Origin: Fragilariopsis cylindrus CCMP1102 | Lineage: Eukaryota > Bacillariophyta > Bacillariophyceae > Bacillariales > Bacillariaceae | DNA: 64,000 bases | NCBI GenBank assembly: GCA_900095095.1 | Contig: FMBT01000510.1 | Span: 1-64,000, forward strand | Direction of reading: 5' to 3' | Shown: positions 1 to 64,000 of the stretch, piece by piece | How the letters are laid out: the number at the start of each line of letters is the position of its first letter | How positions within the stretch are numbered: the stretch's first letter is position 1 | The notes under the pieces: generated by a model | Told to the model about the DNA's origin: nothing | The model's database searches: none | Seen by the model: the letters and a program-made list of their open reading frames with translations, nothing else | Position numbers and translations under genes: made by a program

Positions 1-638
1 ACAAATTTTGACAGGTATTTCCACACAAATACTCATAAAATAAACTAACCCATCTAAAGCTGAAACCATTAGGGTTTCTGGTTCACATGCTACACCTTGT
101 GCAATTTTTTTTTTTTTGGATTTTAGCTAATATAGGGTAAAAATTGGTTTTTGGCCCTTGACGAACAAAGCAAACCCCTGTTCAGCAATATTTTCCTGCA
201 GACATATTAATTTTAAGCATATAATGGGTTCCATAACTTTATTTTCCAAAAAAAGTGCTTCTAGAAAAAATAATAGCCGCAACAAATTAACTGGTAACAT
301 GGTGCGTTAAAAGGCTAGTCATTGTAAAGAAATGTGTGCATGAACTGAAGAAGCGCCTACACCATACTTTGGATCCATTATTCATTACACATTTGGTAAG
401 GTAGAGGAACTCTCCCTGACCAAAAAGAAGCATTTTATTGGAAGTTCTACCCTGCTTTGTGTCCTGAACAAGATATCTCATAAAAAGATGATGTGTGCTG
501 TGTGTGAGCCTACATTGTGAGATACCAGTAGGCTTAGGAGACTAAGGGATACAATAGTTCTCCATCCAATAGGTCAATTGTAAACTTCATGGTTTTTTTT
601 TCTCCAAAAAAATGACTTTTAGGTGTATATTCTTGATA
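1..638. repeat. Dispersed repeat R, copy 1, left part
   Basis: No gene is supported here. The stretch aligns closely with 48080-48720, for example around the shared words for ACTCATAAAATAAACTAACC and GTGTGAGCCTACATT. Its last 150 bp also match the reverse complement of 60520-60662. It is interrupted at 639 by a DNA transposon and resumes at 5613. The family occurs beside satellite blocks and the telomere-type array, so a subtelomeric repeat is the best guess. Short open frames inside it are not conserved between copies. Confidence 0.85.
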
Positions 639-867
639 TTGTAGTTTTCGTGAACATTGATAATAAGGATCAATACATATATTTATTTAAAAAAAACTTT
701 TTTACCAACTTTTTAAAAGTAGTATATAATGATCCAGTACAGTCTTCTTGTATAGGGAAAAAATAATTTAGTTTGGAAATTTTAGTTCCACATGTCTATT
801 TTGTGAGCTAAAACATGCCTCCCCATACATACCTTTTAATCGTGAATGACTAGTGATTCAAAATTAA
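639..867 (+). repeat. Left terminal inverted repeat of the transposon
   Basis: These 229 bp match the reverse complement of 5384-5612 with scattered substitutions and no net length change. A weaker match continues for about 25 bp further inwards, to about 892. The outermost bases lie next to a TA dinucleotide. Confidence 0.92.
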
Positions 868-1083
868 CCCGTACTAGTACGCACTAAAATCAGAAATTAG
901 TCATTTTGAAAAAATATAGGCATTAACTTAGGATTGTCCAACGATTCGCTTCATTAAGACAACAAACCATCAAACGAACGAATGATCGAATGCACCAACC
1001 AATACACCACACTACAATACACAACAAGTGAAGGGACAACTAAGTTGTAGAGAGAGAGAGAGAGAGAGAGAGGAGAAGAAAAG
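868..1083 (+). promoter_or_regulatory. Leader of the cargo gene, with a GA tract
   Basis: This is the gap between the left inverted repeat and the first cargo ATG. It contains a perfect GA dinucleotide tract at about 1051-1072, immediately upstream of the start codon. It probably holds the promoter and 5' leader of the plus-strand cargo unit, but no defined promoter element is recognised. Confidence 0.35.
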
Positions 1084-2757
1084 ATGACGTCCCGGGAACT
1101 AAAAGATTTGAATAAGTTCAATGAAACCATGGGATATGGTAGTGCAAGAGGTGCAAGGAGGTCAGCCCGCACCAATAATGCTGATGTCAATGACAATGAT
1201 GACGACGAGTTTGACATGACTGATTACTGTCAAAAAGTTGCTAATGAAGAAGAAGAAGATGAAGAAATGATGGAAGAGAGAAGAGGCCGTCCAGTAGGTA
1301 AGAGTACTACTAAGAAAACAACAGGATGCGAAAGTGATGGTAGTTACAACTCTAGTGGTAGTAATGATACTGATGATGGAATTGATGATCATGACAAGGA
1401 TGAGGATTTTGTACCTGCATCAAATACGAAAGCGAAAGTAGCATCGTCAAAGAAGAAACAGAAGAGTCAACCCATTGATAGAAGCAGAGTCAAGAAACCC
1501 AAAAAATGGGAGAATCCAGATGGACTTTCTAATTCACCAGTACAAGTTTCACTTCGAGTAGCATTTCTTCAATTGGACCGTAAATCATCAGATATTGTCT
1601 ATCCATTAGCAGGCAAAGCACACAAAAGGCATGATTATAAACCTCCAGGTTTTAATTCTGCTTCATCATTTGAAGAATTAGAAAGACATTTGAAGGATCT
1701 TATTGGGAAAGATACAGATAATTATGATGTACTTGAAAGGGATTTTGCTTTTATCTACTATGATCCTACATATGAATCTGTATCACCAGGTCATGATGGA
1801 TCCATTAGTGATATGAAAAGTAGAGATACTGTATTGACTCCAATTACGGACGTACATGAATTTAAGAAGGCATTAATTAGTTCCGGTTTAGTTTTAGATG
1901 TTGGTGATAATGATGATGAAACTATTGTTAGTACTGGTAGTGCTGATTCTGATAGTGTACCTTTACAATTATATCATCTTGATGTAGTTGTAACAGTAAA
2001 GAAAGCAAAGACAACATCAGCAACTAGCCGCAGCCGTAAGGCTATTAAGATGATTAAATTTAATGTTTTGAATCCAGTTATTAAGATAAAGGAGGAGAAA
2101 GAAAGTAAAAAATCTAGGAACAATAATACTAATAGTAGTAATAGCAGTGATGATGATGAAGATGATGAAGATGATGATGATAGTGATGACAATGAAGTTT
2201 ATACTTATGAAATTGACGGTGGAAAACAATCAATCGGATCATTTGAATTAGACTATACAGATGTTGGTGACCATTTTTATGATCCTGTGAGAGCAGGTGC
2301 TGTTGCTATTTATAACAAAAAAGAAAACAAAAAATTGAAAAAAAGAATTGGAATGAAGTCTCCTATATGTATTCTTAATGATGGTCGTAAAAAAGTTTGT
2401 ACTGTATTAAGAAGTACAGATGAACTTATTGCTTATATTGATAAATGCAAATCAAAACAAAATAGTGTTAAGAAAGGTGTATTAGAACTTGATATTGCAT
2501 TAGGTGAGAAACTACAAGATGATGAATATGCTCCGCCCCTTCATTTCTTGTCATCACAAACTAGCACTGGTACTGTTGGTACTAAGAGTGTTAATTCGCC
2601 ACAAGAAAAGACAAAATCAAAAGCATCGGATACAAAAAAGGCTGCTCTGTTTAATGAGCAGCTTAAAGTCGATATAAAAACTATCTTCATTGCTTACTAT
2701 AAGTACTCTCCTGAATATAAAAGAAATTATGTTCAGAGCATTATGATGCTATGCTAA
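1084..2757 (+). CDS. Acidic cargo protein of the transposon, ORF1
   Basis: A 557-residue open frame inside the transposon; I do not recognise the family. The first 150 residues are charged and low in complexity, with a DEFD/EEEEDEE acidic stretch, an RRGRPVGKS AT-hook-like motif and a lysine-rich patch (KKKQKSQ), which suggests a nuclear, DNA- or chromatin-associated protein. Residues about 155-300 look globular. A second acidic run lies near residues 350-370, and a globular part follows to about 470. The frame stops at 2757, and sequence that reads as its continuation (YAKKYRNSHTEVKKMM) carries on in another frame into the next open frame. ORF1 and the next ORF are therefore probably one gene of about 790 codons with a single frame break. 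The GA-rich leader and start at 1084 are plausible. The function is unknown. Confidence 0.75.
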   Translation: MTSRELKDLNKFNETMGYGSARGARRSARTNNADVNDNDDDEFDMTDYCQKVANEEEEDEEMMEERRGRPVGKSTTKKTTGCESDGSYNSSGSNDTDDGIDDHDKDEDFVPASNTKAKVASSKKKQKSQPIDRSRVKKPKKWENPDGLSNSPVQVSLRVAFLQLDRKSSDIVYPLAGKAHKRHDYKPPGFNSASSFEELERHLKDLIGKDTDNYDVLERDFAFIYYDPTYESVSPGHDGSISDMKSRDTVLTPITDVHEFKKALISSGLVLDVGDNDDETIVSTGSADSDSVPLQLYHLDVVVTVKKAKTTSATSRSRKAIKMIKFNVLNPVIKIKEEKESKKSRNNNTNSSNSSDDDEDDEDDDDSDDNEVYTYEIDGGKQSIGSFELDYTDVGDHFYDPVRAGAVAIYNKKENKKLKKRIGMKSPICILNDGRKKVCTVLRSTDELIAYIDKCKSKQNSVKKGVLELDIALGEKLQDDEYAPPLHFLSSQTSTGTVGTKSVNSPQEKTKSKASDTKKAALFNEQLKVDIKTIFIAYYKYSPEYKRNYVQSIMMLC

Positions 2758-2791
2758 GAAGTACCGTAATTCACATACAGAGGTAAAGAAA

Positions 2792-3466
2792 ATGATGAAA
2801 GAAGTACAACAACATCAATTTCGTACACTAAATTGGATGAATGGATATCAAAGTTTAACAAGAGCTGGTGTTCCTCCATTCAGTGATAATGTTGAGTATA
2901 ATTGGGATTGCGTCAACGATATGCCCAGTGGAAGACAAGAAGTTACAACACCACAACAACAAGGACTCTTGATACAACAACAGATGGTATCGACTGTACA
3001 GTCATTGGTTCAAAGTAAAACTGATACAAACAAAGCGACAGCAATCAGAATCTTTCGTAAAGTATTAGTAAATAATAGTAATAATAGTTATGGCAATGGT
3101 GGTAGTGGTGATAATGATGATGCACTTGTAACTGAACAAGAGATCAGTGTTATTTTATCAACAACTGATTTAGATAAATGCACTACTGGTAATGATGTAT
3201 TGAAAGAAGCACATGCAGAGTCTCAGAAATTGCCTTCATCCTCTGCTTTATTTCATTTTGATCAAAGCGATTTGGATTCTCTTAAAAGTAAAGATAAAGT
3301 AATTATATATCGATTTCGTGATCTTGATCCTCCATCTGAAAAATTCAAAGTGATGACTATTAAGGAGATTTTGAAAGGTCGTAATGAAACTGTTAATATT
3401 GAAATGGAACTTATCAATGTACATATAGATCCAACAGCAGTTGATGGAGGGGGTTTTATGTTTTAA
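2792..3466 (+). CDS. Cargo protein of the transposon, ORF2 (probable ORF1 C-terminus)
   Basis: A 224-residue open frame beginning 34 bp after the ORF1 stop. The same frame is open upstream to about 2747, so the ATG at 2792 is probably internal rather than a true start. It contains a conserved-looking block, LNWMNGYQSLTRAGVPPF, then Gln/Asn/Asp-rich linkers, and a C-terminal part with FHFDQSDLDSL and YRFRDLDPP. No family is recognised and there are no membrane segments. It converges on the transposase gene 330 bp downstream. The simplest model is the C-terminal part of the ORF1 protein after a frameshift; a separate second protein or a spliced junction are alternatives. Confidence 0.65.
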   Translation: MMKEVQQHQFRTLNWMNGYQSLTRAGVPPFSDNVEYNWDCVNDMPSGRQEVTTPQQQGLLIQQQMVSTVQSLVQSKTDTNKATAIRIFRKVLVNNSNNSYGNGGSGDNDDALVTEQEISVILSTTDLDKCTTGNDVLKEAHAESQKLPSSSALFHFDQSDLDSLKSKDKVIIYRFRDLDPPSEKFKVMTIKEILKGRNETVNIEMELINVHIDPTAVDGGGFMF

Positions 3467-3796
3467 ATATAGTAACTTTTCGCAAATATTTACGAATAAA
3501 GAGATCCTGGATATTCAGAAACACTAGTAAAACAACTAGTAAAAGTACTTGGGGATTGAACACTGGACAGTTTTTCAGTAAAGAGATCCTGGATATTACA
3601 ATAACGATACTACTACTACTATATATAGTAGTACTACTACTATCATTACGACTAGTTGTACTATCATTACTACTACTACTAGTTGTACTATCATTACTAG
3701 TACTACTAGTAGTATATATAGTAGTACTTCTACTAGTTGTACTATCATTACTAGTACATCATTCTATAGATAATGTACGATATTAAACCTACTATT
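3467..3796. repeat. Low-complexity tail region between convergent transposon genes
   Basis: The 3' ends of the cargo unit and the transposase face each other here. An 18-bp word AAAGAGATCCTGGATATT occurs twice, at about 3498 and 3578. From about 3597 to 3775 the DNA is built of TACTACTAC, TAGTAGTAC and CTAGT words that are largely self-complementary and could fold extensively. No coding sequence is credible. Confidence 0.7.
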
Positions 3797-5017
3797 CTAT
3801 AATGTAACTGCAAGTGCAACAACAACAGCAGTCATTGTAGATGTCATAATAGTATAATTGCTATCCATTTCCATCTCCATTTGTTCGACTACTTTAATAG
3901 ATGGGAAATTTTGTGAATGTGGTACTAGGCTCTTCTTGAAGAAAGATCGTGCTATATCAGGAGTTACACTACACAATGCAATATCATGTGCAACATCCCA
4001 TGGTTCATCATGGTGTCTCTTTAGTTGTTTCTTGTAGTGTCCAAACATAAGTTCAATAGGATTAAATTGAGGTGAATATGCTGGCAGTTTAATTAAAATT
4101 GCACCCTTGCTATTAATAAGATCTTCAACATCAGGATGACCATGGATTGTAGCATTGTCCATTACAACTATACTTCTAGGCTCACCTAAACTGTAATTAC
4201 CAAGACCTGGCAGCAAACCTGTACGTAACCAATCAACGAATCTGTCACCATCAATTGTACCATGAGATGCATCTTTATCACTAGAAGAAGATTTTTGTTG
4301 TACTGTTTCACATGCCTCCCATATAAAACCATTCCAATCACAAGCAGCTAGTAGAGTGTATCGCTTTGCTTTATGTCCAGCAAAATATGCATCACGAAAT
4401 GGTGATAGACCTCTAATAAACCAATGGCGACGACGACGACTTGAATTCCTATCTTTTTGACTTTCATCAATGAATACAAGCTCACTAGGATGGAGACAAT
4501 GTTCTTCTAACTCCTCAAGATACTCCTTCTGCTTTTGTTCATCAGCATCGTATGTTCTATCTGCTACAACTTGAAGTGAGTAACCAACATCACCAATTAA
4601 TCTGGTCCATAGATAACTAGCAGACCAATCATCCTGCATTTGTAAACAAAAAGTTAATTGAATTTCATCTAAATAAAATTCAGGATGATCATCAACAATC
4701 TCCTTTAAAGTAGCAGTGTGCTCATCCGTCCATCTTCCTCTATTAGTTCTTCTTGTGTATCTCCTTTTGTACCTTCTTACTTCTTTTCTATCCGCCATAG
4801 CAGGAGTGTCTCCATATTGTATGAAGTGGTTCCACCATCTTCGAATTGTTAATGGCTTAGCACTAGGATAAATCTTTTGTTGTGTTTCTAATATTGCCTG
4901 TTGTAGTCTTGTCCTATGACCTGATCCTTCATAAGATTCATAAACATCAGGACCTAATATATCACAAATATGCTCTATACATTCTTGTTGAATTCGAATT
5001 CTATTGTGCATCACCAT
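3797..5017 (-). CDS. Tc1/mariner (IS630-type) DDE transposase
   Basis: A 406-residue transposase that would cut and paste the surrounding element. Residues 1-70 resemble the helix-turn-helix region that binds the inverted repeats, including TIRRWWNHFIQYG. A basic linker with many RRYKRRYTRR-type residues follows at 80-95. The RNase H-like catalytic domain shows VFIDES (Asp184), VVMDNATIHGH (Asp287) and a PQFNPIELMFGHYKK block (Glu322). That gives 34 residues between the second Asp and the Glu, the DD34E pattern of Tc1-like enzymes. The NPIE block is typical of the DDE_3 family. The frame is intact, so the element may have been active recently. The last 30 residues are hydrophobic, low in complexity and probably dispensable. 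Confidence 0.93.
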   Translation of the reverse strand: MVMHNRIRIQQECIEHICDILGPDVYESYEGSGHRTRLQQAILETQQKIYPSAKPLTIRRWWNHFIQYGDTPAMADRKEVRRYKRRYTRRTNRGRWTDEHTATLKEIVDDHPEFYLDEIQLTFCLQMQDDWSASYLWTRLIGDVGYSLQVVADRTYDADEQKQKEYLEELEEHCLHPSELVFIDESQKDRNSSRRRRHWFIRGLSPFRDAYFAGHKAKRYTLLAACDWNGFIWEACETVQQKSSSSDKDASHGTIDGDRFVDWLRTGLLPGLGNYSLGEPRSIVVMDNATIHGHPDVEDLINSKGAILIKLPAYSPQFNPIELMFGHYKKQLKRHHDEPWDVAHDIALCSVTPDIARSFFKKSLVPHSQNFPSIKVVEQMEMEMDSNYTIMTSTMTAVVVALAVTL

Positions 5018-5383
5018 TGTATGTATTCATGTATTGACGACGTTGTATGACGTTAACAATGAGGTTGACGTTGACAATGACAATACGACGATGACGATAC
5101 GACAATACGGCGATGACGGTACAATAATACCTGATGATAACAGAACAAGAAGAAGAAGGAATATTAACTATTGTATTGCTGTTGTGTTATTGTGTGTGTT
5201 GTATTGATCGTTCGTTCCTTCCTTCCTTCCTTCCTTCTTTCCCCCTTCGTGTATTATTTTTAATCGTCGCCGTTGTTACAATCGTCGACGTTGTTAATCG
5301 TCGTCGTTGTTACATCCTATCCTACCTCCTATCTTTTTTCATCTTTTCGCGCCAACATGATCTTAGCGCGTACTATTTACGTC
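5018..5383. promoter_or_regulatory. Leader of the transposase gene
   Basis: This is the gap between the transposase start and the right inverted repeat. It holds short GACGTTGACAATGAC-like repeats at about 5035-5110, a (TTCC)n run near 5216-5236 and CGTCGTTGTTA repeats at 5270-5310. These would lie in the transposase 5' leader. No defined promoter is seen. Confidence 0.35.
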
Positions 5384-5612
5384 TTAATTTTGAATCACTA
5401 GTCATTCACGATTAAAAGGTATGTATGGGGAGGCATGTTTGCGCTCACAAAATAGACAAGTGAACCTATTTTTTCCAAACTCAATTATTTTTTTCCTATA
5501 CAAGAAGACAGTACTGGACCATAATATACTACTTTTGAAAAGTTGGTGAAAAAGTTTTTTTTTAATATATATATGTATTGATCCTTATTATCAATGTTCA
5601 CGAAAACTACAA
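5384..5612 (-). repeat. Right terminal inverted repeat of the transposon
   Basis: The reverse complement of this stretch matches 639-867 over its full 229 bp. It ends in ...CTACAA next to the right-hand TA target duplication at 5613-5614. Confidence 0.92.
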
Positions 5613-7642
5613 TACTAAAGTTGTTATTATATACTAGACTAACAAATATTAGTGAAATTTGGGCATTGTTTAGTTGTTATATTCGTACGTGGAATGCTTC
5701 CTGTCTTCTTTTTGATGTAAAGTTCAATGTCCAATTAAGACGCCCGTCCAATCTTCTCTTGCGGACAAATATGGCATGTGTTAACGCGACTAAACTTTTT
5801 CTGATACATACATGTGTGGAAGCACGAGTTGAAAACTGCTCGAGCGCCGTTAAAATGATCGCTACTACTAAATTCTTAAATTAACGTCACGCATGTCGAA
5901 CGAATTAGAACAACACACATTATTATTTTAGGCTCTGAAGAAAAACTGCTTCACGTGGAACTAAATTTTTAAATTAACGCATTCTATTTTTGTCGAACGC
6001 ATTACGGAAATATTAACCTGATAATAAAGACATACATTTTCGTGCCGTTAAAAACTGCTCGTGCCGTTTAAAAACTACTCGTGCTATTAAAAACTACTCG
6101 TGCTATTAAAAACTGCTCGTGCCTTTAAAATAATGATCACTATTACTAAAATTTTAAATTAACCAGCACGCATTATTGTCGAACGATTTGGAACAAGACA
6201 TAACTTTAGGCCCTGATATCTTCAAATCCGATCGAATAGATAACCCCTATCTCAGTATATAACGGGCTACAACATGAATGAGTCGAACCGCGTCGAATGA
6301 GAAGAAAACTGCTCGAGCGCCGTTCTAGTAACGTGATAGGTTCGCACACACGAGTTGATTACAATAATGATCGCTCATTTAACGGACTAACAGTTACAAA
6401 CATGATGTGAGTAGAAAACTAAATTTTTAGATTAACGCATTCTAACCCTAGGATTCTATTTTTTGTCGAACGCATTACGTAAGTAAAAAAATTCTACCGG
6501 TAACCTGATAATACTAAAAGACACACAATATAAAATTTCATTACCATTGCTTACGAAATTAACGAACAAGTAAGTCCCTGAATTGTTTGTGTTGTAGTAC
6601 TGTATTTGCGGTCTTCTGTTACTGAGTTATTTTGGATAAAAGATGTAGAGAGATGACGAGGTTTGTCTTGTCTACTGTGTGCGTATCGTATCCACTTTTG
6701 TTTTCTTTACTGTCTTAGTAAATGAAGATGACGAGGTTTGTTCTTGTCAGAGTGTCTTTCTATTATCCACTTTTGTTGCCATAGTGTCGCACATCTCTCG
6801 CATGTACTTTCAAAACGAAACGGATATTTCACGAGTGTGTTAATAACGACAAAGAATCACGGTTGCATTTTGTCATTTGGGGAAAATTTTATGACGATGT
6901 AAGTGGCGTGGGTGGCAGACACATTTCGAATCGAATCGCCAGGAATTGCCTGCCACCCATACCACCTCATCTTATTTTCCCCAAATGACCAAATTCAACT
7001 GAAACTTTTTGTCTGTATTAAGAGTACCAATATCTATATTTCGTCTCGTTAGTTTGTATCAAACAGATCGATATTTATTTAGTTTTGAACAATTTTATTC
7101 CCATTGTCACCATGATGATGGGATAATTTTCGTCTTCAATACAAGTGAAAACAGCTTCGACTCATGAATCAAATATTTTTGATTCGAATGGTTGATTGAC
7201 TAGTTCGATTAAATGTTAGCTGTTTCAAAATGAATCGCGGGCGCACTCTGGGGGATGTGAATTTTCGTTGATTTTCGATTTTTTTAAATCGAGGAATGTT
7301 CCTGATACAGTTCATGTGCAGTACCGGTATGTGCGGAAGCACGAGTGAAACCTGCCCGCGCCGTACTAATAGTTTCGCACATTTTTTGATTAAAATTTAA
7401 TCAAATGTGCGAATCTACTTCGCCCAAGTCACGTGTAATGCGTTGTAGAACGCATAGAACACAACATTACGTAAACTCCGACATTTAACGGACTTCAACA
7501 TGCATTTAACGGACCACAACCATGTGAAAGAAACTGCTCCCGCAGTACTCACGAGTTGATTTAAAATGGAACGCTCATACTGTACTAAATTTTTAAATTA
7601 ACTTCACGTATTGCATGTCGAACGCATTAGAACACCACATTA
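5613..7642. repeat. Rest of repeat R, then degenerate dispersed repeats
   Basis: Bases 5613 to about 5700 continue repeat R after the transposon and match 48733-48815. From about 5810 to 7650 a degenerate motif recurs: AAAACTGCTCG(A/T)GC, then a word like CTAAATTTTTAAATTAAC, then GTCGAACGCATTA. It is visible near 5832, 5950, 6050-6190, 6310, 6415 and 7530. A GGAAGCACGAGT word occurs at about 5818 and 7335. No credible gene is seen; the 96-residue frame at 5594-5884 runs across repeat junctions. Confidence 0.65.
6870..6992. repeat. Large imperfect palindrome
   Basis: The outer arms TCATTTGGGGAAAAT (about 6873) and ATTTTCCCCAAATGA (about 6974) are complementary. Inner arms around GTGGGTGGCAG (about 6908) and CTGCCACCCAT (about 6949) also pair. 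The loop contains CGAATCGAATCG. The whole 120-bp structure could form a cruciform or hairpin and may be a small palindromic MITE. Confidence 0.7.
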
Positions 7643-10048
7643 ATGTACTGTACTTCAAAACGAAACGAAACGGATACTTTACGAGTGAGTCAATTCATTC
7701 ATCTCGCTTACACTAAGTTTGTCCCCCCCCCCTCTCCCTGTCCCTCTCAACGTTCTACAGTAGAAACGAAAGTAGAGGAAAGTAAAGTAAAGTACACCAT
7801 GATGCAGCCGCAACAACTCCCAAACCAAAGAGTTCATTCCTCTCAAGTATCTCCTACGGTGCCATCACGATCATCATCATCGTCATCGTCATCCTCCAAA
7901 TCAGCATCATCGTTATTACAGTCATCATCTGCTGTAATAGCACCAATACCAGTACCAAATAATAGTAATAATTCTATCAATAAATCAATGAAATTATTAA
8001 TCGAATCTATAAAACAATCTGCAACGAGTCGTCAATATATTCAAGAATTTGGTGGTGATCAGTTAAAATTACCTAGTACTCCTACCACTAGGCCTACTAT
8101 TACTACTATTACACCTAATACCACGCCTACTACGTTGCTGTGTAGTAGTAATTTCACAAAGATTGATCATTTACGTATCCCAGATAAGTTATCTGTCCAT
8201 AGAAATATGACTATAAATAATAGACACTACTCGTCTGACGATCAAAAAAAAGCATCTTCAATATTACAAGAGGCCGCAACAACAATGATGATGATGCATC
8301 AATCATCATCATCATCATCATTCCCACAAGAAAAAGATAATCAACGTACTGCTACTTCTGCTACTACTACTATGACACGCTTTGGTGGTAGTAAACGTTC
8401 GCTTCTTACTAGTGATAATGATATTGATGATGGTGGTTATAATAGTAGTAGTAAACGATCGCTTCTTACTAGCAGCGATCACGATACTAATGCCACTACT
8501 GATGATACCCATCGTTTTGTTAAAAGCAATACATGGCCAAGATCAATCACATCAGCATCAGCATCAGCATCAGCATCAGCACCATCAACAACGCGTGTAG
8601 CTGTTCCAGAATCACTGAGAAAAACATATTCCACATCACCATCACCACAACCCTCATCTTGTTTGGCTGATCCATCATCCTATAATTCTTCGTCCCCAAG
8701 TCCTCAAAGTACAACTTTCTTTTTGTTAGATGAAATCCGCGAAGAAGTACGGACCATGACAGAAGGTACAAGACTTAAACCGCTTAACCAAAACACTAAG
8801 ATAATAATAGATGGCGATACAGAACTTCGTACACATAAGATATTAGGTATTGGTACATTCTCAACAGTAACTCGTGTAACAATTGATAATAATCAACAGC
8901 AACAGCAACATCAAGATGAACCAACGAATGAAAGCAGGGGTGAAGTTGTTGTTGATCGTCGTCGTCGGTTTGGTTTACGTCGTCCAACAAGATATTATGC
9001 ATGTAAATCTGTAAAGAAATCAATTGTAGAAATGGGTGAAAATGCTGTATTAGTAGGATGTAGGGAAGATAACAGTATGTATCGAAGAGAATATGTGAAT
9101 GCAATAGCACAAATTGCGAATGAGATACATGTATTAAGTTCCTTTGATCATCCAAATATAATCAAGATACGTGGTTCTTATTGTAATGAAAGATCAGTTG
9201 TATCATCAGCATTATTAGCATCGGGATCATCTTCATCATCAGCATCTTCGTTAGGATCATTCCTTTTAACAGATGTCCTTCAAGAAACACTTGATCAACG
9301 GATTGAACGATGGAAACGAAATTCTGAAAATCTTGGTAACAGTAGTAACCAGAGTATTGGTAACAATAGTAATCATTCTGAAACATCAACAGTTTTTTCA
9401 ACATCAACAACATCATCATCTCAATCACACCAACATCAAATGAATACTGATAAATTTGATATCTGTTTACAATTAGCATCCGCGCTGGAATACGTCCATA
9501 GTCGGAATGTGATATATCGTGATTTAAAATCATCCAATGTTGGTTTTGCGGCGGATGGTACAACACTTCAATTATTTGATTTTGGTTTATGTGTGGAATT
9601 AACACCCACCCGACCGGTTGCGGATGGTATTATTGGTACATTGCGATATATGGCACCAGAAGTATGCTTGAATCAACAATATGGATTAGAGGCTGATATT
9701 TATTCATTTGGTATAGTGGCATGGGAAATATGGACAACTAATTTACCATATGAAGAATTAACACCAGATCTATATCGAGATTGGGTCTGTATCCATGGTT
9801 ACCGACCACCAGATCATGATCGTGATTATAATCGTAATATACCCGAACAGCAACAGCAACAACCACAACAAAGTAGTTCCTCCGGTAATAGTCCAAGTAG
9901 TCTACACGATAAAGTTACTCATTTACTGTCACAAACATGGAAACATATACCATCTACTCGTATCTCATGGACACAAATTCAAAATCAATTTGAATTATTC
10001 CAACAATTAGAAGAATTACGTTTAGAAGAATGTGAATTGTTATGTTAG
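7643..10048 (+). CDS. Protein kinase, TKL/Ser-Thr type
   Basis: A single-exon frame of 801 residues. The more likely start is the ATG at 7799 (acaccATGATG), giving 749 residues, because the first 52 codons cross a C8-10 tract and look like leader. The N-terminal half is Ser/Thr/Gln-rich and low in complexity, with many homopolymer runs. The catalytic domain starts at about 8795. A glycine loop GIGTFSTV lies near 8847-8870, the lysine in YACKSV near 9000, the alpha-C Glu in ANEIHVL near 9120, the catalytic loop IYRDLKSSN near 9510-9535 (Tyr-Arg-Asp instead of His-Arg-Asp), DFGL near 9577 and RYMAPEV near 9650. Every catalytic residue is present. A Gln/Ser insert interrupts the N-lobe and another sits before subdomain VI. 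Signalling role; the substrate is unknown. Confidence 0.9.
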   Translation: MYCTSKRNETDTLRVSQFIHLAYTKFVPPPSPCPSQRSTVETKVEESKVKYTMMQPQQLPNQRVHSSQVSPTVPSRSSSSSSSSSKSASSLLQSSSAVIAPIPVPNNSNNSINKSMKLLIESIKQSATSRQYIQEFGGDQLKLPSTPTTRPTITTITPNTTPTTLLCSSNFTKIDHLRIPDKLSVHRNMTINNRHYSSDDQKKASSILQEAATTMMMMHQSSSSSSFPQEKDNQRTATSATTTMTRFGGSKRSLLTSDNDIDDGGYNSSSKRSLLTSSDHDTNATTDDTHRFVKSNTWPRSITSASASASASAPSTTRVAVPESLRKTYSTSPSPQPSSCLADPSSYNSSSPSPQSTTFFLLDEIREEVRTMTEGTRLKPLNQNTKIIIDGDTELRTHKILGIGTFSTVTRVTIDNNQQQQQHQDEPTNESRGEVVVDRRRRFGLRRPTRYYACKSVKKSIVEMGENAVLVGCREDNSMYRREYVNAIAQIANEIHVLSSFDHPNIIKIRGSYCNERSVVSSALLASGSSSSSASSLGSFLLTDVLQETLDQRIERWKRNSENLGNSSNQSIGNNSNHSETSTVFSTSTTSSSQSHQHQMNTDKFDICLQLASALEYVHSRNVIYRDLKSSNVGFAADGTTLQLFDFGLCVELTPTRPVADGIIGTLRYMAPEVCLNQQYGLEADIYSFGIVAWEIWTTNLPYEELTPDLYRDWVCIHGYRPPDHDRDYNRNIPEQQQQQPQQSSSSGNSPSSLHDKVTHLLSQTWKHIPSTRISWTQIQNQFELFQQLEELRLEECELLC

Positions 10049-11023
10049 ATTTCAGATCATCAGATAATCATACATCAAGATCATACAATCAAATCAGATC
10101 GGATCATACATACAATCAGATCAGATCATACATCAGATCAGATACGGATGAATGAACGATCAAACCGTTCCAAATATAGAAAAGCAGTGTCGCCTTGCGA
10201 TCTCTGCTGATACAAGTAGTGGATTTTTCAAAGTTCCATCCAGTTATCTACCACTTAAAGAACAATTTAGTTTTTAATTTTCATAGTAAAAACATTATCA
10301 CAGCCAAACGTTTGCGTAGATGATTCGATTTGATTTGATTTGATTTGATTTGATTCGTATGTACGGGATTATATACGATTCGATTCGATTCGATTCGATT
10401 CTACTACAGAAACAGTGTTTGATTTGTATGAGTCCGTCTAGCACTTTCTTCAATAATATTCGTTGATATCTCTAGAAGCAAAACAAGCAGGTCGACCAGT
10501 AATGCACCCACTACAATACAGAAGAAAACTATAAGGCAAACAACATCCTAATCAGTTTTTTTGCTGTACCCAATGATGATTGATTCTTTTCTCTCCGAGA
10601 AGCACTTCACCCAAAACTTCAACTTATAGGCATAACGCATCACCCTAACAATTCAATGTAGTAGCTACACGTACAGTACAGTAAAGTTTGTGTGAAGGAA
10701 TATTGTACAATAGAGGTATATTATTGTTGAGATCTTTTCCACACAAAATAAAATATTGTTGGTACGAATGAAATATCATGCGTACGTCTGACAGGACTAG
10801 AATACAAAATGAGAACACTGAAATACGGTAGAACTGTAACACTGAAATGAGAAGTGTGAATGTACTATCACACGTAATGAAAAACAATTGGATACGGCGT
10901 GAGAAGTGTAACACTGAAATAATGACATTTGTGAATGTACTATCTCACATAATGAAGTACATTTTTGTTGATTGATTAGATTAGATTCGAATTAATAAAC
11001 TTTTACAACGAGTGGAATGAAAA
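10049..11023. repeat. Intergenic repeats downstream of the kinase
   Basis: It contains ATCAGATC-type repeats (10050-10145), GATTTGATTTGATTT and CGATTCGATTCGATT pentamer runs (10326-10400), and a copy of the micro-membrane-protein family (10404-10546, minus). At about 10790-10960 it carries an inverted, degenerate copy of the 18-19 kb repeat, recognised by GAAGTGTAACACTGAAAT and CACATAATGAAG-like words. Bases 10570-10650 resemble 21040-21110. Confidence 0.7.
10404..10546 (-). pseudogene. Micro membrane-protein family, copy 1 (not open throughout)
   Basis: On the minus strand this 143-bp stretch begins with an ATG-Leu-Phe-Ala-Leu start like the other copies. It ends in codons for SARRTHTNQTLFL followed by TAG. 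It is clearly homologous to 19798-19947 and 27036-27176 but is 2 bp longer, so the reading frame is not continuous and it is probably a decayed copy. The family is unknown; see the copy at 27036-27176. Confidence 0.6.
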
Positions 11024-11248
11024 ATGGATTCTGATGAGGAAAAGGATCGCAGGAGATGGCTGCAGGAAACCGATAACAGTGGCACTAGTAATAATACTGT
11101 TATTATTGTGGTTTCTGTTATAATTGCACTAACGATAGTTGCAATCGGTGTACTTATTAAATGCAAAAAGCAACGACGACAACAAACTCGTGAGATTGAA
11201 CTCCAAGCAGCTGATGCTGTTAATAAAACTAGTCGGCATACTATATAG
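11024..11248 (+). CDS. Small single-pass membrane protein
   Basis: A 74-residue protein with a charged N-terminus (MDSDEEKDRRRW), then a hydrophobic helix of about 24 residues (VIIVVSVIIALTIVAIGVLI, residues 26-45). A basic cytosolic-looking tail follows (KCKKQRRQQTRE). The basic side after the helix suggests an N-out, C-in single-pass topology. The clean charge/hydrophobic/charge layout is not expected of random AT-rich DNA. It could be a complete small protein or the last exon of a larger receptor-like gene. No family is recognised. Confidence 0.55.
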   Translation: MDSDEEKDRRRWLQETDNSGTSNNTVIIVVSVIIALTIVAIGVLIKCKKQRRQQTREIELQAADAVNKTSRHTI

Positions 11249-11849
11249 CAATCGATTGAGATTGGGATTGAGACGAGCATGATTGAGAGAGATTAGCGTT
11301 ACTATATAGTGCGGAGACTTCGATAAAAAAGATAAAGATCCACATACATACATGCATACATATATGCAGCAGTTGGAATCAATCAAATCGTTACCTCATG
11401 CACGGTAAGTATTTTATTCATTGAAGACGCGGAGACGAGGAGAATTTATACAGTAATAAGATTATAGTAAACCAACCAACTAACATGTGTCGAAAGAATA
11501 TAAAAGACCTTGAATCACACTAAAACGATGACTACAGTACTGTACGTCGAACAACTTGACTTGACTCGACTCGACTCGACTCGACTAGTGTCTACTAACT
11601 TCGAATACACGTAACGTCCGATTGCTAATACTAATAATAATAATAGTAAGATTTTTGTGATTTATATATTTCCGTTATTCTATTTTCTATTCATTTCATT
11701 TATTTACTTTCTTCCATTTTTACGTAACGTACAATTGTTTCCACAGTAGTTTATATTTATACAATACGTAACAGTCCAATTTAACTAACTGTTTTCTGTC
11801 TTCGTCAGACATATGACACATTCTATACATAGAGTAATAATATCCATTA
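11249..11849. other. Intergenic stretch with a GACTC pentamer array
   Basis: No gene is seen. A pentanucleotide array of (GACTC)n, about six units, lies near 11557-11586. The same pentamer array recurs near 19967-20007 and, inverted, near 35540-35570. The rest is AT-rich and separates the small membrane gene from the convergent secreted-protein gene. Confidence 0.6.
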
Positions 11850-12353
11850 TTACAACATTGCAACAATAATTGATGACGCTGCTGCAACAGTATATAATGC
11901 CACACTCACACTAATCATTCCAACTGCTATTGCACTATTACCACCACTACTACTAACTTCTTTTGATGGGTCGGGGGATGAGATTAGAGTCATTGTTTGA
12001 ATACCTAACATCTCATTGGAATATTCGGATGGTCCACAGGGTATATCCGATGTGGATTTATAATTTAAAGTCCATATTTGTCCATACACACGACAATATC
12101 CATTTCGAACATTCAGGATACAACCATTCCCTTCGGTGACATTTAAACTACAACAGGTACCTTCCCATTTATGTAATTCAATTAATGTATCACAATGTGT
12201 TGGTGTATCTTCATATAATGGTAAATCAGAGATTTTATTCCCTATTCCATGAACGTGTTGTACACGACAGGACGTTGTGAAGAATAAAAATAGTAATAGG
12301 AAAGCAAGAAAGTTAAACGGCGACTGTTGTGACTTTGGTAGTGGCGACATCAT
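11850..12353 (-). CDS. Small secreted, cysteine-containing protein, possibly membrane-tethered
   Basis: A 167-residue protein. Residues about 14-36 (FNFLAFLLLFLFFTTS) form a signal peptide with a likely cut near CRVQHVHG. The mature part has about seven cysteines (THCDTLIE, GTCCSLN, NGCILN, GYCRVYG, IPCGPSE), enough for several disulfides. A Ser/Gly linker follows, then a C-terminal hydrophobic segment (GMISVSVALYTVAAASSIIV) with almost no charged tail, resembling a GPI-anchor signal or a terminal membrane helix. I infer a cell-surface protein. The family is not recognised. A (GTT)n tract lies just upstream of the start. Confidence 0.75.
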   Translation of the reverse strand: MMSPLPKSQQSPFNFLAFLLLFLFFTTSCRVQHVHGIGNKISDLPLYEDTPTHCDTLIELHKWEGTCCSLNVTEGNGCILNVRNGYCRVYGQIWTLNYKSTSDIPCGPSEYSNEMLGIQTMTLISSPDPSKEVSSSGGNSAIAVGMISVSVALYTVAAASSIIVAML

Positions 12354-13556
12354 AATATTCTTGTTTTTAATTGTGTCGGGTTGTTGTTGTTGTTGTTGTT
12401 GTTTTTAATTCAGTAGGGATTTTTACTAGATTCGATTTCGGTAGGCTATTCTCGTTGTCTTTCAAATACTAAATACAGTAATTTATTTTTGCAAAAATAG
12501 AATCCGATTGATTGATTCGTGGGGAAGTGTCTTGTTTTTGTGTCTTGTTTGTGTCCTGGTATGTGTCTCTTGTTTGTGTGACTTGTTTTGTGTCTTGTCT
12601 ATGTATGTGTGACGTACGTTATTCAATGCAAAAAGAGAGAGAAAGAGAGAGAACAAGGAGAGAAGAGTACAGTGATGTATTTGCGGCTGTACAAGGAGTA
12701 TTTTTGATTTGATTTAATTTATTGTGGCAACTTCTGATTAATATTTATTTGTGTCTTGATGTTGTTCTTATGACGGATGTCGTGTAAAATAAAAGAGAAC
12801 GATGTTCTTTCTACTCCTTGCTACTACTAGTTGACTTATTATTACAGTATGTTGCGCTAATAAAATATTTGCTTTAATTTATTACGGCAACTATTGATTA
12901 TTGATTTGTGTCTTGATGTTGTTGTTATGAAGAATGTCGTGTTAAAAAAAAATTAGAACGATGTTCTTTCTACTGCTTCCTGGTACATTTTGCTAATAGT
13001 ATAGCGGTTACTTTGTGACATTTTTAGTCATTAATAATATAGAAAAAAGGCATATGCATTGAAATATTGAAAGACTGACATTTATCACTCGTGCATTATG
13101 GAGTAAGAAGTTGATGTACAGTAATCAGTAATAATACAAGGATAAGGTTAAACAGATCTTTGACTCAATGGATTCAACCGTGTTCAAAAATACCGTTGGT
13201 AACCCGGAGGCACATACCGTTTGAAAATTATGTGCACTAAACCGTTGATATTAAATCAAACAATAATATAGGGCGAAGAACAAGATTCGGTACGCGCGAT
13301 ACGATTGGATTGGATGGCATAAATAAAATTATACACCGTTCGAATAAATTAAATTATAATTAAAAGAACGCTGCTCGAGCAATAATCAATAAAGGAAAGA
13401 ACAGCAGACAATGGGTCTTCAAGCAGAGGTCTATTGGCGAATGCGATGAAATAATTCTCAATGTATGTTGCCATATGTATGTGTTCAAATAAACAAAAGT
13501 TGGGGAGAAAATTAACGACGCCGCTTCTCCACCAATCCCAGGTTCAAGTACTAGTA

Positions 13557-14110
13557 CGGCGATGGATGGAATGCACTAGCTGGAATGTACTATGTACTGT
13601 ACAGTAATCCAGAAATATAAAAAATAGTAGTAAGTGCATCGGCGGGAACTTTGTAATGGTAATAAGTGCATGAGCAGGAACTGTACTGTATTACGGCGAT
13701 GGATGGCATGCACTAGCTGGAGTTTGTGTACAGTAATCCAAAACATAAAAAATAGTAATATAAGTGCCTATGGGCGGGAACTTTGTAATAGTAATAAGTG
13801 CCTGTGCAGGAACTATACAGTATTACGGCGATGGATGGCATGCACTAGCTGGAGTGTGTGTACAGTAATCCAAAACATATAAAATAGTAATATAAGTGCC
13901 TATGGGCGGTAACTTTGTAATAGTAATAAGTGCCTGTGCAGGAACTATACAGTATTACGGCGATGGATGGCATGCACTAGCTGGAGTGTACAATGCACTT
14001 TACATAAATCCAGAAACACAAAAAATAGTGATAAGTGCATCGGCGGGAACTTTGTAATAGTAATAAGTGCATAGGCAGGAACTGTATTACTACGTCATCG
14101 AACGTACAAA
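13557..14110. repeat. 133-bp minisatellite, four units
   Basis: The word CGGCGATGGATGG starts at 13557, 13694, 13826 and 13958, a spacing of 137, 132 and 132 bp. Each unit also carries GCACTAGCTGGA, GTACAGTAATCC and paired AAGTGC(A/C)T(A/C)GGCGGGAACT / GCAGGAACT words. The two middle units are nearly identical. The last unit is incomplete and diverges beyond 14090. Confidence 0.85.
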
Positions 14111-14514
14111 GTGCCTCGGCAGGAACTGTACACTATACTATTTATGTGCATTGTCTCAACCATTTTTTAATTTTGCATGCCTTTCGTATTTTTAAGGCGG
14201 TTATACGGTAGGTCAAATTTTGTCGGCACTTATTACAACAATTATTACTGGAGACTACTAACAATTATTACTGGAGACAACCCACCAACCACGTCGATGA
14301 ATGAATCAATATACCGTACAACATGTTGTAGGACTATGTACAGTAAGTTATGTTGAACCCATATCTTATAATATTATGATGATTTTTTTCACATCATGCG
14401 CTACTTCTAAAAAACCTACTATGATTGTGATGTGAAGAAGGTGTAATACGCAGTAATCATTGTTCTTTGTGTGTTCCTTGCCAATCAATAATAATAATAA
14501 TAAAATTCTAATTT

Positions 14515-14660
14515 ATTACTAATATTACTTTACCGATACATAAAGTCACATACAGCCAGGTGCATACAACATCACATCATACAATAATTACTAATATTAC
14601 TTTACCGATACATAAAGTCACATACAGCCAGGTGCATACAACATCACATCATACAATAAA
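14515..14660. repeat. 72-bp perfect tandem duplication
   Basis: The unit with TACTTTACCGATACATAAAG and AGCCAGGTGCATACAAC occurs twice head-to-tail with a period of 72 bp. The two copies appear identical, so the duplication is recent. Confidence 0.85.
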
Positions 14661-15388
14661 GATTCCTTCCGTAAACGCTGGGCCCTGAATCGAAAGTATT
14701 CAAACGCCAATGAATCGTAAATATTCAAACGCCAATAGCTCAAATAAATAAACTGCGGTAGCTGTATACTCAAACAAGTAACAAGTAAGTTGTATACTCA
14801 AACAAGTAACTAGTAACTAGTAACAAGTAACAAGTTTCTATACAGTACTACAATGAACTATAAGCTATATAGTAGCTAGAATGATATGAAATAGAATAAG
14901 AGTGGAGTAGAATTATACGTTTTATAACATAATAGCTAAGCTTATTTAGAGGTGGACTGTTACCTATTGTTAACTATCCTTGGCCAAGTTTTTATCCCAG
15001 CAATTTAATTGAAATCGTGAACTGAACTTCCGTGTATTACTATATATTATACTATATTCTAGAGCTAGTAAACGTACACATCAGTTATTTTTGTTTTGAT
15101 TTTTGTTTTTTAATTCTTTGATTATTTATTGTTTCTTTATTAAAATGTTGTTTGTAGGTACATGTGCATTGTGTCTATTGCGTGTGCATTGTGCATTGTG
15201 TGTATACGTGTGTAAGTGTGTAGTAGTTACTGTGTATGATTATTTTTCTTGGTCTTATGATGTTATGTCTTCCGCGTCCATGATTCTCTTCTATTCTTCT
15301 TTCTTTGGATTTGATGGTCGACGTAGTTGTTGTTGTCGTTGCTGTTGCCGTTGCCGTTGATGTTGCCGATACTCTTACTATATGATTG

Positions 15389-16330
15389 TTAATACTGTGG
15401 TTGGTAAGACTGATTATTATCTTGGTGGTTGTTGTTGTTGTTGTTGCAATTATTGTAGAAGTTACTATTATTCGTAGTAGACGACTGTGGTTGTGGTTGT
15501 TGTTGTTGATTCAATAATGTTTCCGATGAAATAAAGTGATGTGATGATGTAGCATTATTAAAGCTGTTATTGTTATTATTGTGCTGATGTTGCTGTTGTT
15601 GTTGATGTTGATTGACATTTGTATTATTTGGTAGTGCGAAAATATCAATGTTATCATTATCATTAAGATTGTTACCAAATCTATTATTACAATCAATACT
15701 GCCATTAAAATTATTATTATTATTATAATAGGCATCCGCTGCTGTAGTAAAGTTCTGTTGTTGGGATGATCCTAATAATGATGATGTACTTTGTTGTAAT
15801 TGTTTATAGGAATCACGATTATTAAAATTAGAATGATGCGCCATAATAATGGATGCTGCTGATAAAGCCGATTGTTGTCCATTACTATTCGATGAGGAGG
15901 AGGATGATGTTATCTCATTTGGTAATACAAATTCATCACAATCAAAACTAAAGATATCAGATGCCATTTAGTAGTGTATCCATGTGGTGTTGCTGTTGAA
16001 TTTGTTGTTGTGGTTGTTGGAATAGAATCAGATGCAATTGAATAGACGGATGAATCATCACTTACAATTGTATTATTTGTAAGTGAAGTGGACATACTGA
16101 ATATATCCGGATTTAATGATAATCCTCCTTTTGATGAAAATAATTTCAATCCTGCGGATGTATTTTGTAGTAAAGTGTTTTGAACTTTTAATTTACTTGC
16201 TAATAAAGTCTTTTGTAACAACTTGTTTTGCATCTTTAAAGTATTTTGCAATTGTAATAATGACTTCGATTCAGATATTATATCCGTACTAGTATCCATA
16301 CTAATATTCACACTATTCATCATAATATTG
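15389..16330 (-). CDS. Asn/Gln-rich region downstream of the HMG box (probable C-terminal part)
   Basis: Two coding-looking frames continue from the HMG-box gene. At about 15968-16330 a frame reads SSRLNNIMMNSVN, then a leucine-rich coiled-coil stretch (SKSLLQLQNTLKMQNKLLQKTLL, split here as two heptad blocks), then Ser/Thr-rich sequence. At 15389-15967 another frame starts MASDIFSFDCDEFVLPNE and becomes very Asn/Gln-rich to the stop. The three frames overlap head to tail with no long gap, which suggests one protein of about 500 residues whose joins (small introns or frameshifts) I cannot resolve. The alternative is a separate small gene at 15389-15967. The composition resembles a transcription-factor activation region. 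Confidence 0.5.
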
Positions 16331-17181
16331 TTTAATCGTGAAGAACTCCATAATTTTATGATCACGATCACAATCGTCACTACTAATACTTCTACTACGT
16401 TGAGTAGGAGTAGTCTTAGTAGGAGAAGTCTTAGGAGAACTTGTAGTCTTCGTATTGATTGGTACCTTCCATGGTCCTTTATATAAGGACTTTTCAGTCT
16501 CATACCGTACTTTATCTTTTCTTGCCATCTCTTCCCATTTTTCACGTTCGTCTTCTGGTAATGTTTTCCATGCCTTGGAGACCATTTTTGCGATTTCGGT
16601 GGTGGAGAGCTGTTGTTATAGAAATAGGAGAAGAGCAGGAGTAGGAGAAGAGGAGTAGAGTAGAGTGAGGAAAAGTTGAAGATTCAATTCGATTTCACGA
16701 TTCGATTCGTTGCATCGCTCTAGCCGGTATTAGACTCAGACAACTCAGACTCTTAGACTCGGTATAGACTCAAACTCGTAGGTTAGAGTAGAGTGAGGAC
16801 AAGTTGAAGATTCGATTGAATTCAATTCGATTCGATTCGAATCGATTCGGCGGTGGCTGTTCGTATCGCGCTCTATACCGGTATTAGACGAATCAGACAA
16901 CTCAAACTCTTTTAGACTCGATGTAAACCTACCTTGGCATTATCTTGATTTGCTTTTAATAATTCCACACGAATTGATTTATGTTTAATGGTGGAAAAGA
17001 AGATATATGAACTTTTAAAACGTCTTGGTGCCTGTGGTGCTTTTTTATATTTGATACGAGGATTACCAATTGATGTTTGTTTCGTCTTTCTGGTAGTTGT
17101 AGTAGGACTGCTTGTGCTTGTGCTGACACTGTCGCTGCTGACAGTTGTTGCCATGGTATTCATAATTTTTCGACTCATCAT
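16313..17181 (-). CDS. HMG-box DNA-binding protein, two clear exons
   Basis: Exon 1 is 16933-17181 and exon 2 runs from 16609 down to about 16313. The junction is GCCAAG|GTAGGT to AACAACAG|CTCTCC in phase 0. Joined, they encode a complete HMG box. Its first part is PRRFKSSYIFFSTIKHKSIR near residues 50-70. Its second part, LSTTEIAKMVSKAWKTLP, DEREKWEEMARKDKVRY and YKGPWKVP, begins exon 2. Such boxes bend and bind DNA in the nucleus. The N-terminus is Ser/Thr-rich with a basic patch. After the box comes a Thr/Ser/Pro linker. The exon-2 frame ends at 16313, but coding-like sequence continues in other frames (previous entry), so the true C-terminus is uncertain. The 323-nt intron contains a tandem duplication. 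Confidence 0.85.
16620..16930. repeat. Tandem duplication inside the HMG-gene intron
   Basis: Two related halves of about 140 bp share GTAGAGTGAGGA(A/C)AAGTTGAAG, ATTCGATTCG, CCGGTATTAGAC and ACAACTCA(A/G)ACTCTT words in the same order. The duplication lengthens this intron to 323 nt, compared with 105-250 nt for the other introns in the window. Confidence 0.7.
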
Positions 17182-19764
17182 CTTGAGATATATATGTATA
17201 GATATAGATATATTATATATTGCTTTTGCTTTTGTATAAAAAAAATATAAAAAGGAGAAGAAAATAAAAGTGGTGTGGATTTTTTTTTGTGTGATGAAAT
17301 AATTTTATGAATGTATAAAAAAGCATGAATGAAAACTAGCGTTGAAAAATGAGATACCTGATTTTTTTAAATGTATTCGCGACGTGTAGAAAGGAAAGAG
17401 AAAGAAGAATCCATAACCCAGAACAACGGTCAATCAGTAAAGAACAACTGCATTGAGAGAGAGATTTCAATACCTATGTTGATACGGTAATTGCAGCTTC
17501 AATATACTGAACTCTAACAAAAAGAAATTAGGCTTCTCAATTTGACATGAGTAAATGTAAAAGAGAAGGAGAAGACAATTTATGTTAAATGAGTGACTTT
17601 TTTCGATTAGTTATACTTATTCTATCGAGGCTTATGTTTTTCAGTCTACTGGGAGTCGTGACAAACTTAGCGCGTTTTAGTCGTCTGAAAAGTTCAAAAT
17701 CAGATATTATTGCACAGAGGTTTAATTAAAAGATTTGAAATCAGCATAATTGATAAACCGAACTTTACGGAGTAGAACGATTCGCATTATTCGTCATCTT
17801 CGAATAACAAATATCTTTGGGTCGCTAAATATACGACCATTATTTTTTATTTAATTAAACCTTACAAGTACTTTTTCGAAGTCAGTTTAACGGCTGTCAA
17901 TAGTTTCACTCACTTCTACATTAGAATATTTTAGAATGTTTAAGACAATCTAAATACCGGTATAATTTAATTATATACCGGTATCATCTAAAGGGTTCGC
18001 ATTATTTCCTCTTATATTGTTCTTTACGAATACAATTGTGTTTGCCTATGCAATTGTTCTTCGTAATGTGTGATACAATTGTAATCACACTTCTCGTTTC
18101 AGTGATACACTTCTCAGTTGCACTCACATCTACGTAGATTTTTTAGAATGTTTAAGGCAATAGATTATGCGATACTAAGGGATCCCGCCAATCACACTTC
18201 TCGTTTCAGTGTCACACTTCTCAGTTGCACTCACTTCGACAATTTTTTTGGAATGTTTAAGGCAAAAGATTATGCGATACTAGGGGATCCCCCCAATCAC
18301 ACCTCTCGTTTCAGTGTTACACTTCTCAGTTGTACTCACATCGACAAATTTTGTAGAATGTTTAGGGCAATCTAAATTATGCAGTATTTTCTCTCTGCAC
18401 TATTGTTCTTTACGAATACAATCGTGTATCCGTATGCAATTGTTCTTCATATAATGTGTGATACAATTGTAATCACACTTTTCGTTTCAGTGTTACATTT
18501 CTCAGTTGCACTCTCACTTCGACAATTTTTTTAGAATATTTAAGGCAATCTACATTATGCAGTATTTCCTCTTTTTACACGAATACAATTGTGTATCCGT
18601 ATGCAGCTGTTCTACATAATGTGTGAGTACGATCAACCTTCTCATCTTAGTGTTACACTTGTCACTTCAGTGTTACAATTCTAATCGCATTATGTTATTT
18701 CCTCTTTACACTATCGGTCTTTACAAATTCAATCGTGTGTCCGTATGCAATTGTTCTTCATACCAGTAATGTGTGATACTAAATTCAGACTTCTATTCGA
18801 GTGTTACACTTCTCAGACATTGTGTCCTTTTTTGTATGCAATTGTTCGTCATAATGTGTGATACATTCACACTTCTATTCGAGTGTTACACTTCTCAGAC
18901 ATTGTGTCCTTTTTTGTATCAAATTGTGTGATACAATCACACCTCTATTCCAGTATTCACTTCTCATTTCAGTGTTACAAGTCATGCGAAGTCCCGTCAG
19001 ACTTTGTGACCTTTTCTGTATGCAATTATTCTTCATAATGTGTGATACATCCACACTTCTATTTCAGTGGTCACTTCTCATTTCAGTGTTACACTTCTCA
19101 TTTCAAGTCATGTCGTCCGAAATCCTGTACATAGTTACATATACAGCAGACATGTACGTTGCACCAACGAGTACAAAAAATAATAATAATTGTTAAATAA
19201 TAAAATAAAAACATACATACATAGAACCATCATCATCATGCATGCTGTATTGTTCTCTGTTACAAGACTGTTCGCTTATACTGCGTAGGCAGTAATCGCA
19301 TATGTCCATCAGACAAAAATCACTACTGCATGCTGTATTGTTCTCTGTTACAAGACTGTTAACTTTTACTGCGTAGGCAGTAATCGCATATGTCCATCAG
19401 ACAAAAATCACTACTGAATGCGAAAAAAAAGAAGCACGGCTGGTGTACTAACGTTACCGCCATGATGTATTGTTTCGCCTTTTTAATATGAAAAGAACGA
19501 CTAATATGATTACATACAATCTGTAGGTGATGATGTCAACACAATCATCGCTTACCCATCACCTATAGAACGAAAAAGAAAGACTAATATGATTACATAC
19601 AATCTATATAAGTGATGATGTCACCACAATCATCGCTTACCCATCGCCCGCCATCACAAATCAACCACAAAACTGTTCCTTGGTTTATTTTCAATATATG
19701 TATTCCACGAGAAGGTTACCGTAACGTACGAAGTCTGCTGTAGATCCTCCGCTTCCACTATCGG
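17182..19764. repeat. Gene-free block of degenerate and recent tandem repeats
   Basis: No gene is supported. A short inverted repeat with two TACCGGTAT words lies near 17956-17990. From about 18050 to 19115 a degenerate unit of roughly 120-170 bp repeats with TTTCAGTGTTACACTTCTCA, AATGTTTAAGGCAA, GTATGCAATTGTTCTTCAT and AATGTGTGATAC words. Open frames at 18118-18375 and 18858-19196 merely traverse these units. An 88-bp near-identical duplication begins at 19241 and 19329. An 82-bp duplication begins near 19500 and 19582. Confidence 0.7.
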
Positions 19765-19947
19765 TTGCACTCTACTTGTTCATGTCCTTTTTCTCAGGTT
19801 GTAAACGTTTTGGTGGTTTTGTTGTTTGCCTTAGTCTTCTTCTGTATTGTAGTGGGTGCTTTACTGGTCGACCTGCTTGTTTTGGTTCTAGAAATATCAA
19901 CGAATATCATTGAAGAAAGTGCTAGACGGATTCATACAAATCAATAA
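19765..19947 (+). CDS. Micro membrane-protein family, copy 2
   Basis: An open frame without an ATG at its head; it ends in TAATAA at 19947. The conserved part (from about 19798) encodes two short hydrophobic blocks, VLVVLLFALVFFCIVVGALL and VDLLVLVLEI, then an acidic/basic tail, NIIEESARRIHTNQ. The sequence TTTTTCTCAG ends at 19797 and looks like a 3' splice site, so this may be the last exon of a spliced gene. Compared with the copy at 27036-27176 most differences fall in third codon positions, which supports a coding role. The family is unknown; I infer a small membrane protein. Confidence 0.5.
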   Translation: MHSTCSCPFSQVVNVLVVLLFALVFFCIVVGALLVDLLVLVLEISTNIIEESARRIHTNQ

Positions 19948-20421
19948 TAAACGGTGTAGGATTTCAGACGACTCGACTCGACTCGACTCGACTCGACTCG
20001 ACTCGACACCACGAAGAATATTATATTGATTACTTACTTTAGGTCAGCACACAAGAATCACTTGCCATGCCATAACCGGGTGGTTTGTTTTGATTATTTC
20101 TTTTACGAGAAGGGAGTTACTATAATTGTAAAACTGTAAAGAAATTTCCTCAGAGGAGGACGGCGGGATTTCAAACTCACGACGAATATTAAATCTTCTC
20201 ATAAGATAAAGATATAAACAAAATCAAAATCAAAATCAAAATCAAAACGTACGCAAAGATTCGATTAATACAAATGGAATAAAATAATGCTCCCACTTCC
20301 AAATTACTTTAAATCCAAGAATATCACGAAATAGATATACTACATATATTGTTCTTGTTGAGACAGTTAGACAGACTAGAGTTGTTTCGGTTATTAACGA
20401 CTGTCAGCTAATCAGGTTGCT
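19948..20421. repeat. Intergenic stretch with an ACTCG pentamer array
   Basis: A (GACTC)n array of about eight units lies at 19967-20007, and AAAATC repeats lie at about 20220-20247. No gene is seen. Part of this may belong to the retrotransposon fossil that follows, but no long terminal repeat pair was found. Confidence 0.6.
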
Positions 20422-20803
20422 TTATTTGCACTTGTATATTTGTGTATTGGAGCTTACGCTTTGTGAGGCGATATGCCAGCTCAACGGGGCCACTGTGTTG
20501 TACTCTTTCAGTATGGAGTGCGTCGTCGCACGCGACTTCATCTCAGCCCAATATTGTGTTGCGTGGTTTACGACTGGTAATCCGACTGAGGATTTCAAAC
20601 ACAACCTTGCCTTGTTGCGTCGTCGTTGAGGCTTGTTGCATCATTTTATACAAATAGATTGTTCTCATTTTTTTATGATGATAATGCGATGGTGAGAGTA
20701 ATTTCGAAAAGTAGTCTGTTAAGTCGTACTTACCTGGTGCCCAATATACTCTGAATTGTCTTTGTTCTACTGGATCCTGTAACCAGTAGAACCTCATATC
20801 CAT
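20422..20803 (-). mobile_element. LTR-retrotransposon fossil, C-terminal pol (RNase H end)
   Basis: Minus-strand reading gives a stretch with MDMRFYWLQDPV, QFRVYWAPGKYDLTDYFSK and SPSHYHHKKMR. This is the typical C-terminal signature of the RNase H part of pol in LTR retrotransposons of diatoms and other stramenopiles. Only about 380 bp remain. Gag, integrase and most of the reverse transcriptase are absent and I found no paired terminal repeats. It is a broken, truncated relic, probably of moderate age. Copia-like versus other LTR families cannot be decided from this piece. Confidence 0.7.
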
Positions 20804-21410
20804 TCTGCTTCTGATTGTTCTTGGTTTACTGTTTTGTTCATAATTCCATCAGCGGTGCTATGATCGATGTTATCAACATGTACAAACCCCTGTACGTGAG
20901 ACAAGTGCGCCTACTACACGACAACACTCCTCCTGCTGCAATCGTGTCTTATTCTATCTTAGCTGCTGGCTGACTGATCGGAGCGACGGGTTGACTACTG
21001 TAGTTCCCATTCACTAAAAGTACGTGTACCCAACCAATCATGATATTTTCTCTCCGAAAGCACTTGAACCCAAGCTTCAACATTTAGGCGCACCCACCCA
21101 AACAATTTCACTACAAAAGAAGGTGTTCTAAAACTTCAAGATACGAAAAGGAAATAGAATACGATCGTTCTGGCCAGAAAGTGATACATACACTACTGTA
21201 GTTAGTTTGTGATAATATAGATTGTTCAGGTAGGCGTACAAAGTGCTATTTAATACTATATGTATGCTATACTATTGCTTTTGTCTACTTATTTCACAAA
21301 ATGGCAGTACCAACTAATGTATAGGCAGAAGTGATACTAAAAAAGGACCTTTTTTTTGACAAATATATGTACCGTATATAATATTGGATACTGTGGTATA
21401 ATTTATTTAT
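20804..21410. other. Intergenic stretch, no gene seen
   Basis: Bases 21040-21110 resemble 10570-10650 (shared TTCTCTCCGA and AAGCACTT words). The remainder is AT-rich with TACTGTAG and TACCGTA words and contains the 3' flank of the ABCG gene. No credible coding sequence. Confidence 0.5.
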
Positions 21411-23579
21411 TTATTCTCTTTCCCCCGCCTTCTTTCTTCTTAACAACGCATATGCGAATAGCCTTGGTATGAAACAAAATAAAAGTAGTATACCAATATT
21501 CAAACCGAGTGATAATGTAACATTGAATGTATCTAAAATGTCTTCTGGACTTGCAGATAATAATAATGGTGTAGTCGCATCATCATTGATGCTACTGTTA
21601 TTACAAAATGGACTCAGTGCACCGGAACCATCGCATGGTATAGGTTTCTGAAACATAATTTGTAGCGTAGCATTCGATGCGTATGAAAATGGTGATAGAT
21701 ATTGTACAAAAGATAACCAAATCGGAATGTTATCGACAAAGAATCCACCTAACAACATCAGAAATAAAATAATTACCCATCCGACGGCTTGACCGACTTG
21801 TATATCATCAAACGCAGCACCAATTAAAAATCCAAAAGCTTGTCCTGTCATTACACTTAAGAAGGCAATACATGTAATGCTCAGATAAATCGTAAAACCA
21901 AATCCTACTGGGCATACCATCCAAAAGGATATTGTCATATAAATGAATGGCATTAATAAAAACATTGGTACATCTGCTATAGTCATTGCTGCAAAATAGG
22001 AACTAAGTCGATAATTGGCACCTGCTCTTTCTTTCAAAATAACAATACGTTCCTGTGGAAAGCTAAATATACTCTCAAACATACCCTGGACGACCCTGTA
22101 TTGTGAATTGGGGATTAAGTAGAGGAAACAAAATTGTCAGGCTCGGTTGGGATAGACTCTGAATGAGAAATTGCTGTCGCGTCTTGCCGTGAGTGTAGTT
22201 CTGACTTACCAGAATTGCATCGTAAAGAAAAAGTATGAGTATATATTTCGTGCATCTGCCTCTGTGTATTTTTGATTGAAATATACAAGTCCGACAGCAA
22301 ATCCAATCGCAACCGTTCTGAAAAAATTGACTGGACTAAAGATATTCACTTGACTCTTTGTCAATGCTCTGTGTAGCAATGTTGTAAATTGTGTACACCA
22401 ACTGGTTTTATATTTACTTGTTTTTTCTCCGACACCATTGCCATTATTATCTAATTGAATTTCTTCAATGGTATCCATTGTTGTAGTCATCTCATCATGC
22501 TTCCATGCTTTCTCAAGATTTTTACGTGAAGATAATACCATTGCAGTTTCTTCATTAGTAACCAGTAATTCCATCCAGTGGTCTGCTAGGTTGTGTCCAG
22601 GTGGACATGGATACCCTTCTGTACCCAAATATTCAAGCGACTTGTCAAGGGCTCCGAAGTAAACAACATTTCCCTCGCTTAACATCAACAATTTATCAAA
22701 CCCCAAAAAAGCACGAGAATTAGGTTGATGGATACTGCAGACTATAGTTTTCCCATGATTTTTCGCTAAATCCCTTAGGATATCAAGTAAACTACTACTA
22801 CTTGCACTATCCAACCCACTAGTTGGCTCGTCGAGCATAATCACGGCGGGATTTGTGATAAGTTCACTACCAATGTTTACACGTTTCTTTTCGCCACCAG
22901 AACACATCATTATCTTTAAGTCCGCACATTTTTCTAATTGTAACATCTTAAGAATTTTATCTACCTCCGACTTGATTTTCTTTTGCCGTTCTACTTTCCT
23001 ATAGATAGTATCACTGATGCGTAACTGTGCTGTATACGTCAATTGCTGTTTGACAGTAAGACTTTGAAAGAATATATCCTGCTGTTTCACGTAGGCTACC
23101 TTTGACATGAAATTCTTCATTTCAGCCCTTCCTAATCTTTTGCCATTGATTGAAATGGAACCATCTTGATATGCTGCACGGCCACTTAATACATTCATAA
23201 GGCTGGTTTTACCGCTTCCACTAGGTCTACAATGTTAAAGAAAATAAGGAAGAAAGAATGGAAGGTTTGAGAGATTCAGTTTTGGAAGAATATAATGAGT
23301 CGTCGATATAGAAGATTTATTCATTACGTACCCCATTAAAGCCAAAACTTCGCCCGGCTTAGCTTCTCCACTAATATTGCTTAGTATAATTTTGGATGAA
23401 GGCATGTCTGTAGCTGTATTTTGGATAACATGTTTTGCCTTAGTCGTCAACTTCGCATCGTCTCTTAACTCAATATTTTTTGTTAATCCTGACCAACGAA
23501 TATGCAGAGGCTTTTGTTCGATAATCTTATCGCTGTTTCCGTGGGCGATCGTAGCTGTTGTTTTACTTTCCTTGTTCAT
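21411..23579 (-). CDS. ABC transporter, ABCG (WBC) half transporter, three exons
   Basis: Exons are 23332-23579, 22210-23226 and 21411-22095, with introns of 105 and 114 nt and GT-AG ends. The joined product is about 650 residues, the usual size of an ABCG half transporter (nucleotide-binding domain first, then membrane domain). The Walker A motif GPSGSGKTSL is split by intron 1: exon 1 ends in GG of its first Gly codon. Later come the signature MCSGGEKKRVNIG, Walker B VIMLDEPTSGLDS and the H-loop CSIHQPNSR. Exon 2 ends in the first membrane helix. Exon 3 gives WVVQGMFESIFSFPQERIV and about five further helices. Such proteins dimerise to export lipids, sterols or xenobiotics. The start is 700 bp from, and divergent to, the P450 gene. 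Confidence 0.93.
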
Positions 23580-24278
23580 TATATTGCTTTCTGCTCTTCT
23601 TCTTTCTTCTCCTTCGATTTTATGCTTTCTTCTTCTTCGATTTTATGCGATATCAATCATGTTTTAGTCATCTTTCTTTTGGCTGGTCGCGTAGCTCGTG
23701 CTTGAAGATTGATTCATTCGCTCGTGCTTTTTATCGATGCATTCACGCATAAAATTCTTTCTAGTCCGTTGCTTGGGCTTTTTATTCATCGTGCGTAAAA
23801 AGAATCAATTCAAACATAAAAATTCCAACGGTAACTTATTCCAGCGCAAACGAAAATACTACTCGGCCTTTATTGTTCATCGCGCGTCAAAAGGACCAAT
23901 TCAAACATGCCATTTTTAATCGGAAATTACTATTTCAGATCGCGCTTCAAAAGGACCATTCGGGCGCCAGCAGACAATCGGACGCTCAACCCTCACTTTC
24001 AGGCAGGAACAAAAGTAACACTCAAGTAATTCGGCAACCAAAAGCTTTTATGATTCTTCCCATAAGATAAAAACTCAAACAATCAAACAATCAAACAATC
24101 AAACAATCAAACAGTCAAACAGTCAAACAGTCAAACAATCAAACAATCAAACAATCAAACAATCAAACAATCAAACAACTACAACTCAAGATTCAAGAAT
24201 TAATTTAGAAAAATCCAAACAGCAAATAAAAAAGAAAGCAGCCGGAAACTCGAAACTCAAAAGAATTGATAGTTAAAT
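23580..24278. promoter_or_regulatory. Divergent intergenic region between ABCG and P450 genes
   Basis: This 699-bp region lies between two head-to-head start codons and presumably holds both promoters. It contains degenerate repeats with TCAAAAGGACCA and AATTCAAACAT words at about 23800-23960. An 8-bp minisatellite of AATCAAAC/AGTCAAAC units lies at about 24068-24178. A TTCTTC-rich tract lies directly upstream of the ABCG start. No defined element is recognised. Confidence 0.45.
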
Positions 24279-26060
24279 ATGATGACTTACTTCAGTACCG
24301 ATATTGTATACGACAACAGTACTTGCATTGTCATTACATTTTTTAGCATGTGGATTCTTCGAAAATATCTAATTCGTGACCCAAGAGAACCTAAGCGTGT
24401 GAGCTCTTGGGTTCCATACTTTGGAGTAGCTTTTAAACTTAATGGTAACTGCTTGAATTTTTTTGCAAAATGTAGGGAACAGGTCAACGATGAGCCCATA
24501 TTTACGGCAAGACTTATGGGCAAAGACTGCCACTTTGTCGTGGATTCAAAATATGTGATTGATGTTCCCTACAAACGAGCTCCACAGATGGATGGTGTTA
24601 GTCTTCAAAAATTGTTCCTTAGGAACAATATTGGGATTACTTACGCCGAAACGGAATCCCTTTGTAGTCCCGAAAACTTAAAGTAAAAAAAGAACTTTTC
24701 CATCAGTGAGTTAATATACATTGTGTGTGTGTGTGAGTGTGTGTGCGTTTTTCTTCTTTTCTTTTTCTAGGTTTTTGAAACTAACCTGACTATTCTTTTT
24801 TTAATTCTAGAAACTTGCTTCACAAAGAGAGTGGGTCACTACAATCATTAGTTGAGACTTCCCAAATTGAGTTGCTCAAACTCACATCAGAAGGACAGGG
24901 TGACAATACAGCAACACTCCTCCACAGATTTGCTATCGACTTAGCGGTGAGAGTTTCTGCTGCTCCTATGATAAGTTTATCTCTTACAACACATAAAGAT
25001 TTACCTGAAAAGTTGCTGACTTTCTTGAATGGGACAACTGCATTGATTGCAGGTGTACCATGGCTGCTATTGCCCGATGTTATTAAAGCAAGAGATGATA
25101 TTGAGAAAATGTTTGAAGCAAAGGAATTCTTAGAAAATGCAACAGATTTTACATTACGTAGGAAGGAATTTGCAAACGCTGGTGTTATCAGGCAAACTCA
25201 AAGAGTTTGGATCAAAACTCAGGTATCAACATTGATTGCAACAACTGCTAATTTTGCTCCTACTCTTAGCTGGATTCTATTTCACTTACTCGATGATCAT
25301 GTTGCCTACAATGCAGTGGAAAAAGAAGCTATAGTCTTAGGCGAGAAAAAGATCTATGACATAGAAGATTTAGACGGATTACCTGTCTTATCTTCAGTCA
25401 TTAAGGAAACTATTAGACTTCATAGTGTCCATTTTCCAACAAAAGATATACTGGAAGATTTTGAAGTTAAGGTTGGTGAGAAAAGTTATCTTTTGAAGAA
25501 GGGAAGCCGTTTGATGTCGTACACCCCAATCAAACATTATGACCCGTATCTTTTTTCGAACCCGTTCGAGTTTCAGTATGATCGTTTTCTGGGTGATAAC
25601 AGGAAGTTTTTTTACAAGGATGGAAAAGACGCAAGAGACCCTATTGCTGCATTTGGTGGCGGGGCACAACTTGTAAGTTTTTGCTTACTACACATCTAAA
25701 TCACCTGTTTTTCTTCCAAAAATTTTCCTACGAACTTCACTCAACTTTCTCTCTCTCTTGCTCTTCCAATCCACAATCCACAATAATAAGTGTCCGGGCC
25801 GGCGGTTTACACCGTATGTTCTCAAAGCAACTGTGGTAAGGCTAATGAACACGTACAATATGGAACTTCTTGCTAATACAAAAGACCAGAAGACTTCGTT
25901 GCAACGAGGGCCCATATTGTATTTCCAACGGATGTTCACTTTAAACTGGAAAAGAAACAACGACGATCTAACATCAAATGTCAACAAGGAACAGATACCT
26001 TACTATCACAAACCGTCACTGCGCAAGCAGCCTAAACTATACTTGCATTTGATGTTATAG
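24279..26060 (+). CDS. Cytochrome P450, CYP7/CYP8-like, three exons
   Basis: Exons are 24279-24682, 24811-25672 and 25791-26060 (introns of 128 and 118 nt). The joined protein has 511 residues, normal for a P450. An N-terminal membrane anchor (TCIVITFFSMWIL) is followed by a Pro-Arg-rich hinge. The K-helix ExxR is KETIRL. The heme loop FGGGAQL|CPGRRF is split by intron 2, which falls exactly before the heme-ligand Cys. The I-helix reads ATTANFAPTLSW, resembling the ANxxPA form of CYP7/CYP8 enzymes rather than the usual AGxxT. Enzymes of that type oxidise or isomerise sterols or oxylipins. The substrate here is unknown. It is divergent from an ABCG transporter, so a shared lipid substrate is a tempting inference. 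Confidence 0.9.
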
Positions 26061-27035
26061 AACATTTATACATATATGCATAGTATCTTCCAATACTTCT
26101 ATAGATAATAGCTGCACGTAGTATCTGCAGAATCTATCTAATTAAAAAATCCACATTCTCAGTATATCAAGTTAAGAATAAATAAAAACAAGAGCAACTA
26201 GTTTTACTGTGGTGATAATTAGTTAAACACTATACTATTATATATTTATTTGCAGATATAATGTAAAATCAAGCATAACTCATACTATTATTGTGATCGC
26301 TTTGAATGTTTTCGTTAACTAATAATCCAATGCATCATAATATTATTCATACGACGTCCATATAATGACTTATTCCTTTTCTTTTCAAATAAATGTGCTT
26401 GTTTTTATGGATAAACGCCATTTGCATGGAGGAAGATTTCAATTTGGCACGTTTGTTGTTTGGGTCCTTGATGACACATAGTATCAGAATGTATTGTGCT
26501 GTTTGGATCTATTACAAAAATAAGACTTATATGTACATCGAACGAGCCATACTTTAAGAGTAGGTCAGAAATTTGCATACCGTATTCATAATGGTATCTG
26601 CTTTATATTCTGATCATGTAACTGTTTTGTAATTCGGGGCGGATTTGCCTATCAACTGATATTTGTAAATCTTCTAGCGCAGCGTAGCACGAACAATTCT
26701 CTTCGGGGTCAACTGGGAACGATCGAGCGAATGCCGGATGACTTTTCTATTCTAAAAAATGCTTGCTTGCTTACTTACTTACTTACTTACTTACTTTCGT
26801 CGTCGTCGTCGTCGGTGTAAAAAGTAGATGTCTAGCGTTATTAATACGATTACTACCACTTTTATTGTTCCTGTTGTCCATTTTTTGCTGCATGCGAGGA
26901 TGAGAAAATAAATTTATCCTCGAGCAGCAACAATTTTCTGTAGATGCTTGCAACCTCCGAAGAGGGTTACTACTCGTAAAAATTAAAATTTTCGAGTTAT
27001 AATAAATAGCGCATCCACGCTAGTAAGAACCCTTA
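26061..27035. other. Intergenic stretch, no gene seen
   Basis: It contains a (TTAC)n array near 26768-26796 followed by (CGT)n, and otherwise AT-rich unique sequence. Some GC-richer blocks (26630-26740) do not give a convincing open frame on either strand. Confidence 0.5.
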
Positions 27036-27176
27036 CTACAAAAACAGTGCTTGATTTGTATGAGTCCGTCTAGCACTTTCTTCAATTATATTCATTGCTA
27101 TCTCTAGAACCAAAACAAGCAGGTCGACCAGTAATGCCCCCACTACAATACAAAAGAAAACTAAGGCGAACAACAT
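27036..27176 (-). CDS. Micro membrane-protein family, copy 3 (46 residues)
   Basis: Minus strand, ATG at 27176, stop TAG at 27036-27038. The 46-residue product starts MLFALVFFCIVVGALLV, continues with a second hydrophobic block DLLVLVLEI, and ends with an amphipathic tail NIIEESARRTHTNQALFL. Over 41 codons shared with copy 2 I count ten differing codons, of which about seven are silent third-position changes and three alter residues (S/A, T/M, I/T). That pattern indicates selection on protein sequence. Upstream, homology to copy 2 continues for about 70 bp across CTTCCACTATCGGTTGCAC, so the gene may be longer or spliced. The family is unknown; a membrane location is inferred. Confidence 0.5.
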   Translation of the reverse strand: MLFALVFFCIVVGALLVDLLVLVLEIAMNIIEESARRTHTNQALFL

Positions 27177-28907
27177 GCTCACCAGAACAGTTGCAACACT
27201 GGGAAAAAGGAGATCAACAAGTAGAGTGCAACCGATAGTGGAAGTGGAAGATCAGTGTATTGCTGACAGATTTGGCGATGTTCCCACTTAATAGTGACAT
27301 ACTAATACTAATATAGATTAATCATAGGCGGGGTCGACCGTTGTCTCGCTAGGCTTTTTAAGGCGGTAAGGAGCGGCGCGGCAGGTTTTTAAATAATACT
27401 GTAGCATTGCCTTCGGAGACCTTCGGGAAGCAGTGAATTTCCATCAGATGCTCAGCTTCTTTTCCACTTCACTTCTATTGTTTCTCTTAAACTGCTTATA
27501 CAGCAAATGATACTCTTACTTGGTCATGCATTTTCCTTCTTCATACTTTATTTCTACCATAATCAATTACTGTAGTTGCAAGCAACACAATCTTCGCGGC
27601 ATATACATTTTTGGAGGTTTTCACGCCACTTGTTTCCTCAGAAGAAAAAAATGCGATCTCTCTAATACAAAGCACTTGTGTGGGAACGAATTGGTACAGT
27701 TTTTGAGTGATATTTTTTCACTTGTGCAAATAGTTGCAAAACTGCTTACAGTACAATAGTACAGTTCTATTACAGTAGTTGTGTTAGATGCGAGCTCGTC
27801 GAGTCATTACTTCATTTCTAATCGTTGGGTTGCAACTTTATTCGCAGACGTATATATACATTTATATTGAGATACTGTAGTCGATAATATTATTTTTTCA
27901 CTTGTCACGAACTCGCGAACTCACGATCTCGCTAATAGTGGTACCAAATAAGCCCTATTTTGGATACCTTTTTTAATTGATATTTTTCATGACGCGATCA
28001 CACATGGTAATACCGCTGTACTAGTGGAACTGTTCTCCCATTGTTCTCCCATTGATGAGACTACCGTACGATAACTCTTATGCTGCGACACAATATACGA
28101 GGTTGATAGACCCCTTTGTTCCCTCCCATCATAATAAGTTTGGTTCTCTCTTATTCACAGCACCAATATTCCAGAGTCACAAATGCCCCTTCAACCATGG
28201 AAATAACCCATTTTCTCTATTTTATATCTAATTAAAGCTCTTTTGAAATTGAACAGATAGTTTTGAATTGATATTTTCGAATGCTATTTTAATTAGGGTA
28301 CGTCATCGTGACGACATATACGGGGTATAAAGACTGCAGACGCGAAGGAAGGCTTAAAAGTCGGAGAATAGTTACGTCATAGTCAGAAGAAGGGTCAGTG
28401 TCAACTAAAACGGTACCAGTAGTAGAATACTGTAGCTGGTTTTGATGTCAACTAACTAACAAATGTTGAATGCCTGTGTGTTGCGCTGGTTATGAAGAAG
28501 AAATTTGCAACTAAACATCGGAAATCGAACAGTTCAACGTACTGAACTGTAGTGTACTGTACTCTGGTGGTAGAGATTTTTACTGGTGACGACAGCATTG
28601 TGCAACTATGAATAGCATAGCCAGTGCAGTACAGTGCAGAAACTTAAGTAACTAAAAGTAATGATGAGAAACTTTTAAAAATTAATAATTTGTTAATTGA
28701 TGTGTTATGTGATGTTATATACATTAGAAAATTATGAGATAGCTTTAATATGCTAGTCCTACTACTGTACAAGTACAATGCAATATGCAATATGCAATGT
28801 GCAATGTGTACTGAGTGTTATGTGTATTGAGTGTTATATGAGTTTTTTGTATGATGTAGATGTAGATGTAGATGTAGAATGATTCGATTTCGATTTCGAT
28901 TCCTATT
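27177..28907. other. Intergenic stretch, no gene seen
   Basis: It includes the upstream homology of the micro-protein copy (to about 27255), a GC-richer block at 27310-27450, and a short repeat TTCTCCCATTG at about 28032. Near 28770-28830 are repeated GCAATATGCAATATGCAATG words, and ATGTAG hexamers lie at 28853-28878. No open frame with coding character was found on either strand. Confidence 0.5.
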
Positions 28908-29831
28908 TTAGAAGATGCAGACAAAAGAATTTCGACGTGCTTTTTTTCTTCCATTCCTTTTAATTGGCATAATTGTATTCTCATCCACAGTCGATGGACA
29001 GGATTCGATTGCGGCTGATAATCTTTTACAATGATTATTACTATTTAAATTCGAATTCGAATTCGAATCAACACCGGTACCACCAATACCACCGTCGACC
29101 ATCATCAACGACTGTGCTGCTTGAAGTATTCTGCTGTTGCTAATGTTGTTGTTGTTGTTAACATTATTATCGGGAGTGTTGTTGTTTGAAATCATAGGTT
29201 CTAATAAAAACAATGATGATGATAATATCAACGGTGAAGTATGATGATTCTTCGAAACAACTTTACTAGTAGTAGGTGATAATAATGTTGTTGTTGGTGA
29301 TGATGATGGTGATTTCATCGTTGTCTCAACACATGCAATCACACGGTAATTTTCCAGTGCACGTTGTTGGCCTGCTATAATACATTCTTTTGAATGTATG
29401 ATATAGAATTCTGATAACCATTGTGTAAATAAATCAAATTTTTTCGCTCTTGGATCAGAATTAATAATATATATTCGTTCATTGTATTGTGCTTGTAACA
29501 TTAAATATTGGACTGCTTTGATACATGTGGAACGTCGTTCCTTCTCATATCGTAAGCAACGATACTCGTGATCTAATTTAAATAACAAATAATCATCAGC
29601 TGTATACCAGGATGATAATCTTTCATATTCGGTATATGTACAAATGTGTGGTATTTCAGAGATTGTAATAGTATTGTTGAGGCGCACACTCCTTTTCTTC
29701 TTCATTGTTGTTGTTGTCTTCGTTCTATTTGTCTTCATTGTTGTCTTCTTGTTAGCAGTAGAAGTAGAAGTAGCAGTAGTAGTAGTATTGGGCGTTCTGT
29801 AATCGAGATTGAGATTGAAAGTAGACATCAT
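28908..29831 (-). CDS. Diatom-type conserved hypothetical protein
   Basis: A 307-residue single-exon protein. After a Thr/Lys-rich N-terminus there is a globular block, residues about 45-170: VRLNNTITISEIPHI, YERLSSWYTADDYLLFK, YERIYIINSDPRAKK-like text and GQQRALENYRVIA. The layout of a basic VR-motif, a short gap, then W-Y/F-T-x-x-D-Y recurs in uncharacterised proteins of diatoms as I remember them; no biochemical role is known to me. The C-terminal half is Asn/Ser-rich and ends in a basic patch (PIKRNGRKKARRNS), possibly a nuclear localisation signal. No signal peptide or membrane helix. Confidence 0.75.
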   Translation of the reverse strand: MMSTFNLNLDYRTPNTTTTATSTSTANKKTTMKTNRTKTTTTMKKKRSVRLNNTITISEIPHICTYTEYERLSSWYTADDYLLFKLDHEYRCLRYEKERRSTCIKAVQYLMLQAQYNERIYIINSDPRAKKFDLFTQWLSEFYIIHSKECIIAGQQRALENYRVIACVETTMKSPSSSPTTTLLSPTTSKVVSKNHHTSPLILSSSLFLLEPMISNNNTPDNNVNNNNNISNSRILQAAQSLMMVDGGIGGTGVDSNSNSNLNSNNHCKRLSAAIESCPSTVDENTIMPIKRNGRKKARRNSFVCIF

Positions 29832-31553
29832 GGTTTGTGTTGGTTGTCTTCTTGTCTTTGAACTGAGTATTATGAGGTCTGTTCACTTTTGTGTTCACTT
29901 TTGTTTTTATTGTTTTTGTTGATCGTACACTGTATTGAAGCCACTAATATCAAATCCGATTACGTATTACCTAGGTTCTTGCATTTGTAGACATTTACTG
30001 TATTCGTAGTAACTTCCTTCACGCGACAATGTTTGTTTTGTTTCTAAACAATTTGGTAATCGGCGGCTCACCACAGTAACGGTAAACTACCAGTATTATT
30101 TGGAACAAGTAAGAACCGGAGTTCGCGATAAGGATACGGGTACAACAACAATGTGCAACAGCAAAAGGCCCTATCTGTAATAAATAAGTGTTGAATCGTA
30201 AGGTCATTCTTTAATCCTTCTTTGTAAACGGTATGTTGTATTTTTGAAACTTCAATGATTTATATTGATTGATTTCGGAGTGTCCGGAATTAAGAAACAA
30301 ATGTTAAATGTAAAATGAAAATACAGCATGACGTATTGAATCTTGATTAACGTTACCGCATAGCGAATGAATCATAAGAGGAATGTTGTAAGCCCTGCTC
30401 AGGAAGAGAAGGATGAGTCCCCATATTGTTGTACCGCATAACGAGATCGTCGATCAGTAATGTGTGAAAGGACGCGTATACGAGTACTAAATTCTCCACA
30501 AATGACAAAATTTAATGACCAAACAAAACATTACGCGTCGAAAACAAAAAAGAGTGCATTATTTAATTTCGATATCGTCGCGCTTCTCAGTAACTTATCA
30601 GAATATTCAATCCCCAATCACGTCGCTTTTTTTTTGATATAAATAGTAGTCGTAGTTGGGATTAAAACACGCCAAAATGTATATTAAGTAATTTGGTTTT
30701 AGGAATTAAAAGGGATTGAATCAAATCTACTTCGATATTGTTCTTATGCATTATTCACACAAGTTCAATGCTCGCGACGTTTTGAGACATTATTTTTTAA
30801 TATCATTACAGTAATAATTGCTTAATCAAAAAGCAACTGTGGTGACAGGAAAAGAAAGTTTTGTGTTGGGCTTAAGATTATCTTTCTCAATAAAGAGGGA
30901 GTCGACATGGAAAATAAGGGAGCAAGGAAATAAATGACTTTTAGTTGTTTTCGTGTGTACAGTCTGTAGTTCGTGAGTAATTCGTAAGTTGAAGTATTAT
31001 TATTTGTAAAAGATACCTTGGTATTGTTTAAGAAGTGTAAAAAATGAGCCGCAGTATCATACATAGTAAAAGTACCTACTTATACTCGTTCTTGTACTGG
31101 TAGCGCGGTCTGCGCTGTCCATATACAGTACTTGTTCTTTTTTTCTTTCTTTCTTATTTTCCGCTCAACACTCATATCAGGACAGGCAGTACCGCAAACG
31201 TAAACGCAAACGCACCTCTACAACTACAACTACAACTACCAATGTCGTTACACAAACGAGATTAAGTTTGTAACTATTATATTTATATTTATTTTAATGA
31301 CATTGACTTGACTTGACTACTGTATTAGCATTTCTTTAATTTTTCTACAACAAAACTTGTATCGTGTCGTAAACTGGAACCTTGCGTACATGTACATGTA
31401 CACATACACAATGCATATTTTACCGTTATTACTGTATTTTTTATTTTATTTCTGTTCTGCCTTAGCATTTCCATATATTTTCTTCTTCTTTTTTTTCACC
31501 TTTATAAAACTTCGTTTTCGCGATTGCATATATCATCTTATCTGTTTTGTTTT
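29832..31553. other. Intergenic stretch, no gene seen
   Basis: This 1.7-kb stretch holds the presumptive promoter of the hypothetical gene (29832 onward) and the 3' flank of the glutamyl-tRNA synthetase gene. Simple motifs include CAACTACAACTACAACTAC near 31220. Short open frames on both strands lack coding character. I see no RNA gene. Confidence 0.5.
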
Positions 31554-34500
31554 TTAATGATGTTGTAATTTACCAGACATACCTGACATCGATTTAGTTT
31601 TACCATCTGGGATCATATACAATACAATTGGTTTATCTTTACTACCCCTGTAGGGTGAATCAACACGATAAAATCCACGTCTTTCTAATTGAATCACATC
31701 ACCAACCTTTAATGTTTTTAAATTAATATCACCAATCACATGAGTGGTTGCAATCGTATTCGGATTGACATAATCTTCAAACTTATCACCATCTTCTAAT
31801 TTTTCTTTTGTGACTAAATGATCAAATTCTGTTAATATAGCAGGACAATAATTTGTTGTTGTAACTTTATTATTATCATTATCATCTGCTGCATTATCTA
31901 CAGCAATCCATGAATATTTACGTTTCGTGGATTTGAAATCACCATCCGGAATTAATTCACCTTCTAATTGATCCTCCTTCTTAGAAGTAATCTTAACAAC
32001 ACCCCAACGTAACAAGACAATGTTTTCACCAACAATACAATCATCCGCATCAATTTTTTCTAATAATACTTTGGAGGATAATTTCATGGGACGTTTTCCC
32101 ATTGTTGGATCCTTTGGATGTAATGATGTACTAACATATGTTTCATTACCACTTGTTGAAAAATTCAAAATAGTTAATGTGGAATTTGTTGTAGAATCAA
32201 TGGCCATAAATCGACGTGCTGTTTTATCTAATTCTTTTTTATTTTCCGCCCAAAAGGAATTCCAGACCATATTCACCACACGTCGTGATGCACCTTGACT
32301 ATAGATATAAGTCTTTAAGGCAGGAATGGAGACACCTCGACGTACCACACCACGAACGGTGGGAAATCGTGCATCATCCCATCCTGTTACTAAATTTTCA
32401 TTGACAAACCATGTTAATTTACGTTTCGATAATAACGTGTATTGAAAATTCATTCGACAAAAGGAATGGATCCGTACACGACGTAATCCCAATGTTTTTA
32501 ATAAAAATTGATATTGTTCATCACGATCATTATATTCGGTGGTACGTAATGCATGTGTTACACCCTCTAAGGAATCCACTATGGGACATGCTAAGTCATA
32601 CGTTGGATATGCTTTATGTGTAGTACCCGTACGATGATGGGGTGTTAAATTTTGTCGATATAGTACCGGATCACGCATTGTACCATTATCTGATAACATA
32701 TTAATTTTAGCACGTAAACACCATTGACCACCATTTTCGGATCCGGAACACATATCTAAAAATAATAGTTTGGCTTCTTCTGAACTTTGTGTAGATCGAT
32801 ATTTCGATTCTTTTCGTTCCATCCGTTCCTCTTTCATTTGTTCTTGTGGTGTATCATCCATATAGGCTTGTCCATTTGCAATCATTTGGAGTGCATATTT
32901 TTGTATGGCAGTAATGTAATCCGATGTATAGGTCAATACATCCCCTTTGACACCCAGTGTGGCAAGATCTTCTAATATCGATTGTTGATATTCTTCTTTT
33001 CTTTCGATGGATTTGTATCATCGAATCGTATAATAAGACGTCCCTGATAACGTTTGGCATAATAATCATTTAATAAACATGCTTTCGCATGTCCCACATG
33101 TAAATAACCAGATGGTTCTGGTGGAAATCGTGTCACAACCTGTCCAGGAATGGCACCTTCTAATAAAGCCATACCAGAAACAAGTGGATCAAGTTTTGTT
33201 TCAGAGAATTGTGCCTCAGCATCAGTTGCAGTTGCACCCGATGCAGCACCCACCGCTAATTGAGTTGCTTTCATTAATGCTGGATGGGAACACATCATTT
33301 TAGTCCATCGTGTTGCAATAGGATAATCATCTATATTCAATGATTCTAATACCGTCTTCTTATCTTGAATGGTACATGGAAAACCTAATGCCGCAAATAG
33401 CGCAATATCTGCTAAGGATATTTTATGTCCACATAAGTAGGTACGTTTTGATAATGCATGTTCTAATGTCATTGCAATACCCTTACGAGCTTGTTCCGGA
33501 TTTAATTGTAGTAATGATTGTGAATATTCAATCCATGCATTTTGTTCCGCACGTTCATTGGATGAGGATGTTGTAAGAACGTTATTGGAGGAGGAGGATG
33601 ATACATCAATACCACCAAACACATCTAATAAATATCGTGCTGATGCTAAATCACCAACAATAGCTTGACCATTACTATCACCTAACATTGATTGTGGTAC
33701 ACGATGATCACTGGTAATAGTTAAATCAATATCAAAATCACATAAACATGCCACAGCAAGAGTGATGATCGGACGTTCATTCATACGTACAACATTTGGA
33801 TTAATTACTAATTGAAAAGGTTTGAGTTTGAATTTTGAAAGATTCGTGAGTGGTGGTGGACCATTCTTTCCACCACCGGAGGATGATTTACCCTTAACAG
33901 CAGCAAGAACTGATACTATTGCCTTTGCGTTATTGATTTTCGCGGCAGAGACACGTTTTGTCGCAGAAGGAGTATCCGCAGTATCAGTAGCGGCGGCGGC
34001 AACAACCACCGAAGGTGCACCACCTGATCCTTCACCACCATTACCGATACCAGCTTTAAATGCCGCCTTCTTGGCTTCTTTTTCTGCTTTCTTGGCAGCC
34101 TTCTTGGCAGCATTTTTAGCGGATGCCATAACATTTACTACAGCCATAACGTTTGCTTTCTTTTTATCAGTAGATGTAGTAGATTTACCATCCACACCAA
34201 TTCCACCATTCAATACTGCAAATTTTGCTTTTGCTACAAGTAGTTTTGCAACGAGTGGATCCACAATTTTTTTCATTTCATTCTTGTCTTCAATATCAGT
34301 CTTTGCGGATTTGATGGATCCACCAAGATCATCAATTTCTTTTTTCAGTGCCTCCTTTTCAGCATCCGTTGCAGCTGCAATAGTACTACCAGTTACCTCT
34401 GTTTCTTTCCCTAATTCAACTTCAACAGCTACGTCAGCTTCTGTTGATGTTGGTACTTGTGCTACAGCAACAATTGATGCACGAGCCTTACTAACAGTTT

Positions 34501-34624
34501 CTTCTGCTTTACCTAAAATTCCTTCCGCCGTTGTTTTTGCTTGATTAATTTCAGTTTCATGTTTAGAAGCAAATTCCGTTGCACCATCTTTGAGTTTCTC
34601 ACCCATCTTTTTTAATGCATCCAT
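31554..34624 (-). CDS. Glutamyl-tRNA synthetase, cytosolic type (one frame break)
   Basis: Charges tRNA-Glu for cytosolic translation. Two adjoining frames, 32972-34624 and then 31554 to about 32990, together give about 1,020 residues. The N-terminus holds a helical region and a WHEP-like domain ([26 protein letters not shown]). A GST-like domain follows ([18 protein letters not shown] to [11 protein letters not shown]). The class I catalytic core has the HIGH motif as [17 protein letters not shown], then [41 protein letters not shown] and the KMSKS motif as [13 protein letters not shown]. The C-terminal anticodon-binding beta barrels end at KLQHH. The match to eukaryotic/archaeal-type GluRS is strong. 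At about 32989-33006 the frame changes by one base in an A/G-rich tract; sequence error or real mutation cannot be told apart here. Confidence 0.92.
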
Positions 34625-35748
34625 GATCTTGCTTCTTCTTGATTGTTGATTGATTCCGTTTTTGTTTTGTTTTCAGTAATAAGGTGGCTAAAAGCTAATA
34701 AGCTAAGAAACGAAGTAGCTCTCACGTTCTAAGATGATAAGTGCTGTAAGAAGTAATGTATTTCTTTCTTTCTTTCTTGTATCACAACAGCAACAATTGA
34801 AGATATTCAATTCGAGAGCTTCTTGTCGCTATTCTTGTTACGTGTTTTTCACGTCCGCACAAACGAACGGTTGTCGTTTCATTCGACTCAATCGACTGAA
34901 TGAATGTGAATGCCGTCTGTCAGTCTGTCCGTTCGTTTTCTCTGTTTATTACCCTAATTGATAATGTAGCTACAGTGCACACTGTCCATTACTACCGTAT
35001 GACGCGAACAAGCCTCAATCACACTTTGAAGAATCAATCAAATCGAATGAACAAGAATGAATCAATCGACAATCGAATGAATTGATCGATACAATCAAAG
35101 CTAGCTAAATGGCGCACTGTATGATGCTAATACTACTAACAAAAAGGCTAATATGGCCAACTGTGTAGGTGTCTGTCGCTTCATGGTGAACAAGGGCATT
35201 TCTAACTATCGTATAATAGGGGGATGGTAGTATGATGGATCTTTATTATAACGTACGGTACATATGCCAGGTCAATTCAGGTCTGGATGACATGCCATGC
35301 CGGGGCGGGATGCGGCTAAACCAGCGCGGAAATAGAAATCAGACATACAATCAATAAAAGATGAGAGAAAGGAGTGGAGTCGATTGATTCTTAATTCTAC
35401 CTATTAGAACGCACAATGATGACGACAAATTCGAATAAGAAGAAGAGATTTTGATCGAGAAAACAATAGATCCTTAATAATGCAATCGAAACTGCTGTCC
35501 GTGAAATATATGACGCAACAAATCAGCGCTTCTACTATTGGAGTTGAGTTGAGTCGAGTCGAGTCGAGTCTCAATTTGACATACTAGCTAGAACGCGCGT
35601 AAAACAATTGATCCTGACATAATAACTTGAATATGTGTGGAAACAAAATCCAAGTTCAAGCCAAATACATGCACATTATACTTTAGCTAGAGATAGAATT
35701 TACTACTACTGTACTGTATAGTAATAGACAATAAATTATAGTAATTAA
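34625..35748. other. Intergenic stretch upstream of GluRS
   Basis: No gene is seen. It contains the GluRS leader, a (TTTC)n run near 34761-34778, AATCGAATGAA words near 35030-35085 and a (GAGTC)n array near 35543-35570. The two flanking genes are on the same strand, so this also includes the 3' flank of neither: it is the promoter side of GluRS and the terminator side of the DUF6824 gene. Confidence 0.5.
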
Positions 35749-38614
35749 TTATAGTAGCCAATTATATGCTTTGTTGCAGTTGTTGCAGTTGTTGCCATAA
35801 TTGCTGTCTTCATTACCACTGTCACTGCCACTGCCATTGCCACCATCAATTTGATGTTGATGAAAACTAAAACAACCTGTACAATTATTAGTGGAACCAA
35901 CTTCTCCCCAAAAGGACGACGATGCAGTTGTTGTTGGTGTTGGTGGTGTTGGTGTTGGTATTGCTGTTATTTTTTGACGTTTGGATTGTAGAAACATATA
36001 TTCATCACGCTGCTGCACTTCTTTTTGTTGCTGATGCTGATGTTGCTGTTGCTGTTGCTGAAATTGTCGTTGATTCTTTCTGCCACCACTGCTATTACCA
36101 CTCGTCTCTGTACTATTATTATTACAATTATTATTGGTGGTGGTCGTGTTCGTATTGGTCATGTCGTTGACTGCTTCTACAAATGGAAATGATTTTGCGT
36201 TGTTTGCATTATTATTACTTCCATTTGCATTGTTTGCATTGTTTGCATTTTTATTATTTGACGTTGACGTTGACAATGCATTTTGTCGTCCAATACAACT
36301 TCTTTTATATTCTTTATAGGAATTAGCAACCTTTTGTCGTATTGCAAATTTATCATTAACTAATAACCATGCATTACGTTTCTTATTCCATTCTAATATT
36401 CTCATTTGTTGTCCTCCTCCACCACCGGCACCGGCTCCACCGGCACCGCCACTACTACTACCATTACTTCTTGGCGCAGCACTAGTAGTACTATTCATGA
36501 TTTGATCCGCAATTTTTAATGTCATATCAAATTTATCTTTCCGATCACTCAACATAAAATGACTATGATGTGTTTCTTCAATTAATGATCGAAAATGTAA
36601 ATTACCAGGATTATTTTTAAAACTTTTACCTTTCCTGAAACATATATCATAGGATCGTGGACATTCTACGAGAATGATTTCATCCACATCCTCGTCATCA
36701 TTACTTGTACTTGTATTACTAGCAGCGGTTTGGTTGGCGTTGGCGTTGTTATTGCCGTTGTCGATAACGTCAGCGTTGCAGCTACTGCTAATGAGTTGTG
36801 GCTGCTTTTCATCTTGTGCACGTTGTTGTTGTTTCCTTTTGATACTTTGTTTTTGTTTTTCTTCTTGTTGTTCCACTGTTGTACGGAATGTTACCCATTG
36901 AGAATGTGCAGTCGTTTTCACTGTACCACTATATGTCATTGGTAATAAATCGACAGGTATACCATAGCTCTGTAATTTATACAAAATTTCCATTGTATCA
37001 CCTGTGTTGTTTTAAAAGAATAGAATAAAAATGATGAGATATCAAATCAAAGTCCTCCAAGATGGAGTTCGTAGTAGAAAAACAAGCAAGCAAGCTCCTC
37101 TCCTCTCCTCTCCGCTCCTCTCCTCGAGTCTGCCAATATACCACGTGTTACGTTTTGCGTTTTATACTAGTACGGTACGTACCAAAATGTGTTTTATATC
37201 GTGATTTGTGATGTGTATTTAAACTAAAGTAAAATAAGGAGGATAATACTTTATATATTGGTTGATTCTTGGAACAAAAATGAATGGATGTGACCCGTAC
37301 TGGTAATGCCACATTAAAATTTTGTTTAAATGTTTCAGTATTCTGTTTTTTAATCTTTAATCGTAAATTACCTTTTTCCCATAAGGATGTATAATTATCT
37401 TCATCGGAGGGCCAGGCAATTACCACTATACCCTTTTGTTGTGTTTCGATATCTTCAGAGGCAATCCAATGCAAGTACATTACAATTTTACATCTTAATA
37501 TAAACTCTAAATCAAATCCCACCTTACCAACTAAGCAATGTATTCGACGTCCAGATCGATCACGGAATGGTAAATATTGTGCTCTGGAATTTTGTAATGC
37601 ACGTATTTCTTCTCTATTGCTGTTATTATTGTTATTGTTGTTATAAACATCTGTGATTCTCGGTGGTCGATCCGCAATAAAATTACCAAATATAGCTGTT
37701 GAAAATTCTAAAAATGATACAAACCGTTTCACAGCTTTTTTAGAATCAAATGAATCACATCTCAAGAAACGTAATCTAACATCTGGATCATTGACATAAC
37801 ATAATTTTTTCTTTTCATCTGATTCATCTTGTTGTTGTTTTTCATTATCTTGTTGTTGTTTTTCATCATCCTGTTCATTTTGGTTTTGACTACTACTACT
37901 ACTACTACTACTCTGTGATTGTTGTGATTGTGATTGTGATTGTGATTGCATTGGAATTATATTTCTTAATACATCTGTATCAGAATCTGTATCTGTATCT
38001 TCGGTTGTTTGTTTATTATTGTTCGCCTTCATCTTCGTCTTTGTATTTGAATTATGACCTACTTTTGATTGCTTCTGTTTCTGCTTCTGCTGCTGCTGTG
38101 CCTTTTTCCTTTTCTTTTTTCTTATTAAAATAACTTTTTGTAATTCGATATCAAATTCAATTAATTTTTCCTGTAATAATGTTGGTGTTTCTATTTCGTA
38201 CGAGGATAAACATCGTACACCATGTATTTCTTCTTCCATTGCATTACGATCATATAAACTTAATTTTAATAATTCTTTCGATAAACTATCATTGACTGTT
38301 ACATTTTTGGGTGGTATAGCAATCCCACCACCACCAATACCATTCGTTGCATAATCTTGTTGTGCTTGTGATTGACGTGTACCATTGGTGGTTTGACTTA
38401 ATTCATCATCATTATCATTGGCATTGTCATTACTGTTATCATTATTGTTACCATCGTTGTCCTCATCATCATTGTCACTGTCATAATCTTGTAAAAATGT
38501 ACTATTTGATCGATGCGCCTCCTCCTCCTGATGCTGTTGCTTAGTTGGGGTAGTAGAAAAAGTGGCAGCTGCACCGGCATTGGCATTGGCATTGGCAACG
38601 TCATCATTATTCAT
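35749..38614 (-). CDS. CRAL-TRIO-like plus DUF6824 protein, two exons
   Basis: Exon 1 is 37183-38614, starting at ATG 38614 (MNNDDVANANANAG); the frame extends to 38746 but that part is a CA-repeat leader. Exon 2 is 35749-37001. The junction TTTTG|GTACGT to ACACAG|GTGAT restores KTHFGDTMEILYKLQSYGIP. The N-terminal half shows CRAL-TRIO (SEC14-like) features: VRLRFLRCDSFDSKKAVKRF, LPFRDRSGRRIHCLVG, IVMYLHWIASED and the LYKLQSYGIPVDLLP end. Exon 2 carries the DUF6824 block, ECPRSYDICFRKGKSF, NPGNLHFRSLIEE and RILEWNKKRNAWLLVND. This combination recurs in diatoms, where DUF6824 is expanded; the role is unknown, perhaps lipid-responsive regulation. Long Gln/Asn/Asp/Gly inserts are low-complexity and length-variable. 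Total about 894 residues. Confidence 0.85.
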
Positions 38615-38981
38615 TATGCCGTTATTATTTGTTGGAATTAGCCTACTATGAATACTAGTAGTAGTAGTTTTGTAGTATTTGATTTGATTTGACTGGACTT
38701 CTTGCTTTTGAAACACAAACACACAAACACAAACACACACACTCACACAAACACTATAGTATCTCTCTCTGTCTCTCTTTTCTTTCTTGGCTGTTTTGTT
38801 TTGTTATTTTCTGTTCGTACGTACGTACTGTACAGTATAGGAATCAGGTATTTAATTTAATAACGGCGTTTCGATTTCGTTTCGACTTCAACTTCGACTT
38901 CGACTTCGGTCTCAGATATTATACGCGGATCGGACACTCGGTCTCAATGAATGAATCGAATAGTATGTATGATGTGTAGTA

Positions 38982-39012
<31 letters not shown>

Positions 39013-40136
39013 TCTGTTCTCTTTCGTTTCTGTCTTTGTCTCGCTATTAGTAGTAGTAATAGCAGAAGTAGGTATCCGGTATTCTATTTTTCAGACTCGT
39101 GTGATTTCTTCCTCTATATTATCCAACAACACCACTATCCACTATCTACTATCGCCTCTCTCTCTCTCTCTCTCTCTCTGGCTGTACACTGCACTCTTGA
39201 TACTTATAAAAGTCTTGTCATTGAAGTTTTATCGATCTGGATCCTACAGTATATTGATGCCTCGTACAAACAAATGATTTTTTTCTTTAGCGCTCTGTTA
39301 ATACACAGTACACAGTAGTCAGTTAAGTTAAGTCCAGTCCTCACACATTCCGACGACGATCATCATTATTTTTTATTTTTGACGATGTACTGTACGAACG
39401 TAGTAAAAGAAACAGAGGGCTTCTTCAGGGCTTCTTCGCAGAACAATACAAATAGACCAAAATTCTCTTCGCAGAACCGCCAATAGACTAAAATTCTATC
39501 AATGTAGCTTTTATTTTCAAATTATTTATTATTATAATCTCTTTGCATGAACCTTACGCGACTTCTCAAATGCCACCATGCAAACAATGATAACCAATTA
39601 CAATAATTTTTTTTAACATAAATGTTGAGTATGATAATAATATTATTATTATTATATAATTATTTAATTAATTAACGCAACTAAAACACAAAACCTAAAC
39701 AACCCAGGTCGTAATACTGGAGAGCCCGCGATTTATAGGATTTTCTTTCGGAAAAAAATGATTCATTCACTCTTGTAAGATCTTTTGAGATGATGACTTC
39801 AAGGTAAGTTACTGGGTACTAGTACTGGTACTAGTACATACAAATTATATATTATGCATCATACCAAGTGGTACCAGTGGTGTAAGATGAAGAGACAGGA
39901 GAATAGCATATACACAATAGTACTTTACTATTACAAATAAACTAAGGATTAATTTCTATTTCAATTAGATTATAATATGTATTTATGATGATGCATGCTT
40001 CATCTAATAATGCTTTGCTTACTGGTGTATATACACTTCAATTATATTATTGATGATATTGACTTTTTCTTTTCTTTTTTTTGGTGAATAATAATATATA
40101 AATATCTTTTGTTTTCTTTCTCATGCTGTTGCATTA
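38615..40136. other. Intergenic stretch with CA and CT microsatellites
   Basis: It holds (CA)n-like sequence at 38713-38750, a (TC)n run at 38981-39008, a second (CT)n run at about 39153-39178, and ACTTCGACTTCG repeats near 38885-38910. No credible gene. The left end is the promoter side of the DUF6824 gene, and the right end is the 3' flank of the PT-rich secreted protein. Confidence 0.55.
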
Positions 40137-42550
40137 CTACGGTAGTTCGGACCCGCCTGTTGTTACTTCGACTGTTTCGACAACGGACGAATCCGTTTCA
40201 TCGATGGGAGAGTCGGTTATTGGAGGTGTTGCAGTTGGTTTACTAGTTGGTTCGTTTGTAGTAGGAGTACCCGTTTCTTCTAGTACTTCGTCGGTTGGTA
40301 ATTCGGTAGGAAGTTTGGTCGGTTCCACAACAGGAGTCTCCGTAGGTGATCCTGTAATTTGAACAACTGGTGATTCTGAAGGAGATTTAGTCGGTTCAAC
40401 AACAGGAGTCTCCGTAGGTGATTCACTCGATTCAACAACTGGAGTTTCTGTTGGTGATCCTGTAATAGCAACAACTGGTGATTCGGAAGGAGATTTAGTC
40501 GGAGTCGATGTCGATGTCGACGCACTACTTGGTAATGGACTTGGTTCATCGTATTCAACATCATCTTTTAGTACAACCATTAAAAAATCAAGGTTCTTTG
40601 CAAAAGTACCAGATTGAATTGATTCCATTGTAGCAGGTACAGCCGTTTCCGGTACGGCAATTGTTGCAGAAGCACACATCATTGCTGTTGCATCAATTTC
40701 TATTGCACGCGCCTCGGCTTGTTGTAAATATGGACCGAGTGCCACGGAACAATCATCAATGACCAACACACCTCCTGCTGTTGTCGATAGACTTCCTTCT
40801 TCCATCTTTTTTTTAATTGCTACTACTTCTTCTTCGTCGGAGTCATCAGGAGTTCGTGCTATAACGATGTACAACTGAATAGATTCAGTAGCAACCATTT
40901 CTTCATCAGCGATTGATGGCGACGATGTTGGCGACGATGTAACAATTATAACAGTTGTCTCTTCTGGTACAGGTTCTGGTGTAGGTTGAGGTACAGGTAG
41001 TCTCGGTGATACTGGTGGTGGTGATGGTGCAAGTCCTGCAAAGGCAATAAAGGGTGCAATTGAAACTGTTGGTGCATTATTACTACCTTCCAAGAAGACA
41101 TCATAATTTGTTAATGTATCGTATGTACCAGCACGGACTGCTGCATTAATTGTACGTGGTACACCAGCAGTATAGTGTATATCAGCTGGCGTTGATGTTG
41201 TAACTTGAATTTTCACTTCAACTTCTTTTGTACCAAGTGAATTCATTGATACTAATGTGTTAATAACAGGGATGGTAATAGTTGTTACTGTTGGTTGGAT
41301 TGGGAATGGACTAATAACTGTTGTTGTTGCTTTGATAAATTTCGTCGCAATATCTAAATCAGTTGCATCAATTGGTACAATAGCTCGTACGATTGTATCA
41401 ATTTTAGAATCAATAGGCACTGGTGTTGGTACTAATGGTGTTGTTGGCCAATTTTGATGAGAGAATACAACAGGAAAACCAGCATCTTTTGAATATTTAC
41501 CCTTAAGGACAGCAAAATTAATTTGATCATTAGCACTATTACTATATCCTTGATTACGAGGTTCAACAATACCTTCTAAATTAATTTTAATACATTGAAT
41601 ACCAACTAAATCTTCAGTAGGGACATTCAATATATCAAAACTATCACATGATGTTGGTAATACATCACATGTAATATTAATTTGACTAGTAACACCTTCA
41701 ATAATTGTTTCAACTGATTGTTTAACTTCTAAATCACGATGATCATGTAACGGATTTCGTACCAATTGACGATCAAGTAATTCCCTATCAGTTAATTCAT
41801 GTGAATTGATAGTAACAAATTCAGATGATAAATCAATATAATTTCCATTGTCATTTTCATTTTCGTCCAAGTGTAGTCTTCGCCGTGATAGACCTAAGAT
41901 ACTTAATGTTGTTGAAACAATAGAAGCTGCAGCATCATTAAGATTGGAACCAGATGCAACACCACCAAAAATTTGATCCAATCCATTTCCAACACCGAAA
42001 CGTGTTACTAAAGAAATCGTTGGTGCAATTGTTGGTGTTTTCTGTGTATTCGATAGTAATAGTAATAGTATAGTTTTATTATTGTTTTCAAGAGGAAGAA
42101 CAAAAACCGAAAGATCCGAAGGAAGAAAAAAGGAATGTTAATTTAGAAATAGTGTCGGGTAGTAGAGAATATAACAAAAAGCTGTCCATTTCGTTTGTTC
42201 GTTCGTCGTATCACGAGACGAGACGAGACGAGAACTCACACACACATGCCCCATCACTACACACGATTTTGTTTCTATTTTTAACTTACGGAAGGACGTT
42301 TAGTTGGACGCTTTGTGGGCTTCTTTGTGGGCTTCTTTGTGGGCTTTTTTGTTGGCTTCTTAGTTGGTTTCTTTGTTGGCTTCTTAGTTGGTTTTTTCTG
42401 TGTACAATAATACGTTCACGAACGAGTAGTGAACGGAATGGAATGGAAAGTATGACAACCCAAAATGAAGAAGAAGAAGTCGAAATAATTAGAAATAATA
42501 CTCAACCTTATTCATGAGAACTGTCACGTGTCACGTGTCACGAGAACAAC

Positions 42551-42583
<33 letters not shown>

Positions 42584-43493
42584 AATTGTAACTTACAGTT
42601 GGACGTTTCGTTGGACTACGGGTTGGTGAATCAGCATCTTGCACATCTGTACCATTACATGGTAATTGCACAAAACCTGTTATTAAATCAAATGTAATTT
42701 GGTTTGAATTGCTGGAAGAACAATTTTCAGATACACATAATTGTTCAATACCGGTAATATTTTGTGTATTCAGTATAGTTGATGCCTCAACCGGTATATC
42801 TTGTAATTGTGTATTATATTGACCAACGAGTGTTTCATTGAACGGACCAAAACAATTACAGTCTTCATTAGCAACAGCAATAGGACCAGTTGCATTGGTT
42901 GATCGATATAATTCTGGTACAACAGCAGCAGCTGATAATGGATTACCAGACGAACTACATGTGTTTCGTCCTGCATTTGTTTTAATTCTTGAACCAATTA
43001 AATATTGTTTTTTAGATGAATCTGCACTTAATACAAATGTTAAACCAATATCTTTAAATCCATTTATATATTTAGATTCACAGATTTGAAATGAATTATA
43101 TGATTCTAAATACGATGATTCCAATTGTTCTAATGTTGTTATATTATTAAAGTCAAAATTTGGACCATCATATGTAACAGCTGAATAAACAGTTGTTTGA
43201 AATGGATCGACACCAACCGGTACACATGTTGGTAATAGTAATGGTGATTCTGCTTCAACATCTTCATCTTTACCTTCATCTTCATCTTCTCTACGGCGAG
43301 CAGCAGTACTATTAATATTCCCAACACGAAGAAATGAAACTGGCTGCTCGTGAGTATTGTCTTCTTCTTCGTGCTCGACAGCAGCAGCAGCAGCAGGAAT
43401 AGAATTCGCATCGACAACAGAAGCAGTTCCGTCAATAACTGTGCTTAAAGTGGAAAGCCCAACAAGGACAGCAAGAAATGTAAAGACTTTCAT
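40137..43493 (-). CDS. Large secreted PT-rich protein, three exons
   Basis: Exons are 42597-43493, 42290-42397 and 40137-42041 (introns of 199 and 248 nt). The joined product is about 969 residues. It starts with a signal peptide (MKVFTFLAVLVGLSTLSTV). The first globular region has about eight cysteines (LPTCVPVG, FQICESKY, NTCSSSG, DCNCFGPF, EQLCVSENC, LPCNGT) and NxS/T sites. Then comes a PT linker: exon 1 ends SPTRSPTKRPT, exon 2 is exactly nine KKPT/KRPT/KRPS tetrapeptides, and exon 3 opens KTPTIAPT. A second, large beta-like region follows, and a C-terminal array of SPTETPVVEPTKSPSESPVV-type repeats. PT linkers of this type are common in diatom extracellular and cell-wall-associated proteins. 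The exact role is unknown. A (CA)n tract lies in intron 1. Confidence 0.85.
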
Positions 43494-46140
43494 TGTACGT
43501 ACGTAACTTGTAGGTGGTGCGTGGTTTTGTTTTGTTTTGTTTCAGTTCCTGCTGATCTTCTCTTCTCTTAGAAAGCAAAAGGAAGGAGGGAGTACAGTAG
43601 TGTAGTGGGGAAGAGCAAGAAAGGGAATGTTAGTTAGCAAGTCAGTTTCTGGCGTGCGAATCGAGTAAAATCGAAGGAATCGAGTAGCAATCAAATTAAA
43701 AGAGGACGGAAATAACATTCGTTCGTTGCGATTCATTCAAGAACGATCGATCGAACGAACGAACGAACGAACGAACGGAGGATGGATGGGAGGGGTTTAC
43801 TTGTTGCTCGCAAAATGATGAATGTCATTGCATTGCATTGCATTATTGCATTGGTGGCTAGCAATAAAATCGAGAGAATCAAAAAGTCAAAGGTGAAAAT
43901 ATCCCTAACATGCACAGAAATTAAAAGAAAGGCATTGCAAGGGGGAGGAAGCTAACAGTAGTACAACCCAGACATGCAGCCACCCTTAATGCCATCGTTT
44001 TGTCAATGGCAGAGGTGCAGTGCAAAGCAAATAATTGGAAGAATTTCGCATCACTCGCTACACTTCTCTTGCTCTAATAAATCGGTCTCGTCTATGCGGA
44101 CGCTGATGACAACACAAACAAACAAACAAACTTACTCTTTCACCGCCTGGCACTCACTTTCTTTCAATAGATCTGTTTTCTTTTTTTCAGAAATTTGCGT
44201 GAGTTGATGGAAAAGCCGATGTGGAAAATGTAGATGGCTTGTGTTGAAAAAGTGAGATATTGTACAGTAGGATGAGAATGTGTTACAGTGTCATATGGAG
44301 TTTGGGTGTACTGTACCGCAAGATGCCGATCAAGCAAAGACTAACTAGATACCGTACATGACGTGAAGGAAACGGCATTTTAAGAAACAAATGAGAAGTA
44401 CTATCATCATTTTCGAATCTCGAATTTCAAATCGCGAAATAGGAAAGAGATCTCCTGAAAGAGAAGAATTCGGTGATGTCTTGTAAGTGACTGCTTGGTT
44501 TGCGAGCATATGCCCTGATTTGAAATAGAACAGTTAACTTCTATCACACCCGTGCTCTCTACTGTAGCAATGCATGCTGCAGTACCATCACAACATCAGC
44601 AGTAAATTAGAGTGAAAGCATGTCACAAAGAAATAATGATGGAATCTTTTAACAAGGGCCTATGATTAATGAGCTTAAGTTGAGATCAAATAATAATACC
44701 GTACAAAAAATGTATGTATTTGGCAGGTTTTTCCTCACGTACATTCTTTGAGAAATTCTTTCAATCTCCTTAACAGAGGACCATCGAACACGCTTTTAAT
44801 CTGAATCGTGACGAGGAAGACAAACCTAAAATGCATGTGCTAGAAGAAATTCCATCTAAGCAAAATAATCGATACACATGTTAATCTCGTATGATTTATA
44901 TTTGATTGCAAACGATACACATACAAATCACATACAAATTTAAAATTTCATTTTTGATTCCTTCGTGGCGATCTGCTTGACATTTCTTGAATACGTTTTC
45001 GCTTTTTTCTCAGAGGAATCTACAGTATGTACTACGGTAGCTTCTATTATCACAGTACAGTACTGTATCTACTATTAGTACGTACAGTACGACCTACCTT
45101 TCAGCTATTAGGTACTTCTAATTATGATAGTACAGTTAGTTATTATTAGAATAGTATTATTAGTAGAATAGTAGTTTTCATCCTAACAAAGAAATGTGTT
45201 TTGTTGTGCCATAAGTCCTACAAAGAAGTCTTCATCCTAACAACACTTATATATATTGTGTGTCACACGACTTGAACCAAAGAACAATTGCTTCATTCCT
45301 TAATCTAATAATGTACAACAGCATGTACTGCCTTACAGGTACTATTAATAGTATAGATTGTACTTCCTATTATGTAGCAAGGTCCACACATTGCATTATC
45401 ACAGAGATATTGTGATATGATGGTACACAATTGTTTGTTGCTCTTGTTGTGGGACCTATATATACACATCATGTCATTTACTCAGCAAAGAATGAACCCA
45501 TGCTGGCAATGGGTCCGGTCCCATTATAATACTCTTCTTCTTATAACAAAACTGAATACACAATATATCAGCATATCAGCATATTGGTGGTAGATACATA
45601 ATACTACCACTAGTACAAAACTGACTAGTAGTTCCTACTACTATACTACTACTACTCTGTATCTTTATCTCAGTTAGTCCAGTTAGTAATCATTATTTCT
45701 TTAGATGAGACCAGCATGCATCAGGGGAACAAATTCTCACACGGTGTGATACACCAACAATATTGTTGTCATCCTTTTATCTCAATGGATGTCATAACCT
45801 GTACACATGCAGAAATTTTCAGGAAATGTGCAACAAATTCTCACCTCACGCAGCAGTAGCATTTCTTGTTGATGTTTTGAATTATTGTTTGGTTGACAGA
45901 ATTAAATAGATGGAACCAGCAATTGGCAGGTGAGTGGAGACCTACCATCAGTGACATACAGATATTATTGTGATGCTTATGCATGTGTCATTCAACAACA
46001 GTTTACTACAACAAGAAGTGTGCAACAAATTCTAACATAGTAGTACCATCAGTTCTTGTTGTTGTTCTTAGTAGTGTAGCTTCCTGATTTTACTCAGATA
46101 TCAGCTCTGGAAGGAGCTTGTCAATTGGCTGTTCTAACCG
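43494..46140. other. Intergenic stretch, no gene seen
   Basis: It contains (GAAC)n at about 43750-43778, CATTGCATTGCATT at about 43830 and GTACAGTACTGTAC-type words near 45050-45095. A degenerate duplication with GTGCAACAAATTCT occurs at about 45826 and 46020. From about 45700 the sequence grades into the repeat block that follows. Short open frames (for example 43974-44207) have no coding character. Confidence 0.5.
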
Positions 46141-48079
46141 TACACAGGAATTGGGGGGGGGGGGTTATGTGACCTAGTACACCCTCAAAAATATGAATTG
46201 TCCCAAAGAAAGCACATGACGTTGACCATATACACCAAAGGGAATATAAATTTGGTGAGCTATGGGCAGGACCATGCTGATGTGGGTGCTAAAGGGGGAA
46301 CATGTTTGGGGGCCTAAATGACCCTTTTTTGGGCTTAGCACACCCTGACACCTTCCTAACCTCCCTACAGCCCTAAGTAATAGTTGGACCTTGTACCCAT
46401 AGGTATAATGTTGAGCTCCATATAATCTTTCAAGGTTATTAGGTCTGTATTGATGGTGCATCACAGTCTTGATTACATGTGCACTTGTTTAGTGGTGGAT
46501 ATTGAGCAGTGACACACCCAAATATATGTATGGTTACCTAAAGCAATGATATAGTCAAAAACCTTTATGAATTAGGTTGATGCCTAGCTATTTTATTTGG
46601 GACTCAGCATACCTGGTATGGGTGAGGTAGCATCTCAAATATTTTTGCAATGTGTGCATTTTGGGCCATGTTATGTCTGTTCTATTGTTCCCCTCCCCAC
46701 TGCACCACCAGTATGGCAAATGTTCCAAGCATTGTTGGTGTTCAAACCATGTTCCAATTCCTTTTTTTGATGTTGTGGCAGGCTATTTCTGAATGATACT
46801 TTTGGGCATGGAAATATGACATGTTGGCCAAAATGCAATGTTTGTGTTCTGGTGGCAAGAATAAGGTAAGTATGAGGGGCCATGACCCTTGGTTCATCCC
46901 CTATGGGTATTGGATGGATGACTGGGTAGTATTTTGGAGCACCATGTTGGTTCACTGGAGATTTTGTTGGATAAAAATGATACCAGTCAAGTGATGGTAC
47001 AATTAACCCATTCCTAGATGATTTTGTGCCCACCTCATAAGCCACATGAATATAAAAGTTGTAAGAGGCAAACACAATGTTCTAGTACACTATGCAGAGG
47101 TTTGTGCACCTGACCTATCTAGTGTTGTCCCCTGCAACCCTTTCAAATGAGATATTTTGTTGTTCATCTCTGAACAAAAATCTTGTTACTTGTGTGCCTA
47201 CCTCATAAACAAAACAAATGTTACCCCTCAAAAACATGAGCAGAAAAGTTGTAGGAGGCAAACACAATGTTCTAGTACACTATGCAGAGGTTTGTGCACC
47301 CAACCTTTTTGGTGTTGTTCCCTACAACCCTTTTATCTGAGATATTTTGTTTTTCATTTTGATCAAAAATCTTGTTGTTATTTGTGTGCCTACCTCATAA
47401 GCATAACTAATTTTATTCCTCAACCACATGAACAGAAAAGTTGTAGGAGGCAAACACAATGTTCTAGTACACTATGTGGATGTTTGTGCACCCAACCTTT
47501 TTGGTGTTGTTCCCTACAACCCTTTTATCTGAGATATTTTGTTTTTTCATTTTGATCAAAAATCTTGTTGTTATTTGTGTGCCTACCTCATAAGCATAAC
47601 TAATTTTATTCCTCAACCACATGAACAGAAAAGTTGTAGGAGGCAAACACAATGTTGTAGTACACTATATGTGGATGTTTGTGCACCCAACCTATTTAGA
47701 AGAAAAAGTGATAGAAGGGTTAGGCAAGGTCCTCATACGCTATTTGGAGGCTGGTGCACCCAAAGAAATAAAAGTTCTACAATGGAACCATTCCAAATAA
47801 GAATGTTTGTGGTGCTTTTTGCTACAAAATAGGACTGTTTTGAGTGCATACCTACCACAGCCAAATCTACTATCAACTTCCCTCCTCAACCAAACATACG
47901 AAAAAGTGATAGGAGGGATAGGCAAGGTCCTCATACATTATTACTTGTGGAAAGAAACCATCATCATCCCAACCCACCATTTTTTTGAATGAAATTGCAG
48001 TTTACCCTGGTTTTCAAAAATATCTCATAAAAAAAGCAGTCAAGGACCGTACTTGAAATAACCACTGTGGGCTGAATAA
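46141..48079. repeat. Subtelomere-like repeat block with a ~190-bp satellite
   Basis: It starts at a G10 run (about 46151). Bases 46170-46410 are homologous to 60710-60930 (shared CCAAAGGGAA, GGGGCCTAAATG and CCCTAAG words). From about 47055 to 47700 a satellite unit of 189-193 bp repeats four times, with AAAAGTTGTAGGAGGCAAAC starting near 47055 (variant), 47244, 47435 and 47628. Each unit has GTTCTAGTACACTATG, TTTGTGCACCCAACC and GTGTGCCTACCTCATAA words. Related sequence in both orientations fills 60960-61950. Long open frames here (46671-47075 minus, 47157-47555 plus) only reflect the repeat period. Confidence 0.8.
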
Positions 48080-48815
48080 TGCTCCAAAACAAATTTTGAC
48101 ATGTATTTTCACACAAATACTCATAAAATAAACTAACCCACCTAAAGCCGAAACCATTGGGGCTTCTGTTTCATATGCTACATCTCGTGCAAAATTATTT
48201 TAAGTGGATTTTAGCTAAAATAGGGTATTTATTGGTTTTTGTTCGGTGACGAAGAAAGCAAACCCCTGTATGTACCCACTGTCTTGCATACATATAAATA
48301 TTAAGCATATAATGGGTTCCATGATTTTATTTTTCGAAAAAAGTTCTTCACGCAAAAATAATAGCCGCAGCAAATTAACTAGTAACATCGTGCGTTAAAG
48401 GCTCGTCATGGTACAGGAATGTGTGCATGAACTGAAGGAGTGAATACCACATATTTTAAGACCAATATTTATTACACACATGGTAAGGTAGAGGAACTCT
48501 CGCTGACCAAAAAAAAGCATTTTCCTGGAAGTTCTACCCTGCTTTGTGTCCAGAACAAGATATCTCATAAAAAGATGCTGTGTGCTGTGTGTGAGCCTAC
48601 ATTATGAGATACCAGTAGGCTTACAAGACTAAGGAATATAATGTTTTTCCATTCAATAGATCAATTGTAAACTTCATAGTCAATTTTTCCAAAAACAGGA
48701 CTTTTTAGGTGTATATATTTGATGCTAAAGTTGTTATTATATACCACACTAACAAATACTAGTAATTTTTTTGGGCATGATTTAGTTTTTATATTAATTA
48801 CTACTTCCACGCAGG
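48080..48815. repeat. Dispersed repeat R, copy 2, uninterrupted
   Basis: Aligns with 1-638 and then, without a break, with 5613 to about 5700. At about 48720-48735 it reads TATTTGATGCTAAAGTTG where copy 1 carries the transposon between CTTGATA and TACTAAAGTTG. It therefore preserves the empty target site. No gene. Confidence 0.88.
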
Positions 48816-48942
48816 TTTTATCATTTGATCGAAATGCTGGATGACTGACGGACGCCAAAAAATACGATTTAAAAAGACATATTTAGTGTTAATTTTGAAG
48901 AAAAATACGGGTTTGAAACGAAATTTGAACATAATACGAAGA

Positions 48943-49191
48943 ATGATGCTTAGTACTAGTACTACTACGAACATCAATAACCTTATTGTTGTTGTTGCAA
49001 CATCAGTTCTACTTTTATTTGGAACAGTAGTTGTTACGGCTTTCACAACGACAACGTCAACGACAACGACAACGACAACAATAGCAACACGAAACATAAT
49101 AAATAATATTAGAATACCATCATTCCAAGAAATCCAATCACCACAATATTTTTGCTATTTTTTTGTATGTTTCGTATTATATCTTTACTAG
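48943..49191 (+). CDS. Possible 5' part of a targeted protein
   Basis: From the ATG at 48943 the frame reads MMLSTSTTTNINNLIVV, then a hydrophobic core ending VLLLFGTVVVTAFTT, then a Thr-rich run and a tail without recognised domain. The hydrophobic segment ending in AF followed by Thr resembles a diatom signal peptide with an ASAFAP-like site for plastid import. The rest may be an intron or decayed sequence. No partner exon is evident before the next gene, so it may be a truncated gene. Low confidence. Confidence 0.25.
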   Translation: MMLSTSTTTNINNLIVVVATSVLLLFGTVVVTAFTTTTSTTTTTTTIATRNIINNIRIPSFQEIQSPQYFCYFFVCFVLYLY

Positions 49192-49368
49192 CTATATTGC
49201 GTCAACATTGTGTAAGTAGTTGTGACGTTCTGTTAAAAGCTACTACCCAATGATGAACTCAATCCTCGTGCATGTTTCCTATTGGATCTATCTTGATCTC
49301 AGCTGCGCCTAGTATCGAAGCGAAGTAGTCTATCTATTTACGAAAGCATTGGGCGACAATGTTTTGAT

Positions 49369-50664
49369 TCATTCCCTTTGAATGCTCTTGCGTAATGCAA
49401 CAATATTACTGGTAGCTTTAGCACCAAAACATTCATCTCCATCACATGGATACATACAATAACCATGATTTATATCCGGTCCACTAACTTTACATTCCAT
49501 TTGAGGTCCGCAAGAAGATGCACTCTTGTTGCTATTGCTGTTGCTGCTGTTGCTATTGCTACTACTGCTACTACTGCTGTTGTTGTTTTTGTTGTTGTTA
49601 TAATCGTGATGAATATCAACATATATATTACGTATTCCATTAATAAGTATAGTAGATTCAATAATTGTCATCCCACCAAAATGTTCACGAATTCTAGGAA
49701 TTTCTTCATTTGGATGATTCTTATAATATTGTTCAAACTCAAGTTTAGATTTTTGTTTTTCTTCTTCTGTTGGTTGACACATTAATGAACAATATTGTTG
49801 TCCACTATCAGCAGTTAAACTACATGTTGCTTCTTCCTCCACACCCCGTGGTAGTTCAGATTTTGAAGGACATGCATCATTGCCTCCTCCTGTACATTCG
49901 GGTGTACAAAACACATATTTGAATGCTAAAGGTAAAAATGATACAGCCTGTTCATCGTCTTTACATGGTGGCTTACCCATATATGGACAATCTTCTTCAT
50001 TGTATGCACATATTCCTGTATACTTATCACCTACTCCTACTCCTACTCCTACCCGCACTCCTTCTCCGCCTAAATCACGGCATGTCATAGATGGACCACA
50101 TCCATCATCATCACTGTTCTCGTTCTCGTTCTCTACTGGTATGCCTCTATCTTCACTATTTGGAATACAATAAATTCCACAGAATAAATCACCTCCAAGA
50201 TTTTCCAATCCACAAATCGGTTCCTTTGAAGAAGAAGAAGAAAATGGAAGAAGAAAAAAGAGCAGAAAAGTAAAATGTTCGAAAGCGTACATATTCGTTA
50301 GAGATGCATGCATTGCAGTACAGTGTCGAGTGAGATCATTTTCTTTAGGCACGCATATAGCTTTCCCCATTCTTACCATCGTGATTCCTTTTGGAACATC
50401 TAATGGGCAGTTCTCAGTATCTGTACATATCGGGGCACACATAATATAGTTATGGCTGTTCACGAAAATCTGACGTTCATCTCTACTACAAGGTGGTAGA
50501 CTATAATGCGGTATCGAGGTATCAGCGTTATTTTTAGTGTTAGTTCTAGTAGTAGTAATTGATTCTTTGACTGCAGCGGCGGAGATATTACTATCGAGAA
50601 TTCCTACTAAGAATAGTAATATCCAAAAGAAAATCATGTTCTTTTTCATCGTTGATATCATCAT
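49369..50664 (-). CDS. Secreted cysteine-rich protein with two related modules
   Basis: The start chosen is ATG 50664, just before a signal peptide (MKKNMIFFWILLFLVGI); the longer frame to 50799 lacks one. Two modules follow. Module 1 reads LPPCSRDERQ, NYIMCAPICTD, NCPLDVPKG, ICGLENLGGDLFCGIYCIP, CGPSMTCRDLGG and GICAYNEEDC. Module 2 repeats the order: KPPCKDDEQ, KYVFCTPECTG, ACPSKSELPRG, ATCSLTADSGQQYCSLMCQP, CGPQMECKVSG and GYCMYPC. About 24 cysteines indicate dense disulfides. The stretch VPKENDLTRHCTAM to FSSSSSK is absent from module 2 and is probably a 129-nt intron (50224-50352, GTGCCT...CAAAG). An extracellular role is inferred; the family is not recognised. Confidence 0.75.
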   Translation of the reverse strand: MMISTMKKNMIFFWILLFLVGILDSNISAAAVKESITTTRTNTKNNADTSIPHYSLPPCSRDERQIFVNSHNYIMCAPICTDTENCPLDVPKGITMVRMGKAICVPKENDLTRHCTAMHASLTNMYAFEHFTFLLFFLLPFSSSSSKEPICGLENLGGDLFCGIYCIPNSEDRGIPVENENENSDDDGCGPSMTCRDLGGEGVRVGVGVGVGDKYTGICAYNEEDCPYMGKPPCKDDEQAVSFLPLAFKYVFCTPECTGGGNDACPSKSELPRGVEEEATCSLTADSGQQYCSLMCQPTEEEKQKSKLEFEQYYKNHPNEEIPRIREHFGGMTIIESTILINGIRNIYVDIHHDYNNNKNNNSSSSSSSNSNSSNSNSNKSASSCGPQMECKVSGPDINHGYCMYPCDGDECFGAKATSNIVALRKSIQRE

Positions 50665-53148
50665 GTTGTAACACATGTTGATAAGATCTTTGACGTTTGT
50701 TACCTTGCCGTCGGTGTTTGTTGTTCGGTGTTTGTTGTTTTGATGATTTATAAATACGATACCGTAGTCGATTATTATTTCTATTTGAGGTATGTACACC
50801 TATTACTTCTTCTGGGTCTTGGCATGTATCGCATTTGGTTTCATTTCATGTGATGATTGATGTGTTACTCATAGCAGTATTTATCGTTGAGGTGGGGAGT
50901 ATAGGGGTTATTTAGTCGACGGGATGGGATATGGACGATACCATCATTTTGTTAGGCATATGAGGCAGTGAGGTAGTCAGTGCATTCAAAAAATGGATCT
51001 TGTAGAAAAATGAGGCCCAAGGAATGAATGAATCGCGACTAGCAGTGTACTAAAAATACACTCCCCCAAAATACGGTCGCTACCGACCGCCCCCGAAATA
51101 TATTTGATCGAAGCAAGAATATGATAACAATGACAGTTCACATCAATAGATAAACCGTAAGCCTTTCGTCATATCACTCTCATCAACAAATAGTGTCCTC
51201 AAACTCTTACTTGTCACTTATTGCGGGGAAAAATCATTCGGCAATTTCTGGTCCGGTTTTATATTGGATTTGATCCTGATCATCATCACACAGGAAAGTG
51301 AAGCTTTTTTCGCTTCTTTTGGCAACAATATTATATGACTCATCACTCTATTTTGGAGGTCTGTTGTAAACTTCATAAACAACAACAGAGTAGGCATGCC
51401 GTTACCTGTATCCATGAGAGATGTCTTTATATTATGTTGACTCATCTCATAAAGTTATTGATACGGAGTACTATATGAACTGGCGGTCGTATAGTGAACT
51501 CTCTGCCGTCAATCAACGGTATCAACAGCAGCGACGTTACCAGAGCCATTAACAGCGGCGGTAACTGCATCAGTACGTTCAAGAAGAAAAAGAAGAAATC
51601 AGATCATGGGTGAAGAAAAATACATCTGTCACTATCATATACAGTACTGTAAGGCGTCTTCAAATCGGAACCACCTAAGTTGAACATAAGTTGGAGTACG
51701 AAGTTTGATCCATCCGTAATATCCTGCGTAAGTATAGCATCAGTAATTCGTGGGGACAAAAAGGATGAATCTTTCATATAAGCTCTTAAAGGAAACACTT
51801 GGACGGGCAGCAGTCCACAGGTCTTCATGGCTTCATCGGCAGGACAGTACACGTATGTTCCAGGAGAAAAAATCCATGTTTTCCAATATCCTGTGTAAGT
51901 AGCATCGTAATTCGTGGGGGCAAAAAGGATGAATCTAACATTTAAATTACGTAATTACCCCTACCAAAACAGACTTTATAGAGTTTAAAAAAAGTAAAGC
52001 ATTGTTGAAAAATTACAAAAACAAATAGTACTACTGTACGGTAGTAGTAGTACAGTACAAGGTTCAAATAATGAAGAACGCTAAGATGCCATCATATTAT
52101 TATTATTATGGTACAGTATGAGTTCTTATTAGATGAACACAACATACATATTTTATCATAACAAAAAAGAACACAGTTCTTGTCGACAAAATCGCGCGAA
52201 TTCAATGCGTCGGAATTTGAATATAATTCTTGCTACTATTTAAACACTGTGATTAGAGATTAGGAGTGACGCAAAATTATAAATGTACAGTATACTTCTT
52301 TAGATTCATGCTGCTTATCGGCTAGTTAAGTTTTTTTGCTTCGACAGAATACTGGGCTGTGACGCATAATTGTGATTGTAAACTTTAGATTCATGCTGCT
52401 TTTTGCGTTACAGTATTAAGTTTTTTTTGCATCGACATTGCGAAAAAGCATATCGCTCTAATAAAACACAAAATTGTCCGATATGCGCCAAAAGCGTTAA
52501 AACACATAATTGAAAAGTTCAAGAAGAATAGGCGTCACATCAATTATGACTCTAACGCATCAATAATTTTATCATTAGATGACGAACACCCTTTAGATTT
52601 ATGCTATCTATCGGTAAAATCTGTCTTTCGAAAAGACATAGCGAAAAAGACATTGCGAAAAAGAATATCGCTTTGAGAAAAAGAATTGCGAAAAAGAATA
52701 TCGCTCTTCGCTCATAATAAAACACAAAATTGTCCGATATGCGCCAAGAGCTGTTTAAGGATTCCATTAAAACGCATAATAAAAAAGTTTAAGAAGAATA
52801 TTTGACGCATCCTTATAACTCTAACGCATCAATAATTTTAACATTAGATGACGAACACCCTTTAGATTTAAGCTACAGTATACAGTATATCGGTAAAATC
52901 TGTCTTTCGAAAAGACATTGCGAAAAAGATTATCGCTTGCATCGCTGTGAGAAAAAGAAATCGTCCATCACAAAAAATAAGAACCCTTCCAATACTGTAG
53001 AAGAATATTGTTCTTCGTCCCGTTCAAAACCCAATTCTACTAGTATATTTCCTTTCTCACAATTCAAAATTCACAAGTCTTTTCAAACACCTCAAGACTA
53101 AACGACTTTCATCCAAACTATAGTATAGTAATACATTATACGACCATA
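50665..53148. repeat. Intergenic stretch with short duplications
   Basis: A pair of related words, ATATCCTG(C/T)GTAAGTA and AATTCGTGGGG, occurs near 51718-51755 and 51887-51920. From about 52300 to 52930 sequence with TTAGATTCATGCTGCTT, AACGCATCAATAATTTTA, GATGACGAACACCC and GTCTTTCGAAAAGACATTGC words is repeated with a period of about 270 bp. An 82-residue minus frame at 51604-51852 overlaps one duplication and is not convincing. Confidence 0.6.
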
Positions 53149-53817
53149 ATGAATTCGAGTCCTACCCTTTGCTTGATCGTCTCCATTGCACTGATCTTCG
53201 CGAGCACGATGTTATCTACCACGTTTGCATTCAGTAACAATAACTCGAGAATGGGAGCTACAATAATAACAAACAATCCTTCGCAGCAACGATCACGCTC
53301 AAGCTCATCTTCCGCCCTACACATTTTACCATCAGATATTGCTGATGTTGCTTCACTAGTATCAATGAAATACGATATAAAGAATGGTGCATTTGGTATG
53401 ATGAAAAAGGCAAGCTCATCAGCTGTTGCTGCTGTCAATCCTGACGTAGAAGCACAACTATTAAGCGATGCATCCTATTTTGTTATGGACGCACCTACAT
53501 TTATACCCAAATTGAAAATATCAAAACTACGAATGAGATATGCACAAGTATTGGGACGACTTATGATAATTGGAATAAGTTTTTTACCTCAACATGGTTT
53601 CCATACTGAAGAAATAGCTGTCCAATTATTTCTATTGAGCGTGAACATGCGACCAGTATTGAGATCTGTTGCATTACTTCGATGTATTGCTTCTTCAGAT
53701 TGTGTTGAAGAATGTTCACTCGAATTAGAAGATCTCCAGTCATCATTTTATATCGATACTGATCTACCATCACCATCACCATCACCATCACCATCATCAT
53801 TGCCACTTACCAGATAA
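53149..53817 (+). CDS. Probable plastid-targeted hypothetical protein
   Basis: A 222-residue protein. Residues 1-28 form a signal peptide ending STTFAF, matching the diatom ASAFAP rule (an aromatic residue at +1 after the cut) that directs proteins through the ER into the complex plastid. A Ser/Arg-rich, transit-peptide-like stretch follows (QQRSRSSSSSALHI). The mature part, about residues 90-190, has a block YFVMDAPTFIPKLKISKLR, RYAQVLGRLMIIGISFLP and TEEIAVQLFLLSVNMRPV with helical, partly hydrophobic character. The C-terminus is SPSPSPSP and poorly conserved by nature. The function is unknown; a plastid location is inferred from the leader. Confidence 0.75.
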   Translation: MNSSPTLCLIVSIALIFASTMLSTTFAFSNNNSRMGATIITNNPSQQRSRSSSSSALHILPSDIADVASLVSMKYDIKNGAFGMMKKASSSAVAAVNPDVEAQLLSDASYFVMDAPTFIPKLKISKLRMRYAQVLGRLMIIGISFLPQHGFHTEEIAVQLFLLSVNMRPVLRSVALLRCIASSDCVEECSLELEDLQSSFYIDTDLPSPSPSPSPSSLPLTR

Positions 53818-54885
53818 CGCGTCCAAAGTCATAACATAGTTTTTTTCTTAAATTTCTTTCATAATAGATATAACCAATATTCATTTGATCAATTATTATT
53901 TACTGTACTATTCTAGCTATTCTCATAGGAACTACGCTATACGCATATATTAGAGAACCCATTCACTATTTCGTACGAACGAGCCAGAACTCGACATTTG
54001 GATTAACTAAATGCATACACTTAGTTAGTTGAAGGTATAAGGTGAAGATAAGCACGGCTATTCTACAAGCTGCTGTATACCTTTCGTATAGTATTACTGT
54101 AGTGTCGATAACATAGTCCTATTCATAGGAGGGGTTTACATTTCCGAGAAGCGAAAATCGTATTACCAGCCAATACTAGTAAGTTAGCTAACTAACGGCT
54201 CACTACTCTACAGTATTGAAAATACTTGGCTTATGCGCCATTTTTTTTTTGTTCGCGAGATACTGACTCGACTCGACTGATTCAAAACATAATCAATCAT
54301 TGACGAATTTGTAATCGCGTTATGCAACAACAACAAGACCAATACACCACGTTCGCGATTCGATTTCTTTAAATTAACAGCTTTCTGATTGGATTATTTT
54401 GATCGCGAAGAAAATAACAGATTTACATCATATCTCCAATACGATAACATATGCGTCACTCCTTTGTTTTTGCACAATGTGTGTGCTGTCCTATTTAGAA
54501 TGAGCGAATCATCATATCACACGCATGATAAGTCATTTTTCGACGTGTCAAACAAAACCACATGCATCACAAGCGCAAAACACTCTCAAAACCGCGTTGT
54601 GATATCGAAAAGAGCGAAACTACTGTACGTACAGAATAATAATGCGATACAAATTCGTGTTTGACATCGTCGTGTTTCCTGATGATGATGTAATAGTGTG
54701 TTGAAATCCATGATTAGTACTGTACGTATTAGTCACGACGAACGAACGAACGAATATCGAAACGACGAATCATCATCATAAAGGATTGTTCAATTATAAT
54801 ATTTCTCACAATAAACATACAGTAACAAATAGGATCACTCAACAATAAAAAAAGACGTGAAGTAAATAAGTATAAATAAAACAGG
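53818..54885. other. Intergenic stretch, no gene seen
   Basis: AT-rich sequence with TACTGTA, GTACGTACAG and CGAACGAACGAA words near 54600-54755. A 91-residue plus frame at 54389-54664 lacks any recognisable feature and is not supported. Confidence 0.5.
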
Positions 54886-56056
54886 ATGACCTTGATGATC
54901 AGCAGTAGCAGTAGCAGCAGCGGTAATAACTATGCTTCTCCACCCATTGTCAGTACTAAACATAAAAGCATGATCACATTTAACAACGCAGCAACGACTG
55001 TAACAGTTACGCCAAGTAATAGCAGTGCTGATTTACTTAATCAGCATAAGCCTCAGCAGAAGCAGCAACAGCAATACCGAGGATCAACAAATCATCAACG
55101 TGAACCTTCTCCACGTCCTTTCAAGAAACGCAAAATGAGTGTGACTATGATAGAATCATCAATCCTTCCTCCTACTCGTAACAATGAAATAATGTCAACC
55201 ACGATGATCCTAATGATCAAGCTGATCATACGAAAGAACGTACATTACGTGAAGGTGAAAAGAAAAAGAAGAAGAAGAAGCAATCCATAGAAGGGAAGTA
55301 TTAGCATCAAAGTTACGTGCTTATAATGTCACTCAAAGAATGATGATCCGTCCCTCAGATTATGTACGTACTGTGTTTATTAAGAATGGATTGAATCCCA
55401 AGACACTTTATGAATACACCAACAGTAGCACAACCACAAACACAAAGAATGCAGCATGCATACTCTCTCAGGATCACACGCACTACTATCCACAACCAAC
55501 ACAATTAGATATTGATATCCATCACAAACATTCACAGGAACTATATGATTATATTCGATGTGGGAATGATCTAGATGGATTCAAACGTCGTGTACGTGAA
55601 CTAAAACAAGAATATTATCCACAAACAACAACGTCAACGGTAACACAAGTATACTTTAGATGTTGTAATAAATTTGGTGAATCTTTAATGCATTTAGCAT
55701 GTCGTCGTGGTCGTACTGATATGGTACAATTCCTTATAGAGGAATTGAATGCTACCGATAATGATACTACTACTAACGAAGATACTAACAATGGAACATC
55801 ACTTGCAGCAACAACACGAGCACGAGCAAGACAAGTGCTGTCTATCAGGGATGATTATAATAAAACACCATTCCATGATGCATGTTGGACAACAACACCA
55901 AATTTTGCGTTAATTGATTTACTTCTGAAGTATGTACCAGAACAATTATTAATGAAAGATGTTCGTAATAAAACACCATTTGACTATGTCCAACAACGTG
56001 ATTACGCTGCATGGTTAAGATTTATATGGGAAAGAAAATCATTATTTAAAGTATAA
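54886..56056 (+). pseudogene. Ankyrin-repeat protein gene, read in three frames
   Basis: The product resembles ankyrin-repeat proteins that are numerous in diatoms. The N-terminus (54886 to about 55190) is Ser/Gln-rich with a basic PFKKRKMS patch. Then a frame reading HDDPNDQADHTKERTLREGE continues, then EEEAIHRREVLASKLRAYNV leads into MMIRPSDYVRTVFIKNGL and open sequence to 56056. Ankyrin-type units are KFGESLMHLACRRGRTDMVQ, YNKTPFHDACW and NKTPFDYVQQRDYAAWLRF. The two frame changes lie near 55195 and in the A/G tract at about 55255-55280. Both are minus-one shifts, so either sequence errors in one intact gene of about 390 residues or a young pseudogene. Protein-interaction role by family. 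Confidence 0.7.
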
Positions 56057-56379
56057 CCTTATATAGGGAAAATAAAGTATAATATAATTATCACAATTTT
56101 ATATAATAGTACCGCAACAGTACACATCTCTCTCCTCTATTAGTCTCTATCCTGTGCTAGTCTAGTATACGGTAGTCTAGCTTCTATAATAGCTATGTTG
56201 ATAATTATCATTATCAAATAGCATAGCATACACCATGTTCAAAAGCACTCATCATATCGTAAATCCCAAGCATAAGTTCCAATAGATACGTTCATAATCC
56301 TGTGGAATGTTAGTCGACTTTGAGTGACAGCTAGGCCACTACAATCGCACGAAGCTGCTGTGGCACCCCGTTAGGGGAG
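56057..56379. other. Short intergenic stretch, no gene seen
   Basis: It contains TAGTCTAG and TACGGTAGTCTAG words and a small inverted pair TTGATAATTATCATTATCAA near 56198. It is the 3' flank of the ankyrin gene. Confidence 0.5.
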
Positions 56380-56389
56380 AGGCACGACT

Positions 56390-56946
56390 ATAATCTCGTA
56401 AGAGATAGCATCTATAGCAGCAGAAGTAGTAGTACTAGCACCAGCAAGAGCAAGAGCAGCAGAAGAAGCAACACTAGCAGAAGCAAGACCCGCAACACAA
56501 GCAATTGACATTATGGAAGCAGCAGCAAAATTTGAAATAGCAATAGCATCGACAACATCCATCCTTAACAACGGAAACAGCAAAAAAAAAAGACCTGCAC
56601 TGTCGATCATCATGCAGCAGTACAAATAGCAACAGACTATATACCGGCGTGGTTTAACAGTTTCTTATGGAGATGATGACGATGATGATGATGAGCCACC
56701 AAAAGGAGCACAAATAGCATGCAGCATACAATTAACACCAGAAGCAGCAACATTTAATGAACTTGTAGCAGGATTATCAGATGCAGTAGCATATAAGTAA
56801 AGGTAGTAGAAGTAAATTTAACAGCACTAAGAGCAGCAGAAGCAAAGCAAAGACTTCGCAGCAGCAGAAGCAAGAGCAGAAGCATTATGGGGAACAAGAA
56901 GAGAACTAGAAGCAGAAATGGTAGCACGAAATCAATTTCAATAATT
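56390..56946 (+). pseudogene. Ala/Glu-rich coding remnant
   Basis: On the plus strand three neighbouring segments read as Ala-rich, coiled-coil-like protein in differing frames. The first, about 56400-56590, reads IAAEVVVLAPARARAAEEAT and AIDIMEAAAKFEIAIAST. The second, about 56650-56800, reads RGLTVSYGDDDDDDDEPP and AATFNELVAGLSDAVAYK then stop. The third, about 56860-56946, reads AAEARAEALWGTRRELEAEM and ends ARNQFQ then stop. The AGCAGCAGAAGC repetition could by itself give such peptides, so this is either a decayed gene or repetitive DNA. No family is recognised. Confidence 0.35.
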
Positions 56947-57532
56947 TAAAGCTAGTCAAGTCGTATTGACGGGCTACTAAGTAGACAGTGATGCTACGGT
57001 AATTACTGTACCGGTAAGGGAAATCAATGAGTGTTGTACTGTATGAACGAAAGAAGAAGAATGTTCATCTTGTCAAGATTCTTCTTTTCGGTGAGCGCAC
57101 CAATTCAAGTACTAGGTACTAGCTAACTTTAGGACTACATCTTACGTTAGTACATCATGATAAATCTCGCACGCGACTCAAAAAAATCCAGTCACGGTAG
57201 GTAATGGCACTGTTAGCTTCAGCTATTCGTTCGCGAAGGAGAGATGGAAACTGGCATACGAACCGGTATTGAATGTTAAAATAACGCGTCATCTAGATCT
57301 CTGGTGTGTTTGGTGACGATTAGACTTTTGATCACAGTACTTCGAACTTGTACCGTACTTGTACTTGTACGGTAATAGTGTTAGGCAGGGCTGTGTAAGG
57401 TTGCTCGTACTAGTACGTATACACTTCAATTCAATTTAGAACTCAATTCCATCTCAATTCCATCTCAATTCCATCTCAAATTCAAATTCATTCTCATCGC
57501 ATCCTACTGTATGTATCTCAATCTCTATTAAC
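56947..57532. other. Intergenic stretch, no gene seen
   Basis: It contains CTTGTACCGTACTTGTACTTGTACGG near 57348 as short direct repeats (two pieces of ten bases) and three AATTCCATCTC repeats near 57445-57478. It is the 3' flank of the sulfatase gene. Confidence 0.5.
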
Positions 57533-60029
57533 TCAAGTGAGTAATTCCTGTAAACGTTTTTCATACCGTTGAATTTGATATTTATTTAATGATTTGTAAT
57601 CATTCCCAAGTTGATATGGATTTGTATTCAAATCATAATATTCTACAAAATGTTCATCATCATCAAATATACAATATATACTATTTTCACCACCACCGTT
57701 GTTGTCATTGTATTCGTTGTTGTTGTTGTTGTTGTTGACGTTGTTGACGTTGTATTCGTTGTATTCGTTGTTGTTGTTGTTATTGCCTGTATCGACGACG
57801 ACAACATCAACACCATAACTACTTTTTGATTTAGTGATTGTACGTACACAATGATATGTATTATTATAGGAATCAGGCATCCACCATAATTGATTATTAT
57901 TTAAATAGGGTGGTGGACATTCACTGATATTACATTTTGAATTCCCTTCACCATGATATGATATTAATAGATCAATACGTTTTAGAAATGGATCATCGTC
58001 TACTAGTATATCATCCTCATTATACTCATCATTATACTCATCATCATCATCATCAGAAGGAGAAGAAGGAGTATCGTCGTCGTCGTCGTAATCGTCGTCG
58101 TCATCGTCTTCTGATAGTGATACCTTCTTCTTCTTTTTCTCCTTTGTAGTCTTATGATTATTCTTATTTTTGTTCTGTTGCTGTTGCTGTTGTTGAATAA
58201 GAAAATTCCAAAATGAATGACCATCCATTTTCTTTATAGCATTTTGAAGATTATTAATAATGGTAGTAGTAGTAGTAGTAGTAGTATTACTTCTATTACT
58301 ATTATTATTATCTACCCCCTCCAATTCATCGTCCAATTCATCCTCCAATCCATTTAATATAATAGTTAATATAGTTGGTGCAATATCAATTAATGAAACA
58401 ATGACATCTTTTGATATAGTTATATTTTGTGGAATTAAATTTAGATTATTATTATTATTATTATTGGATTTGAATGACGATGATGATGATGATGGATGGG
58501 ACGGATTGGATGGACCACGTACAACAAATGGTACTCTAACATCATGTTCATATAAATGACGCTAAATACAAATGAAGTATGCACCGAAATAGTAAAATAG
58601 TAGAATAGAAGTACAGTAGCAAAAGAAGAAAAAGAAGAAAGGAAAAAAGTGGAGGAGTGAGTGAGTCCGAATGAGGAGTCCGAATGAGCGTTACAGTTGC
58701 GTTGCGTTACGGTACGTGCTTATAGTACAGTATAGTACAGTACAGTACAGTATAGTACAGTCCTACTAGTACTAGTACTAGTATACGTACCTTATCAATC
58801 GCTAAACGATGTTGTCCAAATTGAAATCCATTATCACTTGTATATATAATAATAGTACGATCAAGTACCGATGATGTAGAAGTAGACGATGAAGTAGACG
58901 ATGATGTAGACGATGATGACGTAGAAACAGTAGTAGTCTTCTTCTGCTTCATCTTCTTTAATAACTTAATTATATTACCAATATGAGTATCAACTGTCTT
59001 TAATGTACGTAATCTATTACGATATATATCATTAATTTGTAGTGCTGTTTCATTTGTTATTATACCTAATTGACGTAATAACCAATGTTTCATATTCATA
59101 CTATCTTCTGTAGCATTATAATTTGGCATATCAGTAGGTGGAGTAACATCTGGATAGTCGTGTTCATATTTTGGTTCTGGTGTAAATGGTCCATGTGGTG
59201 TTGGCCATGCAATCACAGCTAACCATGGTTCCGGTAACGTTGCTAGTTTCTCTAATGTATATTTTTGTAATACTAATGGTAAATAATCATCAGGATATGT
59301 ATCGGAATGTTTATGAATTTGTATTGGTGGAATAAGGCCATCTCTACTAATCATTTCAGGTGAATGCTCCACAATACTATAATTATAATATCTTGAATTA
59401 CCTTCCAGACCGTACCAATAATCCCATCCATTTGGTATACTCGATTCAGGTGATGTTTTATTATATTTATATTGATTTAAATATTTACCGGCATACATTG
59501 TTGTATATCCCGCTTGTTGAGCGTAGACAGCATAGGTGGAATTTAATTCGATATTTGTTTTCCATTCGGATCCATAACAATTTCCAGTAATGGAATTATT
59601 GATTGCCATACCCTGTTGTGTATGTAGATATTTTCCAGTTAAGATACTGGAACGACTGGGACAACATATTGGAACATGTGTCAATGCACCTTGTTCAAAT
59701 GTAACACCCATTTCTATCAGTTGTTGATGGACAATTGGCATATATTTTTTAGTATTAAAACTACCTAGTAAAATATCTTGATCATCTGTTAATAATAATA
59801 AAATATTATTTTTTGGCTTTGGTTTCTTGCGTTTGCGTTTATTTGGATGAGGTTTATTATTTTGATGAGGTTTACGTTCAGCAGCGTCAACAACATCGAC
59901 AACAACATCGGCAGCGTCAACAACATCGACAACGGCAGCGTCAACAATTGCAGTCACAGGCACAGGAAGAACGACGCCGAAGATATAATTAACTGATGCG
60001 AAGCAAAAGAAGAAGAACAAGATTTTCAT
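57533..60029 (-). CDS. Sulfatase, N-acetylglucosamine-6-sulfatase-like, two exons
   Basis: Exons are 58791-60029 and 57533-58561 with a 229-nt intron (GATAAG|GTACGT to TATTTAG|CGTCAT, phase 0); the product has 755 residues. A signal peptide (MKILFFFFCFASVNYIFG) is followed by an Ala/Val/Asp and Lys/Pro-rich spacer. The metal site ILLLLTDDQD opens the domain. The formylglycine signature is PICCPSRSSILTGKY, where the first Cys of CxPSR would be converted. Then YTTMYAGKYLNQY, HGPFTPEPKY, IYTSDNGFQFGQHR and, in exon 2, HLYEHDVRVPFVVRGPS and GHSFW. Such enzymes remove sulfate esters from glycans in the secretory route or cell exterior. The closest family resemblance is GNS. Exon 2 contains long Asn/Asp/Gln inserts. 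Catalytic residues look complete. Confidence 0.92.
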
Positions 60030-60454
60030 TTTCCTTACTCTCTCTCTCTCTCTCTCTTACTCAATCTCAATCTGCTATACAGTATCTTCGAATAATAATG
60101 TATAATAATCTCTATGTTACGTTATTGCCCTACTTAGTTATTTATTTCTCTATTTCTCCTTCAATACTGTACGAACGGTAGAATGTTGAAGAATATAGAA
60201 GATAGATAAAATGAAAAGATGATATGAGGAAAGCGGAAAGCGGTAAAAGAATGAAAAGATATGAGATACTGGAGCGCTCCCAAAACTCAAATACGCAAAT
60301 AAACAAATTTGCGATCACCTAATTTGATACAGTCTTAACTTACTCGCGCTAATAAATACATTTTAACAAATACACTCACTCGTGACTGGGTAGCCTGAGT
60401 GGGTCCCGTGTAGTGACTGAAAGTTACACCCTAAAACAGACATCGCGTGGAACT
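60030..60454. promoter_or_regulatory. Upstream region of the sulfatase gene
   Basis: It contains a (TC)n run at 60040-60056 close to the start codon and AAGCGGAAAGCGG near 60231. No defined promoter element is recognised, and no gene is seen. Confidence 0.35.
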
Positions 60455-60662
60455 AGTCATGAATATAAAAACTAAATCAGGCCCAAATTTTACTAGTATT
60501 TGTTACTGTAGTATAATAACAACTTTAGCATCAAGTATATACACCTAAATAGTCATTTTTCTGAGAATTAAACCATGAAGATTACAATTGACCTATTGGA
60601 TGGAGAACTGTCATATTCCTTAGTCTTGTAAGCCTACTGGTATCAGACAATGTAGGCTCACA
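60455..60662. repeat. Dispersed repeat R, copy 3, inverted fragment
   Basis: The reverse complement matches 480-638 plus 5613-5690, and 48590-48800. It reads GTATATACTTGATGCTAAAG across the position where copy 1 carries the transposon, so this is a second empty site. Confidence 0.85.
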
Positions 60663-62250
60663 CAATGCACACATCAAATAACCCCCAAAAATGGCCCATT
60701 TGCAGTGTTTTGTGGACATACAGTACACTCAAAAAGGTGAATCATCCCAAAATATATGGATGGGGTGCACCATATATACCAAAGGGAACTTACTCTTGGT
60801 GCTTTGTGTTGATGGTCCAGCTTTGGTGGACACAAAAGTGGAAAACCCTGTTTTGGGGCCTAAATGGCCCAATTTGTGGTTAATGCAACCCTTTACCTTC
60901 ATAACCTCCATAGAACCCTAAGCATTATAGAGACCTTGCAGGTATGGGTATGATGGATACTAGTGCACTCGACCCATCTGGTGTTGTCCTCTGCAACCCT
61001 TCCAAATGAGATATTTTGTTGTTCATTTTGATCGAAAATCATGTTATTTGTGTGCCTTCCACAACAACAACTCATTTGAAAGTGTTGCAGAGGACAACAC
61101 CTTCTGGGGCAGGTGCACTTGCATCCTTATAGTATAATAACACATTTTAGTTGCCTCCTACCACTTTTTTGTTCCTGTGGTCGTTGAATAAATTACAAAC
61201 CGCTGTTGTGGAAGGCACACAAACAGAATGAATTTTGACCAGAAATGTACAACAATATATCTCATTTGAAAGTGTTGTAGAGGACAACACCTTCTGAGTG
61301 GGGTGCACTAGCATCCAGTATACCTATACCTACAAGATCCTTATAATGCTAAGGTTTCTATGGAGGTTATGAAGTTGTAGGGCAGCATTAACAGCGAACT
61401 GGTATCTCATACATCAAATAACCCAAAAAATGGTTTGCCTTCCACAACACCAAAATGAATATCGTTCTGTAACCACAGAAACAGAAAACTGGTCGGAGGC
61501 AAACACAATGTTCTAGTACAGTATGTGGATGCTTATGCCCCCACCCCAGAAGATGGTTTCCTCTACAACACTTTCAAATGAAATTTTATGGTTCATCTCT
61601 GATCAAAAAGCTTGCTGTTTGTGTACCTTCCACAACAGAAAAATGAATATTATTCTGCAAGCATATTTTGATTAGAACTGAACAACAAAATATCTTATTT
61701 GAAAGGGCTGGAGAGGACAACACCAGATAGGTTGGGTGCACTATCATCCACATAGTGTACTAAAACATAGTTATAGTGTCTGCCTCCTACAACTTTTCTA
61801 TTCCTGTGGTTGCTACATAAAATTCATTTCACTGTTATTGCAGGCACACAAACAATATAATTTTTGATCAGAACTGAGCAACAAACTATCTCATTTGAAA
61901 GTGTTGCAGAGGACAACACTAGAACATTGTGTGTGCCTCCTACTGACACTATAATTTTGCCTGCTTTGAGTAGATATCATGTTGTGTGTGACTATATAAT
62001 CTGTGACTTTATCATGGCAATTTGCAATGTACTACCATCTACTAAGTAGTCTAGATAAAGTTGCAGCAGCAGCAAAAGTCTTATTTGCTGGTTTTTATAA
62101 TGGTAGCGGCTTATGTCCAAGCATGGTAGCACCAAAGTAAGAGGTGGATATTTTAATACCATTGAACAGTGGGATAATAAATGATGCAGCAGCATTGTGT
62201 GTGTAATGTTGGTAAAATAATGTGTTATTTAAATTCTCCTTCCACCTGCC
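60663..62250. repeat. Subtelomere-like repeat block, both orientations
   Basis: Bases 60710-60930 are related to 46170-46410. From about 60960 to 61950 words such as TTTGAAAGTGTTGCAGAGGA, GTGCACTAGCATCC, CCTTCCACAACA and GTGCCTCCTA recur in direct and inverted order, related to the 190-bp satellite at 47055-47700. Near 62050-62200 are short Ala-rich open stretches that I could not assign. No gene is supported. Confidence 0.75.
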
Positions 62251-62866
62251 AGGGATGTACAAAACAACAACAACACATTACGTTACCTGCAGTTTGTTTG
62301 AGATGATGCAAAATTATCTCATTGTTGTATTGTTACCAGTTTGAGATGTTGCATTTTAATATACCTTCCTGTGTACATTATCTTATACCAGATAAAGTAA
62401 AGCTACAGCATAATTATCCTCTTGTTTGTTTTACCAGCAGTAGCAGTGAGGTATTTATTGCTTGAGTACAAAAGCATGTTGTAGGAAGCAGCAAAGTATG
62501 AGGAGGATTTGATAGGCTGACTGACTTGAACTATAGAACTGCTAGCTACTCTGCAGGATAACACAGACATAGAAAATGGGTATGCACTAACGTAACTGCC
62601 ACAATTAAAAACACACACATACATACACACACACACTACTACTACTAACTATCTAACAAACCAGTCATTTATTGTATTGCACAGTTAGTTGTGTAACCAA
62701 CTGGCCCAACAATACTTATTGTTGCTGCTTGTTGGTAAGGGGTAATTCTAGTTCAGTTTGAGAGTTAGTTTCCCTATAAAGCACATGGAAGAGTGCGGTG
62801 TGCACATATTGGCATTGCTTATCAGTACTTTTAGGTTCACCTCTCTCTTTATTGATAGCCAATCAA
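62251..62866. other. Stretch before the telomere-type array, no gene seen
   Basis: AT-rich sequence with a (CA)n-like run near 62607-62636 followed by (CTA)n, and words such as GATGATGCAAAATTATCTCATT. No credible gene on either strand. Confidence 0.5.
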
Positions 62867-63195
62867 TTAGGGTTAGGGTTAGGGTTAGGGTTAGGGTTAG
62901 GGTTAGGGTTAGGGTTAGGGTTAGGGTTAGGGTTGGGGGGGGTTAGGGGTTAGGGTTAGGGTTAGGGTTAGGGTTAGGGTTAGGGTTAGGGTTGGGGTTA
63001 GGGTTAGGGTTGGGGTTAGGGTTGGGGTTAGGGTTGGGGTTGGGGTTAGGGTTAGGGTTAGGGTTTAGGGTTGGGGTTAGGGTTGGGTTGGGGTTGGGGT
63101 TAGGGTTAGGGTTAGGGTTGGGGTTAGGGTTAGGGTTAGGGTTGGGGTTAGGGTTAGGGTTTGGGTTGGGTTAGGGTTAGGGTTAGGGTTAGGGT
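62867..63195 (+). repeat. Telomere-type TTAGGG array with variant units
   Basis: About 329 bp of TTAGGG units. The first dozen are perfect; later ones include GGGGTT, TTTAGGG and TTGGG variants interspersed. TTAGGG is the telomere repeat of diatoms and many other eukaryotes. The G-rich strand runs 5' to 3' towards the right end of the window, the orientation of a right-hand chromosome end, yet non-telomeric DNA follows. Confidence 0.95.
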
Positions 63196-63409
63196 ACTGC
63201 AACCGGGGAACTGGGAACTGGGAACTGAAAAAGATTTTTTTTTTTTCGACTAAGAGATTTTTTTTTTCTCCAAAATATAACCCCAAAAAAAACCCCCCAA
63301 AAATATAACCCCAAAAATATAACCCCCAAAAATAAAACCCCAAAAAATATAACCCCAAAAATATAACCCCCAAAAATATAACCCCCAAAAATATAACCCC
63401 CAAAAATAT
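63196..63409. repeat. C-rich tandem array next to the telomere-type repeat
   Basis: After a GAACTGG triplet repeat (63205-63226) and two T-rich runs, an array of about ten units of AAAAATATAACCCC(C) with length variants fills 63271-63409. The complementary strand is GGGGTTATATTTTT. Here the G-rich strand is the minus strand, opposite to the preceding TTAGGG array. Confidence 0.85.
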
Positions 63410-64000
63410 GTGATGTCACTAAAAACGAAAAATAATCGAAAAATTTACTTAACAGTTGAAGTGTATTATTTACTTAGCAAGCACTTGAAGTTGGATCACA
63501 CTAAGTATTTAATACAGTATTCAGTAACTTCAAGCAGTAACTAAGTACACAAAAATCGAAAAATTTACTTAACAGTTGCACTTCAAGGTGGATCACACTA
63601 AGTATATTATTTACTTAGCTTAGTACATTATTTACTTACTGTGATCCAACTTGAAGCTGCATTCACACAACTGTATGCATGATTGACAAACTTCCAGCAT
63701 GTGCTAAGTATATAATTTAATTAGTGTGATCCAACTTGAAGTGCATGCTAAGTAAACAATATCATGTGCTAAGTAAATAATGACACACGCCTCTTAATGA
63801 CTCCACACGCCTCCAAATGCCTCCACACGCCTCCAAATGCCTCCACACGTCGACGCATGCTGGCGCACACGCTCCAAAAACGATTTTTTTCGCTGTAAAT
63901 CCTGCATACGCATTGATTGTCGGGAAAAAATCATGAAAAAATGCATTTTCAGATAACTTTTTTTGCATTTTGCTCCTCATTTCGATCATTTTATTCTCAT
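63410..64000. repeat. Further short repeats at the window end
   Basis: TTGAAGTTGGATCACACTAAG and its complement recur in both orientations (about 63486, 63585, 63640, 63726), mixed with CTAAGTAxATxATTTACTTAG-like words. At about 63785-63850 a 20-bp tandem unit containing CACACGCCTCCAAATGCCTC repeats roughly three times. No gene is supported. Confidence 0.7.

Follow-up and report, generated by a model that had tools for sequence, protein, structure and literature searches.

The window, a 64,000-nucleotide stretch from Fragilariopsis cylindrus CCMP1102, contains at positions 639-5612 an element of 4,974 bp (the C598 copy). The element belongs to the IS630-Tc1-mariner group, as the TA duplication, the DD34E transposase and the terminal inverted repeats (TIRs) are all present. 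We consider it probable that this element is a low-copy cut-and-paste transposon with two genes arranged tail to tail, in which the protein encoded by the second gene (ORF1) would assist transposition. The features in the window, with their strand and the basis for each, are:

1-636 (+), host repeat of a high-copy family, left of the insertion (repeat comparison)
637-638 (no strand), left TA target-site duplication (junction letters, empty sites elsewhere)
639-868 (+), left TIR, about 230 bp, 27% G+C (arm comparison)
1084-2757 (+), first piece of ORF1, 557 residues (open frame, comparison with the C714 copy)
1282-1293 (+), RGRP, AT-hook-like core, in both copies (four residues, picked by eye)
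2728-2791 (+), frame break of ORF1 relative to the C714 copy (open frames, C714 comparison)
2792-3466 (+), second piece of ORF1, 224 residues (open frame, C714 comparison)
3593-3769 (no strand), low-complexity spacer between the convergent genes (repeat and copy comparison)
3797-5017 (-), DD34E transposase, 406 residues, D184/D287/E322 (open frame, Pfam, NCBIfam, triad alignment)
5383-5612 (-), right TIR (arm comparison)
5613-5614 (no strand), right TA target-site duplication (junction letters, empty sites elsewhere)
5615-5683 (+), host repeat right of the insertion, about 70 bp common to many copies (repeat comparison)
48089-48795 (+), host-repeat copy with empty site, TG at the target (reads straight through)
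60461-60676 (-), host-repeat copy with empty site, TG at the target (reads straight through)

Extent of the element and its insertion site

The termini, TTGTAG...CTACAA, lie directly inside a TA on each side, and the TA duplications claimed in the initial annotation are indeed found at 637-638 and 5613-5614. The long inverted repeats, given there as 229 bp, were likewise borne out at about 230 bp each and 92% alike, with 212 of 230 positions equal between the left and right arms. Including the TA, the inverted arms span 637-873 and 5378-5614 (237 nt, 92% complementary). The starts of the two genes lie about 215 and 365 bp inward of the TIRs, and both genes point inward, tail to tail; the C714 copy contains about 300 bp of additional repeat DNA in the spacer between them. 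ARAGORN placed a tRNA-Thr in the right TIR, a call that was rejected because Rfam gave no tRNA at that place.

The target of the insertion was a TA within one copy of the high-copy host repeat, and this TA was duplicated. Empty copies of the repeat with TG at the target, as had been described for the same window, were confirmed at 48089-48795 (+) and 60676-60461 (-), and contig C595, which is collinear with the window, also has an empty site with TG. The claim that only the window copy offered a usable site proved too narrow. A 21-base junction pattern, with A or G at the variable base, has 210 exact matches in the genome, and among the 100 listed, 98 have TG and two have TA (C31 and C297). 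The TA variant of the host repeat is therefore rare, yet not unique to the window copy. Such a rare variant within a mostly-TG repeat, together with the empty collinear contig, records target choice cleanly in nature.

The empty site on C595 makes the C598 insertion younger than the split between C598 and C595, which bounds its age from above only; the suggestion of a possibly recent insertion holds to the extent of this upper bound. Pieces longer than 1,000 bp are 82-94% identical between C598 and C595, and four other contig pairs have mean identities of 98.8, 96.4, 91.7 and 100% in pieces of at least 300 bp. C595 may represent an allele or instead a duplicate of the region. A flanking gene shows dS of 0.07, 0.08 and 0.21 between C598 and C595 in three segments (pooled 0.107). 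Diverged haplotypes have been reported for one diatom in the available text of PMC5634323.

The transposase and its partner gene

An intact DD34E transposase, as first annotated, is present as a 406-residue frame with the complete catalytic triad. D184, D287 and E322 are invariant in comparison with two bacterial IS630 proteins, and 34 residues separate the last D from the E. The Pfam family PF13358 (DDE_3) matched above its cut-off (E 5e-19), the sole other Pfam match, HTH_32, was below its cut-off, and NCBIfam NF033545 (transpos_IS630) scored 99.6 bits against a curated cut-off of 100. The 34-residue spacing and the TA rather than TATA duplication show that the features of Sailor elements, namely a long D-E spacing (DD82E) and TATA duplications as given in the available text of PMC8533490, are absent. 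Transposase matches occur in 650 plasmid records, none covering 80% of the protein at any one place. The eight listed are 26-35% identical; four are annotated as IS630 family transposase and the rest carry no annotation there. Four phage records contain partial matches of 28-39% identity. In searches reaching close relatives only, pattern matches to the transposase in prokaryote genomes, and to the transposase or ORF1 in viral contigs, were not confirmed.

The C714 copy encodes ORF1 as a single 796-residue frame, and the first piece in the window stays in frame with it as far as the break. Judged by this comparison, the forward frames 1084-2757 and 2792-3466 belong to one gene that has been broken, and the "extra genes" of the initial annotation reduce to a single one, broken here into 557 and 224 residues. 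The break could be an assembly error, because a flanking gene on C595 is likewise split into several frames.

ORF1 has a charged N-terminus and contains the residues RGRP, which we take to be an AT-hook-like core. This motif, spotted by eye first and tested afterwards, appeared in 69 of 20,000 shuffles of the C714 protein. ORF1 gave its best family matches to Cwf_Cwc_15 (E 0.02 and 0.14) and Treslin_STD (E 0.06), each falling short of its cut-off, and had no Pfam match to Fanzor/TnpB, endonuclease or methyltransferase families; PHROGs gave no match, and the best E-value among PDB chains was 0.49. A PB1-like reading of the middle region, made by eye, was dropped as Pfam lent it no support. Two AlphaFold models, of the whole protein and of the C-terminal part, were uninformative (mean pLDDT 28.8 and 39.2), their confidence being insufficient for a structure search. 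Because the family matches are not firm and the structure models uninformative, we can only infer the role of ORF1. The lack of a firm family match makes ORF1 the clearest novelty of the element.

Copies, selection and rival explanations

A search of the 67.9-Mb genome revealed one other full-length copy (C714), in which both frames are open, and one internally deleted copy (C90), which retains remnants of ORF1. Both have both ends with TA on each side, so the search for the same ends does find other copies, and the TA target-site duplication is present in the C598, C714 and C90 copies. Where several near-identical copies had been expected, there is one other full-length copy, about 90% alike (89.6-91.8% identity in two long pieces; dS 0.15-0.24). 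DDE_3 matches number only two in the genome. End pieces occur at 21 other loci, with 71-93% identity in pieces of at least 90 bases; at none of the 18 loci read does an inverted partner occur within the stretch examined.

Between the C598 and C714 copies, the one pair from which all dN/dS values derive, both genes are under purifying selection. The transposases share 401 of 406 residues (dS 0.155, dN 0.005, dN/dS 0.034, bootstrap 0.007-0.078), and dN/dS is 0.227 (bootstrap 0.158-0.333) for the first ORF1 piece and 0.134 (bootstrap 0.062-0.263) for the second. The first 150 codons of ORF1 change fast (dN 0.125, dS 0.25). The low dN/dS of both genes suggests that ORF1 is maintained as a partner gene and is not passive cargo. 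The "cargo-bearing" label, understood as loose cargo, does not fit a gene under purifying selection between copies, though it is broken in the window copy.

Tc1/mariner transposases are generally held to act alone, while the second gene of Harbinger elements helps the transposase. By analogy with Harbinger, the ORF1 protein would enter the nucleus, bind the AT-rich ends and help the transposase, and the TIRs would carry the transposase sites and the promoters of both genes. With its ORF1 broken, the window copy would be mobile only with ORF1 from another copy; should each copy require its own ORF1, the window copy would be immobile. A more demanding reading, in which DD34E transposase and large AT-hook-like ORF1 are both needed, copies with a broken ORF1 depend on an intact one, and the C714 copy lies in possibly virus-derived DNA, seems to us rather improbable. 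Were it true, this DNA around the C714 copy might be a vehicle for the element. A second gene kept by selection would make it testable whether a partner protein arose in some IS630-Tc1-mariner elements, as it did in Harbinger.

The scarcity of DDE_3 matches, the single internally deleted copy, the unpaired end pieces and the broken ORF1 could also indicate a dying family without remaining mobility, in which the transposase is open only since the insertion is not very old. We doubt this explanation, as it sits poorly with the dN/dS of 0.03 for the transposase, the absence of the insertion from C595 and the two open frames of the C714 copy. ORF1 might instead be a passenger, a captured fragment of a host gene selected for a property other than transposition. 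Its C-terminal region resembles an exon-like frame on C395/C480 (47 of 154 aligned columns, 31%), around which no inverted repeats were found in 8 kb. Such a capture is unlikely, since both ORF1 pieces are under purifying selection between the copies with a dS not below that of the transposase, and the likeness to the C395 frame is too remote for ORF1 to have been captured recently.

Instead of one lineage having spread the element by transposition, virus-like DNA might also have brought in the C598 and C714 copies separately. The C714 copy adjoins a frame that weakly matches DNA polymerases (PF03104, E 0.0014, below cut-off; phrog_262, E 0.0066) and in which a P-loop-like motif was discerned by eye, and dS between the copies (0.155-0.242) about equals or exceeds that of the flanking gene between C598 and C595. 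Further searches of the C714 flank for a viral nature, however, gave no match of weight, and the diverged end pieces across the genome point to a longer residence, making separate arrivals very unlikely.

Comparison with known systems

The element, read here as a two-gene transposon with a maintained ORF1, shares with the bacterial IS630 family the PF13358 match, DD34E and the TA target, and scores just under the NF033545 cut-off, but resides in a eukaryote and has 230-bp TIRs, a length of 5 kb and a second convergent gene. The initial annotation rightly placed its size far above that of typical Tc1/mariner elements; however, elements of the group longer than 4 kb and multi-gene ones are already in print, as are accessory genes, according to the available portions of PMC4495683, PMC3627910, PMC7325037 and PMC8533490. 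Fanzor-bearing Mariner elements, as far as described in the available text, similarly combine a mariner-type transposase with accessory genes as single copies in an algal setting, their accessory genes being an endonuclease with a methyltransferase, or Fanzor1 (PMC3627910); ORF1 has no Pfam match to these families. The ciliate Tec and TBE elements also carry a DD34E transposase with further ORFs, and Tec resembles the element further in its long TIRs (about 700 bp) and in having one ORF on the opposite strand. They differ, by the same partial source, in having three ORFs with a site-specific recombinase (Tec) or a zinc-finger protein (TBE), and are tied to ciliate genome rearrangement (PMC7325037).

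TcMar-2_Ec32 of the brown alga Ectocarpus is likewise an autonomous Tc1/mariner element in an alga (4.4 kb), and its 217-bp non-autonomous relative is present in far more copies; the addition in TcMar-2_Ec32 is an EsV-1-7 domain within the transposase, with no second gene in the available description (PMC12477816). Harbinger elements, as stated there for Ectocarpus, have the transposase and second gene tail to tail (PMC12477816), but belong to a different transposase superfamily with a three-base target duplication. The two-gene 5-kb element is a variation on a known theme, not a new kind of element.

Element ends, transposase and insertion site

The element ends in TTGTAG...CTACAA, and its inverted arms, with the flanking TA included, measure 237 nt and are 92% complementary. 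The features of the window are listed below.

1-636 and 5615-5683: host repeat, interrupted by the element
637-638 and 5613-5614: flanking TA dinucleotides
639-5612: element, IS630-Tc1-mariner group
1084-2757 and 2792-3466, plus strand: second gene (ORF1), in two pieces
3797-5017, minus strand: transposase
48089-48795, plus strand, and 60461-60676, minus strand: further copies of the host repeat

The transposase is a 406-residue open frame of the DDE type, scoring 69 bits against Pfam DDE_3 (cut-off 28.6) and 99.6 bits against the NCBIfam IS630 model (cut-off 100). The catalytic residues D184, D287 and E322, the latter two separated by 34 residues, align with those of two bacterial IS630 proteins (29% and 32% identity). 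A plasmid search matched 650 records; the best 8 of 650 were 26-35% identical. Half of these eight bear the annotation IS630 family transposase, and the other half have none under the match. Phage records gave partial matches in four entries. The terminal inverted repeats (TIRs) have a G+C content of 27%. ARAGORN called a tRNA-Thr in the right TIR (5443-5538), which Rfam does not support, and we rejected it.

The initial annotation had read the empty host-repeat copies with TG as evidence for insertion at a TA found only in the interrupted copy. Both other copies in the window are indeed uninterrupted at the insertion site and carry TG. The collinear contig C595, which is 94.4% identical over the 1,393 bp adjoining the site and 82-91% in other pieces longer than 1,000 bp, is likewise an empty site with TG. 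The 21-base junction pattern, matched exactly with only A or G permitted at the variable base, occurs 210 times in the genome for this host-repeat family; among the 100 matches listed, 98 have TG and two TA, so that TA is not unique to the interrupted copy, although the initial inference is otherwise of the right kind. With TG prevailing in the window copies, C595 and the junction matches, TG is very likely the ancestral state, and the element very likely targeted a rare TA variant of the repeat. The same comparison places the insertion after the split of C598 (the contig whose bases 1-64000 form the window) and C595, itself not small.

Copies elsewhere in the genome

We searched the 67.9-Mb genome (818 contigs) with the 232-bp end and found at least 29 places, two each on C598, C714 and C90 and 23 more at 21 loci; these counts are lower bounds, as only the best candidates were scored. 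The terminal-repeat search proposed earlier as a check on recent activity recovered the same ends with TA on C714 and C90, the rest being mostly solitary ends. For DDE_3, the genome yielded only two matches. The C714 copy (L009, a fetched stretch of that contig, 1650-6916) has two ends, TA on either side and both genes open. The C90 copy is internally deleted to 2.1 kb and retains both ends and TA.

From the TA onward, the right flank of the C714 copy matches small repeats on C648 and C507 (98 and 85 bases, 93% and 94%). Over 16 bases through the TA, these agree with its left flank at 15/16 and 13/16 positions, each the best of 585 offsets, and the likeness weakens farther left (20/30 and 18/30). 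The small repeats probably represent the empty version of the C714 site, with TA. The genome holds no second full copy of the 1.5-kb right flank, only short repeat pieces. Between the genes of the C714 copy, about 300 bp (L009 ~4629-4930) resemble DNA that occurs in tandem on C478, C531, C671 and C524, with an identity mostly of 78-83%. The frames adjoining this copy (L041 3374-3999, at C714 ~89.4-90.0 kb; L009 161-1473; L042 2525-3337) may be virus-like: one has weak DNA polymerase matches and another a P-loop-like motif, read by eye; the remaining searched frames gave no match of weight.

We fetched and read 18 of the 21 other loci, all except C690, C265 at 43.6 kb and C108 at 139.5 kb, and none had an inverted partner within the fetched stretch. 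The outer terminus is intact at 15 of the 18, where the adjoining dinucleotide is TA in 11, TG in two, and TC and AA in one each; the inner ends are ragged and differ among loci. Perhaps these solitary ends stem from one-ended or abortive events. Three pairs of loci have common flanks, and each pair may be a single insertion seen on two contigs, so that independent events would be fewer than loci. One C108 locus also holds a degraded transposase fragment, interrupted by five stop codons.

The second gene and selection

ORF1 forms two forward frames in the window (557 and 224 aa) and a single 796-aa frame on C714. The break, within 2,728-2,791, may be biological or an assembly error; a gene flanking the element is likewise split into several frames on C595. 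With complete ends and an open transposase, but not an open ORF1, the window copy may still be movable with help.

Between the C598 and C714 copies, the transposase has a dN/dS of 0.034 (dN 0.005, dS 0.155) and the two ORF1 pieces 0.227 and 0.134, with all three bootstrap ranges below 0.34. The first 150 codons of ORF1 change fastest (dN 0.125, dS 0.25). Both genes thus seem, from one pair of copies, to have been kept functional over most of the time since the copies split. For a gene adjoining the element, dS between C598 and C595 is 0.07, 0.08 and 0.21 in three segments (0.107 pooled); set against this, the copy dS dates the copies' split to about the time of the C598/C595 split, or before it. 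Within the window copy the TIRs differ at 18 of 230 positions, which is little guide to age.

ORF1 has no match of weight in Pfam, NCBIfam or PDB; Cwf_Cwc_15, Treslin_STD and PDB chains, the last with E values of 0.49 at best, all fall under the cut-offs. AlphaFold gave no usable model. The N-terminal part has many charged residues and, in both copies, RGRP, which we take to be an AT-hook core; this motif was spotted before the test was made, in which 69 of 20,000 shuffled versions of the C714 protein contained it. The last ~150 residues resemble a frame on C395 (L029 3863-5032; counterpart on C480 in L030), with 31% identity over 154 columns (E 4e-11 in a single comparison, 2e-7 in the genome search). 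The C395 and C480 stretches agree base for base across 7,856 bp, so they are probably one locus seen twice; no inverted repeats surround the frame in the 8 kb fetched. The frame is possibly a host relative or an old domesticated copy. From layout, selection and charge, we infer that ORF1 encodes a transposition partner.

Place among known elements

A partial literature search found no published description of this element, and the eukaryotic sequence searched was this genome alone; the particular partner gene may be new. Tc1/mariner elements are typically 1.3-2.5 kb, those above 4 kb being commoner among pogo (PMC8533490). Multi-gene elements and elements above 4 kb are already in print, so that neither size nor an extra gene is new for the group. 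At 4,974 bp, our element compares with a 4.4-kb autonomous element of Ectocarpus, which has a short relative (PMC12477816). It shares the possession of an extra gene with the multi-gene Tec and TBE elements of the IS630-Tc1-mariner group (PMC7325037) and with algal-virus Mariners, which bear an endonuclease and a methyltransferase, or Fanzor (PMC3627910).
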